From NCBI GenBank assembly GCA_945915065.1, contig CAMEER010000007.1:1-59999 (forward strand): a stretch of 59,999 bases of DNA, read 5' to 3'. The notes beneath the pieces were generated by a model. The model worked only from the letters and a program-made list of their open reading frames with translations. It had not been told where the DNA came from and ran no database searches. Numbering within the stretch: the first letter of the stretch is position 1; every line of letters starts with the position of its first letter. The position numbers and the translations under genes are program-made. Origin of the DNA: an uncultured Clostridia bacterium. GTDB lineage: Bacteria; Bacillota; Clostridia; Oscillospirales; Oscillospiraceae. This document shows, piece by piece, positions 1 to 59,999 of this stretch.

Positions 1-64
1 ATGGAAAAAGACGCGGCTGGCTGCCGCGCCTTCGACCGTAACTATATTGTAGGAGGGGAAAACT

Positions 65-1441
65 ATGAAAATAGAACAGACGAATGCATTGACACAGCGC
101 CTTGTACTTTCCCCTTCTATGCAGCAATCTCTCAAATGCCTGCAACTTCCTGTCCTCGAGTTGGCAGAATATATCCAAAACGAAATCCTTTCCAATCCGA
201 TGCTAGAGGTCGTTTTACCGAAAGCACAGGTTTCTTTACATCATGAGGATATGTCCAAAGAAGCGTCCCTTCCCATTGAATTGCGAGAGCAGGATGTGTG
301 GAAAAAAGGCCGCAGAAAAGCAGAGGAGGATACGCTGTCTATTGGGGAATTGTCAAGTGCAGACCAATCCTTCACGGAGTATCTGTATGAACAGCTGGGA
401 CAGATGAAGCTGTTTGAAGAGTACTTTTTGGACAAATGCTATTATTTGGTGGCGTGTCTGGATGACCGAGGATATTTTGACTGTTCACTTTCTGATATTG
501 GAAAGGAGACTGGCTGGTCTCTTGAAGATTTAGAGCAAGCGCTTTTTTCTATACAAATGCTAGATCCTCCCGGTGTTGGCGCACGCAATCTTTCAGAATG
601 CCTCGTTTTGCAGTTGGCACAAGGTAAGAACTTTAATGAATTGACTGTGCACATGGCACGGGAAGGACTTGACTTGTTGGCTGTACAGGACTTTGATGGG
701 CTGGCCAAGCGTTTTAATGTATCTAAAGATGAGGTTTGTCACGCGGCAAAAGTGATCGAAGCCCTCAACCCAATACCTGCCCGCGGGTTTAGCGACGGCA
801 ATTTGATTGCTTACACTGTGCCGGATGCCGTTGTCCGTTTTGAACAGACTCATTTGGTGATAGAACTGAATAATGACTTCCTGCCTACGCTGTCGATCAA
901 CAACGGCTATGCCATGCTGCTTCATGACGATGAACACAAGGAAGCAAAGCCATATATCATGGAAAAGCTGTCGCAAGCGAAGGCACTGATGAACAGCATC
1001 AACATGCGTAACACTACTCTTCACCGAATTATTACAGAACTGGTGAAAATGCAGCAAGATTTTTTTGTTGCTAACGGACTGTTGCGACCAATCACTATGA
1101 CACAACTAGCAGAAAAATTAGAAATTAGCCCTTCCACCGTAAGTAGAGCTGTGCAGGGAAAGCTGATCCAATTTCAGGGGAAAGTGCTACCACTACGTAG
1201 TTTCTTTACAACAACGCTCCATACTGATACTGGAGATATTTCCTCGTGGACAGTTAAACAACACCTGCAGCACTTTGTCGAAAGGGAAGACCCCTCTGCT
1301 CCCTTATCTGATGACGCATTATGCCTCGCCCTTAGCTCCTCCGGAATTGATATCTCACGACGCACCGTTGCAAAATATCGTACACAGCTGGGGATCCCAT
1401 CTGCGGCAAAAAGGCGCAGAGTAAAACTCCACACATCCTGA
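65..1441 (+). CDS. rpoN: RNA polymerase sigma-54 factor RpoN
   Basis: This is the alternative sigma factor that directs RNA polymerase to -24/-12 promoters and needs an ATP-driven activator to open DNA. The protein has 458 residues, normal for the family. Residues 1-50 form the Gln/Leu-rich activator-interacting region (TQRLVLSPSMQQSLKCLQLP). A helix-turn-helix lies at about 346-367. The RpoN box that reads the -24 element is near 431-440 as SRRTVAKYR, a slight variant of the usual ARRTVAKYR. The start is set by AGGAGGGG at 51-58. An activator gene follows after 28 bases and a matching promoter lies at 3157, so factor, activator and target sit side by side. Identification is firm; whether this is the only rpoN in the genome cannot be told. 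Confidence 0.96.
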   Translation: MKIEQTNALTQRLVLSPSMQQSLKCLQLPVLELAEYIQNEILSNPMLEVVLPKAQVSLHHEDMSKEASLPIELREQDVWKKGRRKAEEDTLSIGELSSADQSFTEYLYEQLGQMKLFEEYFLDKCYYLVACLDDRGYFDCSLSDIGKETGWSLEDLEQALFSIQMLDPPGVGARNLSECLVLQLAQGKNFNELTVHMAREGLDLLAVQDFDGLAKRFNVSKDEVCHAAKVIEALNPIPARGFSDGNLIAYTVPDAVVRFEQTHLVIELNNDFLPTLSINNGYAMLLHDDEHKEAKPYIMEKLSQAKALMNSINMRNTTLHRIITELVKMQQDFFVANGLLRPITMTQLAEKLEISPSTVSRAVQGKLIQFQGKVLPLRSFFTTTLHTDTGDISSWTVKQHLQHFVEREDPSAPLSDDALCLALSSSGIDISRRTVAKYRTQLGIPSAAKRRRVKLHTS

Positions 1442-1469
1442 TAAATACGAACGCAGGAGGAACGAAAGA

Positions 1470-2960
1470 ATGATTTGTGCAAACTGCAAAAAGCCGCAAG
1501 ACGAAGCCTGTATCACCTGTGGTAAGCGCTTTTTTAATGAAGAGGATTTCCTTCTTCTCAGCAAAGAAGAACTTCTTTGCGCATTGAGGCGCGAAATTGC
1601 AATTAATGAACAGCTGAATACCATTTTTGAAAATTCCGCCGATACGCTCTTTGTTACGAACGGAAACGGAGATATTCTCAAGGTAAACCGCGCTTGGGAG
1701 GAACTTAGCCAAGCAAGCCGCGAAGAAGTATTGGGTCACAATATCCGTGAATTGGTTCCCTCTGTCCTCTCGGCATCCTCCACCATAGCTACGCTTGAAA
1801 CAAAGCAGCGTATCACAAAAGAGCAAACATTGATCCGCAGTGGAAGAACCTCATATACCACCAGTACCCCTGTCTTTGTGGATGGCGTACTGAAAATGGT
1901 GGTGAGCAATAACCGCGACTTCTGCGAGATCGAGAGCATGCGCACCATGCTGGAGGAATCCCAAAAGGCGGCACAGTCCTATCGAGACCAGCTGCAGATG
2001 ATGCAGGAGGAGATGCTGTCCCATCCCGATCTAATTGCCAAGGACTCCAACTCTGTGAACTTGCTCTACCGCGCCAGCAAGGTGGCCAAGGTGGATACCA
2101 GTGTGCTCATTACCGGCGAGACCGGTACCGGCAAGGAGGAGTATGCGAAGTTTATCCACTATAACAGCAACAGAAAAAACAAGCCCTTCATTAAGGTGAA
2201 CTGCGCCGCCCTTTCTCAGGGGATCATTGAAAGCGAGCTGTTTGGCTACGAAAAGGGTGCATTCACCGGCGCCAACAATACGGGCAAGAAGGGACTGTTT
2301 GAAGTAGCTAGCGGCGGAACGCTGTTTCTCGATGAGATCGGCGAGCTTCCTCTGCCCATGCAGGCAAAGCTCCTGCGTGTGCTGCAGGAGCAGGAGCTGA
2401 TCCGCGTGGGCGGCACGACCCCCATCAAGATCAATGTGCGCATCATCTCCGCCACCAATCAGGATCTGAAGCAGATGATCAAGGAGCAGGCCTTCCGCGA
2501 AGATCTGTTCTATCGCCTCAGCGTTGTCACTATAGAGATCCCACCTTTGCGGGAGCGTCGCAATGATATTTTTCCGATGGTGCAGCAATTCCTAGGTGCA
2601 TTAAATGAGAAATACGGATTCCAAAAGAAAATCATGCCGGACGCGTTTCAAATGTTGAAGGCATATTCGTTCCCAGGCAATGTTCGAGAATTAAAAAACT
2701 GTCTGGAAGAAGCTGCTGTAATGAGTAGTAGTGATCGACTGGGAAAAGAAGACTTTAATTTTGCTATACAAACGCCAACCATCCCTTACACAACCGGAGG
2801 TCGTGGCTTGGACGATATTTTGCTGGATATCGAGTATCACTACCTGACACAAGCGATGCAAGAAGAGGGTAGCATCCGAAAAGCAGCTCAAAAATTGCAG
2901 CTTTCTCCGACGACCTTCGCAAGACGATTGAAAGTTGCTGAGGAAAAGCTGAGCCTATAA
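1470..2960 (+). CDS. Sigma-54 dependent transcriptional activator (PAS, AAA+, Fis-type HTH)
   Basis: This bacterial enhancer-binding protein uses ATP hydrolysis to remodel sigma-54 polymerase. In 496 residues I see a short N-terminal zinc-knuckle-like stretch (CxxC at 3-6 and 14-17), a PAS domain at about 48-150 and a coiled linker at about 155-185. The AAA+ domain has Walker A GETGTGKE at 216-223, the sigma-54 contact loop GAFTGA at 263-268 and the Walker B segment GGTLFLDEIGEL. A Fis-like helix-turn-helix (IRKAAQKLQLSPTTFARRL) ends the protein. The PAS domain suggests control by a small ligand or redox state rather than by a receiver phosphate. It sits between rpoN and the sigma-54 promoter at 3157, so it very probably controls the operon at 3208-11773. 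The signal it senses is unknown. Confidence 0.93.
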   Translation: MICANCKKPQDEACITCGKRFFNEEDFLLLSKEELLCALRREIAINEQLNTIFENSADTLFVTNGNGDILKVNRAWEELSQASREEVLGHNIRELVPSVLSASSTIATLETKQRITKEQTLIRSGRTSYTTSTPVFVDGVLKMVVSNNRDFCEIESMRTMLEESQKAAQSYRDQLQMMQEEMLSHPDLIAKDSNSVNLLYRASKVAKVDTSVLITGETGTGKEEYAKFIHYNSNRKNKPFIKVNCAALSQGIIESELFGYEKGAFTGANNTGKKGLFEVASGGTLFLDEIGELPLPMQAKLLRVLQEQELIRVGGTTPIKINVRIISATNQDLKQMIKEQAFREDLFYRLSVVTIEIPPLRERRNDIFPMVQQFLGALNEKYGFQKKIMPDAFQMLKAYSFPGNVRELKNCLEEAAVMSSSDRLGKEDFNFAIQTPTIPYTTGGRGLDDILLDIEYHYLTQAMQEEGSIRKAAQKLQLSPTTFARRLKVAEEKLSL

Positions 2961-2978
2961 GAAACTGGTGTTCCAAAA

Positions 2979-3038
2979 ATGGTGCGAAATTGTACCATAA
3001 TTGGTTCGTTTTCTGCGACGGTTGCTATTGTACTGTCG
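2979..3038. promoter_or_regulatory. Candidate upstream activator sites
   Basis: Two imperfect palindromes lie about 120-180 bases ahead of the sigma-54 promoter: 2979-2998 (arms ATGGT/ACCAT, 5 bp) and 3016-3038 (arms CGACGGT/ACTGTCG, one mismatch). Both contain TGCGA followed by ATTGTAC. Distance and symmetry suit binding by the activator encoded at 1470-2960, but this is inference. Confidence 0.35.
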
Positions 3039-3128
3039 TATTTTGGCGCGATAACTCCGTTTTATGTGGTATTTTTAACAATCCGCTTTGTATTTTATTG
3101 TCACTACTTCCAAAATTTTTGCGAATTT

Positions 3129-3169
3129 GTGCCACTTTCTGCTGTTTCGTAGCAAGTGGCACATTTTTT
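3129..3169 (+). terminator. Terminator-like hairpin behind the activator gene
   Basis: A perfect 9-bp stem (GTGCCACTT 3129-3137 with AAGTGGCAC 3154-3162) is extended inside by GCT/AGC and followed by ATTTTTT at 3163-3169. This fits a factor-independent terminator for the activator transcript. The right arm and the T-run also form the -24 and spacer parts of the sigma-54 promoter at 3157. Confidence 0.6.
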
Positions 3170-3172
3170 GCT
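3157..3172 (+). promoter_or_regulatory. Sigma-54 (-24/-12) promoter
   Basis: TGGCAC at 3157-3162 and TTGCT at 3168-3172 match the consensus TGGCAC-N5-TTGCW. The invariant GG (3158-3159) and GC (3170-3171) have the exact family spacing. Transcription should start near 3183, just ahead of the ribosome site for the small gene at 3208. It probably drives everything to 11773. Confidence 0.9.
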
Positions 3173-3207
3173 TCTTATTAGGAAGGATACGAAAGGAGGT
3201 GGAATAA

Positions 3208-3303
3208 ATGAATTTTCTCATGCAGTGGCTTATTTTTGAAGCATGTGCTTGGGTCGTCCTCATTGCAGTCATCAACATCATGATGCCAAACAAAAAGAAG
3301 TAA
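3208..3303 (+). CDS. 31-residue membrane peptide, likely symporter small accessory protein
   Basis: A short gene starts after AAAGGAGG at 3193-3200 and codes for 31 residues. Residues 5-25 are strongly hydrophobic, enough for one membrane helix, and the C-terminus is basic (MMPNKKK). It is the first gene behind the sigma-54 promoter and ends 21 bases before the SSS symporter, which has its own GAGAGGAGAG site. Peptides of this size and position are known ahead of some sodium:solute symporters, where they are thought to act as a small accessory subunit. The coding call rests on the ribosome site, the helix and the position; the function is inference. Confidence 0.75.
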   Translation: MNFLMQWLIFEACAWVVLIAVINIMMPNKKK

Positions 3304-3324
3304 AATATTTGAGAGGAGAGAAGT

Positions 3325-4830
3325 ATGAATATCTTTATCGTTTTGATGGCCATTTATATTGTTGCCATGCTGGTTCTCGGCTATTTCGGCAGCAAGAAGG
3401 CTACTGACTCTACCAGTTACGCTACTTCCGGCGGTGACGTTAATGTTTTTAGCGTTGCTGTTACCTTTGCGGCTACTTTCGCCAGCGCAGGTACCTTCCT
3501 GGGCGTTGCTGGCCAAGGCTTTGCCTATGGTTTGACTAACTTCTGGTTCTGGGCTTCCCAGTGGACCAGTGCTGGTATCATCATGGCAATCATTGCCAGA
3601 CGTTACCGTAGAATGAACAGTATGAAGAAGTCTGCCACTGTGGCTGACTGGATCGCCGACCGTTATCACAGCCAGGGCCTGCGCGTATGGCTGGCCATCG
3701 TGTCTCTGGCTCAGATCGCTTTCATCGCTTCCCAGTTGGTGGGCGCCGGCGTTATCATCAACCAGATGATTCCTGCCATCTCTTACAAGATGGGCGTTTT
3801 GATCTCTGCTATCGTTATTATCATTTATATCTGCATGGGTGGTTCCTATGCTCACATCTACACCAATATTGCTCAGGGTGTCATGATGACTGTGTTGGGT
3901 GTCGTGCTGGCAATCTCCGGTTTCGTTGTGTTCGGCAACGTGTTTACTGAGCTGCCTGCCCGTCTGGCAGAAATCAGCCCCAATTTGGCACAGGGGCTGA
4001 ACCCCGACAATGCTGGCTATCCCGATGCGCTACACGTTGTTGGCTTGTTTGTAGCACACCTTTGGTGGGCGCTGAATCCCCAGCTCATCAACAAGACCAC
4101 CTACCTCAAGAGCGAGAAGGATGTCAAGACCTTCTGCTGGCTGGCACCTCTGCTGATGTTCCTGATGTGCTCCGTCGTCGTCGTCGGCTCCTACACCAGA
4201 CTGCTGGTTCCCGAGGGACTGGGCGAGGTGATCTCCGGCATGGACAGCGCTGTTCCTTACTATGTCAGCGCCATCTTCCCCAAGTTCATCGCTGCTCTGT
4301 TCCTGGTGGTTATCATGGCCGCTATGATGTCCACAGTGGACGGTGTCCTGCTGTATGTTTCTTCCATCCTGGGCTGCACTCTGTATAAGAATACCCTCGT
4401 TCCCGCTCAGCGCGCCAAGGGCAAGATCCTTGATGATGCCAAGGTTGAGAAGATCACCATGAACATCATGAAGTACTCTACCTTTGCCATCGGTCTGATC
4501 GCTGTTCCTATCGCATTCAATAAGCCCGCAAACCTGACGGCTATGCTGTGGGGGGCTGCTGGCCCCATCATGTCCGCTGTTGCCGGTCCTGTTGTTATCG
4601 GTATTTTCAGCAAGCGTCCTTCTGCCAAGGCAGCTGCTTTGGGCTCCGTGGTTGGTTGCGCAACGTTCCTGGTTCTTTATTTCTGCAAGATCATTCCTTC
4701 CGTGTATCTCTGCTGCAGCGTTGGCGGTCTCGTCAGCATCCTGTTGTGCGTCCTCGGTATGTATATCTTCAAGCCCATGGATGCCGCACAGGCTGAGGAA
4801 GCCTTCAAGACGTTGGATAGCGCTGAATAA
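3325..4830 (+). CDS. Sodium:solute symporter (SSS family)
   Basis: This is an inner-membrane secondary transporter of the SSS (SLC5-like) family, 501 residues with about 13 hydrophobic segments. These include the opening IFIVLMAIYIVAMLVLGYF, a glycine/alanine-rich second helix and the conserved MSTVDG segment near residue 337. It sits between the small membrane peptide and the CoA-transferase under the sigma-54 promoter, so its substrate is probably the carboxylic or amino acid the operon consumes. 4-Hydroxybutyrate or a close C4 compound is the simplest guess. Family membership is firm; the substrate cannot be read from sequence. Confidence 0.9.
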   Translation: MNIFIVLMAIYIVAMLVLGYFGSKKATDSTSYATSGGDVNVFSVAVTFAATFASAGTFLGVAGQGFAYGLTNFWFWASQWTSAGIIMAIIARRYRRMNSMKKSATVADWIADRYHSQGLRVWLAIVSLAQIAFIASQLVGAGVIINQMIPAISYKMGVLISAIVIIIYICMGGSYAHIYTNIAQGVMMTVLGVVLAISGFVVFGNVFTELPARLAEISPNLAQGLNPDNAGYPDALHVVGLFVAHLWWALNPQLINKTTYLKSEKDVKTFCWLAPLLMFLMCSVVVVGSYTRLLVPEGLGEVISGMDSAVPYYVSAIFPKFIAALFLVVIMAAMMSTVDGVLLYVSSILGCTLYKNTLVPAQRAKGKILDDAKVEKITMNIMKYSTFAIGLIAVPIAFNKPANLTAMLWGAAGPIMSAVAGPVVIGIFSKRPSAKAAALGSVVGCATFLVLYFCKIIPSVYLCCSVGGLVSILLCVLGMYIFKPMDAAQAEEAFKTLDSAE

Positions 4831-4869
4831 TAGCACTATTGTAATCCCCGCAAAAACATAACTTCGAAT

Positions 4870-4911
4870 GCAGGGTGTGGCACTTTACTTTTATTGAGTG
4901 CCATACCCTGC
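4870..4911. other. Intergenic hairpin in the C4-acid operon
   Basis: A 14-bp stem with one mismatch (4870-4883 with 4898-4911, 14-base loop) lies in the 121-base gap between symporter and CoA-transferase. No T-run follows, so it is more likely a processing or mRNA-stability element than a terminator. The left arm contains TGGCAC, but no TTGC stands at the -12 position. Confidence 0.6.
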
Positions 4912-4951
4912 ACCCCAACTAAGTTTATAGGACACTTAAGGAGATAGAAGG

Positions 4952-6289
4952 ATGACAAGCAACTGGAAAGAGCATTACAACGAACGGTTAGTGTTAGCAG
5001 AAGAGGCGATTACACACATTCACAGCGGTGACACGGTAGCTTTTTCTCATGCTGCCATCGAACCTACTCACATTGTAAACGCACTTCTTGCTCATGCCGA
5101 CGATTACCGCAATGTGGAGATCATCCACATGATCGGTGTCGGTGCCATGGAGTATTGTAAGCCCGAATATAAAGAGAATTTCCACCACAATGCGTTTTTC
5201 GCTAGCGGCGGAAAAACCAAAAAGGGAATTGCTGAAGGATATATTGATGTTACACCCTGCTGCCTCAGTCAAATGCAGGATCTTTTGACCAACCGCATCG
5301 AGAAGCTGGATGTTTTCATTGGACAGATGTCGCCTCCCGATAAGCATGGCTACTGCTCGTTGGGTATCGACTTGACCTATGAGCGCGCTGCCTTTGATGC
5401 GGCGAAGATTCGTATCATGCAGGTCAATCCCAACGTTCCCCGCGTACACGGAGCCACCTTCGTCCATGTCAATGAGGTGCAGTACTTTGTGGAATGCGAT
5501 GATCCTCTGATTGAGATTCCCCGCCCCGTCATTTCCGATGTTGAGATGGCACTGGGCAGAAACTGCGCAAGCCTCATTGAAGACGGTGCAACGCTGCAGC
5601 TGGGTATCGGCAGTCTGCCTGATGCCGTCTGCAAGTTCCTCACAGATAAGAAGGATCTGGGCATCCATTCGGAGATGATTTCCGACGGCGTCATGGAGCT
5701 GATGGAAGCCGGCGTTGTCAACAACAGCAGAAAGACCCTCCATAAGGGCAAGGCCGTTGTTGCCTTTGTCATGGGTACAAAGAAGCTCTATGATTTTGTG
5801 GATGACAACCCTGTCTTCCAACTGATGGACGGCGCATACGTCAACGATGCTGCGATTATCGCACAGAACGACAACATGGTGTCCATTAACTCCTGCGTAG
5901 AGATTGACTTCTACGGTCAGGCGGCCTCCGAGAGTATCGGGAAGATGCAGATCAGCGGTACGGGCGGCCAGACCGACTTCGTCCGCGGTGCAACTCGTTC
6001 CCGTGGCGGTAAGTCCTTGATCGTCCTGCAGTCTACCACGCAGGGAGGAAAGAAATCTAAAATCGTGCCTTTCCTGGCAGAGGGAACGCCCGTAACGCTG
6101 CCGAGAACCGATATTGACTATGTGGTTACCGAATACGGTATCGCCGCAATGCGAGGCAAATCCATCCGAGAAAGAGCAAAAGCTCTTATTAAGATTGCTC
6201 ACCCAAATTTCCATGAAGAGTTGATTGCGGCATGGGAGCAGTTCTTCAACCAGAAGTTCCCCAGAGAGGAACTGAACACTGTCGGATAA
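4952..6289 (+). CDS. Acetyl-CoA hydrolase/transferase family CoA-transferase (4-hydroxybutyrate or butyrate type)
   Basis: The enzyme transfers CoA between acyl-CoA and a free acid through a glutamyl-CoA intermediate. The 445 residues match the length of 4-hydroxybutyrate and butyryl-CoA:acetate CoA-transferases. The predicted catalytic glutamate is E241 in LGIHSEMISDGV, close to the E238 known for the Clostridium aminobutyricum enzyme. The GQMSPPDKHGYCSLGID segment near 124-140 is also typical. AAGGAG sits ahead of the ATG. With the dehydratase at 7181 it can activate 4-hydroxybutyrate using acetyl-CoA or butyryl-CoA and so also release butyrate. The exact acid preference is not visible. Confidence 0.88.
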   Translation: MTSNWKEHYNERLVLAEEAITHIHSGDTVAFSHAAIEPTHIVNALLAHADDYRNVEIIHMIGVGAMEYCKPEYKENFHHNAFFASGGKTKKGIAEGYIDVTPCCLSQMQDLLTNRIEKLDVFIGQMSPPDKHGYCSLGIDLTYERAAFDAAKIRIMQVNPNVPRVHGATFVHVNEVQYFVECDDPLIEIPRPVISDVEMALGRNCASLIEDGATLQLGIGSLPDAVCKFLTDKKDLGIHSEMISDGVMELMEAGVVNNSRKTLHKGKAVVAFVMGTKKLYDFVDDNPVFQLMDGAYVNDAAIIAQNDNMVSINSCVEIDFYGQAASESIGKMQISGTGGQTDFVRGATRSRGGKSLIVLQSTTQGGKKSKIVPFLAEGTPVTLPRTDIDYVVTEYGIAAMRGKSIRERAKALIKIAHPNFHEELIAAWEQFFNQKFPREELNTVG

Positions 6290-6375
6290 TCCGCATTTCT
6301 TTTAACCTTCTTCTGTTTAGAACCAAGGACAAACACAACATTCATGTAACAGGCATATGAGAAAGGAAGTACATT

Positions 6376-7140
6376 ATGGCTACATATGATTGGTCTGACA
6401 TTATCAACCGTTTGAACAAACTCATCCGTTACGGCACTGCGCCTATCGGCATGAAGTGGATCAAGACTGAGGAGGAGTTTAACGCTATCCCCAAGGTGCG
6501 CGTCCATCAGAAACATTATCCCACCTGCGTGGTTTTGGGCCAGGCCCATCAGTTCGGTTGGACGACCGCCTGCAAGTTTGAAAACTATCATGCCAACTAC
6601 TGCAGAGGCATCAACGGCATGTTTGAGCCCGATGAGAAGTGGTACAGCGGCGAGATGTTCAACAAGGTGTGGTTTAAGGAGCTGGAGTCCTCCAAGGCTC
6701 ATAACCGCGCATTGGAGTGCATCCCCAGCGGCTACTATGCCATTGTCTGCTCCCCGGTGGATGCCGGTAAGATAGAGGAACCCGATGTGTGCGTCCTCTA
6801 TACCAGCTCTGCACAGGCCTTTATGCTCTATGCAGGCTGGCAGTATGAGAATTATGAGAAGCTGGAGTTCTCCTTCGTAGGCGAGTCCACCTGCTCCGAC
6901 TCATGGTGTCACACTTTCAATACCGGTAAGCCCGGCCTGGGCATTCCCTCCTTCGCAGACCGTAAGTTCGGTGCTGCCGGTGAGTGGGAGCTACGTGTTA
7001 CCTTCACCCCCAAGGATCTGGTTCGTGCTGTTGAGGGTATGGAGGCTATGTGGAAGGCAGGCCTGCGTTATCCTATGGCTTCTCACAGCTTGACTACGGA
7101 CGTATGCCCCGGTATGCCTCCTCACTATCTGGAGTTCTGA
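6376..7140 (+). CDS. DUF169 family protein
   Basis: A 254-residue protein of the uncharacterised DUF169 family, starting after GAAAGGAAG. It opens with a helical segment (YDWSDIINRLNKLIRYGTAP) and has scattered conserved-looking cysteines: YPTCVVL, TTACKF, NYCRG, STCSDSWC and DVCPGMP. I see no signal peptide or membrane segment, so it should be cytoplasmic. It lies directly between the CoA-transferase and the dehydratase, 40 bases before the latter, so it probably serves the same pathway. It could be an accessory for the iron-sulfur dehydratase or a ligand-binding subunit. No catalytic role can be assigned from sequence. Confidence 0.8.
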   Translation: MATYDWSDIINRLNKLIRYGTAPIGMKWIKTEEEFNAIPKVRVHQKHYPTCVVLGQAHQFGWTTACKFENYHANYCRGINGMFEPDEKWYSGEMFNKVWFKELESSKAHNRALECIPSGYYAIVCSPVDAGKIEEPDVCVLYTSSAQAFMLYAGWQYENYEKLEFSFVGESTCSDSWCHTFNTGKPGLGIPSFADRKFGAAGEWELRVTFTPKDLVRAVEGMEAMWKAGLRYPMASHSLTTDVCPGMPPHYLEF

Positions 7141-7180
7141 TTTACGCACCCAACAATGAATTTGTAAGGAGGATATTGTA

Positions 7181-8659
7181 ATGGCATTGATGACCGGAAA
7201 TGAATATATCGAGAGCTTGAGAAAACTTAAGACTCGCGTATATATGTTCGGCGAGAAGATCGAGAATTGGGTGGATCACCCCATGATCCGTCCCTCCATC
7301 AACTGCGTAGCCATGACCTACGCCCTCGCCCATGTTCCTCAGTATGAGGAATTGATGACCGCTACTTCCAATCTGACGGGTCATAAGATCAACCGTTTTT
7401 CCCATCTCCATCAGTCCACTGAGGACTTGGTGAACAAGGTGAAGATGCAGCGCCTCATGGGTCAGAAGACCGCCTCCTGCTTCCAGCGCTGCGTGGGTAT
7501 GGATGCTTTCAACGCCGTCTATTCCACCACCTTCGAGATCGATGAGAAGTACGGCACTTCCTACCATGAGAACTTCAAGAAGTTCCTTATCATGGTGCAG
7601 GATGAGGACTTGACGGTGGACGGAGCTATGACCGACCCCAAGGGCGACCGCTCTAAGGCTCCCCATCAGCAGAATGACCCCGATATGTATGTCCACGTGG
7701 TGGAGCGCCGCGCCGACGGTATCGTTGTCCGCGGTGCCAAGTGCCACCAGACGGGTTCTATCAACTCCCACTGGCACATCTTCATGCCCACCCAGGCAAT
7801 GGGCGAGGCAGATAAGGACTATGCCGTGTCCTTCGCCTGCCCCAGCGACGCCGAGGGCTTGTTCATGATCTATGGCCGCCAGAGCTGCGATACCCGCAAG
7901 CTGGAAAAGGATGCCGATGTTGATCTGGGCAACAAGAACTTCGGCGGACAGGAGGCACTGGTGGTACTGGATAACGTGTTTATCCCCAACGAGTACATTT
8001 TCCTCAACGGCGAGCATGAGTTTGCCGGCATGATGGTGGAGCGCTTCGCAGGCTATCACCGCCAGAGCTACGGCGGCTGCAAGGTGGGCGTAGGTGACGT
8101 GGTCATCGGCGCTGCTGCCTTGGCTGCGGAGTATAACGGCGCAGAGAAGGCCAGCCATGTGAAGGATAAGCTCATTGAGATGACCCATCTCAACGAGACT
8201 CTCTATTCCTGCGGTATTGCTTGCTCCTGTGAGGGCTGCCCCACCAAGGCGGGCAACTATCAGATCGACCTGCTCCTTGCCAACGTGTGCAAGCAGAATG
8301 TGACCCGCTTCCCCTATGAGATCGTGCGCCTCGCTGAGGATATTGCAGGCGGCTTGATGGTAACGATGCCCGGTGAGGCAGACTTCAAGTCCGAGACGGT
8401 GGTAGGCAGTAACGGCGAGACTATCGGCGATATCTGCAACAAGTACTTTAAGACGAAGGAAGAGGTTTCCACGGAGGACCGTATGCGTGTGCTGCGTTTC
8501 TTAGAGAACATCTGCCTTGGCTCCAGTGCTGTGGGTTACCGCACCGAGTCTATGCACGGTGCAGGATCGCCTCAGGCACAGCGCATTATGATCGCCCGTC
8601 AGGGTAACATTCAGGGCAAGAAGGAGCTGGCCAAGAATATTGCCGGTATCAAAAAATAA
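7181..8659 (+). CDS. abfD: 4-hydroxybutyryl-CoA dehydratase / vinylacetyl-CoA delta-isomerase
   Basis: This flavin and [4Fe-4S] enzyme converts 4-hydroxybutyryl-CoA to crotonyl-CoA by a ketyl radical route and also isomerises vinylacetyl-CoA. The 492 residues align by length with C. aminobutyricum AbfD. All four cluster ligands are present with a constant +1 shift: C100 and C104 (CFQRC), H293 and C300 (GYHRQSYGGC). Other active-site positions also fit: T191, E258 and Y297. The start follows GGAGG. The product crotonyl-CoA is the substrate for the acyl-CoA dehydrogenase encoded 20 bases downstream. A related hydroxyacyl substrate is possible, but retention of every known active-site residue favours true AbfD activity. 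Confidence 0.93.
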   Translation: MALMTGNEYIESLRKLKTRVYMFGEKIENWVDHPMIRPSINCVAMTYALAHVPQYEELMTATSNLTGHKINRFSHLHQSTEDLVNKVKMQRLMGQKTASCFQRCVGMDAFNAVYSTTFEIDEKYGTSYHENFKKFLIMVQDEDLTVDGAMTDPKGDRSKAPHQQNDPDMYVHVVERRADGIVVRGAKCHQTGSINSHWHIFMPTQAMGEADKDYAVSFACPSDAEGLFMIYGRQSCDTRKLEKDADVDLGNKNFGGQEALVVLDNVFIPNEYIFLNGEHEFAGMMVERFAGYHRQSYGGCKVGVGDVVIGAAALAAEYNGAEKASHVKDKLIEMTHLNETLYSCGIACSCEGCPTKAGNYQIDLLLANVCKQNVTRFPYEIVRLAEDIAGGLMVTMPGEADFKSETVVGSNGETIGDICNKYFKTKEEVSTEDRMRVLRFLENICLGSSAVGYRTESMHGAGSPQAQRIMIARQGNIQGKKELAKNIAGIKK

Positions 8660-8678
8660 ACAATAGGAGGCAAAATAA

Positions 8679-9818
<1,140 letters not shown>

Positions 9819-9832
9819 GGAGGTAAGGAAAC

Positions 9833-10633
9833 ATGAAAATTCTCGTTACTGTTAAGCAGGTCCCCGATACCTCCGGTAAGGTGGCCGTGAATCCCGATGG
9901 TACTCTGAACCGCGCCAGTATGCAGACCATCATCAACCCCGATGACCTGAACGCCGTTGAGGCCGCTCTGGCTCTGAAGGACGAGCTGGGCTGCAAGGTC
10001 GTGGCCTTCACCATGGGTCCTCCTCCCGCTGAGGGCATGCTGCGTGAGCTGATGGCAATGGGCGTTGACGAGGGCGTTCTGGTGACCGCTCGTGAGTTCG
10101 GTGGTTCCGATACCTACGCTACCTCTCAGATCCTTGCTGCCGCTATCGGCACCTACGGTGTTGAGGCTGACGATGTTATTCTGGCTGGTCGCCAGGCCAT
10201 CGACGGTGATACCGCACAGGTCGGTCCTCAGATCGCTGAGAAGCTGCACCTGCCCCAGGTTTCCTACGCCGGCGAGATCACCAAGGAGGACAACGCGCTG
10301 ACCGTCAAGCGTATGCTTGAGGATGGCTACATGACCATTAAGGTGAAGACGCCTTGCCTTGTTACCTGCGTTAAGGAACTGAATGCTCCCCGCTATATGA
10401 ATATCCGCGGCATTTTGGATGCCTATCAGCAGCCAATGACCGTCATGACCTATGAGACGCTGAAGGATCATCCCCTGATCGACAAAGAGACCATTGGTCT
10501 TGAGGGCTCTCCCACCAACATTCTGACCTCCTTTACTCCTCCCCAGAAGGGTGCCGGCATGATGTTGTCCGGTGCCGACAAGGCAACCACCGATCAGCTG
10601 GCCGGCATCCTTGCCGAAAAGCACATCATCTAA
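9833..10633 (+). CDS. etfB: Electron transfer flavoprotein subunit beta
   Basis: EtfB binds flavin/AMP and passes electrons between NADH, ferredoxin and the acyl-CoA dehydrogenase. The 266-residue protein begins MKILVTVKQVPDTSGKV, the usual start of clostridial EtfB. It carries the DVILAGRQAIDGDTAQVGP nucleotide-binding loop and the VTCVKELNAPRYM segment of the family. GGAGG is at the right distance. It lies between the dehydrogenase and etfA in one transcription unit, so it should form the heterodimer with the next gene product. Confidence 0.95.
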   Translation: MKILVTVKQVPDTSGKVAVNPDGTLNRASMQTIINPDDLNAVEAALALKDELGCKVVAFTMGPPPAEGMLRELMAMGVDEGVLVTAREFGGSDTYATSQILAAAIGTYGVEADDVILAGRQAIDGDTAQVGPQIAEKLHLPQVSYAGEITKEDNALTVKRMLEDGYMTIKVKTPCLVTCVKELNAPRYMNIRGILDAYQQPMTVMTYETLKDHPLIDKETIGLEGSPTNILTSFTPPQKGAGMMLSGADKATTDQLAGILAEKHII

Positions 10634-10651
10634 GGGAAAGGAGATAAGAAA

Positions 10652-11773
10652 ATGGCTTTTAATAGTGCTGATATCGGCGCCTTCAAGAACGTATGGGTGT
10701 TCTGCGAGCAGCGCCAGGGCGTGATGATGCCCACTACTTTCGAACTGATTTCCGAGGGCCGCAAGCTGGCAAACGAGCTGGGTGTGGAGCTGTGCGGTAT
10801 TCTGCTGGGCGACAACGTTGAGGGTATCGCCGCAGAGCTGGGCGAGTACGGCGCCGACAAGGTGTACGTGTACGAGTCCCCCCTGCTGAAGGACTACACC
10901 ACCGATGGTTACACCAAGGTGATCGTGGAGGCCGTCGAGGAGCTGAAGCCCGAGGTGCTGCTGTTTGGTGCCTCCAACATCGGCCGTGACCTGGCCCCCC
11001 GCTGCGCAGCTCGTCTTCACACGGGTCTGTGCGCTGACTGCACCCACCTGGACATCGACATGCCCAACTACAAGGGCTTCCTGAAGGAAGCATCCACCCT
11101 GCCCGAGGAGCGCATTGAGAAGCTGGGCACCGTGAAGATCGCCGGTCAGGATCATGACGTGTCCCGCGACCTGAAGATGACCCGTCCTGCATTCGGCGGT
11201 CACCTGATGGCCTCCATCATCTGCCCTCGTTTCCGTCCCGCCATGGCCACCGTGCGTCCCGGCGTTATGAAGCGTCGTGAGTGCAAGAAGGACGTTGAGA
11301 TCATCAAGCCCGCCTTCGCACTGGCAGCATCCGACATCCAGACCGAGGTTACCGAGACCGTGAAGGCCGCCAAGAAGCTGGTTGACCTGATCGGCGCCGA
11401 CTTCATCGTGTCCGTCGGCCGTGGTATCTCCAAGGACGTTGAGGGCGGCATCAAGCTGGCTGAGGAGCTGGCTGAGGTTCTGGGTGGTGTCGTTGGCTCC
11501 TCCCGTGCCTGCGTTGACGCCGGTTGGATCAGTGCTGATCATCAGGTTGGCCAGACCGGTAAGACGGTGCATCCCAAGGTCTATGTTGCTCTGGGTATCT
11601 CCGGCGCTATCCAGCACAAGGCTGGTATGCAGGATTCCGAGTGCATCATCGCCGTGAACAAGAACGAGTCCGCCCCCATCTTCGAGGTGGCAGACTACGG
11701 CATCGTGGGCGATCTGTTCAAGGTCGTGCCCGAGCTGATCGAGTCCATCAAGGCTGCTAAGGCTGCTAAGTAA
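10652..11773 (+). CDS. etfA: Electron transfer flavoprotein subunit alpha
   Basis: EtfA carries the FAD that exchanges electrons with the acyl-CoA dehydrogenase. The 373-residue protein has the C-terminal FAD domain with VSVGRGI near 250, SRACVDAGW, DHQVGQTGKTVHPKVYVA and GISGAIQHKAGM, all standard EtfA motifs. No ferredoxin extension is seen at either end. It follows etfB by 18 bases with its own AAAGGAG site and is the last gene of the sigma-54 operon. Large hairpins follow. Confidence 0.95.
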   Translation: MAFNSADIGAFKNVWVFCEQRQGVMMPTTFELISEGRKLANELGVELCGILLGDNVEGIAAELGEYGADKVYVYESPLLKDYTTDGYTKVIVEAVEELKPEVLLFGASNIGRDLAPRCAARLHTGLCADCTHLDIDMPNYKGFLKEASTLPEERIEKLGTVKIAGQDHDVSRDLKMTRPAFGGHLMASIICPRFRPAMATVRPGVMKRRECKKDVEIIKPAFALAASDIQTEVTETVKAAKKLVDLIGADFIVSVGRGISKDVEGGIKLAEELAEVLGGVVGSSRACVDAGWISADHQVGQTGKTVHPKVYVALGISGAIQHKAGMQDSECIIAVNKNESAPIFEVADYGIVGDLFKVVPELIESIKAAKAAK

Positions 11774-11789
11774 GCAATCTCCTCTTTCG

Positions 11790-11894
11790 CCATCGAAGAA
11801 CCTTCCTCCCGAGAAGATTTACTCATTCTCCCACACACTACGATTGTTTCCATTATCTCTTTCCATTGTCGGTTTGAGGGAGGTCCTTCGATGG
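11790..11894 (+). other. Long-loop stem behind etfA
   Basis: CCATCGAAG at 11790-11798 pairs perfectly with CTTCGATGG at 11886-11894. After one mismatch the pairing continues with ACCT/AGGT. The loop is about 65 bases and there is no T-run after it. It could protect the operon's 3' end or belong to a small RNA; function unknown. Confidence 0.5.
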
Positions 11895-11934
11895 CTCATT
11901 TAATGATTATTCAATAACGGTTTCCCTAAAAAAC

Positions 11935-12044
11935 GCCTTCACCCTCTGGCACTTATCTTTACTATTTCACTTTCCTTGTACCTGCAACAGTTGTCTGTCA
12001 TGTTCCCTCATGAATTACATGTCAAGAGGGTGAAGGCCTTTTTG
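11935..12044 (+). terminator. Long-loop terminator between etfA and the GNAT gene
   Basis: A perfect 13-bp stem (11935-11947 with 12025-12037) closes a 77-base loop and is followed by CTTTTTGATAG. With the hairpin at 11790 it fills the 329-base gap after etfA, where I see no gene. The stem plus T-run is terminator-like. The unusually long loop leaves room for an attenuator or a small RNA. Confidence 0.55.
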
Positions 12045-12102
12045 ATAGTATTGCGTGTCCACAAAAACTGTAGACTTCTTCAATAAAAAAGGAGGATATA
12101 AG

Positions 12103-12564
12103 ATGGTAGACTTTCGCCTGGCGACTGAAGAAGACCAGGCTCTCATGCTGAGCAGCAGACTGGAGATGATGCGTGTTGTCAATCATCTCCCCGATGACTA
12201 TCAGTTTGACCCTGCCTTGGTTTCGCAGACAGAAGAGGCTTTTCGCTCGATTGATCAGGATACTGTTTTTGCAATGGATAGCGGTAGGGTAATAGGTTGT
12301 GCTACCGCTTGCTACCATGCAATTTTGCCTACGTTTACCAACACCTCCGGCCGACGGGCATATATCCTCAATGTGTATACCCATCAGGACTATCGCCGCC
12401 AGGGAATTGCCACGCGGATGATGAATATGCTGGTGGAGGAATGCCGTCGCCGCAGCATAACGGAAATAGACCTGGATGCTAGTCCCATGGGAAAGCCGGT
12501 CTACGAAAAGCTGGGCTTTGCCCCGCAGGATCACTACGAATATTTGGTGTTGCACTTGACATGA
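12103..12564 (+). CDS. GNAT family N-acetyltransferase
   Basis: A 153-residue acetyl-CoA dependent N-acetyltransferase. I chose the ATG at 12103 because AAAAAAGGAGGA sits at 12085-12094; the longer frame from 12055 has no ribosome site. The acetyl-CoA loop is visible as YTHQDYRRQGIATRMMNMLV (about residues 92-111), followed by the late beta strand and the YEKLGFAP segment typical of the fold. It stands alone after the long hairpins and is not part of the C4-acid operon. Its acceptor substrate is unknown. Confidence 0.88.
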   Translation: MVDFRLATEEDQALMLSSRLEMMRVVNHLPDDYQFDPALVSQTEEAFRSIDQDTVFAMDSGRVIGCATACYHAILPTFTNTSGRRAYILNVYTHQDYRRQGIATRMMNMLVEECRRRSITEIDLDASPMGKPVYEKLGFAPQDHYEYLVLHLT

Positions 12565-12668
12565 CGGTTTCATATCAAAAAGCAGCGCATTGACTATAAA
12601 AATTCATTAATATTATCTAAAATACCTTAAATCACGGGACTGTTCTCTCCTCTAGTGTCGCTGTGGTG

Positions 12669-12696
12669 AAATCCCATCACTTCGGTGGTGGGATTT
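12669..12696 (+). terminator. UUCG tetraloop hairpin
   Basis: AAATCCCATCAC (12669-12680) and GTGGTGGGATTT (12685-12696) form a 12-bp stem, with one non-canonical pair, around a TTCG loop. TTCG tetraloops are exceptionally stable. It lies 105 bases after the GNAT gene and 48 before the next start, so it may terminate the GNAT transcript or act in the leader of the DUF1847 gene. Confidence 0.6.
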
Positions 12697-12743
12697 GCCC
12701 TTCACACACCAGCGAGAACGGCTACGCAGAAAGGAAAAGAGAC

Positions 12744-13379
12744 ATGGAAGAAAAGAAGTTATCTTGTGTTGACTGCGCAGTTACCAACTGCAATATGCAG
12801 GAGAAGGCCTATCCTGCTTTTTGCCTAACGACCCATATGGATGAGAAGGTTTTGGCAGAGGCGATGAAATTATATGAAGAGGACGAAAACCGCCGCTCCA
12901 TGATCGCCGCAGCTGAGGTCGAACACGATTATTATCTGCAATATACCCGTATTGAAGAAATCATGGCCTATGCCCGAAAGATGGGTATGAAGAAGCTTGG
13001 TATTGCCACCTGCGTGGGACTTATCAAGGAAAGCAGAAAGCTTGCTGAGATCCTGCGCTATAACGGATTTGAAGTATACGGAATCGCCTGTAAAGCTGGT
13101 ACGCAGAAAAAAGTAGATATAGGCATCCCTGGGAGATGTAATGCAGTAGGCGCCAATATATGCAATCCGATTCTTCAGGCAAAGGTGCTGAACGAGGCAA
13201 AAACGGATCTCAACATTGTGGTGGGCCTGTGCGTAGGGCATGATTCTTTGTTCTACAAGTATTCCGATGCTTTGGTAACAACGGCTGTGACAAAGGATCG
13301 CGTGACTGGACACAATCCGGTAGCTGCAATCTATGGTGCAGATTTTTATTTCAAGAAACGGTTTTTCCCGGAAAAATAG
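12744..13379 (+). CDS. DUF1847 family putative metal-binding protein
   Basis: A 211-residue protein of the DUF1847 family. I chose the ATG at 12744 (after AAGGAAAAGAG) over the upstream frame at 12663, which would run through the tetraloop hairpin. The N-terminus has closely spaced cysteines (CVDCAVTNC, then FCLTTH). Further on, GIATCVGLIKESRKLAEIL, GIPGRCNAVGANICNP and VGLCVGHDSLFYKYS supply more cysteines and a histidine, consistent with metal binding. No membrane segment is present. It appears monocistronic, with a terminator at 13395. Its biochemical role is not established for the family. Confidence 0.85.
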   Translation: MEEKKLSCVDCAVTNCNMQEKAYPAFCLTTHMDEKVLAEAMKLYEEDENRRSMIAAAEVEHDYYLQYTRIEEIMAYARKMGMKKLGIATCVGLIKESRKLAEILRYNGFEVYGIACKAGTQKKVDIGIPGRCNAVGANICNPILQAKVLNEAKTDLNIVVGLCVGHDSLFYKYSDALVTTAVTKDRVTGHNPVAAIYGADFYFKKRFFPEK

Positions 13380-13394
13380 TATACCTATATATCC

Positions 13395-13427
13395 ATGGAG
13401 CGGACGCATCGCCTGCTCCATTTCTTT
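13395..13427 (+). terminator. Terminator after the DUF1847 gene
   Basis: ATGGAGC (13395-13401) pairs with GCTCCAT (13415-13421), with further GG/CC pairing inside, followed by TTCTTTAT. It lies 15 bases after the stop codon. Confidence 0.6.
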
Positions 13428-13520
13428 ATATACAACCGTAGTCAAAACAGCCTATTCACCACGATAACGATCTTAATCTCGTTTTCGAGATAGTCCGCCA
13501 GGACAGTGAGTGGGTACAAG

Positions 13521-13998
13521 GGTGCGGACGAAAAGTTGGACAAAGCAGAGGCCGCAAGGAGGAAGTAGGTATATTGTTCACATACGAAAAGAAAGTCCGC
13601 GCCCTGCAATTATATGAGCAAACCCATTCTGTAACTGAGACAATACGCATCCTCGGCTACCCAGAACGAGCAACACTGTATCGATGGATCTCCGAGAAAG
13701 GGCAACCGGAGAAAGTCAGATCGACCAAACGCGGGGAAAATACACCAGCGCAGCTTTTCGCGCAGAGCTGTCTCGCTGCGGCATGATACAGAGCCTCAGC
13801 GGCATCGGACATTGCTTCGACAACGCACGGATGGAGAGCTTTTTCGCCACGCTCAAGAAAGAGAAGATCTATCAGATTGCGGCGTACAAGCTGCCGAGAG
13901 AACAGGTCAAAACGATCATTTTCCGCTATATTTTTATCTATTACAACCGCGTCAGGATCTATACGCGCAACCCGCTGGGGCTGCCGCCTGTGAAGGGA
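13521..13998 (+). mobile_element. IS3-family insertion sequence remnant
   Basis: A left end resembling an IS3-group terminal repeat (around 13521-13545, with AAAAGTTGGACAAA) precedes the start of an OrfA-like helix-turn-helix protein and then the C-terminal third of an OrfB-type DDE integrase. Everything between is missing, including the first two acidic catalytic residues. I could not find a convincing right terminal repeat, so the right end is set at the end of transposase similarity. The copy cannot move by itself. Confidence 0.75.
13574..13998 (+). pseudogene. Internally deleted IS3-type transposase
   Basis: A TTG start at 13574, after GCAAGGAGGAAG, opens an OrfA-type helix-turn-helix (VTETIRILGYPERATLYRW). 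Near 13730 the similarity jumps to a different frame that encodes the end of an OrfB catalytic domain. That part reads GKYTSAAFRAELSR, then FDNARMESFFATLKKE with the third catalytic glutamate, then YYNRVRIYTRNPLGLPP. An intact OrfA-OrfB pair would need several hundred more residues. The open frame continues past 13998 to 14376, but that tail has no transposase similarity and enters the convergent gene. Confidence 0.8.
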
Positions 13999-14126
13999 GT
14001 GGGTGCAGGCGCAGCAGGCAGCTTGACCAGCGCTGCCGAGCTTTTCAGTTTTTGGGTGTTTCCCGACTGCACATTTCTTGACATTTCCAGCGGTAGTTTC
14101 TTCATAAGTCAAAAATACTGGTGGGA

Positions 14127-14154
14127 ATGGTGGGAACTACCCACGTCCCACCAT
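14127..14154. repeat. Inverted repeat at the left side of the accessory block
   Basis: ATGGTGGGA (14127-14135) and TCCCACCAT (14146-14154) are perfect inverted copies around a 10-base loop that itself contains CCCAC. The 14001-14366 gap holds only this repeat and the terminator at 14311. The repeat could mark an element boundary, but I found no matching copy at the right side. Confidence 0.5.
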
Positions 14155-14310
14155 AAAAAGGCGCCGCAGAATGCACAAAGTTTGGGATGGTCTCGATTTA
14201 GGAGGCAGAAACCCCGCATCGGTAGAGATAATTGCGCCATTTACACATTTGGATGCATCAGAGGCAAGATAGTGCCTCCTACAATAAATACAATCCACAC
14301 AGGTAAGACA

Positions 14311-14344
14311 ACAAGACAGCCGGGCCAGGTCCCGGCTGTCTTGT
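14311..14344 (-). terminator. Terminator of the zinc-ribbon operon
   Basis: A perfect 14-bp stem, 14311-14324 with 14331-14344, with a 6-base loop. It lies 23 bases beyond the end of the convergent gene at 14367. On the minus strand its GC-rich centre is flanked by ACAAGA/TCTTGT and followed by TTGTCTTACC. Confidence 0.7.
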
Positions 14345-14366
14345 ACTTAATTCTCCTGCTCGTAGT

Positions 14367-15278
14367 TCAGGTGTAGTGGGCGCTGGTGTAAGACACCGGG
14401 CGGAAGGACGTATCCAAGAAGAGAGTATAGGCTCCGTCCTCCGTGTGCAGCGCGTAAGCGAATCCGTTGTCGTCGCCGGCGATGTCGAAGGACATATCTA
14501 GGGACATGGTCGGGTCGCTTATCCCCCGCATATCCATCCAGGTCAGGTCCGCCACAAACACGTTGGGGAACTGAATGGCATATCCGCCGGAAACTATGTA
14601 CGGCTGGGCCTCAAAGGAGACCTCGATCTCGTTGCCGCCATCATCATAGACGGTGAAGACGTCGCCGGTCTTTAGCTTAAGCGTGCCATCAAAGCCGGAA
14701 AAGCTGCACATATGCGTGGCTGGATCGCTCAGGTCCACCCGCATATTCACTGTGGCGTCAGAGAGATCCAGCAGGCTGTCCTCCGGCGCTTTCAGACGGC
14801 AGTCGTAGAGAAATATGCTCTGCTGCTCCTCGTTATAGTGGACTTTACCATAGGACAGCAGCTTACACTCCGGCAGCAGCGTATACGCCACATCCTCGAC
14901 GTCATCCTGACTGAATCCGGGAATATCAGGCCAATCGTCCTGCGTGTCCTGCGCCGGTGTATCCTGCGTTGGTATGTCCTGCGGCTGCTCGTCTGTCTTC
15001 TTGTCCTGAAGCGCCAGCACCACGACCAGCATGAGTACGGCGACGATCACGGCAATCGAACCGATCAGCAGCCAGTTGGTGCGGTTGCCGACTGTCACCG
15101 CGGGTGCTGCTGCCGGCTGAGGAGTCGGTGTCTGTGCCGGAGTAGGCTCTTTCGGCGGCATGTCGGCAGCGGTAGGGGCTGATGCAGGCTGTGTTGCCGC
15201 AATGGCCTTGCCGCAGAAGGGACAGAACTTCGTTTTTTCATCAATAGACTTGCCGCAATAGATACAGAATTTTGCCAT
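14367..15278 (-). CDS. Zinc-ribbon membrane protein, third gene of the trio
   Basis: A 303-residue protein. An N-terminal double-cysteine zinc ribbon (CIYCGKSIDEKTKFCPFCGK, residues 5-24) is followed by a Pro/Thr/Ala-rich linker. One membrane helix at about 70-88 leads to a second acidic, Gln/Thr-rich linker and an all-beta-looking outer domain of about 180 residues. No known catalytic motif appears in that domain. The layout puts the ribbon in the cytoplasm and the C-terminal domain outside. Its start overlaps the stop of the preceding gene by one base (TAATG), so the pair are translationally coupled. Function unknown. Confidence 0.82.
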   Translation of the reverse strand: MAKFCIYCGKSIDEKTKFCPFCGKAIAATQPASAPTAADMPPKEPTPAQTPTPQPAAAPAVTVGNRTNWLLIGSIAVIVAVLMLVVVLALQDKKTDEQPQDIPTQDTPAQDTQDDWPDIPGFSQDDVEDVAYTLLPECKLLSYGKVHYNEEQQSIFLYDCRLKAPEDSLLDLSDATVNMRVDLSDPATHMCSFSGFDGTLKLKTGDVFTVYDDGGNEIEVSFEAQPYIVSGGYAIQFPNVFVADLTWMDMRGISDPTMSLDMSFDIAGDDNGFAYALHTEDGAYTLFLDTSFRPVSYTSAHYT

Positions 15279-15808
15279 TATTGCACCCCCTTTGGTATAC
15301 GTTGGTTCAGCTCCGCGATGAATTGATCTACGCGGGGATCTCTCCCGAAAGCACTGATAGGTACGCGCCAGACAGCATCGTCATTGTAGTGGATCGCCAT
15401 GATGCGTCCCGCCGCCGTGTATAGGAACAACAGCACGAACAGGATCCAATACCACCGACACACGCCGCTGATGACTGTGATGAGCGCAGCAAACAGCAAA
15501 TTCCAATAATTCCAGCTGCGGTAGATCTCTATGTCCTGTATGTCCTCATAAGGAATGGCCACCTTGGAAGAGGGGCGCTTAAAAAACGCGAACCATGTGT
15601 TTGTCTGTGTGATCTCTACACAGTCATCCTTCAATTCTGCCTCCGTATTGATCTCCTTATAATGAATATAGCTGAAGCCCCTGTCAACGGAGAACAGGTA
15701 GTTTACAGGGGAATCGTATCTCCACAGGACCGTTCCGCAGATGCCGCAGGCTGTTCCGGGCTCACCGTTTCTTTTTTCGTGACAATTGGGGCAATATCCG
15801 TCGATCAT
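15278..15808 (-). CDS. Zinc-ribbon membrane protein with PH-like region, second gene of the trio
   Basis: A 176-residue protein. A zinc ribbon at 5-24 (CPNCHEKRN ... CGICG) is followed by a beta-rich segment with VEITQTNTWFAF and VAIPYEDIQDIEIYRS, which resembles a small bacterial PH-like domain. Two adjacent hydrophobic helices at about 103-132 (LLFAALITVISGV, WILFVLLFLYTAA) and a short cytoplasmic tail complete it. It lies 13 bases after the first gene of the operon, with AGGGAGG ahead of its start. The PH-like assignment is by eye only. Confidence 0.8.
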   Translation of the reverse strand: MIDGYCPNCHEKRNGEPGTACGICGTVLWRYDSPVNYLFSVDRGFSYIHYKEINTEAELKDDCVEITQTNTWFAFFKRPSSKVAIPYEDIQDIEIYRSWNYWNLLFAALITVISGVCRWYWILFVLLFLYTAAGRIMAIHYNDDAVWRVPISAFGRDPRVDQFIAELNQRIPKGVQ

Positions 15809-15821
15809 AACGTTTCCTCCC

Positions 15822-16442
15822 TTACCATATGCTGTCCCATAGCATCAGCCCTGCCAGTGTGTCCTCGTCCAGCTGGCCGTAAAGCAGCAGCATCACCACC
15901 GCCAGCTCGGAACTGTCGGTACACACTTGTCCGTTCACGGAAGCGCGGGTCAGGACACTGTGTACCGCGTCATCCATGTATGTCACCCGGAAGGTCGCCT
16001 CAATCATGGAATCATACATATTTTCCACGCCTGTTACGGTGACGTCATAACTGTCGTTCCCCCGCTTCTCGGAGGACCATTTCGCGTGTGACATATTTTC
16101 GTTGATGACCTTTCCCAGCGAATCGCCGACATTGTATTGGGTGAAAATGATGCCTTTCAAGTCGCGTATCGATCTGTTTTCGTAGTTGGTAAACAGCATC
16201 CAAAACGCTGCCACCAAAATGACCGCTGCCACAATGGTACCGAAGGGGAAATGCCGGTGCCTTGCCGGCACAGTCGGCGAAGCGGCTGTCGGCTGCGGCG
16301 TTGCTGTCGGTCCGCCTGGTGTATACCGCTGCTCTGCTGTGCTGCCCTGAGGTGTCGATGATGCCGCTCCTGTGCTCGTGCCACAATCCGGGCAGAACAT
16401 CGCCTCCTCGGGAAGCTGTGTCCCACACTCTTGGCAATACAT
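15822..16442 (-). CDS. Zinc-ribbon membrane protein, first gene of the trio
   Basis: A 206-residue protein beginning MYCQECGTQLPEEAMFCPDC, a standard double-cysteine zinc ribbon. I chose this start because AAAAGGAGTGACAGAGAC precedes it; an upstream ATG at 16463 is itself part of that ribosome site. A Thr/Pro-rich linker, one membrane helix (FGTIVAAVILVAAFWMLF, about residues 71-88) and a C-terminal domain of about 115 residues follow. The order is the same as in the protein at 14367. It is first in the operon and sits right behind the palindrome at 16468, so the neighbouring XRE regulator probably controls it. Confidence 0.82.
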   Translation of the reverse strand: MYCQECGTQLPEEAMFCPDCGTSTGAASSTPQGSTAEQRYTPGGPTATPQPTAASPTVPARHRHFPFGTIVAAVILVAAFWMLFTNYENRSIRDLKGIIFTQYNVGDSLGKVINENMSHAKWSSEKRGNDSYDVTVTGVENMYDSMIEATFRVTYMDDAVHSVLTRASVNGQVCTDSSELAVVMLLLYGQLDEDTLAGLMLWDSIW

Positions 16443-16467
16443 GTCTCTGTCACTCCTTTTCACTTTT

Positions 16468-16493
16468 GATTATGTGTTTGAAAACACATAATC
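16468..16493. promoter_or_regulatory. Perfect palindromic operator between zinc-ribbon operon and XRE gene
   Basis: Two 12-base arms (16468-16479 and 16482-16493, GATTATGTGTTT and its complement) flank a 2-base centre with no mismatch. It lies 25 bases upstream of the zinc-ribbon operon start and within the promoter region of the divergent regulator, whose -10-like TAGATA/TATAAT lies at 16502-16511. Size and symmetry suit a dimeric XRE repressor. Confidence 0.75.
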
Positions 16494-16578
16494 ATATCTG
16501 TTAGATATAATACTATAACTAAAAACTCATGTCAATTACTTCGCATTTCCGATACCATACTGTCGGGAGTTGATGCTT

Positions 16579-16812
16579 ATGAAGGAACAGTACGCGGACA
16601 AATATTTACAGCTGGGATTGAAGATCGCTTATTATCGCAAACTGCGGGGGCTGACGCAAGAACAGTTGGCGGAGGAGCTGGGTCGCAGTCCGGCATTTAT
16701 CGGCCATGTGGAAGCGCCCAACATCAATAAAGCCATCTCGTTGGACACTCTGTTCGGCATCGCGGAGGTGCTCGACGTACCAGCCTATAAGTTCCTGCTG
16801 TTTGATGAATAG
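16579..16812 (+). CDS. XRE-family transcriptional regulator
   Basis: A 77-residue protein that is almost entirely one lambda-Cro-type helix-turn-helix: IAYYRKLRGLTQEQLAEEL, then SPAFIGHVEA and ISLDTLFGIAEVLDVPAYKF. GGGAG at 16565-16569 fits the ATG at 16579; an ATG at 16573 is also possible. It has no sensing domain, so it is a simple DNA-binding repressor or activator. It is transcribed away from the zinc-ribbon trio across a perfect palindrome, its probable operator. It ends with its own terminator 111 bases before the amidoligase gene. Confidence 0.9.
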   Translation: MKEQYADKYLQLGLKIAYYRKLRGLTQEQLAEELGRSPAFIGHVEAPNINKAISLDTLFGIAEVLDVPAYKFLLFDE

Positions 16813-16870
16813 TGGGGCGCACGGTTTTCCGATTTTCCTCCATCCTCGGGATATGTACTATATCAGTGAA

Positions 16871-16901
16871 GGCCTCCGGGTAATTCCCGGGGGCCGAATT
16901 T
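16871..16901 (+). terminator. Terminator after the XRE gene
   Basis: GGCCTCCGGG (16871-16880) pairs with CCCGGGGGCC (16886-16895), with one G-T pair and a TAATT loop, followed by GAATTTTATA. It lies 58 bases past the XRE stop and just ahead of the amidoligase start. Confidence 0.6.
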
Positions 16902-16923
16902 TATACTATGGAGGAATATCACC

Positions 16924-18024
16924 ATGACGACATCCCAACCCTGTACCTGTGCCCACTGCGGTGCCGCCGATGCCGAGCTTACCGAGTTCAATGGACGGGT
17001 TTACTGCCCGGTTTGCCTGGATGCCCTGACGCTTGTTTGCACCGATTGCGGGACACGTTTTCTGCGCAGCAGGAACTGCAGCGAAAATGATGCGTTCCCC
17101 GTCTGCCCTGACTGCTACAACCGTAATTACACCCACTGTACCCGCTGCGGAGCACTCATCCACACCAATGCCTGCTACTACCCTTATGACAACGATGACC
17201 CCTACTGCCAGAGCTGCTGCAGGGAGATCGACAGCTACGCCATTCATGAGTATGGCTATAAGCCCGAGGCCATCTTCTATGGGCAGGGAGACCGTTTCTT
17301 CGGTGTCGAGCTGGAGATCGATGGCGGCGGAGAATACACCGATAACGCGGAGAGTATCCTCGGCATCGCCAACCGGGAGCAAAACCTGATCTACTGTAAG
17401 CACGACGGCAGCCTTGACGAGGGCTTTGAGATCGTCACCCACCCCATGTCATTGGCCTTCCAGCTGCATAAGATGCCCTGGCAGGCGGTGCTGCAGCGAG
17501 CCATCGCCATGGGCTACCTCTCCCACCAGGCGGGCACCTGCGGCCTGCATGTTCATGTGTCCCGGGATGCCTTCGGCGATACCGATGATGCCCAGGACAA
17601 GGCCATCGCCCGGGTGCTGTTCTTTGTGGAGCGGCACTGGAACGAACTCCTGCGGTTCTCCCGCCGCAGTCAGCGCCAGATGGACCGTTGGGCGGCCCGC
17701 TACGGCTATCGGGATCATCCGGATGAGATGCTGGAGCATATCAAAAAGGGCTATGGCAACCGCTATACCTGCGTGAATCTCACCAATGAGAATACCGTGG
17801 AGTTTCGCATGTTCCGCGGTACGCTGAAATGGAATACGCTCATCGCCACATTGCAGATGGTCAACAGGATCTGCGATGCGGCGATTTATTTGCCTGATGA
17901 GGAACTGCGGAGTTTGTCATGGAGCAGCTTCGTTAGCGGTATCACAGAGCCGGAGCTGATCCAGTACCTGAAAGAACGGGATCTCTATATCAACGAGCCT
18001 ACGGAAGGGGAGGTGGAGTTCTGA
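16924..18024 (+). CDS. Amidoligase (COOH-NH2 ligase) with N-terminal zinc-binding region
   Basis: A 366-residue member of the amidoligase family related in fold to glutamine synthetase; such enzymes form amide bonds using ATP. Residues 7-99 hold at least six CxxC-type pairs (PCTCAHC, YCPVC, VCTDC, VCPDC, HCTRC, YCQSC), so a multi-ribbon zinc module precedes the catalytic domain. The catalytic part shows FFGVELEID with E129 and E131, KHDGSLDEGFEIVTHP (159-174), CGLHVHVSR with H209 and H211, and the late NTVEFRMFRGT. GGAGG precedes the ATG. The stop overlaps the start of the glutamine amidotransferase gene, so ammonia or a glutamine-derived amine is the likely co-substrate. Its target, small molecule or protein, is unknown. 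Confidence 0.88.
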   Translation: MTTSQPCTCAHCGAADAELTEFNGRVYCPVCLDALTLVCTDCGTRFLRSRNCSENDAFPVCPDCYNRNYTHCTRCGALIHTNACYYPYDNDDPYCQSCCREIDSYAIHEYGYKPEAIFYGQGDRFFGVELEIDGGGEYTDNAESILGIANREQNLIYCKHDGSLDEGFEIVTHPMSLAFQLHKMPWQAVLQRAIAMGYLSHQAGTCGLHVHVSRDAFGDTDDAQDKAIARVLFFVERHWNELLRFSRRSQRQMDRWAARYGYRDHPDEMLEHIKKGYGNRYTCVNLTNENTVEFRMFRGTLKWNTLIATLQMVNRICDAAIYLPDEELRSLSWSSFVSGITEPELIQYLKERDLYINEPTEGEVEF

Positions 18025-18932
18025 TGTGCTGCCTGTTTGGGATCTACGATTACAGAGGCAGCCTGACCGCCTCACAGAAGCGGCGGCTGCTCTCTGCTCT
18101 GGCCACGGCCAGCGAAGCAAGAGGCACTGACGCCACCGGCATCGCGTATAACAGCAGCGGCCGTTTGGCCATCTATAAGCGGCCTTGGCCGGCCCATCTG
18201 ATGCGGTTTCGCCTGCCGGAGGACACACGTTGCATCATGGGCCATACGAGGATGACCACCCAGGGGGATGAGAAGCACAACTTCAATAACCATCCGTTTC
18301 CCGGCATGGCGGATATCCCCTTTGCGCTGGCCCATAATGGTGTTCTCTATAATGATAAGGAGCTCCGCAGGGAAAAGAAACTGCCTGCCACGAAAATTGA
18401 GACAGACAGCTATGTGGCGGTGCAGCTGCTGGAGCAGCAGGACAAACTGGGATTCTCCGCTATCCGCCGGATGGCAGAGGCACTGCAAGGCACCCTGACG
18501 CTGACGATCCTGGATGGGAGAGACGATCTCTACATCGTCAAAGGGAACAACCCTATGACCCTGTACCACTTCCCCCAGTTGGGGTTGTACGCCTATGCCA
18601 GCACCGAGGCCGTTCTAAAGAAGGGCTTAAAGAAAGGGTTGGCCCGTGCAGAGCGCCCGGTGGAGGTGGAACTGAACGAGGGGGAGATCCTGCGGATCGA
18701 CCGGCAGGGCCGCCGCAAGGTGGAGACCTTCAACACCGAGAACCTTTACGATAGCCGGTTTCTGTTCGGCTGGCTGAAGCTGAGTTGCGGCGGAGGCAAC
18801 GATGGATATGTGCGGGAGCTGAAGTCCATTGCCGGAGTGTATGGCTACACGGCAAAGGATGTGGATACCTTCCTCTCCTATGGGATGTATCCGGAGGAGA
18901 TCGAGGAGATCATGTGCTGTGGGGAGGTATAA
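18024..18932 (+). CDS. Class II glutamine amidotransferase (Ntn hydrolase)
   Basis: A 302-residue enzyme expected to hydrolyse glutamine and free ammonia. The protein starts MCCLFGIYD, so removal of Met exposes the nucleophile Cys2. Other class II marks are RGTDATGIA (33-41), MGHTRMTTQG (72-81, like GHTRWATHG of GlmS and PurF), NNHPF (88-92) and LAHNGVLYND (102-111), the oxyanion and glutamine-binding loops. There is no synthase domain; the last ~100 residues are unassigned. It overlaps the amidoligase stop by one base (TGATG). The obvious reading is a two-subunit, glutamine-dependent amide-forming enzyme. Confidence 0.9.
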   Translation: MCCLFGIYDYRGSLTASQKRRLLSALATASEARGTDATGIAYNSSGRLAIYKRPWPAHLMRFRLPEDTRCIMGHTRMTTQGDEKHNFNNHPFPGMADIPFALAHNGVLYNDKELRREKKLPATKIETDSYVAVQLLEQQDKLGFSAIRRMAEALQGTLTLTILDGRDDLYIVKGNNPMTLYHFPQLGLYAYASTEAVLKKGLKKGLARAERPVEVELNEGEILRIDRQGRRKVETFNTENLYDSRFLFGWLKLSCGGGNDGYVRELKSIAGVYGYTAKDVDTFLSYGMYPEEIEEIMCCGEV

Positions 18933-18934
18933 GC

Positions 18935-19321
18935 GTGAGAGTCGTAATTGTTGAAGGAGGTAAGAAACCCTATGAGATGGAACTGGAAAACAGCCTTGCA
19001 GCTATGCAGCATTGTGTTGGCGGTCTTGTGGAAAGTGTGTACGAGCGGGGAGGACCCGGACAGTGTGCGCTGATCTGCAATGGCGAGGGCAAGCTGCTGG
19101 GCCTGCCGCTGAACCGTGCGCTGCGGGATGAGGAAGGGCAGATCTATGATGTGATTGCAGGCACGTTCTTCATCTGCGGTGCGCCGGAGGACAGCGAGGA
19201 CTTCACATCTCTGACCGACGAACAGGTGGCCTACTGGCTGAAGCGGTTTGCCAAGCCGGAGTTCTTTGTCAGCGTTAACGGCAAGCTGATCTGCGTCCCC
19301 GTGGAGGAGGCGGGAGCATAA
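18935..19321 (+). CDS. DUF3846 family protein
   Basis: A 128-residue protein starting with GTG at 18935 after GGGAGG, two bases beyond the amidotransferase stop. The sequence matches the DUF3846 pattern: an N-terminal VVIVEGGKKPYEMELENSL, then VGGLVESVY, CNGEGKLLGLPLNRALR and YDVIAGTFFICG. The family is common on mobile elements of Firmicutes and has no known function. Tight coupling to the amidoligase and amidotransferase suggests the three act together. It might be a substrate, carrier or immunity-like partner, but nothing in the sequence decides this. Confidence 0.85.
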   Translation: MRVVIVEGGKKPYEMELENSLAAMQHCVGGLVESVYERGGPGQCALICNGEGKLLGLPLNRALRDEEGQIYDVIAGTFFICGAPEDSEDFTSLTDEQVAYWLKRFAKPEFFVSVNGKLICVPVEEAGA

Positions 19322-19327
19322 AGAAAA

Positions 19328-19369
19328 AGGACAGACGAGGAATGCATCAAAACACTCTTCGCCTGTCCT
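19328..19369 (+). terminator. Probable terminator after the amidoligase cassette
   Basis: AGGACAG at 19328-19334 pairs with CTGTCCT at 19363-19369. Pairing continues inward with mismatches around a loop of about 15 bases. It lies 6 bases after the DUF3846 stop. A second inverted pair, GGCCAG/CTGGCC, follows in 19458-19490 and may serve the convergent gene. Confidence 0.45.
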
Positions 19370-19517
19370 ATTCTCTTCAGCAGTCATATCATACAAGAAA
19401 AGATAACCGATTGCCCTGTATTCATTTCGTATCCTCAAAAAACGATGCCTGTGTTCGGCCAGCCTTACTTACTTCGTAAACGTCTGGCCGAAAGGCCTCT
19501 ATGCTTACCTCACACAG

Positions 19518-21686
19518 TCATCCTTTTTCGAGGTGGTCTTCTTGTGTTCCTTTATATAGAAAAACCACCCTGGAAAAGTTTTCAGTTTTTGTAAAAGCAG
19601 AGAGATGCAGACCATGGACTTTATCAACGGCTTTGAACAGAGCTTTCAGTGCATTCTCTCTTAAATGGAGCCGCATCATCGTTTCGCAAATCATCAGTCG
19701 GAGTTCCTGACGGTTTTCATTGGTGCGTTTATTTTTCATTTCAATCGGGATTGCATTGGTATTTTGCTGATCGGGACAGTTCTCAAATCGGCAGATGTCC
19801 GGAAGTACAAAGCAATCCAGATCGACCTTTTTGAAGAGAACAGAGATGCCAGTGTCGGCCTTTAGGTCAGCTGAAAACAAAAAGTACCGCTCTCTGGAAC
19901 TGATGCCGCGGCCTGTCCAGAGTTCTATATATAATCGTGCATAGGCTTCCATATCTGACTTGACCGTCTGATATAGGGAAAGAATCGCATCCGTATTGCC
20001 GCGCAGAAAACACAGATATGTCTCATACGGAACAGCCCGGACGGATCTGCGAGCCAGGTCATGGTAACAAGGGGGAAGGCAAGTTATTCCGTATTGGAAC
20101 GCTTTCAGTTGTATTCCCATCTGGGGAATGCGTTCATATCCGCATTGAGCGGCGAACTCACTCCATAGCCGAATCTCTGCTGAAGATTGCCACTGTGTGC
20201 CATATAGATATAAGAATTTGTTCAAGGTGTCCGCTGTTTCGGGGTCGGACAGGCACAGAGTATGGCAAAGATCTTTTATCAACTGTAAGAGTGCAAGACG
20301 CTGCTCGCTTTTTGGTATGTTCCCAGGAAAGTAGGCCTCAGGAATGTAGGGGCGGCGCCGTAAGTCAACGTCTGCAAGTTCAAACTGGTTCAACAGCAGC
20401 CTGCGTTTATATATGCCGAGCAGGACAATGATTCGAATGGGAATTTCTTCCTTGGCAAACGTCCGGAACAGCCAGCGAATATAACCGCACAGGTGTTCGG
20501 TGTGGAGGGAAGATGCACTTGCCACACCGACGCTGCGAAGGAAAGCAATGATTCGTAATGCGACAGGCGTTACCATATCACTCGACATAGACGCAGCATG
20601 GGACAGGTCCTCCGGATAAGGCACTGCCCATCGAAAATAATCGGAGTCCATCGCTTTGGCTGTGCGGGAGGCACATTGTCCCGCGGCTGCAAAGAGCGAT
20701 TCCAACTGCGACAGCCGCCGCTGCATCCCTGCAACATCGTGGGCGGCAGGATCACAGACCTGCGGAGGATGCGACTTTATCAATTCACGCTCATAGACGC
20801 CGTGGATACAGGGGAGAAGCACGGTATTGAGAAATGCGGAACGAAAGGATGGGTTTCTGGCAAAAGCAGCGGTTGTACCATCACATTCTTTCAAGAGTTG
20901 CCGGTAGGAACGCGCCAGCTTCGCATCTGACAGAATGTGCGTATAGTTGATCTTCTTTTCCTGGCGAACCCACTGGGGAATGTCTCTCAAACGCAGCTTA
21001 ACATGCTGTTGGATAAGGTCGATGCGCAGTTTTTTGATCTCACGGGATTTTGAACCGGCCAAATGCTTATTGGCGTATAGCCACTGAAAGACGCTCCTAT
21101 TCTTGCGCTCGGCATTGATGCGGTCAAATAAAACTTCTGCGGCGCGGACGGCACCGCTTTTTTCAGCGCTTTCTCCGGTAGCTTTCATCCATTCCTTTGA
21201 AAAAGCAGTCATTGCCGCATCGGTATCCCAGACCCGCTTTTTTGATGTTTGGAACCACTCTTTATTCAGCAGATTATCGCGAGAGGCAATGTCGTAGTCA
21301 TAAAAAAGAGCGCTCTGATCGGCCAAAAGCTGCAAAAAACTATTGCCGGGCTCTATACCGCGGGGAAGGCGCACCACGTTCCGGGCCAAAAGAAACGCGG
21401 TTTTATTTGCCAGCAATCTCTCATATCCGCCGGAGGTGGAAAAGGTAAACGGAAATGCGGACAGAAATGCTTCTTGCAGCTCGGAAATGCGCGTGATCGT
21501 GTTAACTGGCGGCTCTTGATCTTCCGCGGTACCGTCTGGCAACTTGGCAAGATTGGGGGTTCTGGGAACCAAAGCATAAAAAGAAGGGTCGCTTGAATTC
21601 TTATCTTCCTTTGATTTCAAAGGAAAATCGGAACAACTATGGAAAATATTTCCATTTTCTGCTGTCTGGTTTTCAAAATCAGTCAT
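19518..21686 (-). CDS. Hypothetical protein, 722 residues
   Basis: I do not recognise this protein. It is 722 residues, rich in charged residues and leucine, predicted mostly helical, with no signal peptide, clear membrane helix or P-loop. The first ~60 residues are polar and low in complexity; the rest looks like one or two large helical domains. AGGA lies ahead of the ATG. It is divergent from the 487-residue gene at 21788 across about 100 bases, and convergent with the amidoligase cassette. Its place beside helicase, excisionase and integrase genes suggests a role in the element's own life cycle or in defence. Both are guesses. Confidence 0.7.
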   Translation of the reverse strand: MTDFENQTAENGNIFHSCSDFPLKSKEDKNSSDPSFYALVPRTPNLAKLPDGTAEDQEPPVNTITRISELQEAFLSAFPFTFSTSGGYERLLANKTAFLLARNVVRLPRGIEPGNSFLQLLADQSALFYDYDIASRDNLLNKEWFQTSKKRVWDTDAAMTAFSKEWMKATGESAEKSGAVRAAEVLFDRINAERKNRSVFQWLYANKHLAGSKSREIKKLRIDLIQQHVKLRLRDIPQWVRQEKKINYTHILSDAKLARSYRQLLKECDGTTAAFARNPSFRSAFLNTVLLPCIHGVYERELIKSHPPQVCDPAAHDVAGMQRRLSQLESLFAAAGQCASRTAKAMDSDYFRWAVPYPEDLSHAASMSSDMVTPVALRIIAFLRSVGVASASSLHTEHLCGYIRWLFRTFAKEEIPIRIIVLLGIYKRRLLLNQFELADVDLRRRPYIPEAYFPGNIPKSEQRLALLQLIKDLCHTLCLSDPETADTLNKFLYLYGTQWQSSAEIRLWSEFAAQCGYERIPQMGIQLKAFQYGITCLPPCYHDLARRSVRAVPYETYLCFLRGNTDAILSLYQTVKSDMEAYARLYIELWTGRGISSRERYFLFSADLKADTGISVLFKKVDLDCFVLPDICRFENCPDQQNTNAIPIEMKNKRTNENRQELRLMICETMMRLHLRENALKALFKAVDKVHGLHLSAFTKTENFSRVVFLYKGTQEDHLEKG

Positions 21687-21787
21687 TTTGCAATCCTGCC
21701 TTTATTCAAAGTTTTTTCATGGGAAGTGTGGTTAAATTGTCACAGCTCGAGCCGAGATTTGATCAACAAGAAAGGAAGAACTTTTCT

Positions 21788-23251
21788 ATGAAAAAAACGA
21801 CATACATAATCCGTGTCGGGGGTGCGCATCGGCTGCGCTTCACTGCCACCGAGGGCAAAGACAATGCCATTTTAACTCCTACCACAGCTGTCGTCAAGGC
21901 AGATGACCGCATCAAACTGACCGCCAAGGGGGACAAGCTGGGCAAAAAAGCCTCGCGCAAGGCGCTTCTCCAGCTACTTGACTTCCCAAACCAAGTCATG
22001 GAGCCACGGACTGGTGCGCAGCTGGTTTCATTGGCTTTGCTGGCACAGGTGGCTCCGCTGTATGCAGCACAGGGACTCACACCCTTGCCGGCGGTTTACG
22101 TCACTGGCGCGCTTCGGATCCCCGATGCGGTAAGCGATGTGCTCCGGGCCATGCAGGGGAAGGAGCGATGGTCAGGCGATGAGTGGCATCTGCGCCGTCC
22201 CTGGACGCTTCGGACGCTGATCCCTGTGGGTGCGGCAGCTCCGGAGAATGCCGCCGTAAAATACGTGGGTGGCAAAGCGACACAGATTTACGGCAGACGC
22301 ATGAAATTTTGGGCCCCGTATTCGGGCTGCGCAGTGGCGTTCGCGCCAGACCTGCCGGCCTCGGTGCGTCGGGAAATCCTGAAAGCTTCACCGCTGATGA
22401 TACCGATTACAGTCTCTGCTGGTGACCGGCCGATTTCGGTGAAGCTGGCGGCCAATGACTTGGTCTACCGTGCTTCGGACGACATCCCGACGCTTCGGGA
22501 TGCCTCACCGGTGGTTCAGCGGTTCGTCCGCTGGCTGGAAAAAGGCGACCACGCACAGCGATGGGTGGATGCTATCCGTGCCAATGGTGGCGGGCGGTCC
22601 TACTCTGTAACGCAAGGCGAACGCGAGTTGTGGTGCGCGGTGCTATCTCTGGTGACGCTGTTCCTGGACTGGACAGTTCGCAAGGCTGGGTTTTTGACTG
22701 AGGCGGAATCAAACGCCTTGGAGAGACAGTATGTATTCTGGCTTGGTTCGGACGGCCCGAAGGATCCGAGTGCGGGTGCGGTGGATCTATGTCAGGCGAG
22801 TGCGTTCTACACCTTCCTGCGGGATTATCTCCGCGAGAACGCGGCCCACGTTACAGAGAAGTCCGGTTGTGCCGACACCGTTGCACGAATCCACGTGGTC
22901 AACAGAATGGACCCCAGCCTGACACTGCCGAGAGAAGTGACCTTCCGGGCCTACGCGGCTGGAAGGACTGCGCCAGAAGATGTTGACCTCCAGCGGGCGT
23001 TGATGACGGCCGGCATCCCATTCCGAACAGAGGGAAAGGATACCTCATGGCGCTACGCTTTCTACGCCAAGGGTAAAGCCCCAAAGGGCCAACCTGAAAA
23101 GCTGCCTTGTCTGAGTATGCCACTCGTTGAACTGCCGCTTGAGGTGCAGAGCGAACTCGTAAAGCTGTTCGGAGACCGATTCGGCAGCCTCCTCTCCCAT
23201 TTGGGAGAGGAGAGCGGCGCCGAAGCAGAGAACGGGGGTGAAAATCAATGA
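21788..23251 (+). CDS. Hypothetical protein, 487 residues, coupled to the helicase
   Basis: I do not recognise a family. I chose the ATG at 21788 because GAAAGGAAG is upstream; the longer frame from 21593 would overlap the divergent gene at 21686. The N-terminus has a small beta-looking domain (YIIRVGGAHRLRFTATEG), followed by a basic stretch (KADDRIKLTAKGDKLGKKASRKA). The middle is alpha-beta, with RRPWTLRTLIPVG and GERELWCAVLSLVTLFLDW. No catalytic motif is evident. The stop overlaps the start of the helicase gene by four bases, so the two are translated together and probably work together, for example as primase or loader with helicase. Confidence 0.72.
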   Translation: MKKTTYIIRVGGAHRLRFTATEGKDNAILTPTTAVVKADDRIKLTAKGDKLGKKASRKALLQLLDFPNQVMEPRTGAQLVSLALLAQVAPLYAAQGLTPLPAVYVTGALRIPDAVSDVLRAMQGKERWSGDEWHLRRPWTLRTLIPVGAAAPENAAVKYVGGKATQIYGRRMKFWAPYSGCAVAFAPDLPASVRREILKASPLMIPITVSAGDRPISVKLAANDLVYRASDDIPTLRDASPVVQRFVRWLEKGDHAQRWVDAIRANGGGRSYSVTQGERELWCAVLSLVTLFLDWTVRKAGFLTEAESNALERQYVFWLGSDGPKDPSAGAVDLCQASAFYTFLRDYLRENAAHVTEKSGCADTVARIHVVNRMDPSLTLPREVTFRAYAAGRTAPEDVDLQRALMTAGIPFRTEGKDTSWRYAFYAKGKAPKGQPEKLPCLSMPLVELPLEVQSELVKLFGDRFGSLLSHLGEESGAEAENGGENQ

Positions 23252-25380
23252 AAAAGCCTGTATTGACAACGGTTCCGCCGGATGCGGTATCCGCTGCTTC
23301 GGAGGATCGGACGGTTCGGGAAGGGGGAGAGTTCACGCAGCTGCGGCTCCGTGCAGAGGATGACCCTCAGCGGCTTCACGGTCGGGTGATGGAGGTGTTG
23401 GATCATTTATTTTCTACACGCAGGACAACATATTTATCTGGCCAACGAGATGCACTGGCCTGTATCGTAGATGCTGTCTTGGATGACAGTCGCCAGGGCA
23501 TCTCGGCTGTCCCGCTTGTTCCCGGCGGCGGCAAATCGACGCTGCTGCGGGCGCTGCTGACGGTGTTTGCGGCGGTGTTCCGAGACATGTCCAACCCTAT
23601 CGCCAAACGGTTGGGCGGAGTGATCGTGGTGGTGGAAAAGACGGCGGAAGGCGAGGAACTGGAAGAGCTGTGCAACTGCGGGCTTGAACCGGACGAACCT
23701 CCTGTGGCCTGCCTGATCTCATCGGTGAACGAGTATCATCTGCGGAAAGGACGCTGTCTGACCGGTGAAGCCAAAACCTACGCGGAGTGCCCACGTCGTG
23801 CCTGCCGGGAAGCGGCTAATTGCCCACTCCTACAAGCTATGGGGCACCTGGGAGAAACCCCCATCCTCATTCTGCTTCACGCCCGTCTGGCAGAGCATTT
23901 GCCCGACCTGACGCCCTTCACCTCGTGGTGCGAAGCAGACGGCACCGAGCATCACCGCTCGCTGCTGCTCATCGATGAAGCGCCCGAGTTGGTTCGGCAG
24001 GATGTGGTTTCTGCGGAAAGCCTTAACGATGCGGAGAATGAGCTGCTATCCATGCGGTCCAGCTACAGTTGGCAAGACCGTCAGGTGAAGCAGCGGGTCA
24101 TCGAAAGCTTCAACCACGCCCTTCGTATTCCATTTTGCCGGTTGCAACGATATAAGCATAGCGGAACCCGATGTTCGGCTCTGTTCAGCGCCTCGGAGAT
24201 GGAGCAGGCGGGCTTTAAGTGCGACAGCTTACAGGAACTGCTGGCTCGGCTGGAGGAATACCAGGCGCCGCGTTCCTGTAAGGCAGGCAAGCTGACGACG
24301 GGATTGCTGACCGAAAACGGGAAAGTGTTCAATTTCGGCAAGAACTTCGGGGTGGCTACGCCTTCACTTCACACTATTCGGGCTGACACGCCGCTGCGGA
24401 CGTTCATCTTCAGTGGTACCGCGCAGCTGATACCTCAACTGGCAGACAATCCCAAGGTTACCATGCTGGATACTGGTTTCCATGAGTCCTACGGTCGCCT
24501 GACCATCCATGTACAGCGTGATGGTGCACTGAAGACCTCCCGTACCGGTCTGCAAACAGCCGGTGTGGTGGAGGCGCTGGTGCTTTGGCTGCAGGTGCTG
24601 TTGCCGGAACTGTCTCAAAGCCACGGACGCGTGTTGTTGGTCACGTACAAGCGGATGGCACGGCGGATCTGGGAGCTGCTTGACGACGAGTGCCGGGAAC
24701 TGGTGTTCACCGCCGTCATCCCGGAAAGCGGCGAGATCTGTCTGCCGTACTTTGGCGGCGTGGCCGGCAGCAATGATTTCCGTGACGCCACAGCGGTGGT
24801 TTGCCTGGGACTTCCCCGATTGGAGCCGGGGGACTATCTGTACCGGGCGCTGGCTGTTGATCCGGGCGGTTCTCACGCGGAGGAACTATCCCACGCCGAC
24901 GGATCCCTTGAACAGCAGCCATGCGTCCTGAATGCGCAGGACATCCACCTGGCGCACGAACTGGTGCAGATGGTGTTCCGCTCTCGCCTGCGCTGCCATG
25001 GGGACATTGTCCCCATAGAGCTGTGGCTCACCCAGCCACCGGACGCCGTGCTGACCCTGCTGGGGAACTACTTCGGGGACTGTCGCTTCGAGAAACACAA
25101 TACCCTCCCTGCGGAGTGCCATTCGATGCTGCATATCTGCAAGCAGCGAAACGGTATTCGGACGAATGCGGCACGGCTCTATGAAGTGTTGCTGGCGGTT
25201 CCGGATGGGGTCGAGACCACGCCAGCGCTGCTCAGAGAGCAGTCCGGTTTGACGCGGGACCAGTACAAAGAGGCTATACGTGCCGCATCCGTACAGACAC
25301 TTTTCCGCACCGAGTTTACCACCTTCGGATCCGGCAAAAACCAGAAAATCCGTCGGATCCCAGCTATAAAAGTCGCATAA
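23248..25380 (+). CDS. SF2-type helicase/ATPase with cysteine cluster (XPD/DinG-like)
   Basis: A 710-residue P-loop ATPase. Walker A is PGGGKST at 92-98 and Walker B is LLLIDEAPEL with DEAP at 243-246, in place of DEAH. Between them lie C170, C181, C186 and C192, the position where XPD/DinG helicases hold an iron-sulfur cluster. A second RecA-like half follows, with TFIFSGTAQ, GRVLLVTYKRMARRIWELL and FGGVAGSNDFRDATAVVCLG. The last 100 residues look like a winged-helix region (LLREQSGLTRDQYKEAI). It overlaps the 487-residue gene and precedes the excisionase and integrase genes. It is probably the element's replication or transfer helicase; a defence role is possible. Confidence 0.75.
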   Translation: MKKPVLTTVPPDAVSAASEDRTVREGGEFTQLRLRAEDDPQRLHGRVMEVLDHLFSTRRTTYLSGQRDALACIVDAVLDDSRQGISAVPLVPGGGKSTLLRALLTVFAAVFRDMSNPIAKRLGGVIVVVEKTAEGEELEELCNCGLEPDEPPVACLISSVNEYHLRKGRCLTGEAKTYAECPRRACREAANCPLLQAMGHLGETPILILLHARLAEHLPDLTPFTSWCEADGTEHHRSLLLIDEAPELVRQDVVSAESLNDAENELLSMRSSYSWQDRQVKQRVIESFNHALRIPFCRLQRYKHSGTRCSALFSASEMEQAGFKCDSLQELLARLEEYQAPRSCKAGKLTTGLLTENGKVFNFGKNFGVATPSLHTIRADTPLRTFIFSGTAQLIPQLADNPKVTMLDTGFHESYGRLTIHVQRDGALKTSRTGLQTAGVVEALVLWLQVLLPELSQSHGRVLLVTYKRMARRIWELLDDECRELVFTAVIPESGEICLPYFGGVAGSNDFRDATAVVCLGLPRLEPGDYLYRALAVDPGGSHAEELSHADGSLEQQPCVLNAQDIHLAHELVQMVFRSRLRCHGDIVPIELWLTQPPDAVLTLLGNYFGDCRFEKHNTLPAECHSMLHICKQRNGIRTNAARLYEVLLAVPDGVETTPALLREQSGLTRDQYKEAIRAASVQTLFRTEFTTFGSGKNQKIRRIPAIKVA

Positions 25381-25409
25381 ACAGAATGAGAAATATAGGA
25401 GGAAAAACG

Positions 25410-25601
25410 ATGCTACATGTTGGAACGATTCGTGAAATTTGTAAGCAGCTCAATGAGAACGGCTATCACATCTCGGAGTACACTCTGCGCCTGTGGGTAA
25501 AGAACGCTGTTATCCCTGCCGTATTCACAGGCAGCCGTGCCCTGATCTCTTATGATGCCGTGTGCCGCGTCCTGTTGTGCGAAACCGAGAATGCAGCCTG
25601 A
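25410..25601 (+). CDS. Excisionase-like small DNA-binding protein
   Basis: A 63-residue protein starting at 25410 after AGGAGGAAAAACG; a longer frame from 25386 lacks a ribosome site. The sequence GTIREICKQLNENGYHISEYTLRLW and the closing VFTGSRALISYDAVCRVLL have the layout of a MerR/excisionase-type winged helix. It lies immediately ahead of the integrase gene, the usual place of a directionality factor, with a hairpin between them. Confidence 0.75.
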   Translation: MLHVGTIREICKQLNENGYHISEYTLRLWVKNAVIPAVFTGSRALISYDAVCRVLLCETENAA

Positions 25602-25611
25602 ATAAAAACTA

Positions 25612-25639
25612 CAGCGGCCTCCGAAAGTGGAGGCCGCTG
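25612..25639 (+). terminator. Hairpin between excisionase and integrase genes
   Basis: A perfect 11-bp GC-rich stem, 25612-25622 with 25629-25639, with a 6-base loop. Only CAATT follows, so termination is likely partial. It would let the integrase be expressed less than the excisionase-like gene. Confidence 0.55.
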
Positions 25640-25678
25640 CAATTCCCTATACAATTGCTATAAAGGAGGAAGGGCTAT

Positions 25679-26974
25679 ATGGCCAGTATCAGAATGCGTA
25701 ACGGGGCGTATCAGATCACCGTATCATGCGGATATGATGTCAAAGGGAAAAAACTATTGGAGACAACGACATTTACGCCGGATCCAGCAATGTCGCCCAA
25801 GAAGCAGGAAAAAGCGGCTAAGGAGTTCGCGGTTCTCTTTGAGCAGAGAGTCAAAAACGGTCTTGCCATGGACGGGCGCAAGATCACACTGGAGGAGTTC
25901 GCTCATCGCTGGCTGTCAGAATACGCGGAAGTGAACTTGCAGCCGGGGACGGTGTGGAAGTACCGCGAGGAGCTGCGCGATAAGATCTTGCCGGCCTTGG
26001 GTCATTTAAAATTGACTGAGATCCGACCCCATACACTGAACAGCTTCTACCTGTCCATGCGGAAGGAGGGGGCACGCAAGGATGGTAAAAGCGGCGGTTA
26101 TAGCCGTGCGACGATCTGTAAGACGCACAATGTGCTTTCCTCTATCCTGCGTACAGCCGTGGAGTGGGAGCTGATTGAACGAAATCCCTGCAACAATGTG
26201 AAACCTGCCGCCGCACCGGACACCGCAGAGAACATCAAGTTTTTTACACCGGAGCAGACGATGGCTTTCCTGCACTATATCGAGCAACCGCACACATGGG
26301 AGGTAAAAGGTCATCAGCGTACTGATGACACAGGGATCCCCTACATGGTTGGGGCGTACATAAACCAGAAGCGCGTCAGTCGCCAACTGCAAGTGTTGTT
26401 CAGCCTGGCAATTTACAGCGGCATGCGCAAGGGTGAGCTTTTGGCGCTGAAATGGTCGGACATCGACTTTGCTGCCGACACAGTGAGCGTCACAAAGGCG
26501 GTGACCATGGTGGCGGGCAAGCCGTTTATCAAGGCGCCAAAGACGAAAAGCTCCTACCGAACTGTTACCATTCCCCATACTCTGACGGTGCAGCTTAAGC
26601 AGCTGCACGAAAGCCAGGAGGAATACCGCCGGAAGGTCGGTGATTATTGGAAAGGTGAGGACTTTCTGTTTATTCAGGAGGACGGTCGCATGATGAACTA
26701 TTCAACACCGTATCATGCCCTGCAAACGATCATTGCACAGTATAATACCGACCACGATCCCGAAAATCAGCTGCCGCGCATCCCGTTCCATGGACTTCGG
26801 CATACGTCTGCCACGTTGCTGATTTCGGAAGGCCATCAGGACCCACGCACAGTGGCCAATCGCCTGGGCCATGCCCAAACATCGACCACATTGAACATTT
26901 ACACCCATGCCCTACGGGATGGTGACCGCCGCGCAGCATCGGCTCTGGAAAACATTCTTGAACCGAAGGAATAG
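25679..26974 (+). CDS. int: Tyrosine recombinase / integrase
   Basis: A 431-residue site-specific recombinase. It has an N-terminal arm-binding domain (MASIRMRNGAYQITVSCGYD), a SAM-like core-binding domain at about 70-170, and a complete catalytic domain. Visible catalytic residues are R250 (SGMRKGELLALKW), a lysine near 288-290, H371 and R374 (FHGLRHTSATLL), H398 (RLGHAQTST) and the nucleophile Y408 (NIYTHAL). AAAGGAGGAAGG precedes the ATG. Nothing is missing, so it should be active. It is the last gene of the helicase-excisionase-integrase module and is followed by a strong terminator. Confidence 0.95.
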   Translation: MASIRMRNGAYQITVSCGYDVKGKKLLETTTFTPDPAMSPKKQEKAAKEFAVLFEQRVKNGLAMDGRKITLEEFAHRWLSEYAEVNLQPGTVWKYREELRDKILPALGHLKLTEIRPHTLNSFYLSMRKEGARKDGKSGGYSRATICKTHNVLSSILRTAVEWELIERNPCNNVKPAAAPDTAENIKFFTPEQTMAFLHYIEQPHTWEVKGHQRTDDTGIPYMVGAYINQKRVSRQLQVLFSLAIYSGMRKGELLALKWSDIDFAADTVSVTKAVTMVAGKPFIKAPKTKSSYRTVTIPHTLTVQLKQLHESQEEYRRKVGDYWKGEDFLFIQEDGRMMNYSTPYHALQTIIAQYNTDHDPENQLPRIPFHGLRHTSATLLISEGHQDPRTVANRLGHAQTSTTLNIYTHALRDGDRRAASALENILEPKE

Positions 26975-26983
26975 CGGAGATGC

Positions 26984-27020
26984 AAAAACACGCAGTGTAC
27001 GATGATCACTGCGTGTTTTT
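26984..27020 (+). terminator. Integrase terminator
   Basis: AAAAACACGCAGTG (26984-26997) pairs perfectly with CACTGCGTGTTTTT (27007-27020) around a 9-base loop, and the T-run continues. It lies 9 bases after the integrase stop. Confidence 0.85.
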
Positions 27021-27060
27021 TTGCTGCATAGTGTACTTGTGGTAGTCAAATAGCAATCAA
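27021..27060 (+). repeat. Integrase-tail repeat, copy A
   Basis: Immediately after the integrase terminator comes TTGCTGCATAG, then about ten bases, then GTAGTCAAATAGCAATCAAA. The same order recurs at 27952-27992. The GTAGTCAAAT unit looks like an arm-type site for the integrase. Confidence 0.55.
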
Positions 27061-27068
27061 AAATGTTT

Positions 27069-27311
27069 TCAGGAAGCAAAAGAGGGGCGAACTTCTGACA
27101 GGGGTAGACCGAGCTGCTGTGCCCGTTCTCGCTCATAGGTAACGCGGGTAACCTCTTCAATAAATTCCTTTTCCTTCAGCGTCGCACTGGCCCAGTGCAC
27201 ATTGTACTTCCGGCACAGTTGAAAGAATATTTCCTAAAAACGTTTGGTTTCCGGATCTTTACGGAAATACCATTCTGCATCAGATATCGGACGGTTCTTG
27301 CGGTCATTCAT
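27069..27311 (-). pseudogene. Small partner gene broken by one TAG
   Basis: Read from the ATG at 27311 after AAGGAGG, the frame gives 25 residues (MNDRKNRPISDAEWYFRK...), then TAG at 27234-27236. It then runs on without interruption for a further 54 residues (for example YNVHWASATLKEKEFIEEV and YERERAQQLGLPLSEV) to a stop at 27069. Without the TAG it would be an 80-residue helical protein. It follows the broken acetyltransferase gene by 24 bases in the same direction, as expected of a two-gene operon. Antitoxin-like size and position suggest, but do not prove, a toxin-antitoxin origin. Confidence 0.7.
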
Positions 27312-27335
27312 TATGGGATACCTCCTTATCAGAAG

Positions 27336-27848
27336 TCAGGCAAGGTATGTGAAGAATATACGCTTTGCGGCTTCATCTGCAATCAGATATCTCGGAGCAG
27401 AGGAGTGCAACGCAGGAAGCAACACAGCGCCGAAATCTCTTTCATAGTGTTGCGCTAACTGCGTCGTCTTTGCCTCAAGCACCACATCCCCGGCAAAGCC
27501 ATTATCAATAGAGAGTTTGATGCCGTAAGCAATCATCAGCCTGCCGATTCCCGTGAACTTTGGAGCACTATCGGTGAGAGTTGGGTTTGACTCCGGTTGA
27601 GCTTCCATATATACAATGTGGACTACAAGCGAACCCTCGAGAATCTCATACGCAGCCAGTGCGACCAGCTCATTGCCAACCTTGGCAGTATATTACTTAA
27701 AACTCGGGTCAGCAAAATATTCACTCGTCCAAGAGGTTTGCCACAGGGGATAGCGGTTGGTCGACTCCGCGTCCTGCTGTTCCATGGGTGCAATCGTTAC
27801 AGGAATCTGTCGACCGTCTCTGCCATAAACAAACGGTTGAAATTGCAT
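27336..27848 (-). pseudogene. GNAT-like acetyltransferase gene broken by one TAA
   Basis: From the ATG at 27848 (an ATG at 27854 is also possible) the frame opens MQFQPFVYGRDGRQIPVTIA. It meets TAA at 27693-27695 and then continues intact to 27336. The downstream part has the acetyltransferase-like segments LVVHIVYMEAQP, FTGIGRLMIAYGIKLSI and NGFAGDVVLEAKTTQLAQHY. Restored, the protein would be about 170 residues. A consensus promoter at 27868-27896 and an AGGT site remain. Fold assignment is by eye. Only one base change per gene separates this pair from being intact. Confidence 0.7.
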
Positions 27849-27867
27849 ATGCATTTACCTCGCTCTC

Positions 27868-27896
27868 AGTATAACACAAGCGCGGGCATTTCACAA
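27868..27896 (-). promoter_or_regulatory. Sigma-70 type promoter of the broken acetyltransferase operon
   Basis: On the minus strand TTGTGA (27896-27891), 17 bases, then TATACT (27873-27868) with a TG two bases before it. It points at the start codon 20-25 bases away. Confidence 0.7.
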
Positions 27897-27951
27897 GTAT
27901 TTGTATTTGTGGTAATTTGTGCTGCTGCAGACATGCTAAAGACTTCTGTTT

Positions 27952-27992
27952 TTTGCTGCACAGCGCCCCGTAGTAGTCAAATAGTAGTCAAA
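27952..27992 (+). repeat. Integrase-tail repeat, copy B
   Basis: TTTTGCTGCACAG, then about ten bases, then AGTAGTCAAAT twice in tandem (27971-27992). It mirrors copy A at 27021 but no integrase gene precedes it. It lies about 30 bases from the terminator of the tRNA operon and may be the end of an older element. Confidence 0.55.
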
Positions 27993-28025
27993 TCGCGATT
28001 TTTCTGCAAGGGGAAATAAAACAAG

Positions 28026-28054
28026 AACCCTGTAACCGTTGTGGTTACAGGGTT
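28026..28054 (-). terminator. Terminator of the tRNA-Asp/tRNA-Thr operon
   Basis: A perfect 12-bp stem (28026-28037 with 28043-28054) with a 5-base loop, followed on the minus strand by CTTGTTTTATTT. It begins 5 bases beyond the tRNA-Thr CCA end. Confidence 0.85.
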
Positions 28055-28058
28055 TGAA

Positions 28059-28134
<76 letters not shown>

Positions 28135-28139
28135 ATATG

Positions 28140-28216
28140 TGGCGACCAAGAAGGGGCTCGAACCCTCGACCTCCAGCGTGACAGGCTGGCGTTCTAACCA
28201 ACTGAACTACTTGGCC
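28140..28216 (-). tRNA. tRNA-Asp (anticodon GTC)
   Basis: A 77-base cloverleaf on the minus strand. The acceptor GGCCAAG pairs with CTTGGTC, with one G-T pair. The anticodon stem CCAGC/GCTGG holds loop CTGTCAC (anticodon GTC), and the T loop is TTCGAGC. CCA is encoded. It is the first gene of the two-tRNA operon. Confidence 0.97.
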
Positions 28217-28250
28217 GTGTGCGCTTTTGCCGTGGAACTCAAGCTTGCTC

Positions 28251-28279
28251 ATTATAGCAAGTATAAGCTCAAATGTCAA
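28251..28279 (-). promoter_or_regulatory. Consensus promoter of the tRNA operon
   Basis: On the minus strand TTGACA (28279-28274), 17 bases, TATAAT (28256-28251): an exact match to the sigma-70/sigma-A consensus, 35 bases ahead of tRNA-Asp. Confidence 0.92.
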
Positions 28280-28329
28280 CACCCAATTTCGGGAATTTGA
28301 CATTTTTTATCCTCTGCGGCACCAAGAGA

Positions 28330-28374
28330 TTTGACATGGATTTTACATGACTGCGCTTTCTCATTTTACACACT
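28330..28374 (+). promoter_or_regulatory. Candidate Pho boxes upstream of pstS
   Basis: TTTGACATGGA at 28330-28340 and TTTTACATGAC at 28341-28351 are adjacent 11-base direct repeats. A third copy, TTTTACACACT, starts at 28364, 23 bases on, about two helical turns. This spacing is typical of PhoB/PhoP binding sites. They lie 75-120 bases before pstS, whose operon encodes the cognate PhoB/PhoR. Confidence 0.6.
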
Positions 28375-28448
28375 GCCGGTAAGCTGATAGCTGTAAGGAT
28401 AAGACATCCGAAACCAAAATAAGACCAAAAGAAAAGGAGCTATATCAT

Positions 28449-29297
28449 ATGAAAAAGATCATCACATTGGTGCTGACGCTGGTGCTGACCCTGAGTCTGG
28501 CCGCCTGCGGCAGCGACAGCAACAGCAATACCGACAACAGCGACAACAACGACAGCGCCGCTGTGACCGGCACCGTGTCCACGGATGGATCCACCTCCAT
28601 GGAGAAGGTCATCGGCGCACTGGGTGAGTCCTTCATGGCTGCCAACGAGGGCGTGGAATTCACCTATAATCCCACCGGCTCCGGCGCAGGCATTACCGCC
28701 GCACAGGAAGGCCGCTGCGACATCGGCCTGTCCTCTCGTGCCCTGAAGGATGAGGAGAAGGCCGGCGGCCTGAAGGAGACCGTGCTGGCCTACGACGGCA
28801 TCGCCATCATCGTCAACCCGGAAAACCCCGTCAATGATCTGACCCTCGACCAGATCGCCAAGCTCTACACCGGCGAGATCACCAACTGGAAAGATGTGGG
28901 CGGCAACGACGCCGAGGTCGTTCTGATTGGCCGCGAGGCCGCCAGCGGCACCCGCGACGGCTTCGAGTCCATCACCGGCACCAAGGACAAATGCCAGTAC
29001 CGTCAGGAGCTGACCTCCACCGGTGATGTGATCACCGCCGTCAGCCAGAATCCTGATGCCATCGGCTACGCTTCTCTGGCCTCCATTAAGGACAGCGTCA
29101 AGGCCTTGAATGTGGACGGTGTGACCCCCAGTGAGGCCACCGTGAAGGACGGCAGCTATAAGGTACAGCGTCCCTTCGTGCTGGTGACCGTGGAGGGCAA
29201 GGAACTGACCCCTGTGGCACAGAAATTCTTCGACTACATCACGTCTCCTGATGCAGCCGCTATTATCGCTAAGGCCGGCGCTGTGGCCGCCAACTGA
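28449..29297 (+). CDS. pstS: Phosphate ABC transporter substrate-binding lipoprotein
   Basis: The periplasmic-side phosphate receptor of the high-affinity Pst system, 282 residues. A signal peptide ends in the lipobox LSLAACG, followed by a Ser/Asn/Asp-rich spacer. The mature part has GTVSTDGSTSMEKVIGALGE, NPTGSGAGI, CDIGLSSRALKDEE and GREAASGTRDGFES, the loops that hold phosphate. AAAGGAG precedes the ATG. It heads the pstSCAB-phoU-phoBR operon behind Pho-box-like repeats, so it should be induced by phosphate limitation. Confidence 0.96.
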   Translation: MKKIITLVLTLVLTLSLAACGSDSNSNTDNSDNNDSAAVTGTVSTDGSTSMEKVIGALGESFMAANEGVEFTYNPTGSGAGITAAQEGRCDIGLSSRALKDEEKAGGLKETVLAYDGIAIIVNPENPVNDLTLDQIAKLYTGEITNWKDVGGNDAEVVLIGREAASGTRDGFESITGTKDKCQYRQELTSTGDVITAVSQNPDAIGYASLASIKDSVKALNVDGVTPSEATVKDGSYKVQRPFVLVTVEGKELTPVAQKFFDYITSPDAAAIIAKAGAVAAN

Positions 29298-29367
29298 GAA
29301 AAGCAAGGTAAGGCAGGCGACATCCGCTGAAAGGATGCCGCCTTGTCTTACAGTAAGGAGGCTACCT

Positions 29368-30237
29368 ATGCGAACGAAACGCGCCATGGAGGACGCCATT
29401 CACGGGCTGTTCCTCCTATTGGGACTGGTGACGGTGGGCTGCGTTCTGCTCATCACCGTATACCTTATTATCTCCGGCATTCCGGCCATCCGGGAGATCG
29501 GCCTTGTGGATTTCCTGTTCGGCCCGGAGTGGGACTCTGCGGCGGCCGAGCCGAAATTCGGCATCCTGCCCTTCATCCTCACCAGCGTCTATGGTACGGC
29601 GGGCGCGATCCTGCTGGGCGTACCCATCGGCTTCATGACCGCCGTGTTTCTGGCCAAGGCCGCACCTCCGAAAATGAAGGCGGTGGTGTCCTCCGCCGTC
29701 AGTCTGCTGGCAGGTATCCCCTCCGTGGTGTACGGTCTGGTGGGTATGCTGGTGCTGGTGCCCGGCATCCGCAAGATATTTCATATCCCTGACGGCTCGG
29801 GACTTCTGGCCGCCATCATTGTGCTGGCGATCATGATCCTGCCGTCCATCATCAACGTATCCATGACCGCGCTGGAGGCGGTGCCCCGCGAGTATGAAGA
29901 CGCCTCCCTGGCACTGGGCGCCACGGCCACGGAAACATGGTTCCGCGTGTCCGTTCCGGCGGCCCGCAGCGGTATTGCCGCCGCCGTGGTGCTGGGCGTA
30001 GGGCGCGCCATTGGCGAGGCGATGGCCGTCATGATGGTTTCGGGCAACGTGCCCAATATGCCGGCCCTGTTTCAGAGCGTGCGGTTTTTGACTACCGCCG
30101 TGGCCAGCGAGATGGGCTACGCCGGGGCAGGCTTACGGCGGCAGGCGCTGTTCTCCATCGCGTTGGTGCTGTTCCTGTTCATCATGCTCATTAACGCCGC
30201 GTTGAACTTCTTCCTCAAGCGGAGCAAGGAGAAATAG
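29368..30237 (+). CDS. pstC: Phosphate ABC transporter permease PstC
   Basis: One of the two membrane permeases of the phosphate importer, 289 residues with six hydrophobic segments. I chose the ATG at 29368 because TAAGGAGG stands before it; the open frame extends further up without a ribosome site. The cytoplasmic coupling loop EYEDASLALGATATETW (about 174-190), which contacts PstB, and the VVYGLVGMLVLVPG segment are diagnostic. It follows pstS by 70 bases and precedes pstA by one base. Confidence 0.95.
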   Translation: MRTKRAMEDAIHGLFLLLGLVTVGCVLLITVYLIISGIPAIREIGLVDFLFGPEWDSAAAEPKFGILPFILTSVYGTAGAILLGVPIGFMTAVFLAKAAPPKMKAVVSSAVSLLAGIPSVVYGLVGMLVLVPGIRKIFHIPDGSGLLAAIIVLAIMILPSIINVSMTALEAVPREYEDASLALGATATETWFRVSVPAARSGIAAAVVLGVGRAIGEAMAVMMVSGNVPNMPALFQSVRFLTTAVASEMGYAGAGLRRQALFSIALVLFLFIMLINAALNFFLKRSKEK

Positions 30238-30238
30238 T

Positions 30239-31105
30239 ATGGAAATGGAAACGACATTTTCCCCACGGCGCAAAATCTATGCTGCCGTGATGCGGATACT
30301 GATGCTGGTCTGTGCCGGCCTGACCTGCGCGCTGGCGGCCTTCCTTATTATTTATGTACTCTGTAAGGGTATCCCCAACCTGTCATGGGAGCTGCTGAGC
30401 ACCAAGCCCAGTTATCTCAGCGACACCATCGGAATCCTGCCGGACATTCTCAGCACGCTGTATATCGTGCTGGCTACCCTGGTCATCGTTCTCCCGCTGG
30501 GCGTAGGCGCGGCGGTGTATCTGACGGAGTACGCCGCCAACAAAAAGCTGGTGGCGGCCATTGAATACGCCGCGGAAACGCTGTCCGGCATCCCCTCCAT
30601 TATTTACGGTCTGGTGGGTATGATGTTCTTCTGCCAGTTTTTGGGTATGAAAACGTCGCTGCTGGCCGGTGCGCTGACGCTGGTGATCATGAACCTGCCC
30701 ACCGTCATGCGTACCACCCAGGAGAGCCTGAAAACCGTGCCGCAAAGCTATCGGGAGGGCGCGTTTGGACTTGGCGCAGGCAAATGGCGGGTCATCCGCA
30801 CCGTGGTGCTGCCCGGCTGTGTGGACGGTGTACTTACCGGCTGTATTCTGTCCGTAGGCCGCATTTTGGGCGAGACGGCGGCACTGCTGTATACCGCGGG
30901 CTTCGCCCATGCCCTGTATAACCTGAAGGACGGCCTGCAAAACGCCGGAGCGACACTGTCTGTGGCACTGTACGTCTACGCCAAGGAGCAGGGCGAGTTC
31001 GATGTTGCTTTCGCCATCGCATCCATCCTGATGGTGCTGGCACTGCTCATCAACCTGACCGCCACACTGGTAGGGCGGTATTTCAAGAGGAGGCAAGACA
31101 CATGA
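30239..31105 (+). CDS. pstA: Phosphate ABC transporter permease PstA
   Basis: The partner permease of PstC, 288 residues with six membrane helices. Typical features are [27 protein letters not shown], the coupling loop [17 protein letters not shown] and the closing [16 protein letters not shown]. The ATG at 30239 comes directly after the pstC stop, with the ribosome site AAGGAG inside pstC. The end overlaps the start of pstB by four bases. Confidence 0.95.
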
Positions 31106-31851
31106 GCGACATCATCACCGTGCAGGACTTGAACCTGTGGTACGGCGCCGCGCAGGCGCTGCATCACGTCAGCATGGATATACCGGAAAAGAGCATCACG
31201 GCCCTCATCGGCCCCTCCGGCTGCGGCAAGTCCACGTTTCTGAAAACGCTGAACCGCATGAACGACCTGATCTCCGGCGTCAAAGTCACCGGCTCGGTGC
31301 TCTACAAGGAGCAGGACGTGTTCGCTATGGATGTGAGCCAGCTGCGCCGCGAGGTGGGTATGGTGTTCCAAAAGCCCAACCCCTTCCCTATGAGCATCTA
31401 CGATAACGTGGCCTACGGGCCGCGCACCCATGGCATTCGGAACAAGGTCAGGCTGGACGATATCGTGGAGCAGTCCCTCCGCAGCGCCGCCATCTGGGAC
31501 GAGGTAAAGGACCGGCTGAAGAAGAATGCCCTTGGCCTGTCCGGCGGACAGCAGCAGCGGCTTTGCATCGCCCGTGCGCTGGCGGTGGAACCGCAGGTGC
31601 TGCTGATGGACGAGCCCACCAGCGCCCTTGATCCGATTTCCACTTCCAAAATAGAAGAGCTTGCCACGGAGCTGAAAGAGCGGTATACTATTGTTATCGT
31701 GACCCATAATATGCAGCAGGCCGCCCGGATCTCCGACCGTACCGCCTTTTTCCTGCTGGGGGAGCTGGTGGAATACGGCGACACAGAGCAGATCTTCGCC
31801 CAGCCCCGTGACAAGCGGACAGAGGATTACATCACAGGGAGGTTCGGATAA
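31102..31851 (+). CDS. pstB: Phosphate ABC transporter ATP-binding protein PstB
   Basis: The ATPase that powers phosphate import, 249 residues, the normal length. It has Walker [10 protein letters not shown], the Q-loop [18 protein letters not shown], the ABC signature LSGGQQQRL, Walker [14 protein letters not shown] and the H-loop IVTHNMQQA. It is translationally coupled to pstA (ATGA overlap) and its stop is followed at once by the phoU start. Confidence 0.97.
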
Positions 31852-32505
31852 ATGAGAAGTCGATTTGACGAGCAGCTGGCGCTGCTGAACCGGGAACTGA
31901 TCGAGATGGGAGCGCTGTGTGAGGAGGTCATCGCCGCCGCAGCCAAGGCGCTGATGGAGGGTGATACGGCGCTGGCGGCGCAGATCGCACCCCGTGCCGG
32001 GGAGATCGACCGGCAGGAACGGGATATTGAATCACTGTGCCTGAAGCTGCTGCTGCAGCAGCAGCCGGTGGCCAGGGATCTGCGGCAGATCAGCGCCGCT
32101 TTGAAAATGATCACCGATATGGAGCGCATCGGCGACCAGGCGGAGGATATCGCCGAGATCATCGGCTTTCTGCAGGGCCGCTCCGGCGAGGAGTGCGCCT
32201 TTGTGGGCCATATGGCCCGCTCCGCCATCTCCATGGTCACCGGCAGCGTGGACGCCTATGTGCGCCGTGACACCGCGCTGGCCAGAGAGATCATTGCCCG
32301 GGATGATGTGGTGGACGAGGATTTCCGTAAGGTGAAGGCCGAGCTGATCGACTGGATCGCCCGGCGGCCCGACGACGGCGAGTATGCCCTTGACCTTCTG
32401 ATGATCGCAAAATATTTTGAACGCATCGGCGACCACGCCACCAACATTGCCGAGTGGGTGGTGTTTGCCGTCACCGGCGTTCACAACGGGGAGGAACTGA
32501 CATGA
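31852..32505 (+). CDS. phoU: Phosphate signalling protein PhoU
   Basis: A 217-residue all-helical protein made of two PhoU repeats. Each repeat carries the metal-binding motif of the family: ALKMITDMERIGDQAEDIAE in the first and LMIAKYFERIGDHATNIAEW in the second. PhoU links PstSCAB to the PhoR kinase and shuts off the response when phosphate is plentiful. It starts with no gap after pstB and overlaps phoB by four bases, so the whole chain is coupled. Confidence 0.96.
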   Translation: MRSRFDEQLALLNRELIEMGALCEEVIAAAAKALMEGDTALAAQIAPRAGEIDRQERDIESLCLKLLLQQQPVARDLRQISAALKMITDMERIGDQAEDIAEIIGFLQGRSGEECAFVGHMARSAISMVTGSVDAYVRRDTALAREIIARDDVVDEDFRKVKAELIDWIARRPDDGEYALDLLMIAKYFERIGDHATNIAEWVVFAVTGVHNGEELT

Positions 32506-33176
32506 TCTGGTGTGTGGAGGATGACAGCAGCATCCGTGAGATCGAGGTATATACCCTGAACTCCACAGGCTTTGAGGCCCGCGGCTTTGCTGACGGCGCG
32601 TCTTTTCGCGCGGCACTGGAGACGGAGAAGCCGGAACTGGTGCTGTTGGACGTGATGCTGCCCGGCGAGGACGGTGTATCGCTGCTGCGTTTCCTGCGCC
32701 AGACGCCGGAGACCCGGGATATCCCGGTCATTATGGCCACCGCCAAGGGTATGGAGTATGACAAGATCCAGAGTCTGGACATGGGAGCCGACGACTATCT
32801 GGTGAAGCCCTTCGGTATGATGGAGATGGTCTCCCGTGTCAAGGCGGTGCTGCGGCGCTGCGCTCCGAACCGGCAGTCCCACCAGCTGACGGACGGTCAG
32901 GTGACGGTGGATCTGGACGGTCATACCGTCACTGCGGCAGGGGAGCGGGTGGTCCTGACCTTCAAGGAGTTTGAGCTGCTGCGGCTGTTTTTGTCCCATC
33001 CCGGCGTGGCTTTTACCAGGGACCAGCTGTTCAATGATGTGTGGGGCGCGGATTATGTGGGTGAGAGCCGCACGGTGGACATGCATATCCGTACTCTGCG
33101 GCAGAAGCTGGGTACCTGCGGCGACCGGATCGCCACGGTGCGTGGCGTGGGCTACCGATGGGAGGCAAAGTCATGA
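32502..33176 (+). CDS. phoB: Response regulator of the phosphate regulon (OmpR/PhoB family)
   Basis: A 224-residue response regulator. The receiver domain runs from MIWCVEDDSSIREIEVY, with the phosphorylated aspartate in LVLLDVMLPGEDG (about D50) and the lysine in DDYLVKPFG. The C-terminal winged helix has LTFKEFELLRLFLSHPG and SRTVDMHIRTLRQKLG. The start at 32502 overlaps the phoU stop. Between phoU and the kinase gene, it is the natural activator of the Pho boxes upstream of pstS. Confidence 0.94.
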   Translation: MIWCVEDDSSIREIEVYTLNSTGFEARGFADGASFRAALETEKPELVLLDVMLPGEDGVSLLRFLRQTPETRDIPVIMATAKGMEYDKIQSLDMGADDYLVKPFGMMEMVSRVKAVLRRCAPNRQSHQLTDGQVTVDLDGHTVTAAGERVVLTFKEFELLRLFLSHPGVAFTRDQLFNDVWGADYVGESRTVDMHIRTLRQKLGTCGDRIATVRGVGYRWEAKS

Positions 33177-34837
33177 CAAAAAAGATTTTTCGCTCTATGG
33201 TGATCACTGCCGGCACAGTGCTGCTGGCCAGCCTTATCATCATTATGGGCTGCCTTTATGAATATTTCTGCGGCGTACAGGAGCAGCAGCTGAAGGATGA
33301 GCTGAGCCTTGCCGCCGCCGCGGTGGAGCAGGGGGGAGAGAACTACCTTACCTCGCTGCAATCCGACCGCTACCGCCTGACGTGGGTGAGTGACGACGGT
33401 ACGGTGCTGTACGACACCCAGGCAGACGCCGCCGCCATGGAAAATCATGGCCAGCGTCAGGAGATCCGCCAGGCGCTGCTTGCCGGCCAGGGGGAGAGCA
33501 GCCGCTATTCCGCCACACTGCTGGAAAAGACCCTCTACTGCGCCCGCAGACTTGATGACGGTACTGTGCTGCGGATCTCCATCAGCCGCGCCACCGCCGG
33601 GGTGCTGGTGCTGGGCATGCTCCAACCCTTTTTGATCGTGCTGGTCGTGGCGCTGGTTTTGTCAGCGCTGCTGGCCCGGCGGCTGGCCCGCCACATTGTG
33701 GAGCCGCTCAATCAGCTGGATCTGGAGCATCCGATGGACAATGATACCTATGAGGAACTGTCGCCGCTGCTGGGCCGTATCAACCAGCAGCGCCGTCAGA
33801 TCGACGCGCATGTGCAGGAATTGCAGCGCAAGCGGGATGAATTTGACCAGATCACCGGCAACATGAAGGAGGGGCTGGTGCTGCTGAACGAAAAGGGCAT
33901 GATCCTCAGCATCAACCCGGCGGCCCGTGCCCTGTTCCGCACAGGCAGCGCCTGCGTGGGACAGGACTTCCTGACCATCGAACGGAGCAGCGATGTGAGC
34001 CATGCGCTGCAGACTGCCATGGAACAAGGCCACAGCGAGATCCGCACGGAGCGTGAGGGCCGGGAGTATCAGATGGATATGAGCCGTATCGAATCCGAGG
34101 GCGCTGTTACCGGCGCGGTGATCCTGGCGTTCGACGTGACAGAGCAGGAACTGGCCCAGCGGAACCGCCGGGAATTTACCGCCAATGTGTCCCACGAGCT
34201 GAAAACGCCGCTGCAATCCATCATGGGCAGCGCGGAGCTGATGGAGAACGGTCTGGTGAAGCCGGAGGATATGCCTGTCTTTATCGGCCGCATCCGCAGT
34301 GAGGCCGCCCGGTTGGTGACGCTCATCGAGGATATCATCCGCCTGTCCCAGTTGGATGAGGGAGTGGAGCTGCCCGTTGAGTGCGTGGAGCTTCACGCGC
34401 TGGCCCAGGAGACGGTCTTGTCCCTCAGCGATGCGGCGGAGGCTAAGAGCGTTTCCCTCGCGGTCACCGGACAGCCGGTGACGGTGCGCAGTGTCCGGCG
34501 GCTGTTGTCGGAGATCCTGTATAATCTCTGCGACAACGCCATCAAGTATAATGTCCCCGGCGGCCGTGTGTCGGTGGATGTCGCCGGTACGGCGGAGGGC
34601 GCGGCCATTACCGTGTCAGACACCGGCATCGGCATCCCGGCGGAGCATCAGGCGCGGGTGTTTGAACGGTTCTACCGGGTGGATAAAAGCCACTCCCGCG
34701 CCAGCGGCGGTACAGGGCTGGGATTGTCCATCGTCAAGCACGCCGTGCAGGATCTGGGCGGTACCATCCGCCTGGACAGCACTCCGGGCCAAGGGACCTC
34801 CATCCGCGTGACCATACCGGAAAGAGAAACGGAATAA
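33173..34837 (+). CDS. phoR: Phosphate regulon sensor histidine kinase
   Basis: A 554-residue membrane kinase. Helices at about 8-28 and 148-168 enclose an extracytoplasmic sensor domain. A HAMP-like linker and PAS domain (residues about 225-330) lead to the HisKA helix FTANVSHELKTPLQSIMGS with the phosphorylated histidine. The ATPase domain follows, with LCDNAIKYNVPGG, SDTGIGIPAEHQ and GTGLGLSIVKHAV. I chose the ATG at 33173, with GGGAGG before it; an in-frame ATG at 33158 lies over that ribosome site. It is the last gene of the operon. Confidence 0.94.
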   Translation: MTKKIFRSMVITAGTVLLASLIIIMGCLYEYFCGVQEQQLKDELSLAAAAVEQGGENYLTSLQSDRYRLTWVSDDGTVLYDTQADAAAMENHGQRQEIRQALLAGQGESSRYSATLLEKTLYCARRLDDGTVLRISISRATAGVLVLGMLQPFLIVLVVALVLSALLARRLARHIVEPLNQLDLEHPMDNDTYEELSPLLGRINQQRRQIDAHVQELQRKRDEFDQITGNMKEGLVLLNEKGMILSINPAARALFRTGSACVGQDFLTIERSSDVSHALQTAMEQGHSEIRTEREGREYQMDMSRIESEGAVTGAVILAFDVTEQELAQRNRREFTANVSHELKTPLQSIMGSAELMENGLVKPEDMPVFIGRIRSEAARLVTLIEDIIRLSQLDEGVELPVECVELHALAQETVLSLSDAAEAKSVSLAVTGQPVTVRSVRRLLSEILYNLCDNAIKYNVPGGRVSVDVAGTAEGAAITVSDTGIGIPAEHQARVFERFYRVDKSHSRASGGTGLGLSIVKHAVQDLGGTIRLDSTPGQGTSIRVTIPERETE

Positions 34838-34873
34838 ACAAGAGGGCCGCTCGGCAGAGCGGCCCTCTTGTTT
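34836..34873 (+). terminator. Terminator of the pst-pho operon
   Basis: A perfect 17-bp stem, 34836-34852 with 34857-34873, closes on a GGCA tetraloop and ends in CTTGTTTATT. It starts at the phoR stop codon and also faces the convergent barstar gene, so it may work both ways. Confidence 0.9.
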
Positions 34874-34882
34874 ATTCGTATG

Positions 34883-35152
34883 TCAGGTTTCCCATGTGAC
34901 CGTCAGTGCGTCATTTTGCGCTGCACTGTCGGCCAGTACCCGGCGAAAAGCTGCGGCATAGCTGCCAAGCGCCGCTTCCAGCGCGTTGCTGCCGCGGATC
35001 ACCAGCTCCGTGGGTTGGGTGATCTCTGTCAAACAGTCGTGGAGGGCGTCCAGATTGCCGCCGTACCAGTCCGGGAATTGCAGCCCTGCCGCCAGTACAC
35101 GGTGCAGCGTCTCGCGGTTTCCCACGCTGCCGCTATCCAATACAAAGCGCAT
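34883..35152 (-). CDS. Barstar family ribonuclease inhibitor
   Basis: An 89-residue protein with the barstar fold signature: an N-terminal FVLDSGSVGNRETLHRVL, the FPDWYGGNLDALHDCLTEIT helix that plugs the barnase active site, and a C-terminal VTWET strand. I prefer the ATG at 35152, seven bases after GGGGAGG; an ATG at 35158 overlaps the upstream stop but sits too close to that site. It follows the barnase-like gene directly and so is its immunity or safety partner in the cytoplasm. Confidence 0.9.
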   Translation of the reverse strand: MRFVLDSGSVGNRETLHRVLAAGLQFPDWYGGNLDALHDCLTEITQPTELVIRGSNALEAALGSYAAAFRRVLADSAAQNDALTVTWET

Positions 35153-35154
35153 GG

Positions 35155-35682
35155 TCATTCCTCCCCGTACAGCAGTTCAAAGCTTTCATAGTGGTCGCCG
35201 GTGTAGTAGATCAGTCCGTCGTTGGAGAACACGATCCGCTTGGCGCCACGACTCTCGGCTCCCAGCGTGTCAATATCGCACTCCGTGTAGGTGCGGCCTT
35301 CCTTTTCCGGCAGCAGCCCCTCATAGTTGCCGAACCGGCTGCCGCCGATGCATTTGCCGGGCGCGTAAGGCTCCAGCGAGCCGCCGCTCCAGCCCAGCGC
35401 CTGCGCCTCCTTCTTGGAGATGAAGTTGCCGGGCAGACGGCCATAGGTGTGGATATACAGCGCCACATCCTCCTTGGAGGTATAGCTGCCATCTTCGTCG
35501 ATGGCTTCCGCACCGCTGCCATCCGGAAGGGCGGATACGGCGCCGCCATCATCCGGCAGGGTGTCCTGCTGCTGCGCGTCCTGTGACGGAAAAACCGCCA
35601 CCGTTGATGTATCTTTGCCGCAGCCTGCCAGCGATAGTGCCATCACCAGCGCCAGCAGCCATGCGGCCAATCTCTTTTTCAT
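35155..35682 (-). CDS. Barnase-like ribonuclease, predicted lipoprotein
   Basis: A 175-residue protein with a signal peptide and lipobox LSLAGCGK, a low-complexity Gln/Asp/Gly linker, and a complete barnase-type domain from about 68 to the end. It shows YTSKEDVALYIHTYGRLPGN, CIGGSRFGNYEGLLP, TYTECDIDT with the general-base glutamate, AKRIVFSNDG with the arginine, and YYTGDHYESF with the catalytic histidine. All three catalytic residues are present, so it should cleave RNA. Unlike classical secreted barnase it would stay tethered to the membrane. It is coupled to barstar. Confidence 0.9.
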   Translation of the reverse strand: MKKRLAAWLLALVMALSLAGCGKDTSTVAVFPSQDAQQQDTLPDDGGAVSALPDGSGAEAIDEDGSYTSKEDVALYIHTYGRLPGNFISKKEAQALGWSGGSLEPYAPGKCIGGSRFGNYEGLLPEKEGRTYTECDIDTLGAESRGAKRIVFSNDGLIYYTGDHYESFELLYGEE

Positions 35683-35717
35683 CGCTTGTTCCTCCGGTTA
35701 TGCTTTGGCTGAAAGCA

Positions 35718-37112
35718 TTACGCTTTTTCAAACACGGCCCTCATGCACCGGTAGGTCATATAGCAGTCCAGCTTTGCCACCGTTTCGAAGGGGGCATGCA
35801 TGCTCAGCACCGGCACGCCCGCGTCGATGGTGTCAATGTTCCGCTGGGCCATGAACTTGGCCACGGTACCGCCGCCGCCGGCGTCGGTTTTCCCCAGCTC
35901 CGCCATCTGCCAGAACACATTTTCCTCGTTCAGCAGGCGGCGCAGCTTGCCCACCACCTCGGCGCTGGCGTCAGAGGCGCCGGATTTGCCGCCGGCGCCG
36001 GTGTACTTGCACAGCCCCACGCCGTAGTTGACGAAAGCGGCGTTGCGCTTGTCGTATACATCGGCAAAGTTGGGGTCGTAGGCGGCAGTCACGTCGGCGC
36101 TGACGCAGAAGGAGTTGGCGAAGCAGTCCCGCAGCAGCACGCCCTGCGTATCGCACAGCTCTCCCATAAACTTATCAAAGGCGGCGGACAGCATACCGGA
36201 TACGCCCTCGGAGCCGATCTCCTCCTTATCCGCAAAGATGCACACGGCGGTACGCTGGGGGGCTTTCGCGTCAAACAGGCCTGCCAGCTCCGCGTAGGCG
36301 CACACCCGGTCATCGTGACCGTAGCTGGCGATGAAGCTGCGGTCAAAGCCGATATCGCGGGCCTGTCCGGCGGGGACAGCCTCCAGCTCAGCGGAGATGA
36401 AGTCCTCCTCTACCATGCCGTACTGCGCATGCAGCAGCTGCATGACCGCCAACTTGAACCGCAGCTTCTCGTCCGCATCCTCCACCGGCTGCGAGCCGAT
36501 CAGCAGATTCAGACTCTCACTGGGGATGGCCTCGTTGAGGGGTTTTTTCCCCTGCTCCCGGCCCAGATGGGGCAGCAGATCATTGATGATGAACTGGGGA
36601 TCCTCCGGCTTGTCGCCGATATGGATGGGCAGCACCGTGCCGTCGGAGAGCGTCACCACGCCGTGCAGCTCCAGCGGGACGGTGACCCACTGATACTTGC
36701 GGATGCCGCCGTAGTGATGGGTCTTGAAATAGGCCATCTCCGCCTCCTCATAGAGGGGGCGGGGCTTCAGATCCAGACGGGGCGCGTCAGTGTGGGCGGC
36801 GGCAATGTTGGCGCCTCTGGACAGCGGCTCGGCGCCGATGACCGCCAGCATGATGCCCTTGCCCCGGTTATTGCAGTATACCTTGTCGCCGGCTTTCAGC
36901 GGCATACCGGGCTTGAATTCCACAAAGCCCTGTTTTTCGGCCAGTTCAATGCAGTATTCCACGCACAGACGCTCCGTCTTGCCGTGGTTCAGAAAATCCT
37001 TATACGCCTCGCAGTAGTCGTGCATGGCGGCCTTCTCGCTCTCCGGCAGACGGTCATAGCCGTTTTCCGGCGCATACAGCAGTTCCTTACTCAGTTTGCT
37101 CTTTTCACTCAT
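35718..37112 (-). CDS. M18 family aminopeptidase
   Basis: A 464-residue cytoplasmic zinc metallopeptidase that removes N-terminal residues. Metal-binding and catalytic segments are visible: AAAHTDAPRLDLKPRPLY (first histidine and base aspartate), FADKEEIGSEG (catalytic and ligand glutamates) and a late histidine in VLSMHAPFE. The family forms large dodecamers. It starts after AAAGGAGAAA and shares the minus strand with the barnase pair downstream and the DHHW gene upstream, apparently without functional linkage. Confidence 0.93.
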   Translation of the reverse strand: MSEKSKLSKELLYAPENGYDRLPESEKAAMHDYCEAYKDFLNHGKTERLCVEYCIELAEKQGFVEFKPGMPLKAGDKVYCNNRGKGIMLAVIGAEPLSRGANIAAAHTDAPRLDLKPRPLYEEAEMAYFKTHHYGGIRKYQWVTVPLELHGVVTLSDGTVLPIHIGDKPEDPQFIINDLLPHLGREQGKKPLNEAIPSESLNLLIGSQPVEDADEKLRFKLAVMQLLHAQYGMVEEDFISAELEAVPAGQARDIGFDRSFIASYGHDDRVCAYAELAGLFDAKAPQRTAVCIFADKEEIGSEGVSGMLSAAFDKFMGELCDTQGVLLRDCFANSFCVSADVTAAYDPNFADVYDKRNAAFVNYGVGLCKYTGAGGKSGASDASAEVVGKLRRLLNEENVFWQMAELGKTDAGGGGTVAKFMAQRNIDTIDAGVPVLSMHAPFETVAKLDCYMTYRCMRAVFEKA

Positions 37113-37143
37113 GGCTTTTCTCCTTTATCGTTGGCAGATTGCG

Positions 37144-38481
37144 TCAGGACAATGCCCGACTCTCCAGATTGCTCCGCAGACTGATGGCCGCCTGACAGTT
37201 GTTGATGATCAGGGCGTCAGTAACGCCGTACTGGGAAATGATACCCGACACGCTGCCCACATCCTCCCGGATATCCACCACCACAATGCGCTCATAGTAG
37301 TCGATCATATAGGGCACGAAGGCATTACCGTAGGATTCCTTGAATATCAGCAGCGTTTTGCCGTTCTTATTGTCGGTGGTGATCACCGTCAAAGGCTGGT
37401 CGCCGCACATAAACATTCCGGCATAGTCGCAGGTACCGCCGTTGACGGCCTGACCGTTATACTGCACGCCGTCCCGGTAGTACACCATGGAGTAGCCCAC
37501 ATGGGGAAACCGGGCCACGGAATAGTCGGGGTTGGCGGTCAGATCTGCGGGATGTCCGCCGTACATATACAGGGATCCGGTGTAGCCGGTACGGATGACG
37601 GTGTCATAGGTGGCAAGCCCCCACGGTGTGATGCCGTTGGCCTGACAATAGGCTGCCGATGCGTAGTATGCCCCCAGACTGGTCCAGTGATGGTCGGTGC
37701 GGTAGAACATGTACTCCTCCGCGTGCTGATCCATCAGCCCCATACAGTCCACGGTGGTGACGGAGCTGTCCATCATGCCGTAGGTGGCACGAATGAAACT
37801 GGCGATGTTGTCATGGGGATCGTCGTAGCCTGCCGGAGACTGGTAGGCGCAGCATTTGGGGGTCAGCAGACAGGTGACGTGGATGTTGGGATACTTAGCG
37901 GCGAACCGGTTCACCGTGTCGGCATAGGCGCTGGAGCCGGTGGGATCGGGATCAAAATACTCCACGCCGTAGTCGCCGCATACCAGCACCGCATTGGCGT
38001 AGTAGGCGGCGGTGTTGTTGTGATAGTGCCCGCTGTCGGTCTCCGCGACCACGGATGCCGCGTCGGCAGAGGAGGCCGCGTCTCCCTTGCCGGGCGCGAT
38101 GTACCGTTGTCCGGCGGGAATGATCTGCTGGCCGCAGACAGCACATACGCCATCGCCGCCCACGTTGTGTCCCAGTGCGGGACGGATGACGGCGCCGCAG
38201 ACGGAGCAGCTCTCCGGCTGTGTGCAGGTGGCAGGGCCGCCAGAGGTATGGGGCAGCTGGGGCGCCAGCTCCGTGCCGCACCGCTGGCAGAGCTGGGGTG
38301 CGCTGCAGGTGGCCTCCGGCCCCGGCTCATGGCCCAGTGCCTCGGTCATCACCTTGCCGCATTCGGTGCAGATTTCCGGTTCCGTACAGGTGGCGGCGGC
38401 TACGGATACATGTTTATGGCAGCCGGTCAGCGCTATGGCCATCATCAGCAGCGCCGCCGTCAGCAAAATCAGTTTTTTCAT
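37144..38481 (-). CDS. DHHW-family lipoprotein with N-terminal CxxC repeats
   Basis: A 445-residue predicted lipoprotein (lipobox ALTGC). Four short Cys-rich repeats follow in residues 30-130 (CTECG, CQRCG, CSVCG, CAVCG, each preceded by a further Cys), as in cell-surface zinc-ribbon repeats. The C-terminal part has the DHHW signature MFYRTDHHWTSLGAYYA and FKESYGNAFVPYMIDYY, related to the SGNH/AlgX-type enzymes that modify surface polysaccharide. It probably acts outside the membrane on cell-wall or exopolysaccharide acyl groups; substrate unknown. Confidence 0.85.
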   Translation of the reverse strand: MKKLILLTAALLMMAIALTGCHKHVSVAAATCTEPEICTECGKVMTEALGHEPGPEATCSAPQLCQRCGTELAPQLPHTSGGPATCTQPESCSVCGAVIRPALGHNVGGDGVCAVCGQQIIPAGQRYIAPGKGDAASSADAASVVAETDSGHYHNNTAAYYANAVLVCGDYGVEYFDPDPTGSSAYADTVNRFAAKYPNIHVTCLLTPKCCAYQSPAGYDDPHDNIASFIRATYGMMDSSVTTVDCMGLMDQHAEEYMFYRTDHHWTSLGAYYASAAYCQANGITPWGLATYDTVIRTGYTGSLYMYGGHPADLTANPDYSVARFPHVGYSMVYYRDGVQYNGQAVNGGTCDYAGMFMCGDQPLTVITTDNKNGKTLLIFKESYGNAFVPYMIDYYERIVVVDIREDVGSVSGIISQYGVTDALIINNCQAAISLRSNLESRALS

Positions 38482-38816
38482 GGAATTCTTCCTTTCTCAT
38501 CTGAGGGTGGTCATCTCTCTATTACTATGCATGATTATAGTGAACAGGACAAGTTTTTGCAAGTCATAAGTGTGAACTTTCCGAAGACAATATTGTTGCT
38601 TTCTCTCAACCGCTTGACTTCCTTCTGAAACTGTGCTAAATTCTTCTTGAGAGACGCATCTGTTATATTCCCCAGTCCTGCTGGCTGGGCAATCACTGAC
38701 AGGTTTTGTCTCTCTGATGATATCCGCTCGATTCCCCGGGGAAGTTTCCGCGATTTGCGTCAGCCGCATTTCCGGCTTACGCACCAACGCGGAATAGGAG
38801 TAATCCCTGTCCATGC

Positions 38817-39000
38817 CTTTCAGGGAAAACTTGGCGTTGACATTTCCGTCGGAAGTGGATATACTATTAGTAGAAGGTTTTGGCGGTAATACCTCCGAAT
38901 GCGTTTCCGCAGAGAAGGAGGCTGCGCTGATTACCTTCTTTTTTTCTATATCCAGCAAATCATATAGATAAGATTTCCCATCCGCATCATTGCGGATCAG
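38817..39000. repeat. Direct repeat copy 1 inside the polyvalent relic
   Basis: About 185 bases closely similar to 39519-39702, including identical runs such as TAGTAGAAGGTTTTGGCG and CTTCTTTTTTTCTATATCCA. Small gaps and substitutions separate the copies. Confidence 0.8.
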
Positions 39001-39518
39001 CAGCGTTCCGCCGTAGACTGTATAGTGGTCTACGGCTTTTTTTGCGTTCAGGATTGGAATAGCAAATTCTGTATCATACCGATACCAGCCGTTCCGTGCG
39101 TCCTTGGCATGCTTCGGCTTTACATTTTCCCGCCACTCGCCGTTCTCGGCCAGCAGCAGCATCTCGTCCAGATTAGTGGCCGCCTGCATTTTCACATCAC
39201 GCAATTTCGAGAGCATACTTTTTGTATATTCCGAACTGCGATATTCTCCCGGCAAATCCTTGCCGACATATACAGGCTGCGCGTCCATCAGAATCGTGGA
39301 AAACGGATGGTCTGTGTTTACCAGCGTTTTCAAATATGCCTCTGCTGCCTTAAAGTCCCGCGTATCATTCTGGGTGTCAATAACGGTCATGAGCCGACCG
39401 TCGATGGTTTTGATCTCATACCGCGTTTTCCCGCTGCCCTCACCGGCATCGGTTTTCGCGTTCTGCGCCGCTTCCGTGTCGCCTCGCTCCACAGCCGCCA
39501 GATATGCGCTGTCCATGC

Positions 39519-39702
39519 CTTTCAGAGAAAACTTCCCGTTGACTTTTTCGCCGGAAGTGGATATATTATTAGTAGAAGGTTTTGGCGCGAATACCTCCGA
39601 ATGCGTTTCCGCAGAGAAGGGGGCGGCGCTGATTACCTTCTTTTTTTCTATATCCAGCAAATCGTAGAGATAAGACTTGCCGTCCGCGTCATTGCGGATC
39701 AC
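39519..39702. repeat. Direct repeat copy 2 inside the polyvalent relic
   Basis: Partner of 38817-39000, same orientation, about 700 bases apart. The duplication covers the same protein module twice, so it arose by tandem duplication or unequal recombination of the C-terminal coding region. Confidence 0.8.
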
Positions 39703-39878
39703 CATTTCCGCATCATATGCCTTATACGTCTGCGGTACACCCAGCACAGGAAATGCGAAGGTCGTATCATAACGAAACATGCCGTAAACCGCACTTTCCG
39801 AAGACGATAAAATTTGTATGGCGTTATGGAAAAAGATGTGATATACTAAATAACACTGACAAAAATGAGGTGAAAGCC

Positions 39879-40976
39879 ATGAACCGGCAATTTCCCTGCC
39901 TGGAGGTACATCTGGACAGGCTGTATCATAATGCCCGCCAGGTGATCTCCCGCTGTGAGGAGCAGGGGATTCGGGTGTGCGGCGTCATCAAGGGTGTGAA
40001 TGGTATGCCTGAGATGGCCGGCACGATGCGCCGGGCGGGTGCGGTGCAGATCGGCACCAGCCGTCTGGAGCAGGTCGCCCGATGCCGCGCCGCCGGGATA
40101 GAAGGACCATTCCTGCTGATCCGCGTTCCCGGATTGACAGAGCTTCCCGACACGGTGGCCCTGTGCGATATGTCGCTGCAAAGCGAGCGTTCCACGCTGG
40201 ACGCGTTGGAGCAGGAATGTCAGCGGCAGAACAAGACCCATTCCGTCATTGTCATGGCGGATCTGGGCGATCTGCGGGAGGGCTTCTGGGACAAGGACGA
40301 ATTTGTCTCCGCCTGTGTCCATGTGGAGCGCGACCTGCCCCGTGTGCATCTGGCGGGCGTGGGCGTAAATCTCAGCTGCTACGGTTCCATTCAGCCTACG
40401 CCTGAGAAGATGGAGCGGCTGGTGGAACTGGCCCGGCGGGTGGAGGACGCCATCGGCCGCAAATTGGAAATCGTGTCCGGCGGCGCCACCAGCTCCTATA
40501 CACTGGTGCATTGGCATACCATGCCGGAGGGCATCAACCATCTTCGCATCGGCGAAAACATCCTGCTGGGGTACGATCTGCAAAAGCTGTGGCATATTCA
40601 GGATATGGACTATCTCCGGACGGACACCTTTACGCTGACAGCGGAGGTCATCGAAGTTCGTGAGAAGCCCAGCTACCCTCAGGGGCAGTTCTGCATCGAC
40701 GCTTTTGGTCACAAGCCGATTTATGAGGATCGCGGCATCCGCAGACGGGCGCTGCTGGCGCTGGGCCGGGCCGACGTGGGCGAGCTGGAGAGCCTGATGC
40801 CCCGGGAGACCGGTATTACCGTGGTGGGCGGCAGCTCCGACCACTGCATCCTCGATGTGACCGAGTGTTTGCGCCCGCTGAAGGTGGGTGATACCGTATC
40901 CTTCTCCCTGTGTTACAGCCATCTGCTGTACCTGACGGGGCGGGAGGACGTACACGTCACATTCACCGATATGTAA
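39879..40976 (+). CDS. Ornithine/alanine racemase family PLP enzyme
   Basis: A 365-residue enzyme with the fold-type III barrel of alanine racemase N-terminal domains. The ATG at 39879 follows TGAGGTGA; the longer frame runs into the relic. The PLP-lysine segment is VCGVIKGVNGMPEMA (about residues 31-45). Other family marks are GAVQIGTSRLEQV, LRIGENILLGYDL and GGSSDHCILDV. The length and the last motif fit the ornithine racemase group of clostridia better than classical alanine racemase, but substrate is not certain. Confidence 0.85.
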   Translation: MNRQFPCLEVHLDRLYHNARQVISRCEEQGIRVCGVIKGVNGMPEMAGTMRRAGAVQIGTSRLEQVARCRAAGIEGPFLLIRVPGLTELPDTVALCDMSLQSERSTLDALEQECQRQNKTHSVIVMADLGDLREGFWDKDEFVSACVHVERDLPRVHLAGVGVNLSCYGSIQPTPEKMERLVELARRVEDAIGRKLEIVSGGATSSYTLVHWHTMPEGINHLRIGENILLGYDLQKLWHIQDMDYLRTDTFTLTAEVIEVREKPSYPQGQFCIDAFGHKPIYEDRGIRRRALLALGRADVGELESLMPRETGITVVGGSSDHCILDVTECLRPLKVGDTVSFSLCYSHLLYLTGREDVHVTFTDM

Positions 40977-41016
40977 GCAATTGGTAAATTCAAATGAAAC
41001 GGGAGGAATACTTACC

Positions 41017-41436
41017 ATGGGTGGTATGAAAGAATTTGGCGTTTTCCTTTGGAACGCGGCCATTACGCTGTTTGCGTTTTTTGCGGTAGCGCCTATCGTG
41101 CTGTCGGCGGTCTCCATGTTCGGTGTGCAGAAGCGCTTTGCCCAGACCATGATCGATGAGGGCGTCATCAGCGCTGAGGAGGTCAAGGTCATCCAGCCGA
41201 AAAAACAGCTGGCCGGCGTGATCATCTCGGCGGTCGTGGTGGCGGCGCTGGCCTACACCTGCGTCAAAATGCTGCCCTACGGCCCCATCTGCGCACTGTT
41301 CGGCCTGGTGGCGGGCGTTATGAAGTACCGCAAGGTGACGCAGTTCAATTCCCTGACGGTACAGCGCTTCAAAAACACCTATAAGGACTGCTATGACGCC
41401 AAGAAGCTCAACGCTTACGTTGACAAAATGTTCTAA
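41017..41436 (+). CDS. Hypothetical membrane protein, 139 residues
   Basis: Unrecognised. It has two or three membrane helices: residues about 8-30 (WNAAITLFAFFAVAPIVLSA), 65-85 (LAGVIISAVVVAALAYT) and a short one near 90-105. The tail is basic and helical (KYRKVTQFNSLTVQRFKNTY). The start at 41017 is chosen for GGGAGG ten bases before; an upstream TTG frame has no such site. It is followed after 42 bases by a cyclic-nucleotide-binding protein and may share its transcript. Confidence 0.78.
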   Translation: MGGMKEFGVFLWNAAITLFAFFAVAPIVLSAVSMFGVQKRFAQTMIDEGVISAEEVKVIQPKKQLAGVIISAVVVAALAYTCVKMLPYGPICALFGLVAGVMKYRKVTQFNSLTVQRFKNTYKDCYDAKKLNAYVDKMF

Positions 41437-41478
41437 GCAGCGGGGAAGTACATTTTATCAAGGAAAGGTGGCAATTGT

Positions 41479-41958
41479 ATGACACAAGGTATCGCGGCAG
41501 AGGAAAAAACCTTCAAAAAGGGAGAAGTGATCTATCGGCAGGGCGACTATGTGGCGGCCATCTATGACGTGCTGCGGGGTCAGGTGGCCTTGTATGTGGA
41601 TTACCACCAGCCTACCCAGCGTCTGCTGACAGAGGTGGAGGACGATGGCTTTTTCGGCGTGGTGGGCTTTTTGGAGTCCCGTCCCCAGAATGCCACTGCC
41701 GTGGCGCTGGAGAAAACGGTGTGCAGCGTCATCACCCACGAGAATTTCGGCCACTACTTTCAGGAGCGGCCTGCCAAGATCATGAGCATTATGCAGTATA
41801 TGAGCAAGCGGATGCGGATACTGACCCGCGGCTATCTGGAGACCAGTCAGGCGCTGGAGGAGTATGCCGACGCGGAGCGGCTGCTGAAAGAGCGGAAGGA
41901 TTGGTACGAGGAGCACAAGGATCTGTACCACCGCATTATGGGCCTGTTTGGGTTTTAA
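41479..41958 (+). CDS. Cyclic nucleotide-binding domain protein
   Basis: A 159-residue protein that consists of one cNMP-binding (CAP/CRP effector) domain: FKKGEVIYRQGDYVAAIYDVLRG, VEDDGFFGVVGFLESRPQNATAVALE, then a long C-terminal helix (YLETSQALEEYADAERLLKE). The DNA-binding helix-turn-helix of CRP/FNR proteins is absent, so it is a sensor or adaptor rather than a transcription factor. AAGGAAAGGTGG precedes the ATG. A strong terminator follows. Confidence 0.88.
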   Translation: MTQGIAAEEKTFKKGEVIYRQGDYVAAIYDVLRGQVALYVDYHQPTQRLLTEVEDDGFFGVVGFLESRPQNATAVALEKTVCSVITHENFGHYFQERPAKIMSIMQYMSKRMRILTRGYLETSQALEEYADAERLLKERKDWYEEHKDLYHRIMGLFGF

Positions 41959-41974
41959 CTGTAAGAAAGGTACA

Positions 41975-42002
41975 AAAAAAGACGGCATTCGCCGTCTTTT
42001 TT
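41975..42002. terminator. Bidirectional terminator
   Basis: AAAAAAGACGGC (41975-41986) and GCCGTCTTTTTT (41991-42002) around ATTC. It lies between the cNMP-binding gene and the convergent gene at 42004 and has A/T runs on both sides. Confidence 0.9.
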
Positions 42003-42003
42003 C

Positions 42004-42558
42004 TTATTTGTCATCTTCCTGCGTCAGTGTGATCGGTTCGGCGGGATCGGGCATTGCCGGAGCAGCGTTGGGCTCACGGGCAGCTTCTTCCGCCAGCACA
42101 TCGCTGACCGTTTCGCTGACGTGGGCCACTGCGACCCGGTTGGCCGCTTTTTCCTGCTCATCCCGCTGCTTTGCGGCGGCTTTTTCGTCCTCCTGCCGCT
42201 GATGGGCCTCGGCATTGGCGGCCCGGTTAGCTTCCTTCTCGGCGATCCGGCGGCGGTTGGCGGCCAGAAATGCCCGAACAGCCGCCCACACGGTGATCAC
42301 AGCCACCACGGCCATGCCGATCCAGGCGGGCGTGCGGATCACATAGAAGTCGCGGATGGTAAAGTATCCCCGGCCCATGCCGAAGAAGTACAGTGCCACA
42401 CCGGCAGCGGCGCACACAACGCACAGCACCAGATCCAGTACAGCGCGGGCGTGGTGACTGCGCCGCCGGGCAAAATAGCACAGCAGCAGCACGACAGCGG
42501 CCAGAAACAGGGTGGGGGATTGGCTGCACAAAATGTATCCCAACGTGGCGTCCATCAT
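42004..42558 (-). CDS. Hypothetical membrane protein, 184 residues
   Basis: Unrecognised. Three hydrophobic segments at about 15-27, 41-58 and 76-94 are followed by a long, highly charged Ala/Glu/Arg-rich helix (RRRIAEKEANRAANAEAHQRQ), likely coiled coil, and an acidic proline-rich tail. AAAGGAG precedes the start; ATG at 42558 and 42555 are both usable. The stop overlaps the terminator region. It follows the cupin gene on the same strand. Confidence 0.75.
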   Translation of the reverse strand: MMDATLGYILCSQSPTLFLAAVVLLLCYFARRRSHHARAVLDLVLCVVCAAAGVALYFFGMGRGYFTIRDFYVIRTPAWIGMAVVAVITVWAAVRAFLAANRRRIAEKEANRAANAEAHQRQEDEKAAAKQRDEQEKAANRVAVAHVSETVSDVLAEEAAREPNAAPAMPDPAEPITLTQEDDK

Positions 42559-42597
42559 ATTCAGGACTCCTTTCTCTTTATAAAGTAGGGAGGTGCG

Positions 42598-42933
42598 TTA
42601 TGGTACCACCGGCAGAATGCCCAGCAGCTCCAGCGGTTCGCCGCCGGTATTGCGGATGCTGTGGGTGTGTCCCTCCGGGCAGTAGTGGCACACGCCGGCG
42701 CTGATGGGGTATTCCGCCCCGTCGTCGATACACTGGCCGCTGCCGGACAGGACATAGACGATCTCGCAGTTGCCGTGGTGGGTGTGCAGTCCGATAGAGG
42801 CGCCCCGGGGCAGGGTGATGCGCACCACAGCGCCCATGCGGGGATCATCGAACTTGCGGACAATGGCCTCGCCCTCGCCGCCCTTGAAACCGGGAACGGT
42901 GTTGGCGGTCATGCTGGCAAAATCAAGGATCAT
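42598..42933 (-). CDS. Small cupin-domain protein
   Basis: A 111-residue single cupin barrel. The two conserved motifs are GASIGLHTHHGNCEIVYVLSG (metal-binding histidines and glutamate) and GVCHYCPEGHTHSIRNTG (last histidine), so a metal site is complete. GAGGAGGTG precedes the ATG. Such small cupins bind or isomerise small molecules, often sugars. It lies between rpoD and a membrane protein gene, with no clear pathway link. Confidence 0.88.
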   Translation of the reverse strand: MILDFASMTANTVPGFKGGEGEAIVRKFDDPRMGAVVRITLPRGASIGLHTHHGNCEIVYVLSGSGQCIDDGAEYPISAGVCHYCPEGHTHSIRNTGGEPLELLGILPVVP

Positions 42934-42944
42934 AGGGCACCTCC

Positions 42945-44339
42945 TCAGTTCAGGAAGTCTTTCAGCTTCTTGCTGCGGCTGGGATGACGCAGCTTGCGAA
43001 GCGCCTTGGCCTCGATCTGACGGATACGCTCACGGGTCACGTTGAACTCCTTGCCCACTTCCTCCAGTGTGCGGGTGCGGCCGTCCTCGATGCCGAAGCG
43101 CAGCTTCAGCACCTTCTCCTCCCGGGGGGTCAGGGTGGACAGCACGTCCACCAGCTGCTCCTTCAGCAGCGTAAAGCTGGCGGCCTCACTGGGCTCGGAC
43201 GCGCCCTCATCGGGGATAAAGTCACCCAGATGGCTGTCCTCCTCCTCACCGATGGGAGTCTCCAGCGAAACCGGCTCCTGCGCGATCTTCAGAATCTCCC
43301 GTACTTTGTCCACCGGCATCCCCATCTCGGCGGAGATCTCCTCCGGCGAGGGATCATGTCCCAGCTGCTGCAGCAGCTGGCGGCTGACCCGGATGACCTT
43401 GTTGATGGTCTCCACCATATGTACGGGAATACGAATGGTGCGAGCCTGGTCGGCGATGGCACGGGTGATGGCCTGCCGGATCCACCATGTGGCGTAGGTG
43501 GAGAACTTGTAGCCCTTGGTGTAGTCGAACTTCTCCACGGCCTTGATAAGGCCCAGGTTGCCCTCCTGAATCAGGTCCAGGAACAGCATGCCGCGGCCCA
43601 CATACCGCTTGGCGATGGACACCACCAGACGGAGGTTGGCCTCGGCCAGTTTCTGCTTGGCCTTGTTGCCCGCCTTGATGTCCGCTTTCAGTTGTGCCAT
43701 CTCCTCGTCATTGACGGGCTCCTCAGTCTCGGCAGCCTGGTCGATGCGCTCCTGCGCGGCCCGGCCGGCGGACATGGCAGTGGCCAGCGTGACCTCCTCG
43801 TCGGCACTCAGCAGCGGTACCCGGCCGATCTCCTTGAGGTACATGCGCACGGGATCGTCAATGTTGAAGCTGTCCACCAGCGTGTTGGGGTCGACCAGCT
43901 CCTCCTCTTCGATCTCGGCGATCTCCTCCATGGGCGGCTCAATATCATCGCTGATGTCGGCCAAAAAGTCCTCGGTACCCACTTCAATACCCAGCGTTTC
44001 CAGAGAGTCGTAGATGCGGTCCATCTGCTCGCTCTCCAGATCCATCTCGTCCAGCACATCACTGACCTCATTGGCGTCCAACCGACCCTTTTTCTTGCCC
44101 TTGACCAGCATATCCCGCAGCTTTTCATTGGACATGATCAGCGCGGCGGCCGGCAGAGCGGCAATGGCCTTCTCATCCAGCTTTCCCTTTTCTTTTTTGG
44201 CCTCGCCTTCCTTTGCGGCGCCGTCTGTTTCCACGTCCTCGGCGGCCTTGGGGGAGTCGTCCTTTTTCAGCTGATCCTCTGCCAGCAGGGCATCAGCCAT
44301 CTCCTCCAGTTCCTTATCTGTGTAAGTCTTGTCAGTCAT
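42945..44339 (-). CDS. rpoD: Primary sigma factor RpoD (sigma-70/sigma-A)
   Basis: The housekeeping sigma factor, 464 residues. After an acidic N-terminal region with region 1.1-like sequence ([19 protein letters not shown]), the protein has region 1.2 ([21 protein letters not shown]) and region 2 ([40 protein letters not shown]). Region 3 follows, then region 4.2 ([20 protein letters not shown]). Its start overlaps the dnaG stop by four bases, the common dnaG-rpoD arrangement. Confidence 0.97.
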
Positions 44340-46108
44340 GTGCGCTTTCCTCCATATCGTTTCTTATCTTTGAATGTTTCTTTTGCCAATAACAGGGGAT
44401 CCACGCCGGAGCCGTCCCGTTTGGCCTGCTCCTCGCGGATCACCCGTATGTAGTCCGCCAGCGCCTGGGACGCGTTGGCGGTGGATTCCGGTTTTTGCAG
44501 CAGCGTGGTCAGATGGCTCATCTCCTCGCCGGTCAATTCCGCCGTCAGTGCCGACAGGCCGCTGCGGTTGTGGCGCTGCCGCCACATGGTGCCGTAGATC
44601 TTGCCCAGCAGGGGGGAGGAGAACTCCTCCGGCTGCAGGGGCGGCGTGTTGCCAAACAGTGCGGGGTCAAGGTGCAGCAGGCGGATCACGCCTTCCTCTG
44701 CCATGGCGCTGCGTAAATTGGTATAGCGGCTGCCCCGCTGTACCGGCTGAGCGGACAGCACCGGACTCAGCTCCTGCCGCTCCTGCTTTTTGCGGGCGTT
44801 ATAGCGCCGCCGCCGCACGGCCCGCTCCACCTCCTGCCGCATGGCATCCGGTGACAGTCCGGCGGTCTCCGCGGCACGATGGGCGTATACCTCCCGCTCC
44901 ACGGCGTTGTCCAGCTCGGAGAGCACCTGGCTGATCTCCGCTGTGTAGTCGATGCGGCCCTGATCGCTGCGCAGATCGTACTTGGCCGCCACCTGCGCCA
45001 TGCGGAACTCCACGCCGTTTTCGCTGCCGGAGAGCAGCCGCTCAAAGGCCGGCGCTCCCTGAAATTTGATGAAATCGTCGGCGTCCTGCTTCACGTATTC
45101 GCCGTCCGCCAGCCGCCGGGGCAGCTTCAGGACCCGCACGGTAAATTCCGTGTTATTCAGCATCTCCAGCGCCCGCTCCGTGGCCAATTGCCCGGCGTTG
45201 TCGTTGTCGTAGCACAGCACCAGCTCCTTGGTGTACCGGCCCAGCAGCCGGATCTGCTCCGTGGTCAGCGCCGTGCCCATGGAGGCCACGGCGTTGTCAA
45301 ACCCCGCCTGATGCAGCGTCACCACGTCCAGATTGCCCTCGCACAGGATCATGTTGGGCCGTTTTGTCTTTTTGGCCAGATTCAGCCCGTACAGCACCCG
45401 CCGCTTGCTGTATACCGGCGTTTCGGTGCTGTTCATGTATTTCGGCTCCGATTTGTCGATGACGCGGCTGCCGAAGCCCACCACGTCGCCCCGCACATCA
45501 ATGACCGGCAGCATCAGCCGGTTGCGGAACTTATCGTAAAACCCGCCGGTCTTGTTGGCCACGATCAGTCCCGCGGTCAGCAGCTCCTGCTTGGTATAGC
45601 CTTTTGCGGTCATGGCCCGCAGCAGGGCGTCCCAGCTGTCCGGCGACGCCCCCATGCCGAACCGCACGGCGATCTTCCGCTGGATGGCTCGTTTGTCGAG
45701 GTAAGCCCGTACTGCCGCGCCGTCGCTGCTTTGCAGCACATCGTAGTACCAGCGAGCCGCATCGCGGTTCAGGGCCAGCAGTCGCTTGCGCAGCCGGTTG
45801 GCGTCGGCGGACGCCCGGTCCTCCGGCACCTCCATGTTGACCCGCTTGGCCAGAAACCGTACCGCGTCGGAATAAGACAGGTTTTCGATTTCCATAATGA
45901 AGTTGATGACGCCGCCGCCCTTTTTGCAGCCGAAGCAGTGATAGAACTGCTTGTCCTGCAAAACGTGGAAAGAGGGCGTCTTTTCGTTGTGGAAGGGGCA
46001 GCAGCCCCAGTAGCTTCCGCCCTTTGGCGTCAGCGCCACATAGGAGCCTACCACGTCCACGATGTCATTGCGGGCGATCAGCTCGTCCAGAAATGTCTGG
46101 GAAAACAT
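44336..46108 (-). CDS. dnaG: DNA primase DnaG
   Basis: Primase makes the RNA primers for DNA replication. I chose the ATG at 46108, with GAAGGAGGAGCC before it, over an upstream frame to 46204. The 590-residue protein has the CHC2 zinc finger ([23 protein letters not shown] at about 38-63), the RNA polymerase core, and the TOPRIM motif [18 protein letters not shown] with the later [12 protein letters not shown]. The C-terminal helicase-binding domain is present. It heads the dnaG-rpoD operon. Confidence 0.96.
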
Positions 46109-46243
46109 GGCGGCTCCTCCTTCCCGCGGCGTACGCATTTTTCTCCACATACTATTATACGGAAAAACTTTTGAATACACTCTTTTTTTATCAAAAAAAT
46201 TCAAAAAACAAAAATTTTTTGTTTATGTGGCCGCTGCCTGACC

Positions 46244-46272
46244 TTTACGCTTCTGCGGTAAAATGCTATAAT
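46244..46272 (+). promoter_or_regulatory. Promoter of the dihydropyrimidinase gene
   Basis: TTTACG (46244-46249), 17 bases, TATAAT (46267-46272); the start codon is 38 bases further on. The rest of the 200-base gap to dnaG is AT-rich and holds no gene. Confidence 0.65.
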
Positions 46273-46309
46273 ACAGGCAATACTTTACAGAACAGGGAGG
46301 CACTTTCTG

Positions 46310-47677
46310 ATGAAACGACTCTTTACCGGCGGCCGCGTGGTCAGCGGCAGCGCTGTTACGGTGGCCGATGTACTGGTGGACGGCGAGAAGATCGTCTCCG
46401 TCGCGCCCCGTATCGACGCCCCTGACGCGGAAAGGGTGGACGTGACCGGCAAGCTGCTGCTGCCCGGCTTCATCGACGCCCATACCCACTTTGACCTGGA
46501 CGTGTGCAATACCACCACTGCCGACGATTTTGAAAGCGGCAGCCATTCGGCGCTGCGTGGCGGCACCACCACCGTCATCGACTTCGCCTGCCCCAACAAG
46601 GGGGAAACGCTGCAATACGGTCTGGAGCTGTGGCGGAAAAAAGCGGCGGACTGCCACTGTGACTACGGCTTCCATATGACCATCGACGACTGGAACGCCG
46701 GCATCGAGAGCGAGCTGGACGATATGTTCGCCGCCGGCATTACCTCCTTCAAAATGTACATGACCTATCCCGCCATGATGCTGCCGGACGGCGACCTGTA
46801 CCGTGCCCTGAAAGCTCTGAAGGCCCGGGGCGGCATCTGCGGCGTCCACTGTGAGAACAGCGGCGTCATCGACGCTTTGGTGGCGGAGAAAAAAGCCGCC
46901 GGCGAAAACACCGTCGCCTGCCATCCCCAGACCCGGCCTGACTATCTGGAGGCTGAGGCGGTGGGCCGTATCCTGCGGATCGCCCAGGCGGCGGACGCCC
47001 CGGTGGTCATCGTCCACACCACCAATGCCGCCGCGCTTGCCGAGATCGATCATGCCCGTCAGCGCGGCCAGACCGTCTATTCCGAGACCTGTCCCCAGTA
47101 TCTGGCGCTGGATGACACCGTGTATTACCAGACGGATTGGCTGTCCGCCGCCAAGTTTGTCTGTTCGCCGCCTATCCGCAAGAAGGCGGATCAGGACGCT
47201 CTGTGGGCGGGCCTGAAGGAGGGCCGCGTGCAGACGGTGTCCACCGACCATTGCTCCTTTACCACACGGCAGAAGCTGGCGGGACAGGGAGATTTCACCA
47301 CCATTCCCGGCGGTCTGCCCGGCGTGGAGACCCGGGGCGAGGTGGTATACACCACCGGTGTGGCCGGCGGCCGCATCGACCTGCCCACAATGTGCCGCGT
47401 TCTCAGCGAGAATCCCGCCAAGCTGTACGGCCTCTATCCCCGCAAGGGCTGTATCGCACCCGGCGCTGACGCGGATATCGTGGTCTACGATCCGGAGGCG
47501 GACCATACGCTCCGTGCCGCCGAAATGGTGTCCCGCTGCGACTACACCCCCTTTGAGGGGTTCCGCACCTCCGGCAGCATTGCCGCCGTATATCTGCGGG
47601 GCGCCCTGGCGGTGGACCACGGCGCGGTGCGGGATGTGAAGGGCGAGTATCTTTTCCGCGGCAAGTGTATGCTGTAA
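46310..47677 (+). CDS. Dihydropyrimidinase / D-hydantoinase family amidohydrolase
   Basis: A 455-residue metal-dependent cyclic amidohydrolase, expected to open dihydropyrimidine or hydantoin rings. The binuclear metal site is complete: FIDAHTHFDLD (HxH near 60), the carbamylated lysine in TSFKMYMTYP, GVHCENSG, IVHTTNAAAL and the aspartate in STDHCSF. GGGAGG stands before the ATG. The following peptidase gene (85 bases on) may share its transcript but has no metabolic link. Dihydropyrimidinase, hydantoinase and related ureide hydrolases cannot be told apart by eye. Confidence 0.92.
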   Translation: MKRLFTGGRVVSGSAVTVADVLVDGEKIVSVAPRIDAPDAERVDVTGKLLLPGFIDAHTHFDLDVCNTTTADDFESGSHSALRGGTTTVIDFACPNKGETLQYGLELWRKKAADCHCDYGFHMTIDDWNAGIESELDDMFAAGITSFKMYMTYPAMMLPDGDLYRALKALKARGGICGVHCENSGVIDALVAEKKAAGENTVACHPQTRPDYLEAEAVGRILRIAQAADAPVVIVHTTNAAALAEIDHARQRGQTVYSETCPQYLALDDTVYYQTDWLSAAKFVCSPPIRKKADQDALWAGLKEGRVQTVSTDHCSFTTRQKLAGQGDFTTIPGGLPGVETRGEVVYTTGVAGGRIDLPTMCRVLSENPAKLYGLYPRKGCIAPGADADIVVYDPEADHTLRAAEMVSRCDYTPFEGFRTSGSIAAVYLRGALAVDHGAVRDVKGEYLFRGKCML

Positions 47678-47762
47678 AAAATTTCACGGCCGCTTTTCAA
47701 ACGCTGCCCGCGGTGTTATACTATACCCGATAAAACACCCAACCGAAAAAGGAGCGACGACT

Positions 47763-48986
47763 ATGAAGAAAACCGTATTGCGCAGCTATGCCCGCCTGAT
47801 TGCCCGCACCGGCGTCAACATCCAGCCGGGCCAGGAGGTTTTTATCGAAGCCGAGCTGGATCAGCCGGAATTCGTTAAAATGCTGGTGGAGGAGTGCTAT
47901 AAGTGCAAAGCCAAAAAGGTGGTGGTGGACTGGAACTACCAGCCCCTGCAAAAGCTTCACTACCGCTACCGTACCCTGACCACCTTGGGTAAGGTGGAGA
48001 ACTATGAGGAAGCCCGCTGGCAGCACTATGTGGACACCATTCCCTGCCGTATCTACCTTGTCAGCGAGGACCCCGACGGCCTCAAGGGGATCAATCAGGT
48101 GAAGATGGCCAAGGCTCAGCAGAAGCGCTATCCCATCGCCAAGCCCTACCGCGACGCCATGGAGAACAAGTATCAGTGGTGCATCGCCGCCGTGCCCGGC
48201 AAGGCGTGGGCCAAGAAGCTGTTTCCGGAGCTGCGAAGCGCCGCCGCCATGGAAAAGCTGTGGCAGCATATTCTGGCCACCTCCCGGGTGGACGACGATC
48301 CCATTGCCGCGTGGGAGGCGCATAACAAGGATCTCCACGACCGCTGCGCTTACCTCAACAGCCTGCATATTGAAAAGCTGCACTATACCAGCGCCACCGG
48401 TACCGACTTCACGGTGGGCATGATCCCGGAGGGCCGGTTCTGCGGCGGCAGCGAGACCAGCCTGCAGGGCATCGTCTTTAACCCCAACATCCCCAGTGAG
48501 GAGTGCTTCATCTCTCCCAAACGGGGCGAGGCCGAGGGCATCGTCTATGCCACCAAGCCCCTCAGCTATCAGGGACAGCTGATCGACGGCTTCTGGATCA
48601 GGTTCCATGAGGGCAAGGCGGTGGAGTGGCATGCCGATGTCAACAACGAGCTGCTGACCAAGCTGATCACCATGGACGAGGGCAGCGCCTATCTGGGCGA
48701 GTGCGCATTGGTGCCTTACGATTCTCCCATTCGTAAGTCCGGCATCCTGTTCTATAACACACTCTTCGACGAGAATGCCGCCTGCCATCTGGCGCTGGGC
48801 ATGGGCTATGCTGACACCATTCAGGATTTCCAGAACAAAACGCTGCAGGAGTGCCGCGAGCTGGGTATCAATGACTCCATGATCCACGAGGACTTCATGA
48901 TCGGCTCGGAGGATATGTCCATTGACGCCATCTGCGCCGATGGGAAAACGGTGCCCATCTTCCGCAACGGTAACTGGGCGTTTTAA
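47763..48986 (+). CDS. M29 family aminopeptidase (AmpS/PepS type)
   Basis: A 407-residue metallo-aminopeptidase that cleaves N-terminal residues from peptides. Family features are the N-terminal RTGVNIQPGQEVFIEAELDQ, the YTSATGTDFTVGMIPEGRFC segment, and the metal ligands in NIPSEECFISPKRGEAEG, DEGSAYLGECALV and NDSMIHEDFMIGS near the end. AAAAAGGAG precedes the ATG. A short terminator follows directly. Confidence 0.92.
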   Translation: MKKTVLRSYARLIARTGVNIQPGQEVFIEAELDQPEFVKMLVEECYKCKAKKVVVDWNYQPLQKLHYRYRTLTTLGKVENYEEARWQHYVDTIPCRIYLVSEDPDGLKGINQVKMAKAQQKRYPIAKPYRDAMENKYQWCIAAVPGKAWAKKLFPELRSAAAMEKLWQHILATSRVDDDPIAAWEAHNKDLHDRCAYLNSLHIEKLHYTSATGTDFTVGMIPEGRFCGGSETSLQGIVFNPNIPSEECFISPKRGEAEGIVYATKPLSYQGQLIDGFWIRFHEGKAVEWHADVNNELLTKLITMDEGSAYLGECALVPYDSPIRKSGILFYNTLFDENAACHLALGMGYADTIQDFQNKTLQECRELGINDSMIHEDFMIGSEDMSIDAICADGKTVPIFRNGNWAF

Positions 48987-48995
48987 CAGGCAACA

Positions 48996-49024
48996 AAAGG
49001 AGGACGCCCTGCGTCCTCCTTTTT
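48996..49024. terminator. Terminator after the M29 peptidase
   Basis: AAAGGAGGACG (48996-49006) and CGTCCTCCTTT (49012-49022) around CCCTG, followed by TTACC. It lies 9 bases after the stop and also faces the convergent DegV gene. Confidence 0.85.
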
Positions 49025-49043
49025 ACCGTCTTTTTGCTGCAAA

Positions 49044-49943
49044 TCACGCCATTTCCGGCCGTTCGTCGCCATAGAAAAACACGGCCACGGTGCCGGGACC
49101 GGCATGGCTTCCGATGATGGTGCCGATGTCGAAAATACGGATCTGATCCTTCAGATGGGGAAACCGCTGCTCCAGCTGCTCCGCCAGCTGCTTTGCCAGA
49201 TCCAGACACTGAGAATGACAGATCCAGCACCGCTGGTCGTAGTCCCGGCCGCCCTGCGCATGCTGCTCCATGGTGTCTACCGTCACCTCAATGGCCTTGT
49301 GCTTGCCCCGCACCTTATCATAGGCTTTGATGGCGCCCTTGCTGTCCAGCCGCATGATAGGGCAGATATTCAGCACCGTAGCGATAGCGGCCGTTGCGCC
49401 GGAGACCCGTCCGGTGCGGCGGAACTGGGTCATATCGGTGGAAAAGAACTGATGGTGGACCTTGTTGCGGTTGCCCATGGTCCACTGATAGGCCTCCTCA
49501 ACGGTGGCGCCCGTGTCACGCATATCGGCCACGGTATCCACCAGCATACCATAGCCGGAGGAGGAACAAAGCGTATCCACCACCAGCAGCTTTTGCTCCG
49601 GATACTTTTCCTTCAGCATTTCCGCCGCCAGAAAAGCGTTGTGAATGGAGCCGGACTGGCCGGAGGTAAAGCCCAGATGCAGCACGTCGCCGCCCCGCTT
49701 CAGCAGCTCTTCAAAGAACGCCATGTATTCTGCCACATTGACCTGGGAGGTCTGAGGCAGCTTGCCCGCCGCCAGCATTTCGTAGAAATGAGGCAGAGCC
49801 TGCGGATCGCGGCCCATGTCGTCCACATAGGTCACATCATCCACCACATAGGTATAAAACAAAACCGGAATGCTGCGGCTCTCCAGATAGTGGTAAGGCA
49901 CATCCACGGTGGAGCAGCAGCTCAATGTAAAGTTTCGTGACAT
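49044..49943 (-). CDS. DegV family fatty-acid-binding protein
   Basis: A 299-residue DegV protein; such proteins bind a fatty acid and in Gram-positives feed acyl groups to the fatty-acid kinase system. Motifs seen are SCCSTVDVPYHYL, KLPQTSQVNVAEYMAFFEEL, LGFTSGQSGSIHNA and VVDTLCSSSGYGMLV, and late GTIIGSHAGPGTVAVFFYG. I chose the ATG at 49943, with AAAGGAGAATC upstream; the frame extends to 50009 without a ribosome site. No partner gene is nearby. Confidence 0.92.
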   Translation of the reverse strand: MSRNFTLSCCSTVDVPYHYLESRSIPVLFYTYVVDDVTYVDDMGRDPQALPHFYEMLAAGKLPQTSQVNVAEYMAFFEELLKRGGDVLHLGFTSGQSGSIHNAFLAAEMLKEKYPEQKLLVVDTLCSSSGYGMLVDTVADMRDTGATVEEAYQWTMGNRNKVHHQFFSTDMTQFRRTGRVSGATAAIATVLNICPIMRLDSKGAIKAYDKVRGKHKAIEVTVDTMEQHAQGGRDYDQRCWICHSQCLDLAKQLAEQLEQRFPHLKDQIRIFDIGTIIGSHAGPGTVAVFFYGDERPEMA

Positions 49944-50126
49944 AGCATTGATTCTCCTTTCTCTCAACGTTATTATAGCAGGTTTGATGGTGTTGTCAAT
50001 AATATACAATGCAGAGAAATATGATATTGCGCATTAGAAGGAGCGTGTTGCCAAATGTCCAAAAATGTGATACATTATATGACTGATCAAACAATTTACC
50101 GGTAATGCCGGTTTTCGGAGGCATCT

Positions 50127-51128
50127 ATGCTGATCTTGATAAAAAAGGATACGCCGGAATCCGCGATCCGCTCCCTGGTGATTCAACTGAGCCGTCAGGG
50201 GATCGGCGCGGCCCGGGCTGACAGCGGCGGCCGCGTCCTGCTGACGCTGACGGGGCAGACATGGACGCTGGACGAACAGCGTCTGCTGGCCCTGCCTTAT
50301 GTGGAGGATGTGAAGCGCCTGACGTCTCCCTGGCGTCTGGCGGATCGCCGGAACCATCCGGAGGATACGGTAGTGTCTGTGGGGAATGCCCGGATCGGCC
50401 GGGGCTTTTGCCTCATTGCCGGGCCTTGCGCCGTAGAATCCGCCATTCAGATGCAGGCGGTGGCCAGGACGGTAAAGGCCGCCGGGGCGCAGCTGCTGCG
50501 GGGCGGCGCCTATAAGCCCCGCACTTCCCCCTATGCCTTTCAGGGCTATGGCGCGGGCGCGCTGCAGCTGCTGGTCGAGACAGGCAGGGAAGTGGAGCTG
50601 CCGGTGGTGTCGGAGATCACCGATGCATCGCAGCTGCCGCAGTTTGCACAGGTGGACATGCTGCAGGTGGGCGCGCGGAACATGCAGAATTATGAGCTGC
50701 TGCGGGCGCTGGGCGGGCAGTCCAAGCCGGTGCTGCTGAAGCGGGCCGTTGGCGCCACGGTGGAGGAGTTGCTGCAATCGGCGGAGTACATTCTGGCGGG
50801 CGGCAATCCCAACGTGGTGCTGTGCGAGCGGGGCGTTCGTTCCTTCTCCCAGACCAGCCGGGCCGCGCTGGATATCAGCGCCATTCCGGTGCTCAAGCAA
50901 ATGACCCATTTGCCGGTGATCGTGGATCCCAGCCATGCGGCGGGCAGCGCGGCGCTGGTGCCGCCGCTGGCGCTGGCTGCTGTGGCGGCAGGTGCGGACG
51001 GCCTGCTGATCGAGGTCCATGACCGGCCTGCCGCCGCCCTCAGCGACGCGGCCCAGTCCCTCAGCTGCACCGCCTTTGCGGAACTGGCGGAGAAGCTGGT
51101 TAAGGTGCGCGAAGCGCTGGAGGAATAA
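50127..51128 (+). CDS. aroF: 3-deoxy-7-phosphoheptulonate synthase (DAHP synthase)
   Basis: The first enzyme of aromatic amino acid synthesis, joining phosphoenolpyruvate and erythrose 4-phosphate. The 333-residue protein has an N-terminal ferredoxin-like regulatory domain (residues 1-70) and a type I-beta catalytic barrel with IAGPCAVES, RGGAYKPRTSPYAFQG, GARNMQNYELL, VLLKRAVGAT and VIVDPSHAAG. CGGAGG is upstream. The rest of the shikimate pathway is not in this window. The N-terminal domain suggests feedback control by an aromatic amino acid. Confidence 0.95.
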   Translation: MLILIKKDTPESAIRSLVIQLSRQGIGAARADSGGRVLLTLTGQTWTLDEQRLLALPYVEDVKRLTSPWRLADRRNHPEDTVVSVGNARIGRGFCLIAGPCAVESAIQMQAVARTVKAAGAQLLRGGAYKPRTSPYAFQGYGAGALQLLVETGREVELPVVSEITDASQLPQFAQVDMLQVGARNMQNYELLRALGGQSKPVLLKRAVGATVEELLQSAEYILAGGNPNVVLCERGVRSFSQTSRAALDISAIPVLKQMTHLPVIVDPSHAAGSAALVPPLALAAVAAGADGLLIEVHDRPAAALSDAAQSLSCTAFAELAEKLVKVREALEE

Positions 51129-51134
51129 AAAACA

Positions 51135-51179
51135 GACCGGCTCACTTCATACAAAAAACGAAGTGAGCCGGTCGTTTTT
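51135..51179. terminator. Bidirectional terminator between aroF and the dehydrogenase gene
   Basis: A perfect 14-bp stem, 51135-51148 with 51160-51173, followed by GTTTTTT; the other strand also reads into an A/T-rich flank. It separates convergent genes. Confidence 0.9.
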
Positions 51180-51189
51180 TCATGGGGTT

Positions 51190-52131
51190 TTATTCCTCGT
51201 CCTCAAACAGGCATCGGGCCAGCTTGTTGAACATGTGATCCCGGCGGCGGATCACCTCCACGTCCCTGCCGTCGGAGTAGTCGTAAAAACCTGCGCCGCT
51301 TTTTACGCCGAGGCGGTCGTGCTCGATGCACTCGCTGATGAGACCAAAAGGCTCCGTGGCATTGCACAGGTCGGCAAAGGTGTACTTGGCGATGTTGTGG
51401 TGGATATCCAGTCCGCCTAAATCGCAGGTCTCAAAGGGCCCGAAGCAGGCATAGCGGAAGCCCAGGGCATATTTCATCACGTCATCCACCGCCTCGGGGC
51501 TGGCAATGCCCTGCTGCACAATGTGGAGGGATTCCCGCAAAATCGCCTGCTGCAAGCGGTTCAGCACGAAGCTGGGCGCATCCTTGACGATGACAGGCTT
51601 TTTCTTCATGCCAAGAGCCACCTGACGCACCAGCTCCGCCGTCTCCGGCGCAGTCTTTTCCCCCTCCACGATCTCGATCAGCGGGATAATGTGGGGCGGA
51701 TTCATCCAGTGCATTCCGGCGAACCGTTCCGGACGGGTGACGGCCTCGGCGATCTTCGTAATGCTCAGGCCGGAGGTGTTGCTGCACAGAATGGCGTCTT
51801 CCGATACGATGCCGCACAGCTGGCGATAGAATTCGTGCTTGACCTCCAGCTTTTCCAGAATGGCCTCCACCAGAAAATCGGTGTCCGCCAGATCCTCCAT
51901 CCGGGAGGTAAAAGCGATCCGACGGATGACGGCGGCGGACTGCTCCTGGGTCAGCTTGCCGCTGGCCACTTCGGTCTGCTGATTCAGGGCGATCATGTCA
52001 CGGGCTTTGTCCAGCGCGGCGGGGAACAGGTCATAGAGCCTGACGGGGTATCCGGCGGCGGCAAAGGCCTGTGCCAGTGAATAGCCCATGGTGCCTGCCC
52101 CGGCGATGGCGACGCGGCGGATCTCTTTCAT
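51190..52131 (-). CDS. 3-hydroxyacyl-CoA dehydrogenase family protein
   Basis: A 313-residue NAD(P)-dependent dehydrogenase of the 3-hydroxybutyryl-CoA type. It has the Rossmann motif VAIAGAGTMGYSLAQAFA, the catalytic serine/histidine region LCSNTSGLSITKIAEAV and FAGMHWMNPPHIIPLIEIV, and the C-terminal helical domain FVLNRLQQAILRESL. I chose the ATG at 52131, with CAGGAGGGC before it. It is somewhat longer than typical clostridial Hbd (about 280), so another 3-hydroxy acid is possible. It stands alone behind a striking palindrome at 52157 and could feed the same crotonyl-CoA route as the sigma-54 operon. Confidence 0.88.
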   Translation of the reverse strand: MKEIRRVAIAGAGTMGYSLAQAFAAAGYPVRLYDLFPAALDKARDMIALNQQTEVASGKLTQEQSAAVIRRIAFTSRMEDLADTDFLVEAILEKLEVKHEFYRQLCGIVSEDAILCSNTSGLSITKIAEAVTRPERFAGMHWMNPPHIIPLIEIVEGEKTAPETAELVRQVALGMKKKPVIVKDAPSFVLNRLQQAILRESLHIVQQGIASPEAVDDVMKYALGFRYACFGPFETCDLGGLDIHHNIAKYTFADLCNATEPFGLISECIEHDRLGVKSGAGFYDYSDGRDVEVIRRRDHMFNKLARCLFEDEE

Positions 52132-52156
52132 GGCGATGCCCTCCTGAAAAAATGTA

Positions 52157-52200
52157 GTGTTATATGGTACAATAACCGCCGTTATTGTACCATATAACAC
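52157..52200. promoter_or_regulatory. 44-base perfect palindrome in the dehydrogenase promoter
   Basis: Two 20-base arms, 52157-52176 and 52181-52200, are exact inverse copies around CGCC. On the minus strand TACAAT within the arm stands 18 bases after TTGCGT and could be the -10 box, so transcription would start inside the repeat. It is probably an operator. The transcript could also fold into a hairpin ahead of the ribosome site. Confidence 0.8.
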
Positions 52201-52216
52201 CGGTTATACGCAACAA

Positions 52217-52249
52217 AAAAAGTCCCGGGGCAGAGCCCCGGGACTTTTG
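52217..52249 (-). terminator. Terminator of gdhA
   Basis: AGTCCCGGGGC (52221-52231) pairs with GCCCCGGGACT (52235-52245) around a 3-base loop, with AAAA/TTTT flanks. It lies 35 bases past the gdhA stop on the minus strand. Confidence 0.9.
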
Positions 52250-52284
52250 ACCTTGTACGTTATGTACGTTTGATGGTGTTCGGC

Positions 52285-53637
52285 TTAGAAGCAGCCCTGC
52301 TCCATCATCGCCTCGGCGACCTTCTTGAAGCCGGCGATGTTGGCGCCAGCCACCAGATCGTAACCCAGACCGTACTCGGCAGCGGCCTCGGCGGACACCT
52401 TGTGGATGTTCTCCATCATCTTGTGCAGCTGATGGTCAACTTCCTCGGCAGTCCAAACCAGACGCTCGGAGTTCTGAGCCATTTCCAGAGCGGAAACGCC
52501 CACGCCGCCGGCGTTAACAGCCTTGGAGGGAGCCACGATGATGCCCTTCTGCGCACGCAGATAGTTCAGAGCATCGTTGGTGGTGGGCATATTGGCGACC
52601 TCGATGTAGTACTTCACGCCGGAAGCAGCGATCTTCTCAGCGGACTCCATCTTGACGTCGTTCTGCATAGCGGCGGGCATGTACACGTCAACATCCTTGA
52701 CGCCCCAGCACTTCTCGCCGGCGACGAACTCGCAGCCGAACTTATCGGCATAAGGCTTGCAGTGCATAGGATCCTTGGCGCGCATCTCGAGGATGAAGTT
52801 CAGCTTCTCGTCGGTGATCACACCGTCGGGATCGTGAACGTAACCGTCGGGACCGGCGAAGTAGGTGACCTTGGCGCCCAGCTGAGCGGCCTTCTTCATG
52901 ATGCCCCAGCCCACGTTGCCGTAACCGGAGATGGCGATGCGCTTGCCCTCGATGGTGTCGTTCTCGTGCTTCAGCACTTCCTGCAGATAGTACATAGCGC
53001 CGTAGCCGGTGGCCTCGGGACGGATCAGGGAGCCGCCATAGCTCAGGCCCTTGCCGGTCAGAACGCCGTTCTCCCACACGCCCTTCAGGCGGCGGTACTG
53101 GCCATACAGGTAGCCGATCTCGCGGCCGCCCACGCCCATGTCACCGGCGGGAACGTCGATGTCGGGCCCAATGTAACGATACAGAGCGGTCATGAAGCTC
53201 TGGCAGAAACGCATGACCTCGGCGTCGGACTTGCCGGCGGGATCGAAGTCGGAACCGCCCTTGGCGCCGCCGATGGGCAGGCCGGTCAGGCTGTTCTTGA
53301 AGGTCTGCTCGAAGCCCAGGAACTTGATGATGCCTTCATATACGTTCTTCTGGAAACGCAGGCCACCCTTGTAGGGGCCGATAGCGCCGTTGAACTGGCA
53401 GCGCCAGCCGCGGTTGGTGTGCCACTGACCATTGTCGTCGCACCATACCACGCGGAAGGTGAACATACGCTCAGGCTCGACCATACGGCCCAGCAGGTCA
53501 ACCTTCTCATATTCGGGGTGCTTTTCGATCACAGGCTCCAGAGAGGACAGAACTTCCTCAACGGTCTGGACGAATTCGGGCTCATTACCGTGCTTGGTTC
53601 TGACATTTTCCAGCACGCTTGCCAGATAAGCATTCAT
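52285..53637 (-). CDS. gdhA: Glutamate dehydrogenase
   Basis: The enzyme interconverts 2-oxoglutarate plus ammonia and glutamate. The 450-residue protein is of the hexameric small type, with the active-site segment LPIGGAKGGSDFDPAGKSD, the K-G-L region FRVVWCDDNGQWHTNRGWRC, and the nucleotide-binding motif ISGYGNVGWGIMKKAAQLG. I chose the ATG at 53637, with GAGGAGGCAAAT before it. The G-Y-G-N-V-G motif and length suit NADP-type enzymes, but cofactor choice cannot be settled by eye. Monocistronic, with its own terminator. Confidence 0.96.
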   Translation of the reverse strand: MNAYLASVLENVRTKHGNEPEFVQTVEEVLSSLEPVIEKHPEYEKVDLLGRMVEPERMFTFRVVWCDDNGQWHTNRGWRCQFNGAIGPYKGGLRFQKNVYEGIIKFLGFEQTFKNSLTGLPIGGAKGGSDFDPAGKSDAEVMRFCQSFMTALYRYIGPDIDVPAGDMGVGGREIGYLYGQYRRLKGVWENGVLTGKGLSYGGSLIRPEATGYGAMYYLQEVLKHENDTIEGKRIAISGYGNVGWGIMKKAAQLGAKVTYFAGPDGYVHDPDGVITDEKLNFILEMRAKDPMHCKPYADKFGCEFVAGEKCWGVKDVDVYMPAAMQNDVKMESAEKIAASGVKYYIEVANMPTTNDALNYLRAQKGIIVAPSKAVNAGGVGVSALEMAQNSERLVWTAEEVDHQLHKMMENIHKVSAEAAAEYGLGYDLVAGANIAGFKKVAEAMMEQGCF

Positions 53638-53876
53638 AATTATTTGCCTCCTCAAATTTTATTCCTCAGTTCGGGGAATGCTTGACGGACCCTATTCCAT
53701 CGCTTTTGATGATAACATGGTTTCCCGGATTTCTCAAGAGGAAACGGACGAATTTTCCAATGTGCAACAGTAAAAAATCGGGAGGAAAATTTGTGCAAAA
53801 TGTCGTTTTGCCATTTAAAGTGCAATACATTTTTGCTGTTTGTACCAATGAAGGTTCGGCTTTTCGGCGGGGTGTC

Positions 53877-53904
53877 TTGACTTTTTCCGCCAATACCATA
53901 TAAT
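53877..53904 (+). promoter_or_regulatory. Promoter of the phosphoribosyltransferase gene
   Basis: TTGACT (53877-53882), 16 bases, TATAAT (53899-53904). It lies in the 321-base gap between gdhA and the phosphoribosyltransferase gene. I see no gene in that gap. Confidence 0.75.
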
Positions 53905-53958
53905 GTTATGTTAGCACAATGCCGACCCGACCGATTCAGGGAAAAGGAGATTATGATA

Positions 53959-54519
53959 ATGACATATACCATGACCATCGCCGGTTTGAAGCGTGAGCTT
54001 CCCATCTGTAAGGTGACGGATGATCTTTATATCGGCGCGTTCATCTGCTTCGGCGATGCCGAGGTTACCGTGGCTGCTGCCGCCGAAATGCTGAAAAAGC
54101 TGGAGGGTATTGAATACGACTATCTCTTTACCGCCGAGGCCAAGTCCATTCCGCTGATCCATGAGATGGCCCGTCAGAGCGGCGCGAAGAAGTATTTCAT
54201 CGCTCGCAAGGGTCCCAAGGTCTATATGCCCAATCCCATTTCCGTTGCGGATCAGTCCATTACCACGCTGGCTCAGCAGATGCTGTATCTGGGCAGCGAC
54301 GACGCGGAGATGATTAAGGGGAAGAAGATCGTCATTATGGACGACGTGATCTCCACCGGCGGCAGCCTGAAGGCCATGGAGGCGCTGGTACACAAGGCCG
54401 GCGGCGAAGTGGTGGCCAAGATCGCCGTGCTGGCTGAGGGCGGCGCAGCAGACCGCAAGGATATCATGTTCCTTGGCAAGCTGCCCGTTTTCAATGCCGA
54501 CGGCACGGTGAAGGAATAA
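53959..54519 (+). CDS. Purine phosphoribosyltransferase family protein
   Basis: A 186-residue type I phosphoribosyltransferase. The PRPP-binding motif is IVIMDDVISTGGSLKAM (about 115-131); the N-terminal half has LFTAEAKSIPLIHEMARQ and YFIARKGPKVYMPN, in adenine-phosphoribosyltransferase style. AAAGGAG stands 8-9 bases before the ATG at 53959 (an ATG at 53953 is also possible). Adenine deaminase is the next gene, so the pair probably salvages adenine or hypoxanthine. The exact base is not certain. Confidence 0.88.
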   Translation: MTYTMTIAGLKRELPICKVTDDLYIGAFICFGDAEVTVAAAAEMLKKLEGIEYDYLFTAEAKSIPLIHEMARQSGAKKYFIARKGPKVYMPNPISVADQSITTLAQQMLYLGSDDAEMIKGKKIVIMDDVISTGGSLKAMEALVHKAGGEVVAKIAVLAEGGAADRKDIMFLGKLPVFNADGTVKE

Positions 54520-54540
54520 GAAACAGTATTGAATGATCCA

Positions 54541-54567
54541 CCGTCCCGACCACCGTCGGGACGGTTT
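54541..54567 (+). terminator. Terminator after the phosphoribosyltransferase gene
   Basis: CCGTCCCGAC (54541-54550) and GTCGGGACGG (54555-54564) around CACC, followed by TTTGC. It separates this gene from the adenine deaminase transcript. Confidence 0.8.
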
Positions 54568-54615
54568 GCTATTACCTCAACTTATCTTTTTTTCATTACC
54601 TGCATAATTTTGAAA

Positions 54616-54644
54616 TGGACATTTGCAATAAACTGTGCTAATAT
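54616..54644 (+). promoter_or_regulatory. Promoter of the adenine deaminase gene
   Basis: TGGACA (54616-54621), 17 bases, TAATAT (54639-54644); the start codon is 38 bases downstream. Confidence 0.5.
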
Positions 54645-54681
54645 GAGAAATCAATAAAATTTATTGCGACGGAGGTATGTT

Positions 54682-56412
54682 ATGGCAGTCAAGGAAAGCT
54701 ATGCCGGCAAGATCAACCGCAAGCTGAATAAGAAGCTTCATGTGATCGAGGTGGCAGCGGGCCGGAAAAACGCGGATCTGGTGCTGAAAAACGCCACCTA
54801 TGTGAACGTGTTTTCCAACGAGCTGTGTCAGGCGGATATCGCCGTGGCTGAGGGCCTGATCGTGGGCATGGGCGAATACAGCGGCAATGTGGAGGTGGAC
54901 GTCTCCGGTAAGATCGTATTGCCCGGCTTTGTGGACGCCCACATCCATCTGGAAAGCTCGCTGGTCAGCCCCAGTGAGTTTGCCCGCGCGGTACTGCCCC
55001 ACGGTACCACCACTGTCATTACCGACCCCCACGAGATCGCCAATGTCATGGGCACCGACGGCATTGAGTATATGCTGCAGGCCACGGAGGACCTGCCGGT
55101 GGACGTGCGCTTCATGCTGCCCTCCTGCGTGCCCGCCACTCCCATGGACGAGTCCGGCGCCAATCTGGACTATCGGGCCATCGACTCCTTCTATGACCAT
55201 CCCCGGGTGCAGGGCCTTGCCGAGATGATGAACTCTTACGGTGTGATCCACAGCGATCCGGACGTGGTATCCAAGATCGTGGCCAGCCAGGCCCATCACA
55301 AGAAGATTGACGGCCACGCCCCTGATCTGGTGGGCAACGATCTGAATGCCTATGTGGCCGCCGGCGTGTACTCCGACCATGAGTGCCACGATCTCAACGA
55401 CGCCATTGCCAAGCTGCAGCGGGGCCAGTTCATCATGATCCGTGAGGGTACGGCCGCCCGCAATCTGGAGGCGCTGGCGCCGCTGCTGTGTGATAAGTAT
55501 GTGGAGCGCTGCATGTTCTGCACCGATGACAAGCACCCCAGCGACCTGCTGGAAAAAGGGCACATCGACTATATTGTGAAAAAGGCCATTTCCCTGGGCG
55601 TAGCGCCCATCACCGCCATCAAGGCCGCCTGCCACAACGCCGCCCGCTACTTCCTGCTGAACAACCGCGGCGCCATTGCTCCCGGCTATCTGGGCGACTT
55701 TGTGATCATCGACGATTTTGAACATTTCAACATCGAGAAGGTCTACAAGCGGGGCGTACTGATGTGTGAGAACGGTCAGGTCACGGATTTCCCGGTCCCG
55801 GAGGTGGATCCCTATCTGGTGAACCGCGCCCACGATACCTTCCACGTGGCCACCCTGACCGCCGCCGATTTCATCGACAACCGGCCTCATGCCGTCATCG
55901 GCATGGTCAACGGTGAGATCACCACCACCGACTGCGGCTATACCGACCGCATTGACGTGGACTACGATATCCTGAAGATCGCCGTTATTGAGCGGCACAA
56001 GAATACCCACCATATCGGCCTGGGCTATATCAAGGGTTACGGCCTGAAGCACGGCGCGGTGGCCACCAGTATCAGCCATGACAGCCACAATATCATTGTG
56101 GTGGGCGCCGATGAGGAGGCTATGGCCTTTGCCGCCAATCAGGTGGTGGCTCTCAACGGCGGTATCGTGGTGGCGGAGGACGGCCATGTGACCGGTGATG
56201 TGCCGCTGGCGGTGGCCGGTATCATGAGCGACGAGCCGCTGGTGGAGGTGAACCGCAAGCTGGAGGAGGCCAAGGAGAAGGCTTTCGCCGCCGGCGTCAA
56301 CCGGGATATCGACCCCTTCATGACCCTCAGCTTCATGGCGCTGCCGGTGATTCCCACTCTGCGCATCACCACGCGCGGTGTGTTCGATGTGACCACCCAG
56401 CGGTATATCTGA
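54682..56412 (+). CDS. ade: Adenine deaminase
   Basis: A manganese/iron amidohydrolase that converts adenine to hypoxanthine and ammonia. I chose the ATG at 54682 after GGAGG; the protein has 576 residues, standard for bacterial Ade. The metal site is seen as VLPGFVDAHIHLESSLVSP, TDPHEIANVMG, VAAGVYSDHECHD and MFCTDDKHPSDLLEKG. The C-terminal substrate-lid domain (TTSISHDSHNI-like ATSISHDSHNIIVVGADEE) is also present. The preceding phosphoribosyltransferase has its own promoter and terminator, so the pair are neighbours rather than one operon. Confidence 0.95.
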   Translation: MAVKESYAGKINRKLNKKLHVIEVAAGRKNADLVLKNATYVNVFSNELCQADIAVAEGLIVGMGEYSGNVEVDVSGKIVLPGFVDAHIHLESSLVSPSEFARAVLPHGTTTVITDPHEIANVMGTDGIEYMLQATEDLPVDVRFMLPSCVPATPMDESGANLDYRAIDSFYDHPRVQGLAEMMNSYGVIHSDPDVVSKIVASQAHHKKIDGHAPDLVGNDLNAYVAAGVYSDHECHDLNDAIAKLQRGQFIMIREGTAARNLEALAPLLCDKYVERCMFCTDDKHPSDLLEKGHIDYIVKKAISLGVAPITAIKAACHNAARYFLLNNRGAIAPGYLGDFVIIDDFEHFNIEKVYKRGVLMCENGQVTDFPVPEVDPYLVNRAHDTFHVATLTAADFIDNRPHAVIGMVNGEITTTDCGYTDRIDVDYDILKIAVIERHKNTHHIGLGYIKGYGLKHGAVATSISHDSHNIIVVGADEEAMAFAANQVVALNGGIVVAEDGHVTGDVPLAVAGIMSDEPLVEVNRKLEEAKEKAFAAGVNRDIDPFMTLSFMALPVIPTLRITTRGVFDVTTQRYI

Positions 56413-56454
56413 CGGACGGAGAACAGAAAGCGTATTTCGGAAAAAGGAGATTAT

Positions 56455-56494
56455 CCATAAAAAAGCAAGCCCGGAAGGGCTTGCTTTTTTATGG
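56455..56494. terminator. Bidirectional terminator between ade and the LysR gene
   Basis: A perfect 18-bp stem (56455-56472 with 56477-56494) closes on a GGAA tetraloop and carries A- and T-runs in the arms. It serves the convergent genes on both sides. Confidence 0.93.
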
Positions 56495-56498
56495 GAAC

Positions 56499-57386
56499 TT
56501 ATTTCACGCTTCCGCGGATATAATCCGCGAACCGCTGCGCTGCCGCCGTTTGCGGAACGCTGCGCAGAATGCACATATCCACGCTGCGGGGTGGGATCTC
56601 GAAGGAGGTCTCCAGCTTCCGTAGACGGCCGCTCTCCAGATCCTTGCGGACGAACTCCTCCGTTACGCCGGCTACGCCGAAGCCAATGGCGGCCAGATCC
56701 ACCAGCAGGCTGCGGGCGCCCAGCTCGATCTCCGGGTTCAGACGCAGACCGTTTTGCAGGAAGTATTTTTCCAGATACAGACGGGAACTGGCCTTGCGCT
56801 CCAGCAGGATCAGGGGGAAATCCGCGATCTCGGACAGGGTATATATATGGCTGAAGTCGCAGGGATACTCCGGACTCGCCACAAAAATAGAATGGGTGGC
56901 GAAGCAGGGGACGGTTTCGAAGCTGCCTTCCCCGGGAGTGCTGGCGAAGGCAATGTCCACCTTGCCGGACTGCAGCAGACCCAGCACCTTGTGGCTGCGG
57001 CCGGAGACGATCTGGATATGAATGGCGGGATACTGGCGATGGAAGCTGTCCAGATAGGGCAGCAGGAACTGGCTGGTGACAGTGTCTGAGGCACCGATGG
57101 TGAGCTGCCCCATTTGCAGCTCCCGGGTTTGGCTCAGCTTGGCTTCACCGGTTTCCAACAGGCCGATGGCGCTGCGGACATACTCATACAGCAGCTTGCC
57201 GTCGGCTGTCAGCGTTACGCCCCGGCTGTTGCGGGCGAACAGCCGGGTCTGCAGATCGCTTTCCAGCTGCTTGATGGACTGGCTGACGGCGGACTGGCTG
57301 ATATACAGCGCCTGGGCCGCGGCCGTGATGTTGCCCGCCTCCGCCACTTCCTTAAATACTTTGTAGAGTTCCAGTTTAACGGCCAT
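56499..57386 (-). CDS. LysR family transcriptional regulator
   Basis: A 295-residue LysR-type regulator. The N-terminal winged helix is LYKVFKEVAEAGNITAAAQALYISQSAVSQ followed by the linker helix; the rest is a two-lobed ligand-binding domain (MGQLTIGASDTVTSQFLLPYL, VDIAFASTP). Members of the CysL/CbbR-like branch have this layout. AAAGGAAGG is upstream. It is divergent from the membrane-protein gene at 57539 across 152 bases, so that gene or its own promoter is the likeliest target. The inducer is unknown. Confidence 0.93.
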   Translation of the reverse strand: MAVKLELYKVFKEVAEAGNITAAAQALYISQSAVSQSIKQLESDLQTRLFARNSRGVTLTADGKLLYEYVRSAIGLLETGEAKLSQTRELQMGQLTIGASDTVTSQFLLPYLDSFHRQYPAIHIQIVSGRSHKVLGLLQSGKVDIAFASTPGEGSFETVPCFATHSIFVASPEYPCDFSHIYTLSEIADFPLILLERKASSRLYLEKYFLQNGLRLNPEIELGARSLLVDLAAIGFGVAGVTEEFVRKDLESGRLRKLETSFEIPPRSVDMCILRSVPQTAAAQRFADYIRGSVK

Positions 57387-57478
57387 GGAATCCTTCCTTT
57401 CATAAGGGTAAATGATATATCAACAATTTTTTATCGGAAATAATTATACCAGATGTGACGGTAAATACAAGCCCCAAT

Positions 57479-57507
57479 TTGACGTTTTTTCCGCTGTGTG
57501 ATACAAT
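57479..57507 (+). promoter_or_regulatory. Promoter of the 57539 operon
   Basis: TTGACG (57479-57484), 17 bases, TACAAT (57502-57507), 32 bases before the start codon, in the region shared with the divergent LysR gene. Confidence 0.75.
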
Positions 57508-57538
57508 ACATCAGATATCAATGTGTTGAGGTGAGCGT

Positions 57539-58063
57539 ATGCAGCAGCTGAAACGGTTCTGGAACAATCAGGATCTGACGAATCAGGTGATTCTTGTTAC
57601 CGGCGTGGCGATGGCCGTTGCGTGTCTGGTGATGGGGAGGGGACTGTACAGCGTCGTATTTATTGCCCTGATGTTCGCTTTTATGGTGGCCCATTCCGGC
57701 CAGCGTACCAAACGGCTGCGCCGGCTGTACGGCGGCATGTATTTCCATATGCCGGACGGAGAGGTGGTACCCATGGACTTTGAGCGGGTAGCCGCCGAGT
57801 ATGTCAAGGGACAGCAGAGAAAGTACGCGGATCGCTCCGTGTCGCTGTGGTTTCCCTATTGGCGCATCAATGAGAACGGTATGCTGGATACCGCCTTCGG
57901 CCTTGAGATCGATCTGACGGGATATGATGATGCCGACGGGTTGCTGCCGCGGCTGAAAAAGGGCGATTTCATCTATGTGACAGGACGGGTGCAGGCCAAA
58001 CGCCGGGATTACTTTTGCATCGACCGGGTGGAGGAGATCCGCCGTCAGGAGACACGGCCATGA
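57539..58063 (+). CDS. Hypothetical membrane-anchored protein, 174 residues
   Basis: Unrecognised. Two membrane helices at about 15-33 and 35-55 (VILVTGVAMAVACLVMG, LYSVVFIALMFAFMVAH) precede a soluble beta-rich domain of about 115 residues. This has a conserved-looking WFPYWRINENGMLDTAFGLE and FIYVTGRVQAKRRDYFCID, which resembles an OB-like barrel. GAGGTGA precedes the ATG. Its stop overlaps the start of the next gene (ATGA), so the two form an operon. Confidence 0.78.
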   Translation: MQQLKRFWNNQDLTNQVILVTGVAMAVACLVMGRGLYSVVFIALMFAFMVAHSGQRTKRLRRLYGGMYFHMPDGEVVPMDFERVAAEYVKGQQRKYADRSVSLWFPYWRINENGMLDTAFGLEIDLTGYDDADGLLPRLKKGDFIYVTGRVQAKRRDYFCIDRVEEIRRQETRP

Positions 58064-58386
58064 GACACGATCGGGGAGATCTGCTTTCCTTTATCCACGG
58101 CGTCATCAACCTGATCTGGCCGGTGTTCGCCTATGATCTGGCGGAGCTGGCATCATTGATCATCTGGGGCTACAGCTGGGCGACCATGGTGCCGTCCACC
58201 ATAATGCTGATTTTGCCTATTATTTCGGATGTGGTGGGCATCGTGGTGGCCGGCGTGCGGTATTACCGGCGGCAAAGCGTGCTGTCGCTGATGGGATTGA
58301 TCTTCTCCATTGCGGCGCTGGCGCTGTACTATATCCTGCGTACCATGCTGCATTTCTCGCTGGGCTGGCTGGAGCCTGCCATCTGA
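58060..58386 (+). CDS. Hypothetical membrane protein, 108 residues
   Basis: Unrecognised. It has three hydrophobic segments, at about 9-30, 40-65 and 78-95 (for example MVPSTIMLILPIISDVVGIVVAG is broken by few polar residues). The start at 58060 overlaps the stop of the preceding gene. It lies 27 bases ahead of rimM. Both proteins are small, membrane-bound and coupled, so they may form one complex. Confidence 0.78.
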   Translation: MRHDRGDLLSFIHGVINLIWPVFAYDLAELASLIIWGYSWATMVPSTIMLILPIISDVVGIVVAGVRYYRRQSVLSLMGLIFSIAALALYYILRTMLHFSLGWLEPAI

Positions 58387-58413
58387 GACGCGGCAGAAAA
58401 GGAGTATTTGGGA

Positions 58414-58920
58414 ATGAAACAGGAATTGATCGGCGTGGGCACCATCGTCAATGCCCACGGTATCCGGGGTGAGGTGAAGCTGAACCCCGTGGGCTTTGAC
58501 CCCGCCTTTCTGGCGGAATTTGACCGGCTCAATATCGGCGGCAAGGAGATGGAGGTGCTATCTGCCCGTCCCCACAAATCGGTGGTGCTGCTGACGCTGC
58601 CGGGGATCGAGGATATGGACGCGGCATTGACTTTGAAGGGCAAAGCGGTGTCCATCTACGCGGAGGATGCGGAGCTGCCGGAGGGGGAGTACTTTGACGC
58701 GGAGCTGGAGGGCTGCACCGTACTGGACGACGCCACCGGCGAGGAATTGGGCAAGTTGACACGGGTGCTGCACTACCCTGCCCACAAGGTCTATGAGGTG
58801 AAGGGGGAGAAGGAGTACCTGATCCCCGCCGTACCGGATGTTTTTATCGCCTCCGTGGACGTGGAGGCGGACGAGATACGGGTTCATCTCATGAAAGGAT
58901 TGGCCAGCGATGAGAATTGA
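58414..58920 (+). CDS. rimM: 16S rRNA processing / ribosome maturation factor RimM
   Basis: A 168-residue protein needed for maturation of the 30S subunit head. It has the N-terminal RimM beta-barrel (IGVGTIVNAHGIRGEVKLNP) and the C-terminal PRC-barrel (GEYFDAELEGCTVLDD, EYLIPAVPDVFIASVDVE). I chose the ATG at 58414, nine bases after AAAGGAG. The gene overlaps trmD by 11 bases, the normal rimM-trmD coupling. The usual rpsP and KH-domain genes are not upstream. Confidence 0.95.
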   Translation: MKQELIGVGTIVNAHGIRGEVKLNPVGFDPAFLAEFDRLNIGGKEMEVLSARPHKSVVLLTLPGIEDMDAALTLKGKAVSIYAEDAELPEGEYFDAELEGCTVLDDATGEELGKLTRVLHYPAHKVYEVKGEKEYLIPAVPDVFIASVDVEADEIRVHLMKGLASDEN

Positions 58921-59689
58921 CATCATGACGCTGTTTCCCGACGCTATCCACGCCATGATGGACCAGTCCATCATCGGCCGGGCGCAGGAGCGGGGGCATA
59001 TCACCATCGCCACCCACCAGATCCGGGACTATACTACCAATAAGCAGATGCAGGTGGACGACTACCCCTATGGGGGCGGCCGGGGTGCGGTGATGCAGGC
59101 CGACCCCCTGTACCGCTGCTGGCAGCATATCTGTGACGAGGCGGGGCAGCGGGTGCATACGATTTACATGTCCCCCTGCGGCCGGACCTTTGACCAGCAG
59201 GTAGCCCGGGAGCTGAAAGAGCAGTACGACCGTCTGATCCTTGTCTGCGGCCACTACGAGGGCGTGGACGAGCGGTTTCTGGAGGAGTGCGTGGACGAGG
59301 AGCTGTCACTGGGAGACTTTGTGCTGACCGGCGGAGAGATCCCCGCCATGGCGGTGGCGGACTGCCTGTGCCGCATGGTTCCCGGCGTGCTGCCGGAGGA
59401 GAGCTGCTACACGGAGGAGAGCCATTGGGACGGCCTGCTGGAGTATCCCCAGTACTCCCGTCCGGAGGAATGGCATGGCCGCAAGGTGCCTGCCGTGCTG
59501 CTCAGCGGCCACCACGGCAACGTGGCGGACTGGCGGAAAAAGGAGAGCTACAAGCGCACCATGCTGCGCCGTCCTGACCTGTTTGCCAGATTTGACGAGT
59601 CGAAGCTGACCACCAAGCATGACCGTAAGGTATTGGCGGAGGCAAAAGCGGAGTTCGCCGCCATGCAGACAAAAACAGAAGAAGAATAG
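58910..59689 (+). CDS. trmD: tRNA (guanine-37-N1)-methyltransferase TrmD
   Basis: This enzyme methylates G37 of tRNAs, which prevents frameshifts. The 259-residue protein carries the knotted SPOUT domain: RIDIMTLFPDAIHAMMDQSI, the MQVDDYPYGGGRGAVMQADP loop, and the SAM-binding VCGHYEGVDERFLEECVDEE, LSLGDFVLTGGEIPAM. The C-terminal helical domain has PEEWHGRKVPAVLLSGHHGN. It is last in the operon and is followed by a strong terminator. Confidence 0.97.
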   Translation: MRIDIMTLFPDAIHAMMDQSIIGRAQERGHITIATHQIRDYTTNKQMQVDDYPYGGGRGAVMQADPLYRCWQHICDEAGQRVHTIYMSPCGRTFDQQVARELKEQYDRLILVCGHYEGVDERFLEECVDEELSLGDFVLTGGEIPAMAVADCLCRMVPGVLPEESCYTEESHWDGLLEYPQYSRPEEWHGRKVPAVLLSGHHGNVADWRKKESYKRTMLRRPDLFARFDESKLTTKHDRKVLAEAKAEFAAMQTKTEEE

Positions 59690-59690
59690 A

Positions 59691-59736
59691 ATACCCCCTG
59701 ATGTAGGACAAATAAAAGTACTGCATCAGGGGGTAT
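59691..59736. terminator. Terminator after trmD
   Basis: A perfect 13-bp stem (59691-59703 with 59724-59736) with a 20-base loop, followed by TCGGTTCG. No long T-run, but the stem is strong and lies between convergent genes. Confidence 0.75.
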
Positions 59737-59750
59737 TCGGTTCGTTTGAC

Positions 59751-59939
59751 TCAGTTCTGCCGGACAAAGATCAGATTGTCCATCAGGTCGATCTTCTCAA
59801 TGGTGCCGGTGACGGCGGTGGGCACGCCCAGAATATCGGTGAAGATCAGTTGGTCGCCCTCCTTCTTCATGGCGGCCACGTTTTTGCAGACCTCCTGCTT
59901 GTCATTGCCCCGCAGAGTGTATACGGTGGAAAGGCACAT
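59751..59939 (-). CDS. CooT family small metal-binding protein
   Basis: A 62-residue protein beginning MCLSTVYTLRGNDKQEV, the hallmark of CooT-like proteins, in which the cysteine after Met helps bind nickel in the dimer. The rest is a small beta barrel (DQLIFTDILGVPTAVTGTIEKIDLMDN). I chose the ATG at 59939, seven bases after AAGGAG. True CooT matures carbon monoxide dehydrogenase, but homologs are widespread in clostridia without it, so the role here is open. Confidence 0.85.
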   Translation of the reverse strand: MCLSTVYTLRGNDKQEVCKNVAAMKKEGDQLIFTDILGVPTAVTGTIEKIDLMDNLIFVRQN

Positions 59940-59999
59940 GGTCATTCTCCTTGTATTATAGAGTAGTAGTTTTTTGAGACCCTCTCCAAGGTCTTTATG

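Follow-up and report, generated by a model that had tools for sequence, protein, structure and literature searches.

An amidoligase and a class II glutamine amidotransferase as the probable subunits of an amide synthase on clostridial mobile elements

An amidoligase (AML) and a class II glutamine amidotransferase (GAT), encoded by adjoining genes in DNA of an uncultured Clostridia bacterium, are probably subunits of one enzyme, an amide synthase that depends on glutamine and is borne by mobile elements. From sequence comparison and predicted structures, this reading is preferred because of the folds of the two proteins, their active sites, their near-obligate adjacency and their co-divergence. 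The core unit comprises these two genes, not the three (with a DUF3846 gene downstream) that had been grouped together in an earlier reading made without database searches, hereafter the sequence-only reading. In the window, the whole stretch of 59,999 nucleotides that was analysed, the cassette is laid out as follows.

16924..18024, plus strand: amidoligase gene AML, 366 aa, reading frame intact
18024..18932, plus strand: GAT gene, class II (Ntn) glutamine amidotransferase, 302 aa, predicted catalytic Cys2
18935..19321, plus strand: DUF3846 gene, 128 aa, GTG start at 18935, optional neighbour

All three ORFs were found where the sequence-only reading had placed them, as real and uninterrupted genes, and its description of them as overlapping or touching holds: AML and GAT share 1 nt, the TGATG at 18022–18026 combining the AML stop with the GAT start, and the spacing between GAT and DUF3846 is 2 nt. 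The genome carries all three genes a second time, on a different contig, with 73% DNA identity over 16828–19308. Searches with the PADLOC 2.0.0 defence profiles returned no family for AML, GAT or DUF3846 at E values up to 0.1, and the idea of a catalogued anti-phage defence system was therefore dropped.

By profile, fold and active site, AML is assigned as an Amidoligase_2-type ligase, for which ATP-dependent carboxylate–amine ligation is predicted. The Amidoligase_2 profile (PF12224) scored 33.1 bits against a Pfam cut-off of 22, and two regions were delimited in the protein.

AML residues 9–98: three tandem Cys4 (CxxC..CxxC) zinc-type modules
AML residues 120–356: ligase domain of glutamine-synthetase fold

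The fold of the ligase domain was assigned from the predicted structure by Foldseek, whose alignments span residues 120–356, the triple N-terminal zinc module lying outside the aligned ranges. The best match was gamma-glutamylmethylamide synthetase (GmaS); YbdK was also among the nearest folds and PafA among the listed matches, and in the listed alignments identity to YbdK, GmaS, glutamine synthetase and PafA was 9–16%. Given the GmaS-type top match and the presence of PafA, the amine used by AML need not be ammonia. Residues E129, E131, D161, E169, H209, H211, N285, E293 and R295 were kept in 50 of 50 close relatives (60 relatives minus 10 distant or truncated ones), and these nine listed catalytic positions were invariant in a 47-sequence alignment also. 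Each of the 12 zinc-type cysteines was kept in 48/48 or 50/50 close relatives. Residues 59–363 matched PHROG 16683 (E = 3.5e-87), a group that carries no functional annotation; matches of the zinc array to LIM domains were weak (E = 1e-4 to 0.1), and cysteine spacing alone may explain them.

For GAT, the GATase_6 profile scored 49.9 bits (Pfam cut-off 27), and Foldseek matched the predicted model (pLDDT 90) to PurF (1ao0, E = 1.1e-14) and the GlmS glutaminase (1xff, E = 1.1e-13). The N-terminal catalytic Cys, the glutamine-site motifs and the GlmS/PurF fold place it among the class II glutamine amidotransferases; profile searches recognised no synthase domain in GAT itself, and C-terminal helices occupy about residues 239–299. 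Residues C2, G73, H74, R76, N105, G106 and D128 were kept in 49 of 49 relatives, a count that excludes shorter GAT pieces, and C2, H74, R76, N105 and G106 were invariant across 29 GAT sequences. At nine sites in AML and seven in GAT, the catalytic motifs are thus intact, as had been claimed.

The pairing of the two genes was then counted in three sets of data. A GAT homologue was found downstream of AML in 58 of 60 neighbourhood loci, a set that includes named phage and plasmid records plus one viral contig (L018), and the gap between the genes was at most 330 nt in 57 of these 58 and 616 nt in the other (L091). A viral collection held 515 AML relatives among 573 candidate stretches; the best 80 of the 515 were examined, and of 79 evaluable loci 64 had GAT adjoining AML (same strand, gap below 1 kb). 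Several of these viral loci are near-duplicates, one contig contributes two AML copies (L106 and L109), and L109 coincides with L018 of the 60-locus set. Among 394 genomes drawn evenly from the host's order, AML was present in 30, at times in several copies, and GAT occurred in all 30 of these vs 1 of the 364 others, a difference put to a Fisher test. Divergence of AML was matched by that of GAT (r = 0.90, 47 loci), against which the resolvase reached r = 0.31 (26 loci) and DUF3846 r = 0.69 (19 loci); the names of the resolvase and DUF960 clusters rest on one member each. The co-occurrence that the sequence-only reading had proposed to count therefore stands for GAT, and its glutamine-dependent amide-forming system survives as the AML–GAT pair, given near-constant co-occurrence in the close family and the right folds in both models.

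Some observations run against a two-subunit enzyme. One AML clade of 8 tips, including a C. difficile plasmid copy, has neither GAT nor zinc modules, which suggests that AML may also work without GAT, using free ammonia or another amine; L119 and L152 are without GAT alone, and GAT is split or short at L068, L088 and L013. The idea that the zinc module is a docking site for GAT, taken from the Cys-rich insertion of MurT, was rejected, since zinc and GAT are also lost separately on the tree. When 137 of 140 loci were scored with a threshold of three CxxC for zinc, both features were present in 113, neither in 10, zinc only in 6 and GAT only in 8; the zinc-only six include contig-end L017 and L127 and the broken gene L129. 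On a 129-tip tree, pruned of duplicates, fragments and loci that were broken or lay at a contig end, and with two CxxC counted as zinc, parsimony required 5 changes in the zinc character and 3 in GAT presence. These may be read as one joint loss, four zinc-only losses and two GAT-only losses, and for this reason the docking claim is not made.

A terminator-like leader ahead of the operon is a new observation made here. The features that bear on expression are the following.

16570..16812, plus strand: gene for an HTH_3 (Cro/C1-type) regulator, 5' of the cassette, by Pfam profile
16856..16861, plus strand: TACTAT, resembling a −10 box (by eye), 5' of the leader hairpin
16871..16895, plus strand: GC-rich hairpin and T-rich tract, attenuator-like leader, its stem ending 28 nt upstream of the AML start
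16910..16914, plus strand: Shine-Dalgarno-like GGAGG of the AML gene, by eye
19328..19369, plus strand: hairpin 3' of the DUF3846 stop, possible transcript end (fold z −4.38 for 19318–19385)

The AML leader of the window folds with z −4.05. A terminator-like hairpin was found in 15 of 51 leaders of relatives and in none of the 51 in any of 20 shuffles; this is the stricter scan, and a looser one, in which the hairpin could lie anywhere in 170 nt, gave 17 of 58 loci. Ahead of GAT genes the count was 0 of 49, and the overlapping AML stop and GAT start, together with hairpins 5' of AML or at the head of the operon but not ahead of GAT, fit a single transcript. On visual inspection, most of the 15 hairpins from the stricter scan are preceded by a box resembling TACTAT; a sigma-70 consensus scan called no plus-strand promoter at the TACTAT site. 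Changes on both sides of the leader stem were seen in 3 of 6 predicted pairs among 14 sequences, in an imperfect alignment whose register varies between rows, and Rfam returned a single match to the leader, far below the gathering score. The hairpin leader may limit or time expression of the operon. In a consensus terminator scan the hairpin at 19328..19369 was not called as a terminator. Locus L003 matches the regulator region 16481–16743 at 87% DNA identity.

In the proposed mechanism, GAT (class II, Cys2) would hydrolyse glutamine and pass the ammonia to AML, which, with its glutamine-synthetase fold, would activate a carboxylate with ATP, whereupon the ammonia would form the amide. We infer both this reaction and the hand-over of ammonia, and the target would be a macromolecule or cell-wall precursor rather than free glutamate. 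Conversion of a carboxylate to an amide shifts the mass by about −1 Da; of the two mass signatures named in the sequence-only reading, minus 1 Da stands, whereas plus 17 Da is not expected for a carboxylate-derived amide. In the literature searched, the family is represented by predictions, and no activity measurement or experimental function came up for any member. As a two-gene unit with clear predicted chemistry (glutamine in, amide out), the pair is easily tested.

Pairs of amidoligase and GAT have already been predicted in phages (phiEco32/LUZ24 type, Marvin and the OM43 phages) in the available parts of the published accounts. The pair on clostridial elements is of this predicted phage type, and its quantified pairing on such elements is the new part. 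Mycobacteriophage Marvin (gp105/gp106) and the OM43 phages MEP401/402 carry both families, ordered as in the window, and in Marvin and MEP401 the amidotransferase lies immediately downstream of the amidoligase on the same strand, as it does here. The Marvin amidoligase aligns with AML at 28% identity, and gp105 has, by eye, fewer zinc-type cysteines; DUF3846, DUF960 and a leader hairpin were looked for at the Marvin and MEP401 loci and found in neither phage. GatD is a class I amidotransferase, and AML–GAT does not share the MurT–GatD fold set, GAT being of class II and AML of glutamine-synthetase fold. MurT itself has a Mur-ligase fold; the division of labour is similar in that MurT–GatD consists of separately encoded ligase and glutaminase subunits, the ligase having a Cys-rich insertion (PMC6085368, available sections). 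MurT–GatD is best regarded as a functional analogue of AML–GAT, not a relative. The podophage 'peptidoglycan modification cassette' (phiEco32, LUZ24, RIO-1, UFV-P2) also combines Amidoligase_2 with a class II amidotransferase and, as described in the accessible portions of PMC3890496 and PMC5498523, additionally encodes an ATP-grasp enzyme, a gamma-glutamyl cyclotransferase and one more ligase; none of these was seen among five window neighbours scanned between 16.5 and 27 kb.

As to the target, it is possible, and we hold it tentatively, that the pair amidates peptidoglycan precursors (the D-Glu alpha-carboxyl or mDAP) and that the change in the wall gives superinfection exclusion against phages or lytic enzymes. 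This is the published guess for cassettes of the phiEco32/RIO-1 type (PMC5498523, PMC10580990, PMC11318856, in the parts available), and alteration of the cell wall by the phiEco32/LUZ24/RIO-1 cassette is a hypothesis in that literature too (PMC5498523). Amidation of the wall by glutamine-dependent enzymes has precedent in MurT/GatD (PMC6085368) and likewise in LtsA/AsnB (PMC7920481, PMC8554201), as far as the available text of these papers goes. Against it, no ATP-grasp enzyme, gamma-glutamyl cyclotransferase or Mur ligase was recognised in recurrent neighbour clusters, whose representatives were inspected by eye, nor among the 25 of 54 Pfam families listed for 66 neighbour proteins, hand-picked from 330 candidates of at least 170 aa, a sample in which small or rare genes can be missed. 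Two phages carry the pair in an early or replication region (MEP401 with primase and helicase, MW202733 with integrase), a setting not specific to the wall. With the cell wall as target, the pair would be a common superinfection barrier.

That the pair instead modifies a macromolecule, for instance a protein of the host or of the element, in counter-defence or take-over, with the zinc modules picking the target, is a more doubtful proposal. It would account for the LIM-like zinc array and for the repeated proximity to DUF3846, which is found as a fusion with ArdA in two examples; DNA methylases (3/66) are among the sampled neighbours, and the C. difficile plasmid has the RNA-repair protein RlaP downstream of AML and, about 4.5 kb upstream, an annotated RNA 2'-phosphotransferase. 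Every one of these lines is guilt by association, the weak LIM matches may reflect mere cysteine spacing, and the cassette proteins had no PADLOC match. A protein target would mean a new modification. In an extended and rather unlikely scenario, the enzyme would find its target through the LIM-like triple zinc array and amidate it with glutamine-derived ammonia on entry of the element, neutralising a defence or surface function, with the 5' hairpin gating expression and DUF3846 as an optional adaptor; such zinc-guided amidation, if true, would introduce a novel chemistry of counter-defence.

It is unlikely that GAT does not feed AML and is a separate hydrolase (removing gamma-glutamyl groups or amides) while AML ligates another amine. 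GmaS and YbdK, among the closest AML folds, use amines other than ammonia, which fits such a separation, but the glutamine site of GAT is intact (C2, R76, N105, G106 and D128 in 49/49), and tight pairing with co-divergence points to subunits of one enzyme. A phage amidotransferase is listed with degradation genes in the available part of PMC5498523.

DUF3846 is an accessory gene on some of the same elements as AML–GAT. Its Pfam score was 120.8 bits (cut-off 27.5), and a sequence search of solved structures gave no match. In 20 of 60 loci it lay within 2 kb of AML and in the same orientation (10 upstream, 10 downstream); it came immediately after GAT in 6 of 60, and was not found near the remaining 40 nor near AML in the 80 viral loci (the best 80 of 515 relatives). 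DUF3846 was commoner in genomes with AML (14/30 vs 84/364 without, Fisher p = 0.007), but 84 of the 98 DUF3846 genomes among the 394 sampled had no AML match, and the two ArdA fusions, to an antirestriction protein, occur elsewhere. These locus and genome counts and the fusion speak against the place in the core cassette that the sequence-only reading had given it. A three-gene functional unit with DUF3846 as substrate or modulator is improbable, since its position after GAT, its enrichment and its moderate co-divergence are set against absence from most loci, a varying side, the many genomes with DUF3846 and no AML, and the ArdA fusion.

Members of the AML family are common on phages and mobile elements, and the cassette-bearing DNA of this gut bacterium is probably mobile, to judge from the genes around it.

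25679..26974, plus strand: tyrosine integrase of the presumed element (Phage_integrase, 1.7e-24)
28059..28134, minus strand: tRNA-Thr(ggt), near the presumed right-hand boundary

Mobile carriage, proposed in the sequence-only reading, is backed in part by the integrase, the tRNA-Thr and the primase, resolvase and few coupling-protein or relaxase neighbours. An attachment repeat and the left end of the element were not found in the window. Direct repeats of at least 12 bases were absent between 12.6–19.5 and 26.8–28.5 kb, and no convincing copy of the tRNA end was found elsewhere in the window. The match to a congener's chromosome begins at 28014; because the congener's contig stops 67 bases beyond the match, the boundary there is weakly shown. 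Resolvases were found near AML relatives in 27 of 60 loci, and the 66 sampled neighbours include D5-type primases (9), coupling-protein genes (2), a relaxase (1) and the three DNA methylases. Element proteins of 722, 552 and 710 aa had no Pfam family; those of 552 and 710 aa gave nothing in PHROGs, PADLOC or NCBIfam, and the 710-aa protein, with no match among solved-structure sequences, was found in 3 of 120 genomes, its own included.

The cassette consists of three intact genes read in one direction, touching or overlapping as the sequence-only reading had described: AML (the amidoligase) and GAT (the glutamine amidotransferase) overlap by 1 nt, and DUF3846 follows GAT after a 2-nt gap. All three products scored above the curated Pfam cut-offs.

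16924–18024, + strand: AML
18024–18932, + strand: GAT
18935–19321, + strand: DUF3846

A second contig of this genome holds a further copy of all three genes (73% DNA identity over 16828–19308), the matching block beginning upstream of a leader hairpin and stopping ~10 bases short of the DUF3846 stop codon. A human-gut phage scaffold, MT839723 (locus L003), gave a 74% DNA match to 16851–19308, and an 87% match to 16481–16743, within the upstream HTH gene.

Across 394 genomes of the host's order, AML was present in 30 and GAT of this family in 31; GAT occurred in every AML genome (30/30), and the single extra GAT genome has a fragment. A same-strand GAT homologue lay downstream of AML in 58 of 60 loci, named phage and plasmid records included, the two remaining being L017 (contig end) and L005 (Clostridioides difficile plasmid); at L091, one ORF separates the genes. 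For viral contigs, 80 loci were taken as the best of 515 AML relatives from a profile search, and GAT was found <1 kb from AML in 64 of the 79 reaching 500 bases downstream. AML distances correlated with those of GAT at 0.90 (47 loci), of DUF3846 at 0.69 (19 loci), and of a neighbouring resolvase at 0.31 (26 loci). Because of these pairing counts and correlations, the unit is taken to be two genes, AML and GAT. Genomes G325, G110, G259, and G231 contained 5, 5, 3, and 3 amidoligase matches, respectively, and two copies (L106 and L109) share one 22.7-kb viral contig. By eye, GAT at L176 (5906–6784) and similar viral loci carries a C-terminal cysteine-rich, zinc-ribbon-like tail.

DUF3846 was found in 98 of the 394 genomes (14/30 AML-positive, 84/364 AML-negative). 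Of 60 loci, 20 have DUF3846 within 2 kb of AML and in the same orientation: it immediately follows GAT in 6 (the window's arrangement), lies farther downstream in 4, and is upstream in 10. It was near AML in 0 of 80 viral loci. These counts speak against the three-gene functional unit proposed earlier; of the expected co-occurrence of three families, the AML–GAT part held and the DUF3846 part did not. In two AML-free examples, L183 (1751–3544) and L184 (1902–3659), a DUF3846 domain lies between the antirestriction protein ArdA and LPD18/DUF4316, and these ArdA fusions are antirestriction proteins of related bacteria. DUF3846 is a gene of mobile elements of this kind rather than part of the enzyme; its enrichment and correlation with AML leave room for a looser role.

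One AML clade in the tree (8 tips, including the C. difficile plasmid copy) has neither GAT nor zinc modules, which shows that AML can exist alone. Amidoligases of this form were seen at L005 (5051–7860), adjoining an RlaP RNA-repair protein, and at six viral loci (L143, L149–L151, L153, and L158).

Given their folds and consistent pairing, we infer that AML and GAT form a two-subunit glutamine-dependent amide synthase, whereby GAT would release ammonia from glutamine and AML would join it to an ATP-activated carboxylate, giving an amide. Pairs of this kind are already annotated or predicted in phiEco32-type phages (passages of PMC3890496 and PMC5498523) and likewise in Marvin and OM43 phages. 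The larger phage cassette also has ATP-grasp and γ-glutamyl cyclotransferase genes, whereas none was seen among the window's scanned neighbours. MurT–GatD works similarly on paper, but the window pair falls outside it by fold. The AML–GAT kind is thus known from phages; what is added is that the two genes pair almost strictly on clostridial elements, and that a leader hairpin occurs. As to role, neighbours of antirestriction type point to possible host take-over or counter-defence. That the substrate is a cell-wall precursor is a guess from the literature, made for the phage cassettes in passages of PMC5498523, PMC10580990, and PMC11318856.

The leader hairpin, terminator-like in form, heads the amidoligase operon, its position kept and its sequence changing.

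16871–16895: GC-rich hairpin and T-rich tract, ending 28 nt before the AML start
Hairpin before AML: window, L003, L010, L012, L049, L052, L053, L055–L057, L059, L079, L081, L083, L090
Hairpin before DUF960: L069, L070, L074–L076, L078, L080, L085, L086, L088

Leaders with 120 nt upstream were scanned, allowing stem ends 45 to 20 nt before the start. A hairpin with a T-rich tract was found in 15 of 51 close-family AML leaders, all stems ending 24–28 nt before the start, and in 0 of 51 shuffled leaders in each of 20 rounds; ten of the 36 loci lacking it have one before DUF960. A related scan placed hairpins before AML (13/53), DUF960 (10/15), DUF3846 (5/16), GAT (0/49), and other genes (8/661). 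Stem sequences vary between relatives, and both sides have changed in 3 of the 6 predicted pairs. The claim rests on this comparison among relatives, since a window-only consensus scan found terminator-like sites no more often than shuffles (3 versus a mean of 2.1). An Rfam search of the hairpin matched no family. Its place just after a −10-like box (by eye) suggests that it lies right at the transcript's 5′ end, where it could serve in attenuation, stabilisation, or insulation.

In 27 of 60 loci the pair has a small serine resolvase nearby (25 of them, within 3.5 kb, are listed here), and in 15 of 60 the gene immediately upstream of AML encodes a DUF960-type protein; one member of each cluster was identified by Pfam.

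Resolvase-near loci: L009, L011, L015, L018, L050–L052, L054, L058–L062, L065, L066, L068, L071, L073, L075, L077–L079, L081, L082, L084

The resolvase usually sits 1.1–1.6 kb after AML, with which it does not co-diverge, as if the pair had landed repeatedly at resolvase-linked sites. HTH proteins also occur among the neighbours, and 66 sampled neighbour proteins included D5-type primases (9), DNA methylases (3), coupling proteins (2), and a relaxase (1); in two phages, the pair lies amid integrase or replication genes. These neighbours fit AML–GAT as accessory cargo of varied mobile elements. Carriage on such an element, as first proposed, is upheld in part within the window: an integrase and a congener match starting at 28014, next to tRNA-Thr, suggest one element end, although the congener's contig stops after another 67 bases; a search of the window for the opposite end did not find it.

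19518–21686, − strand: 722-aa protein, no Pfam match
21593–23251, + strand: 552-aa protein, no Pfam match
23248–25380, + strand: 710-aa protein, no Pfam match, P-loop-like GGGKST motif (by eye)
25679–26974: integrase (profile match)

Relatives of the 710-aa protein were found in 2 of 119 other genomes.
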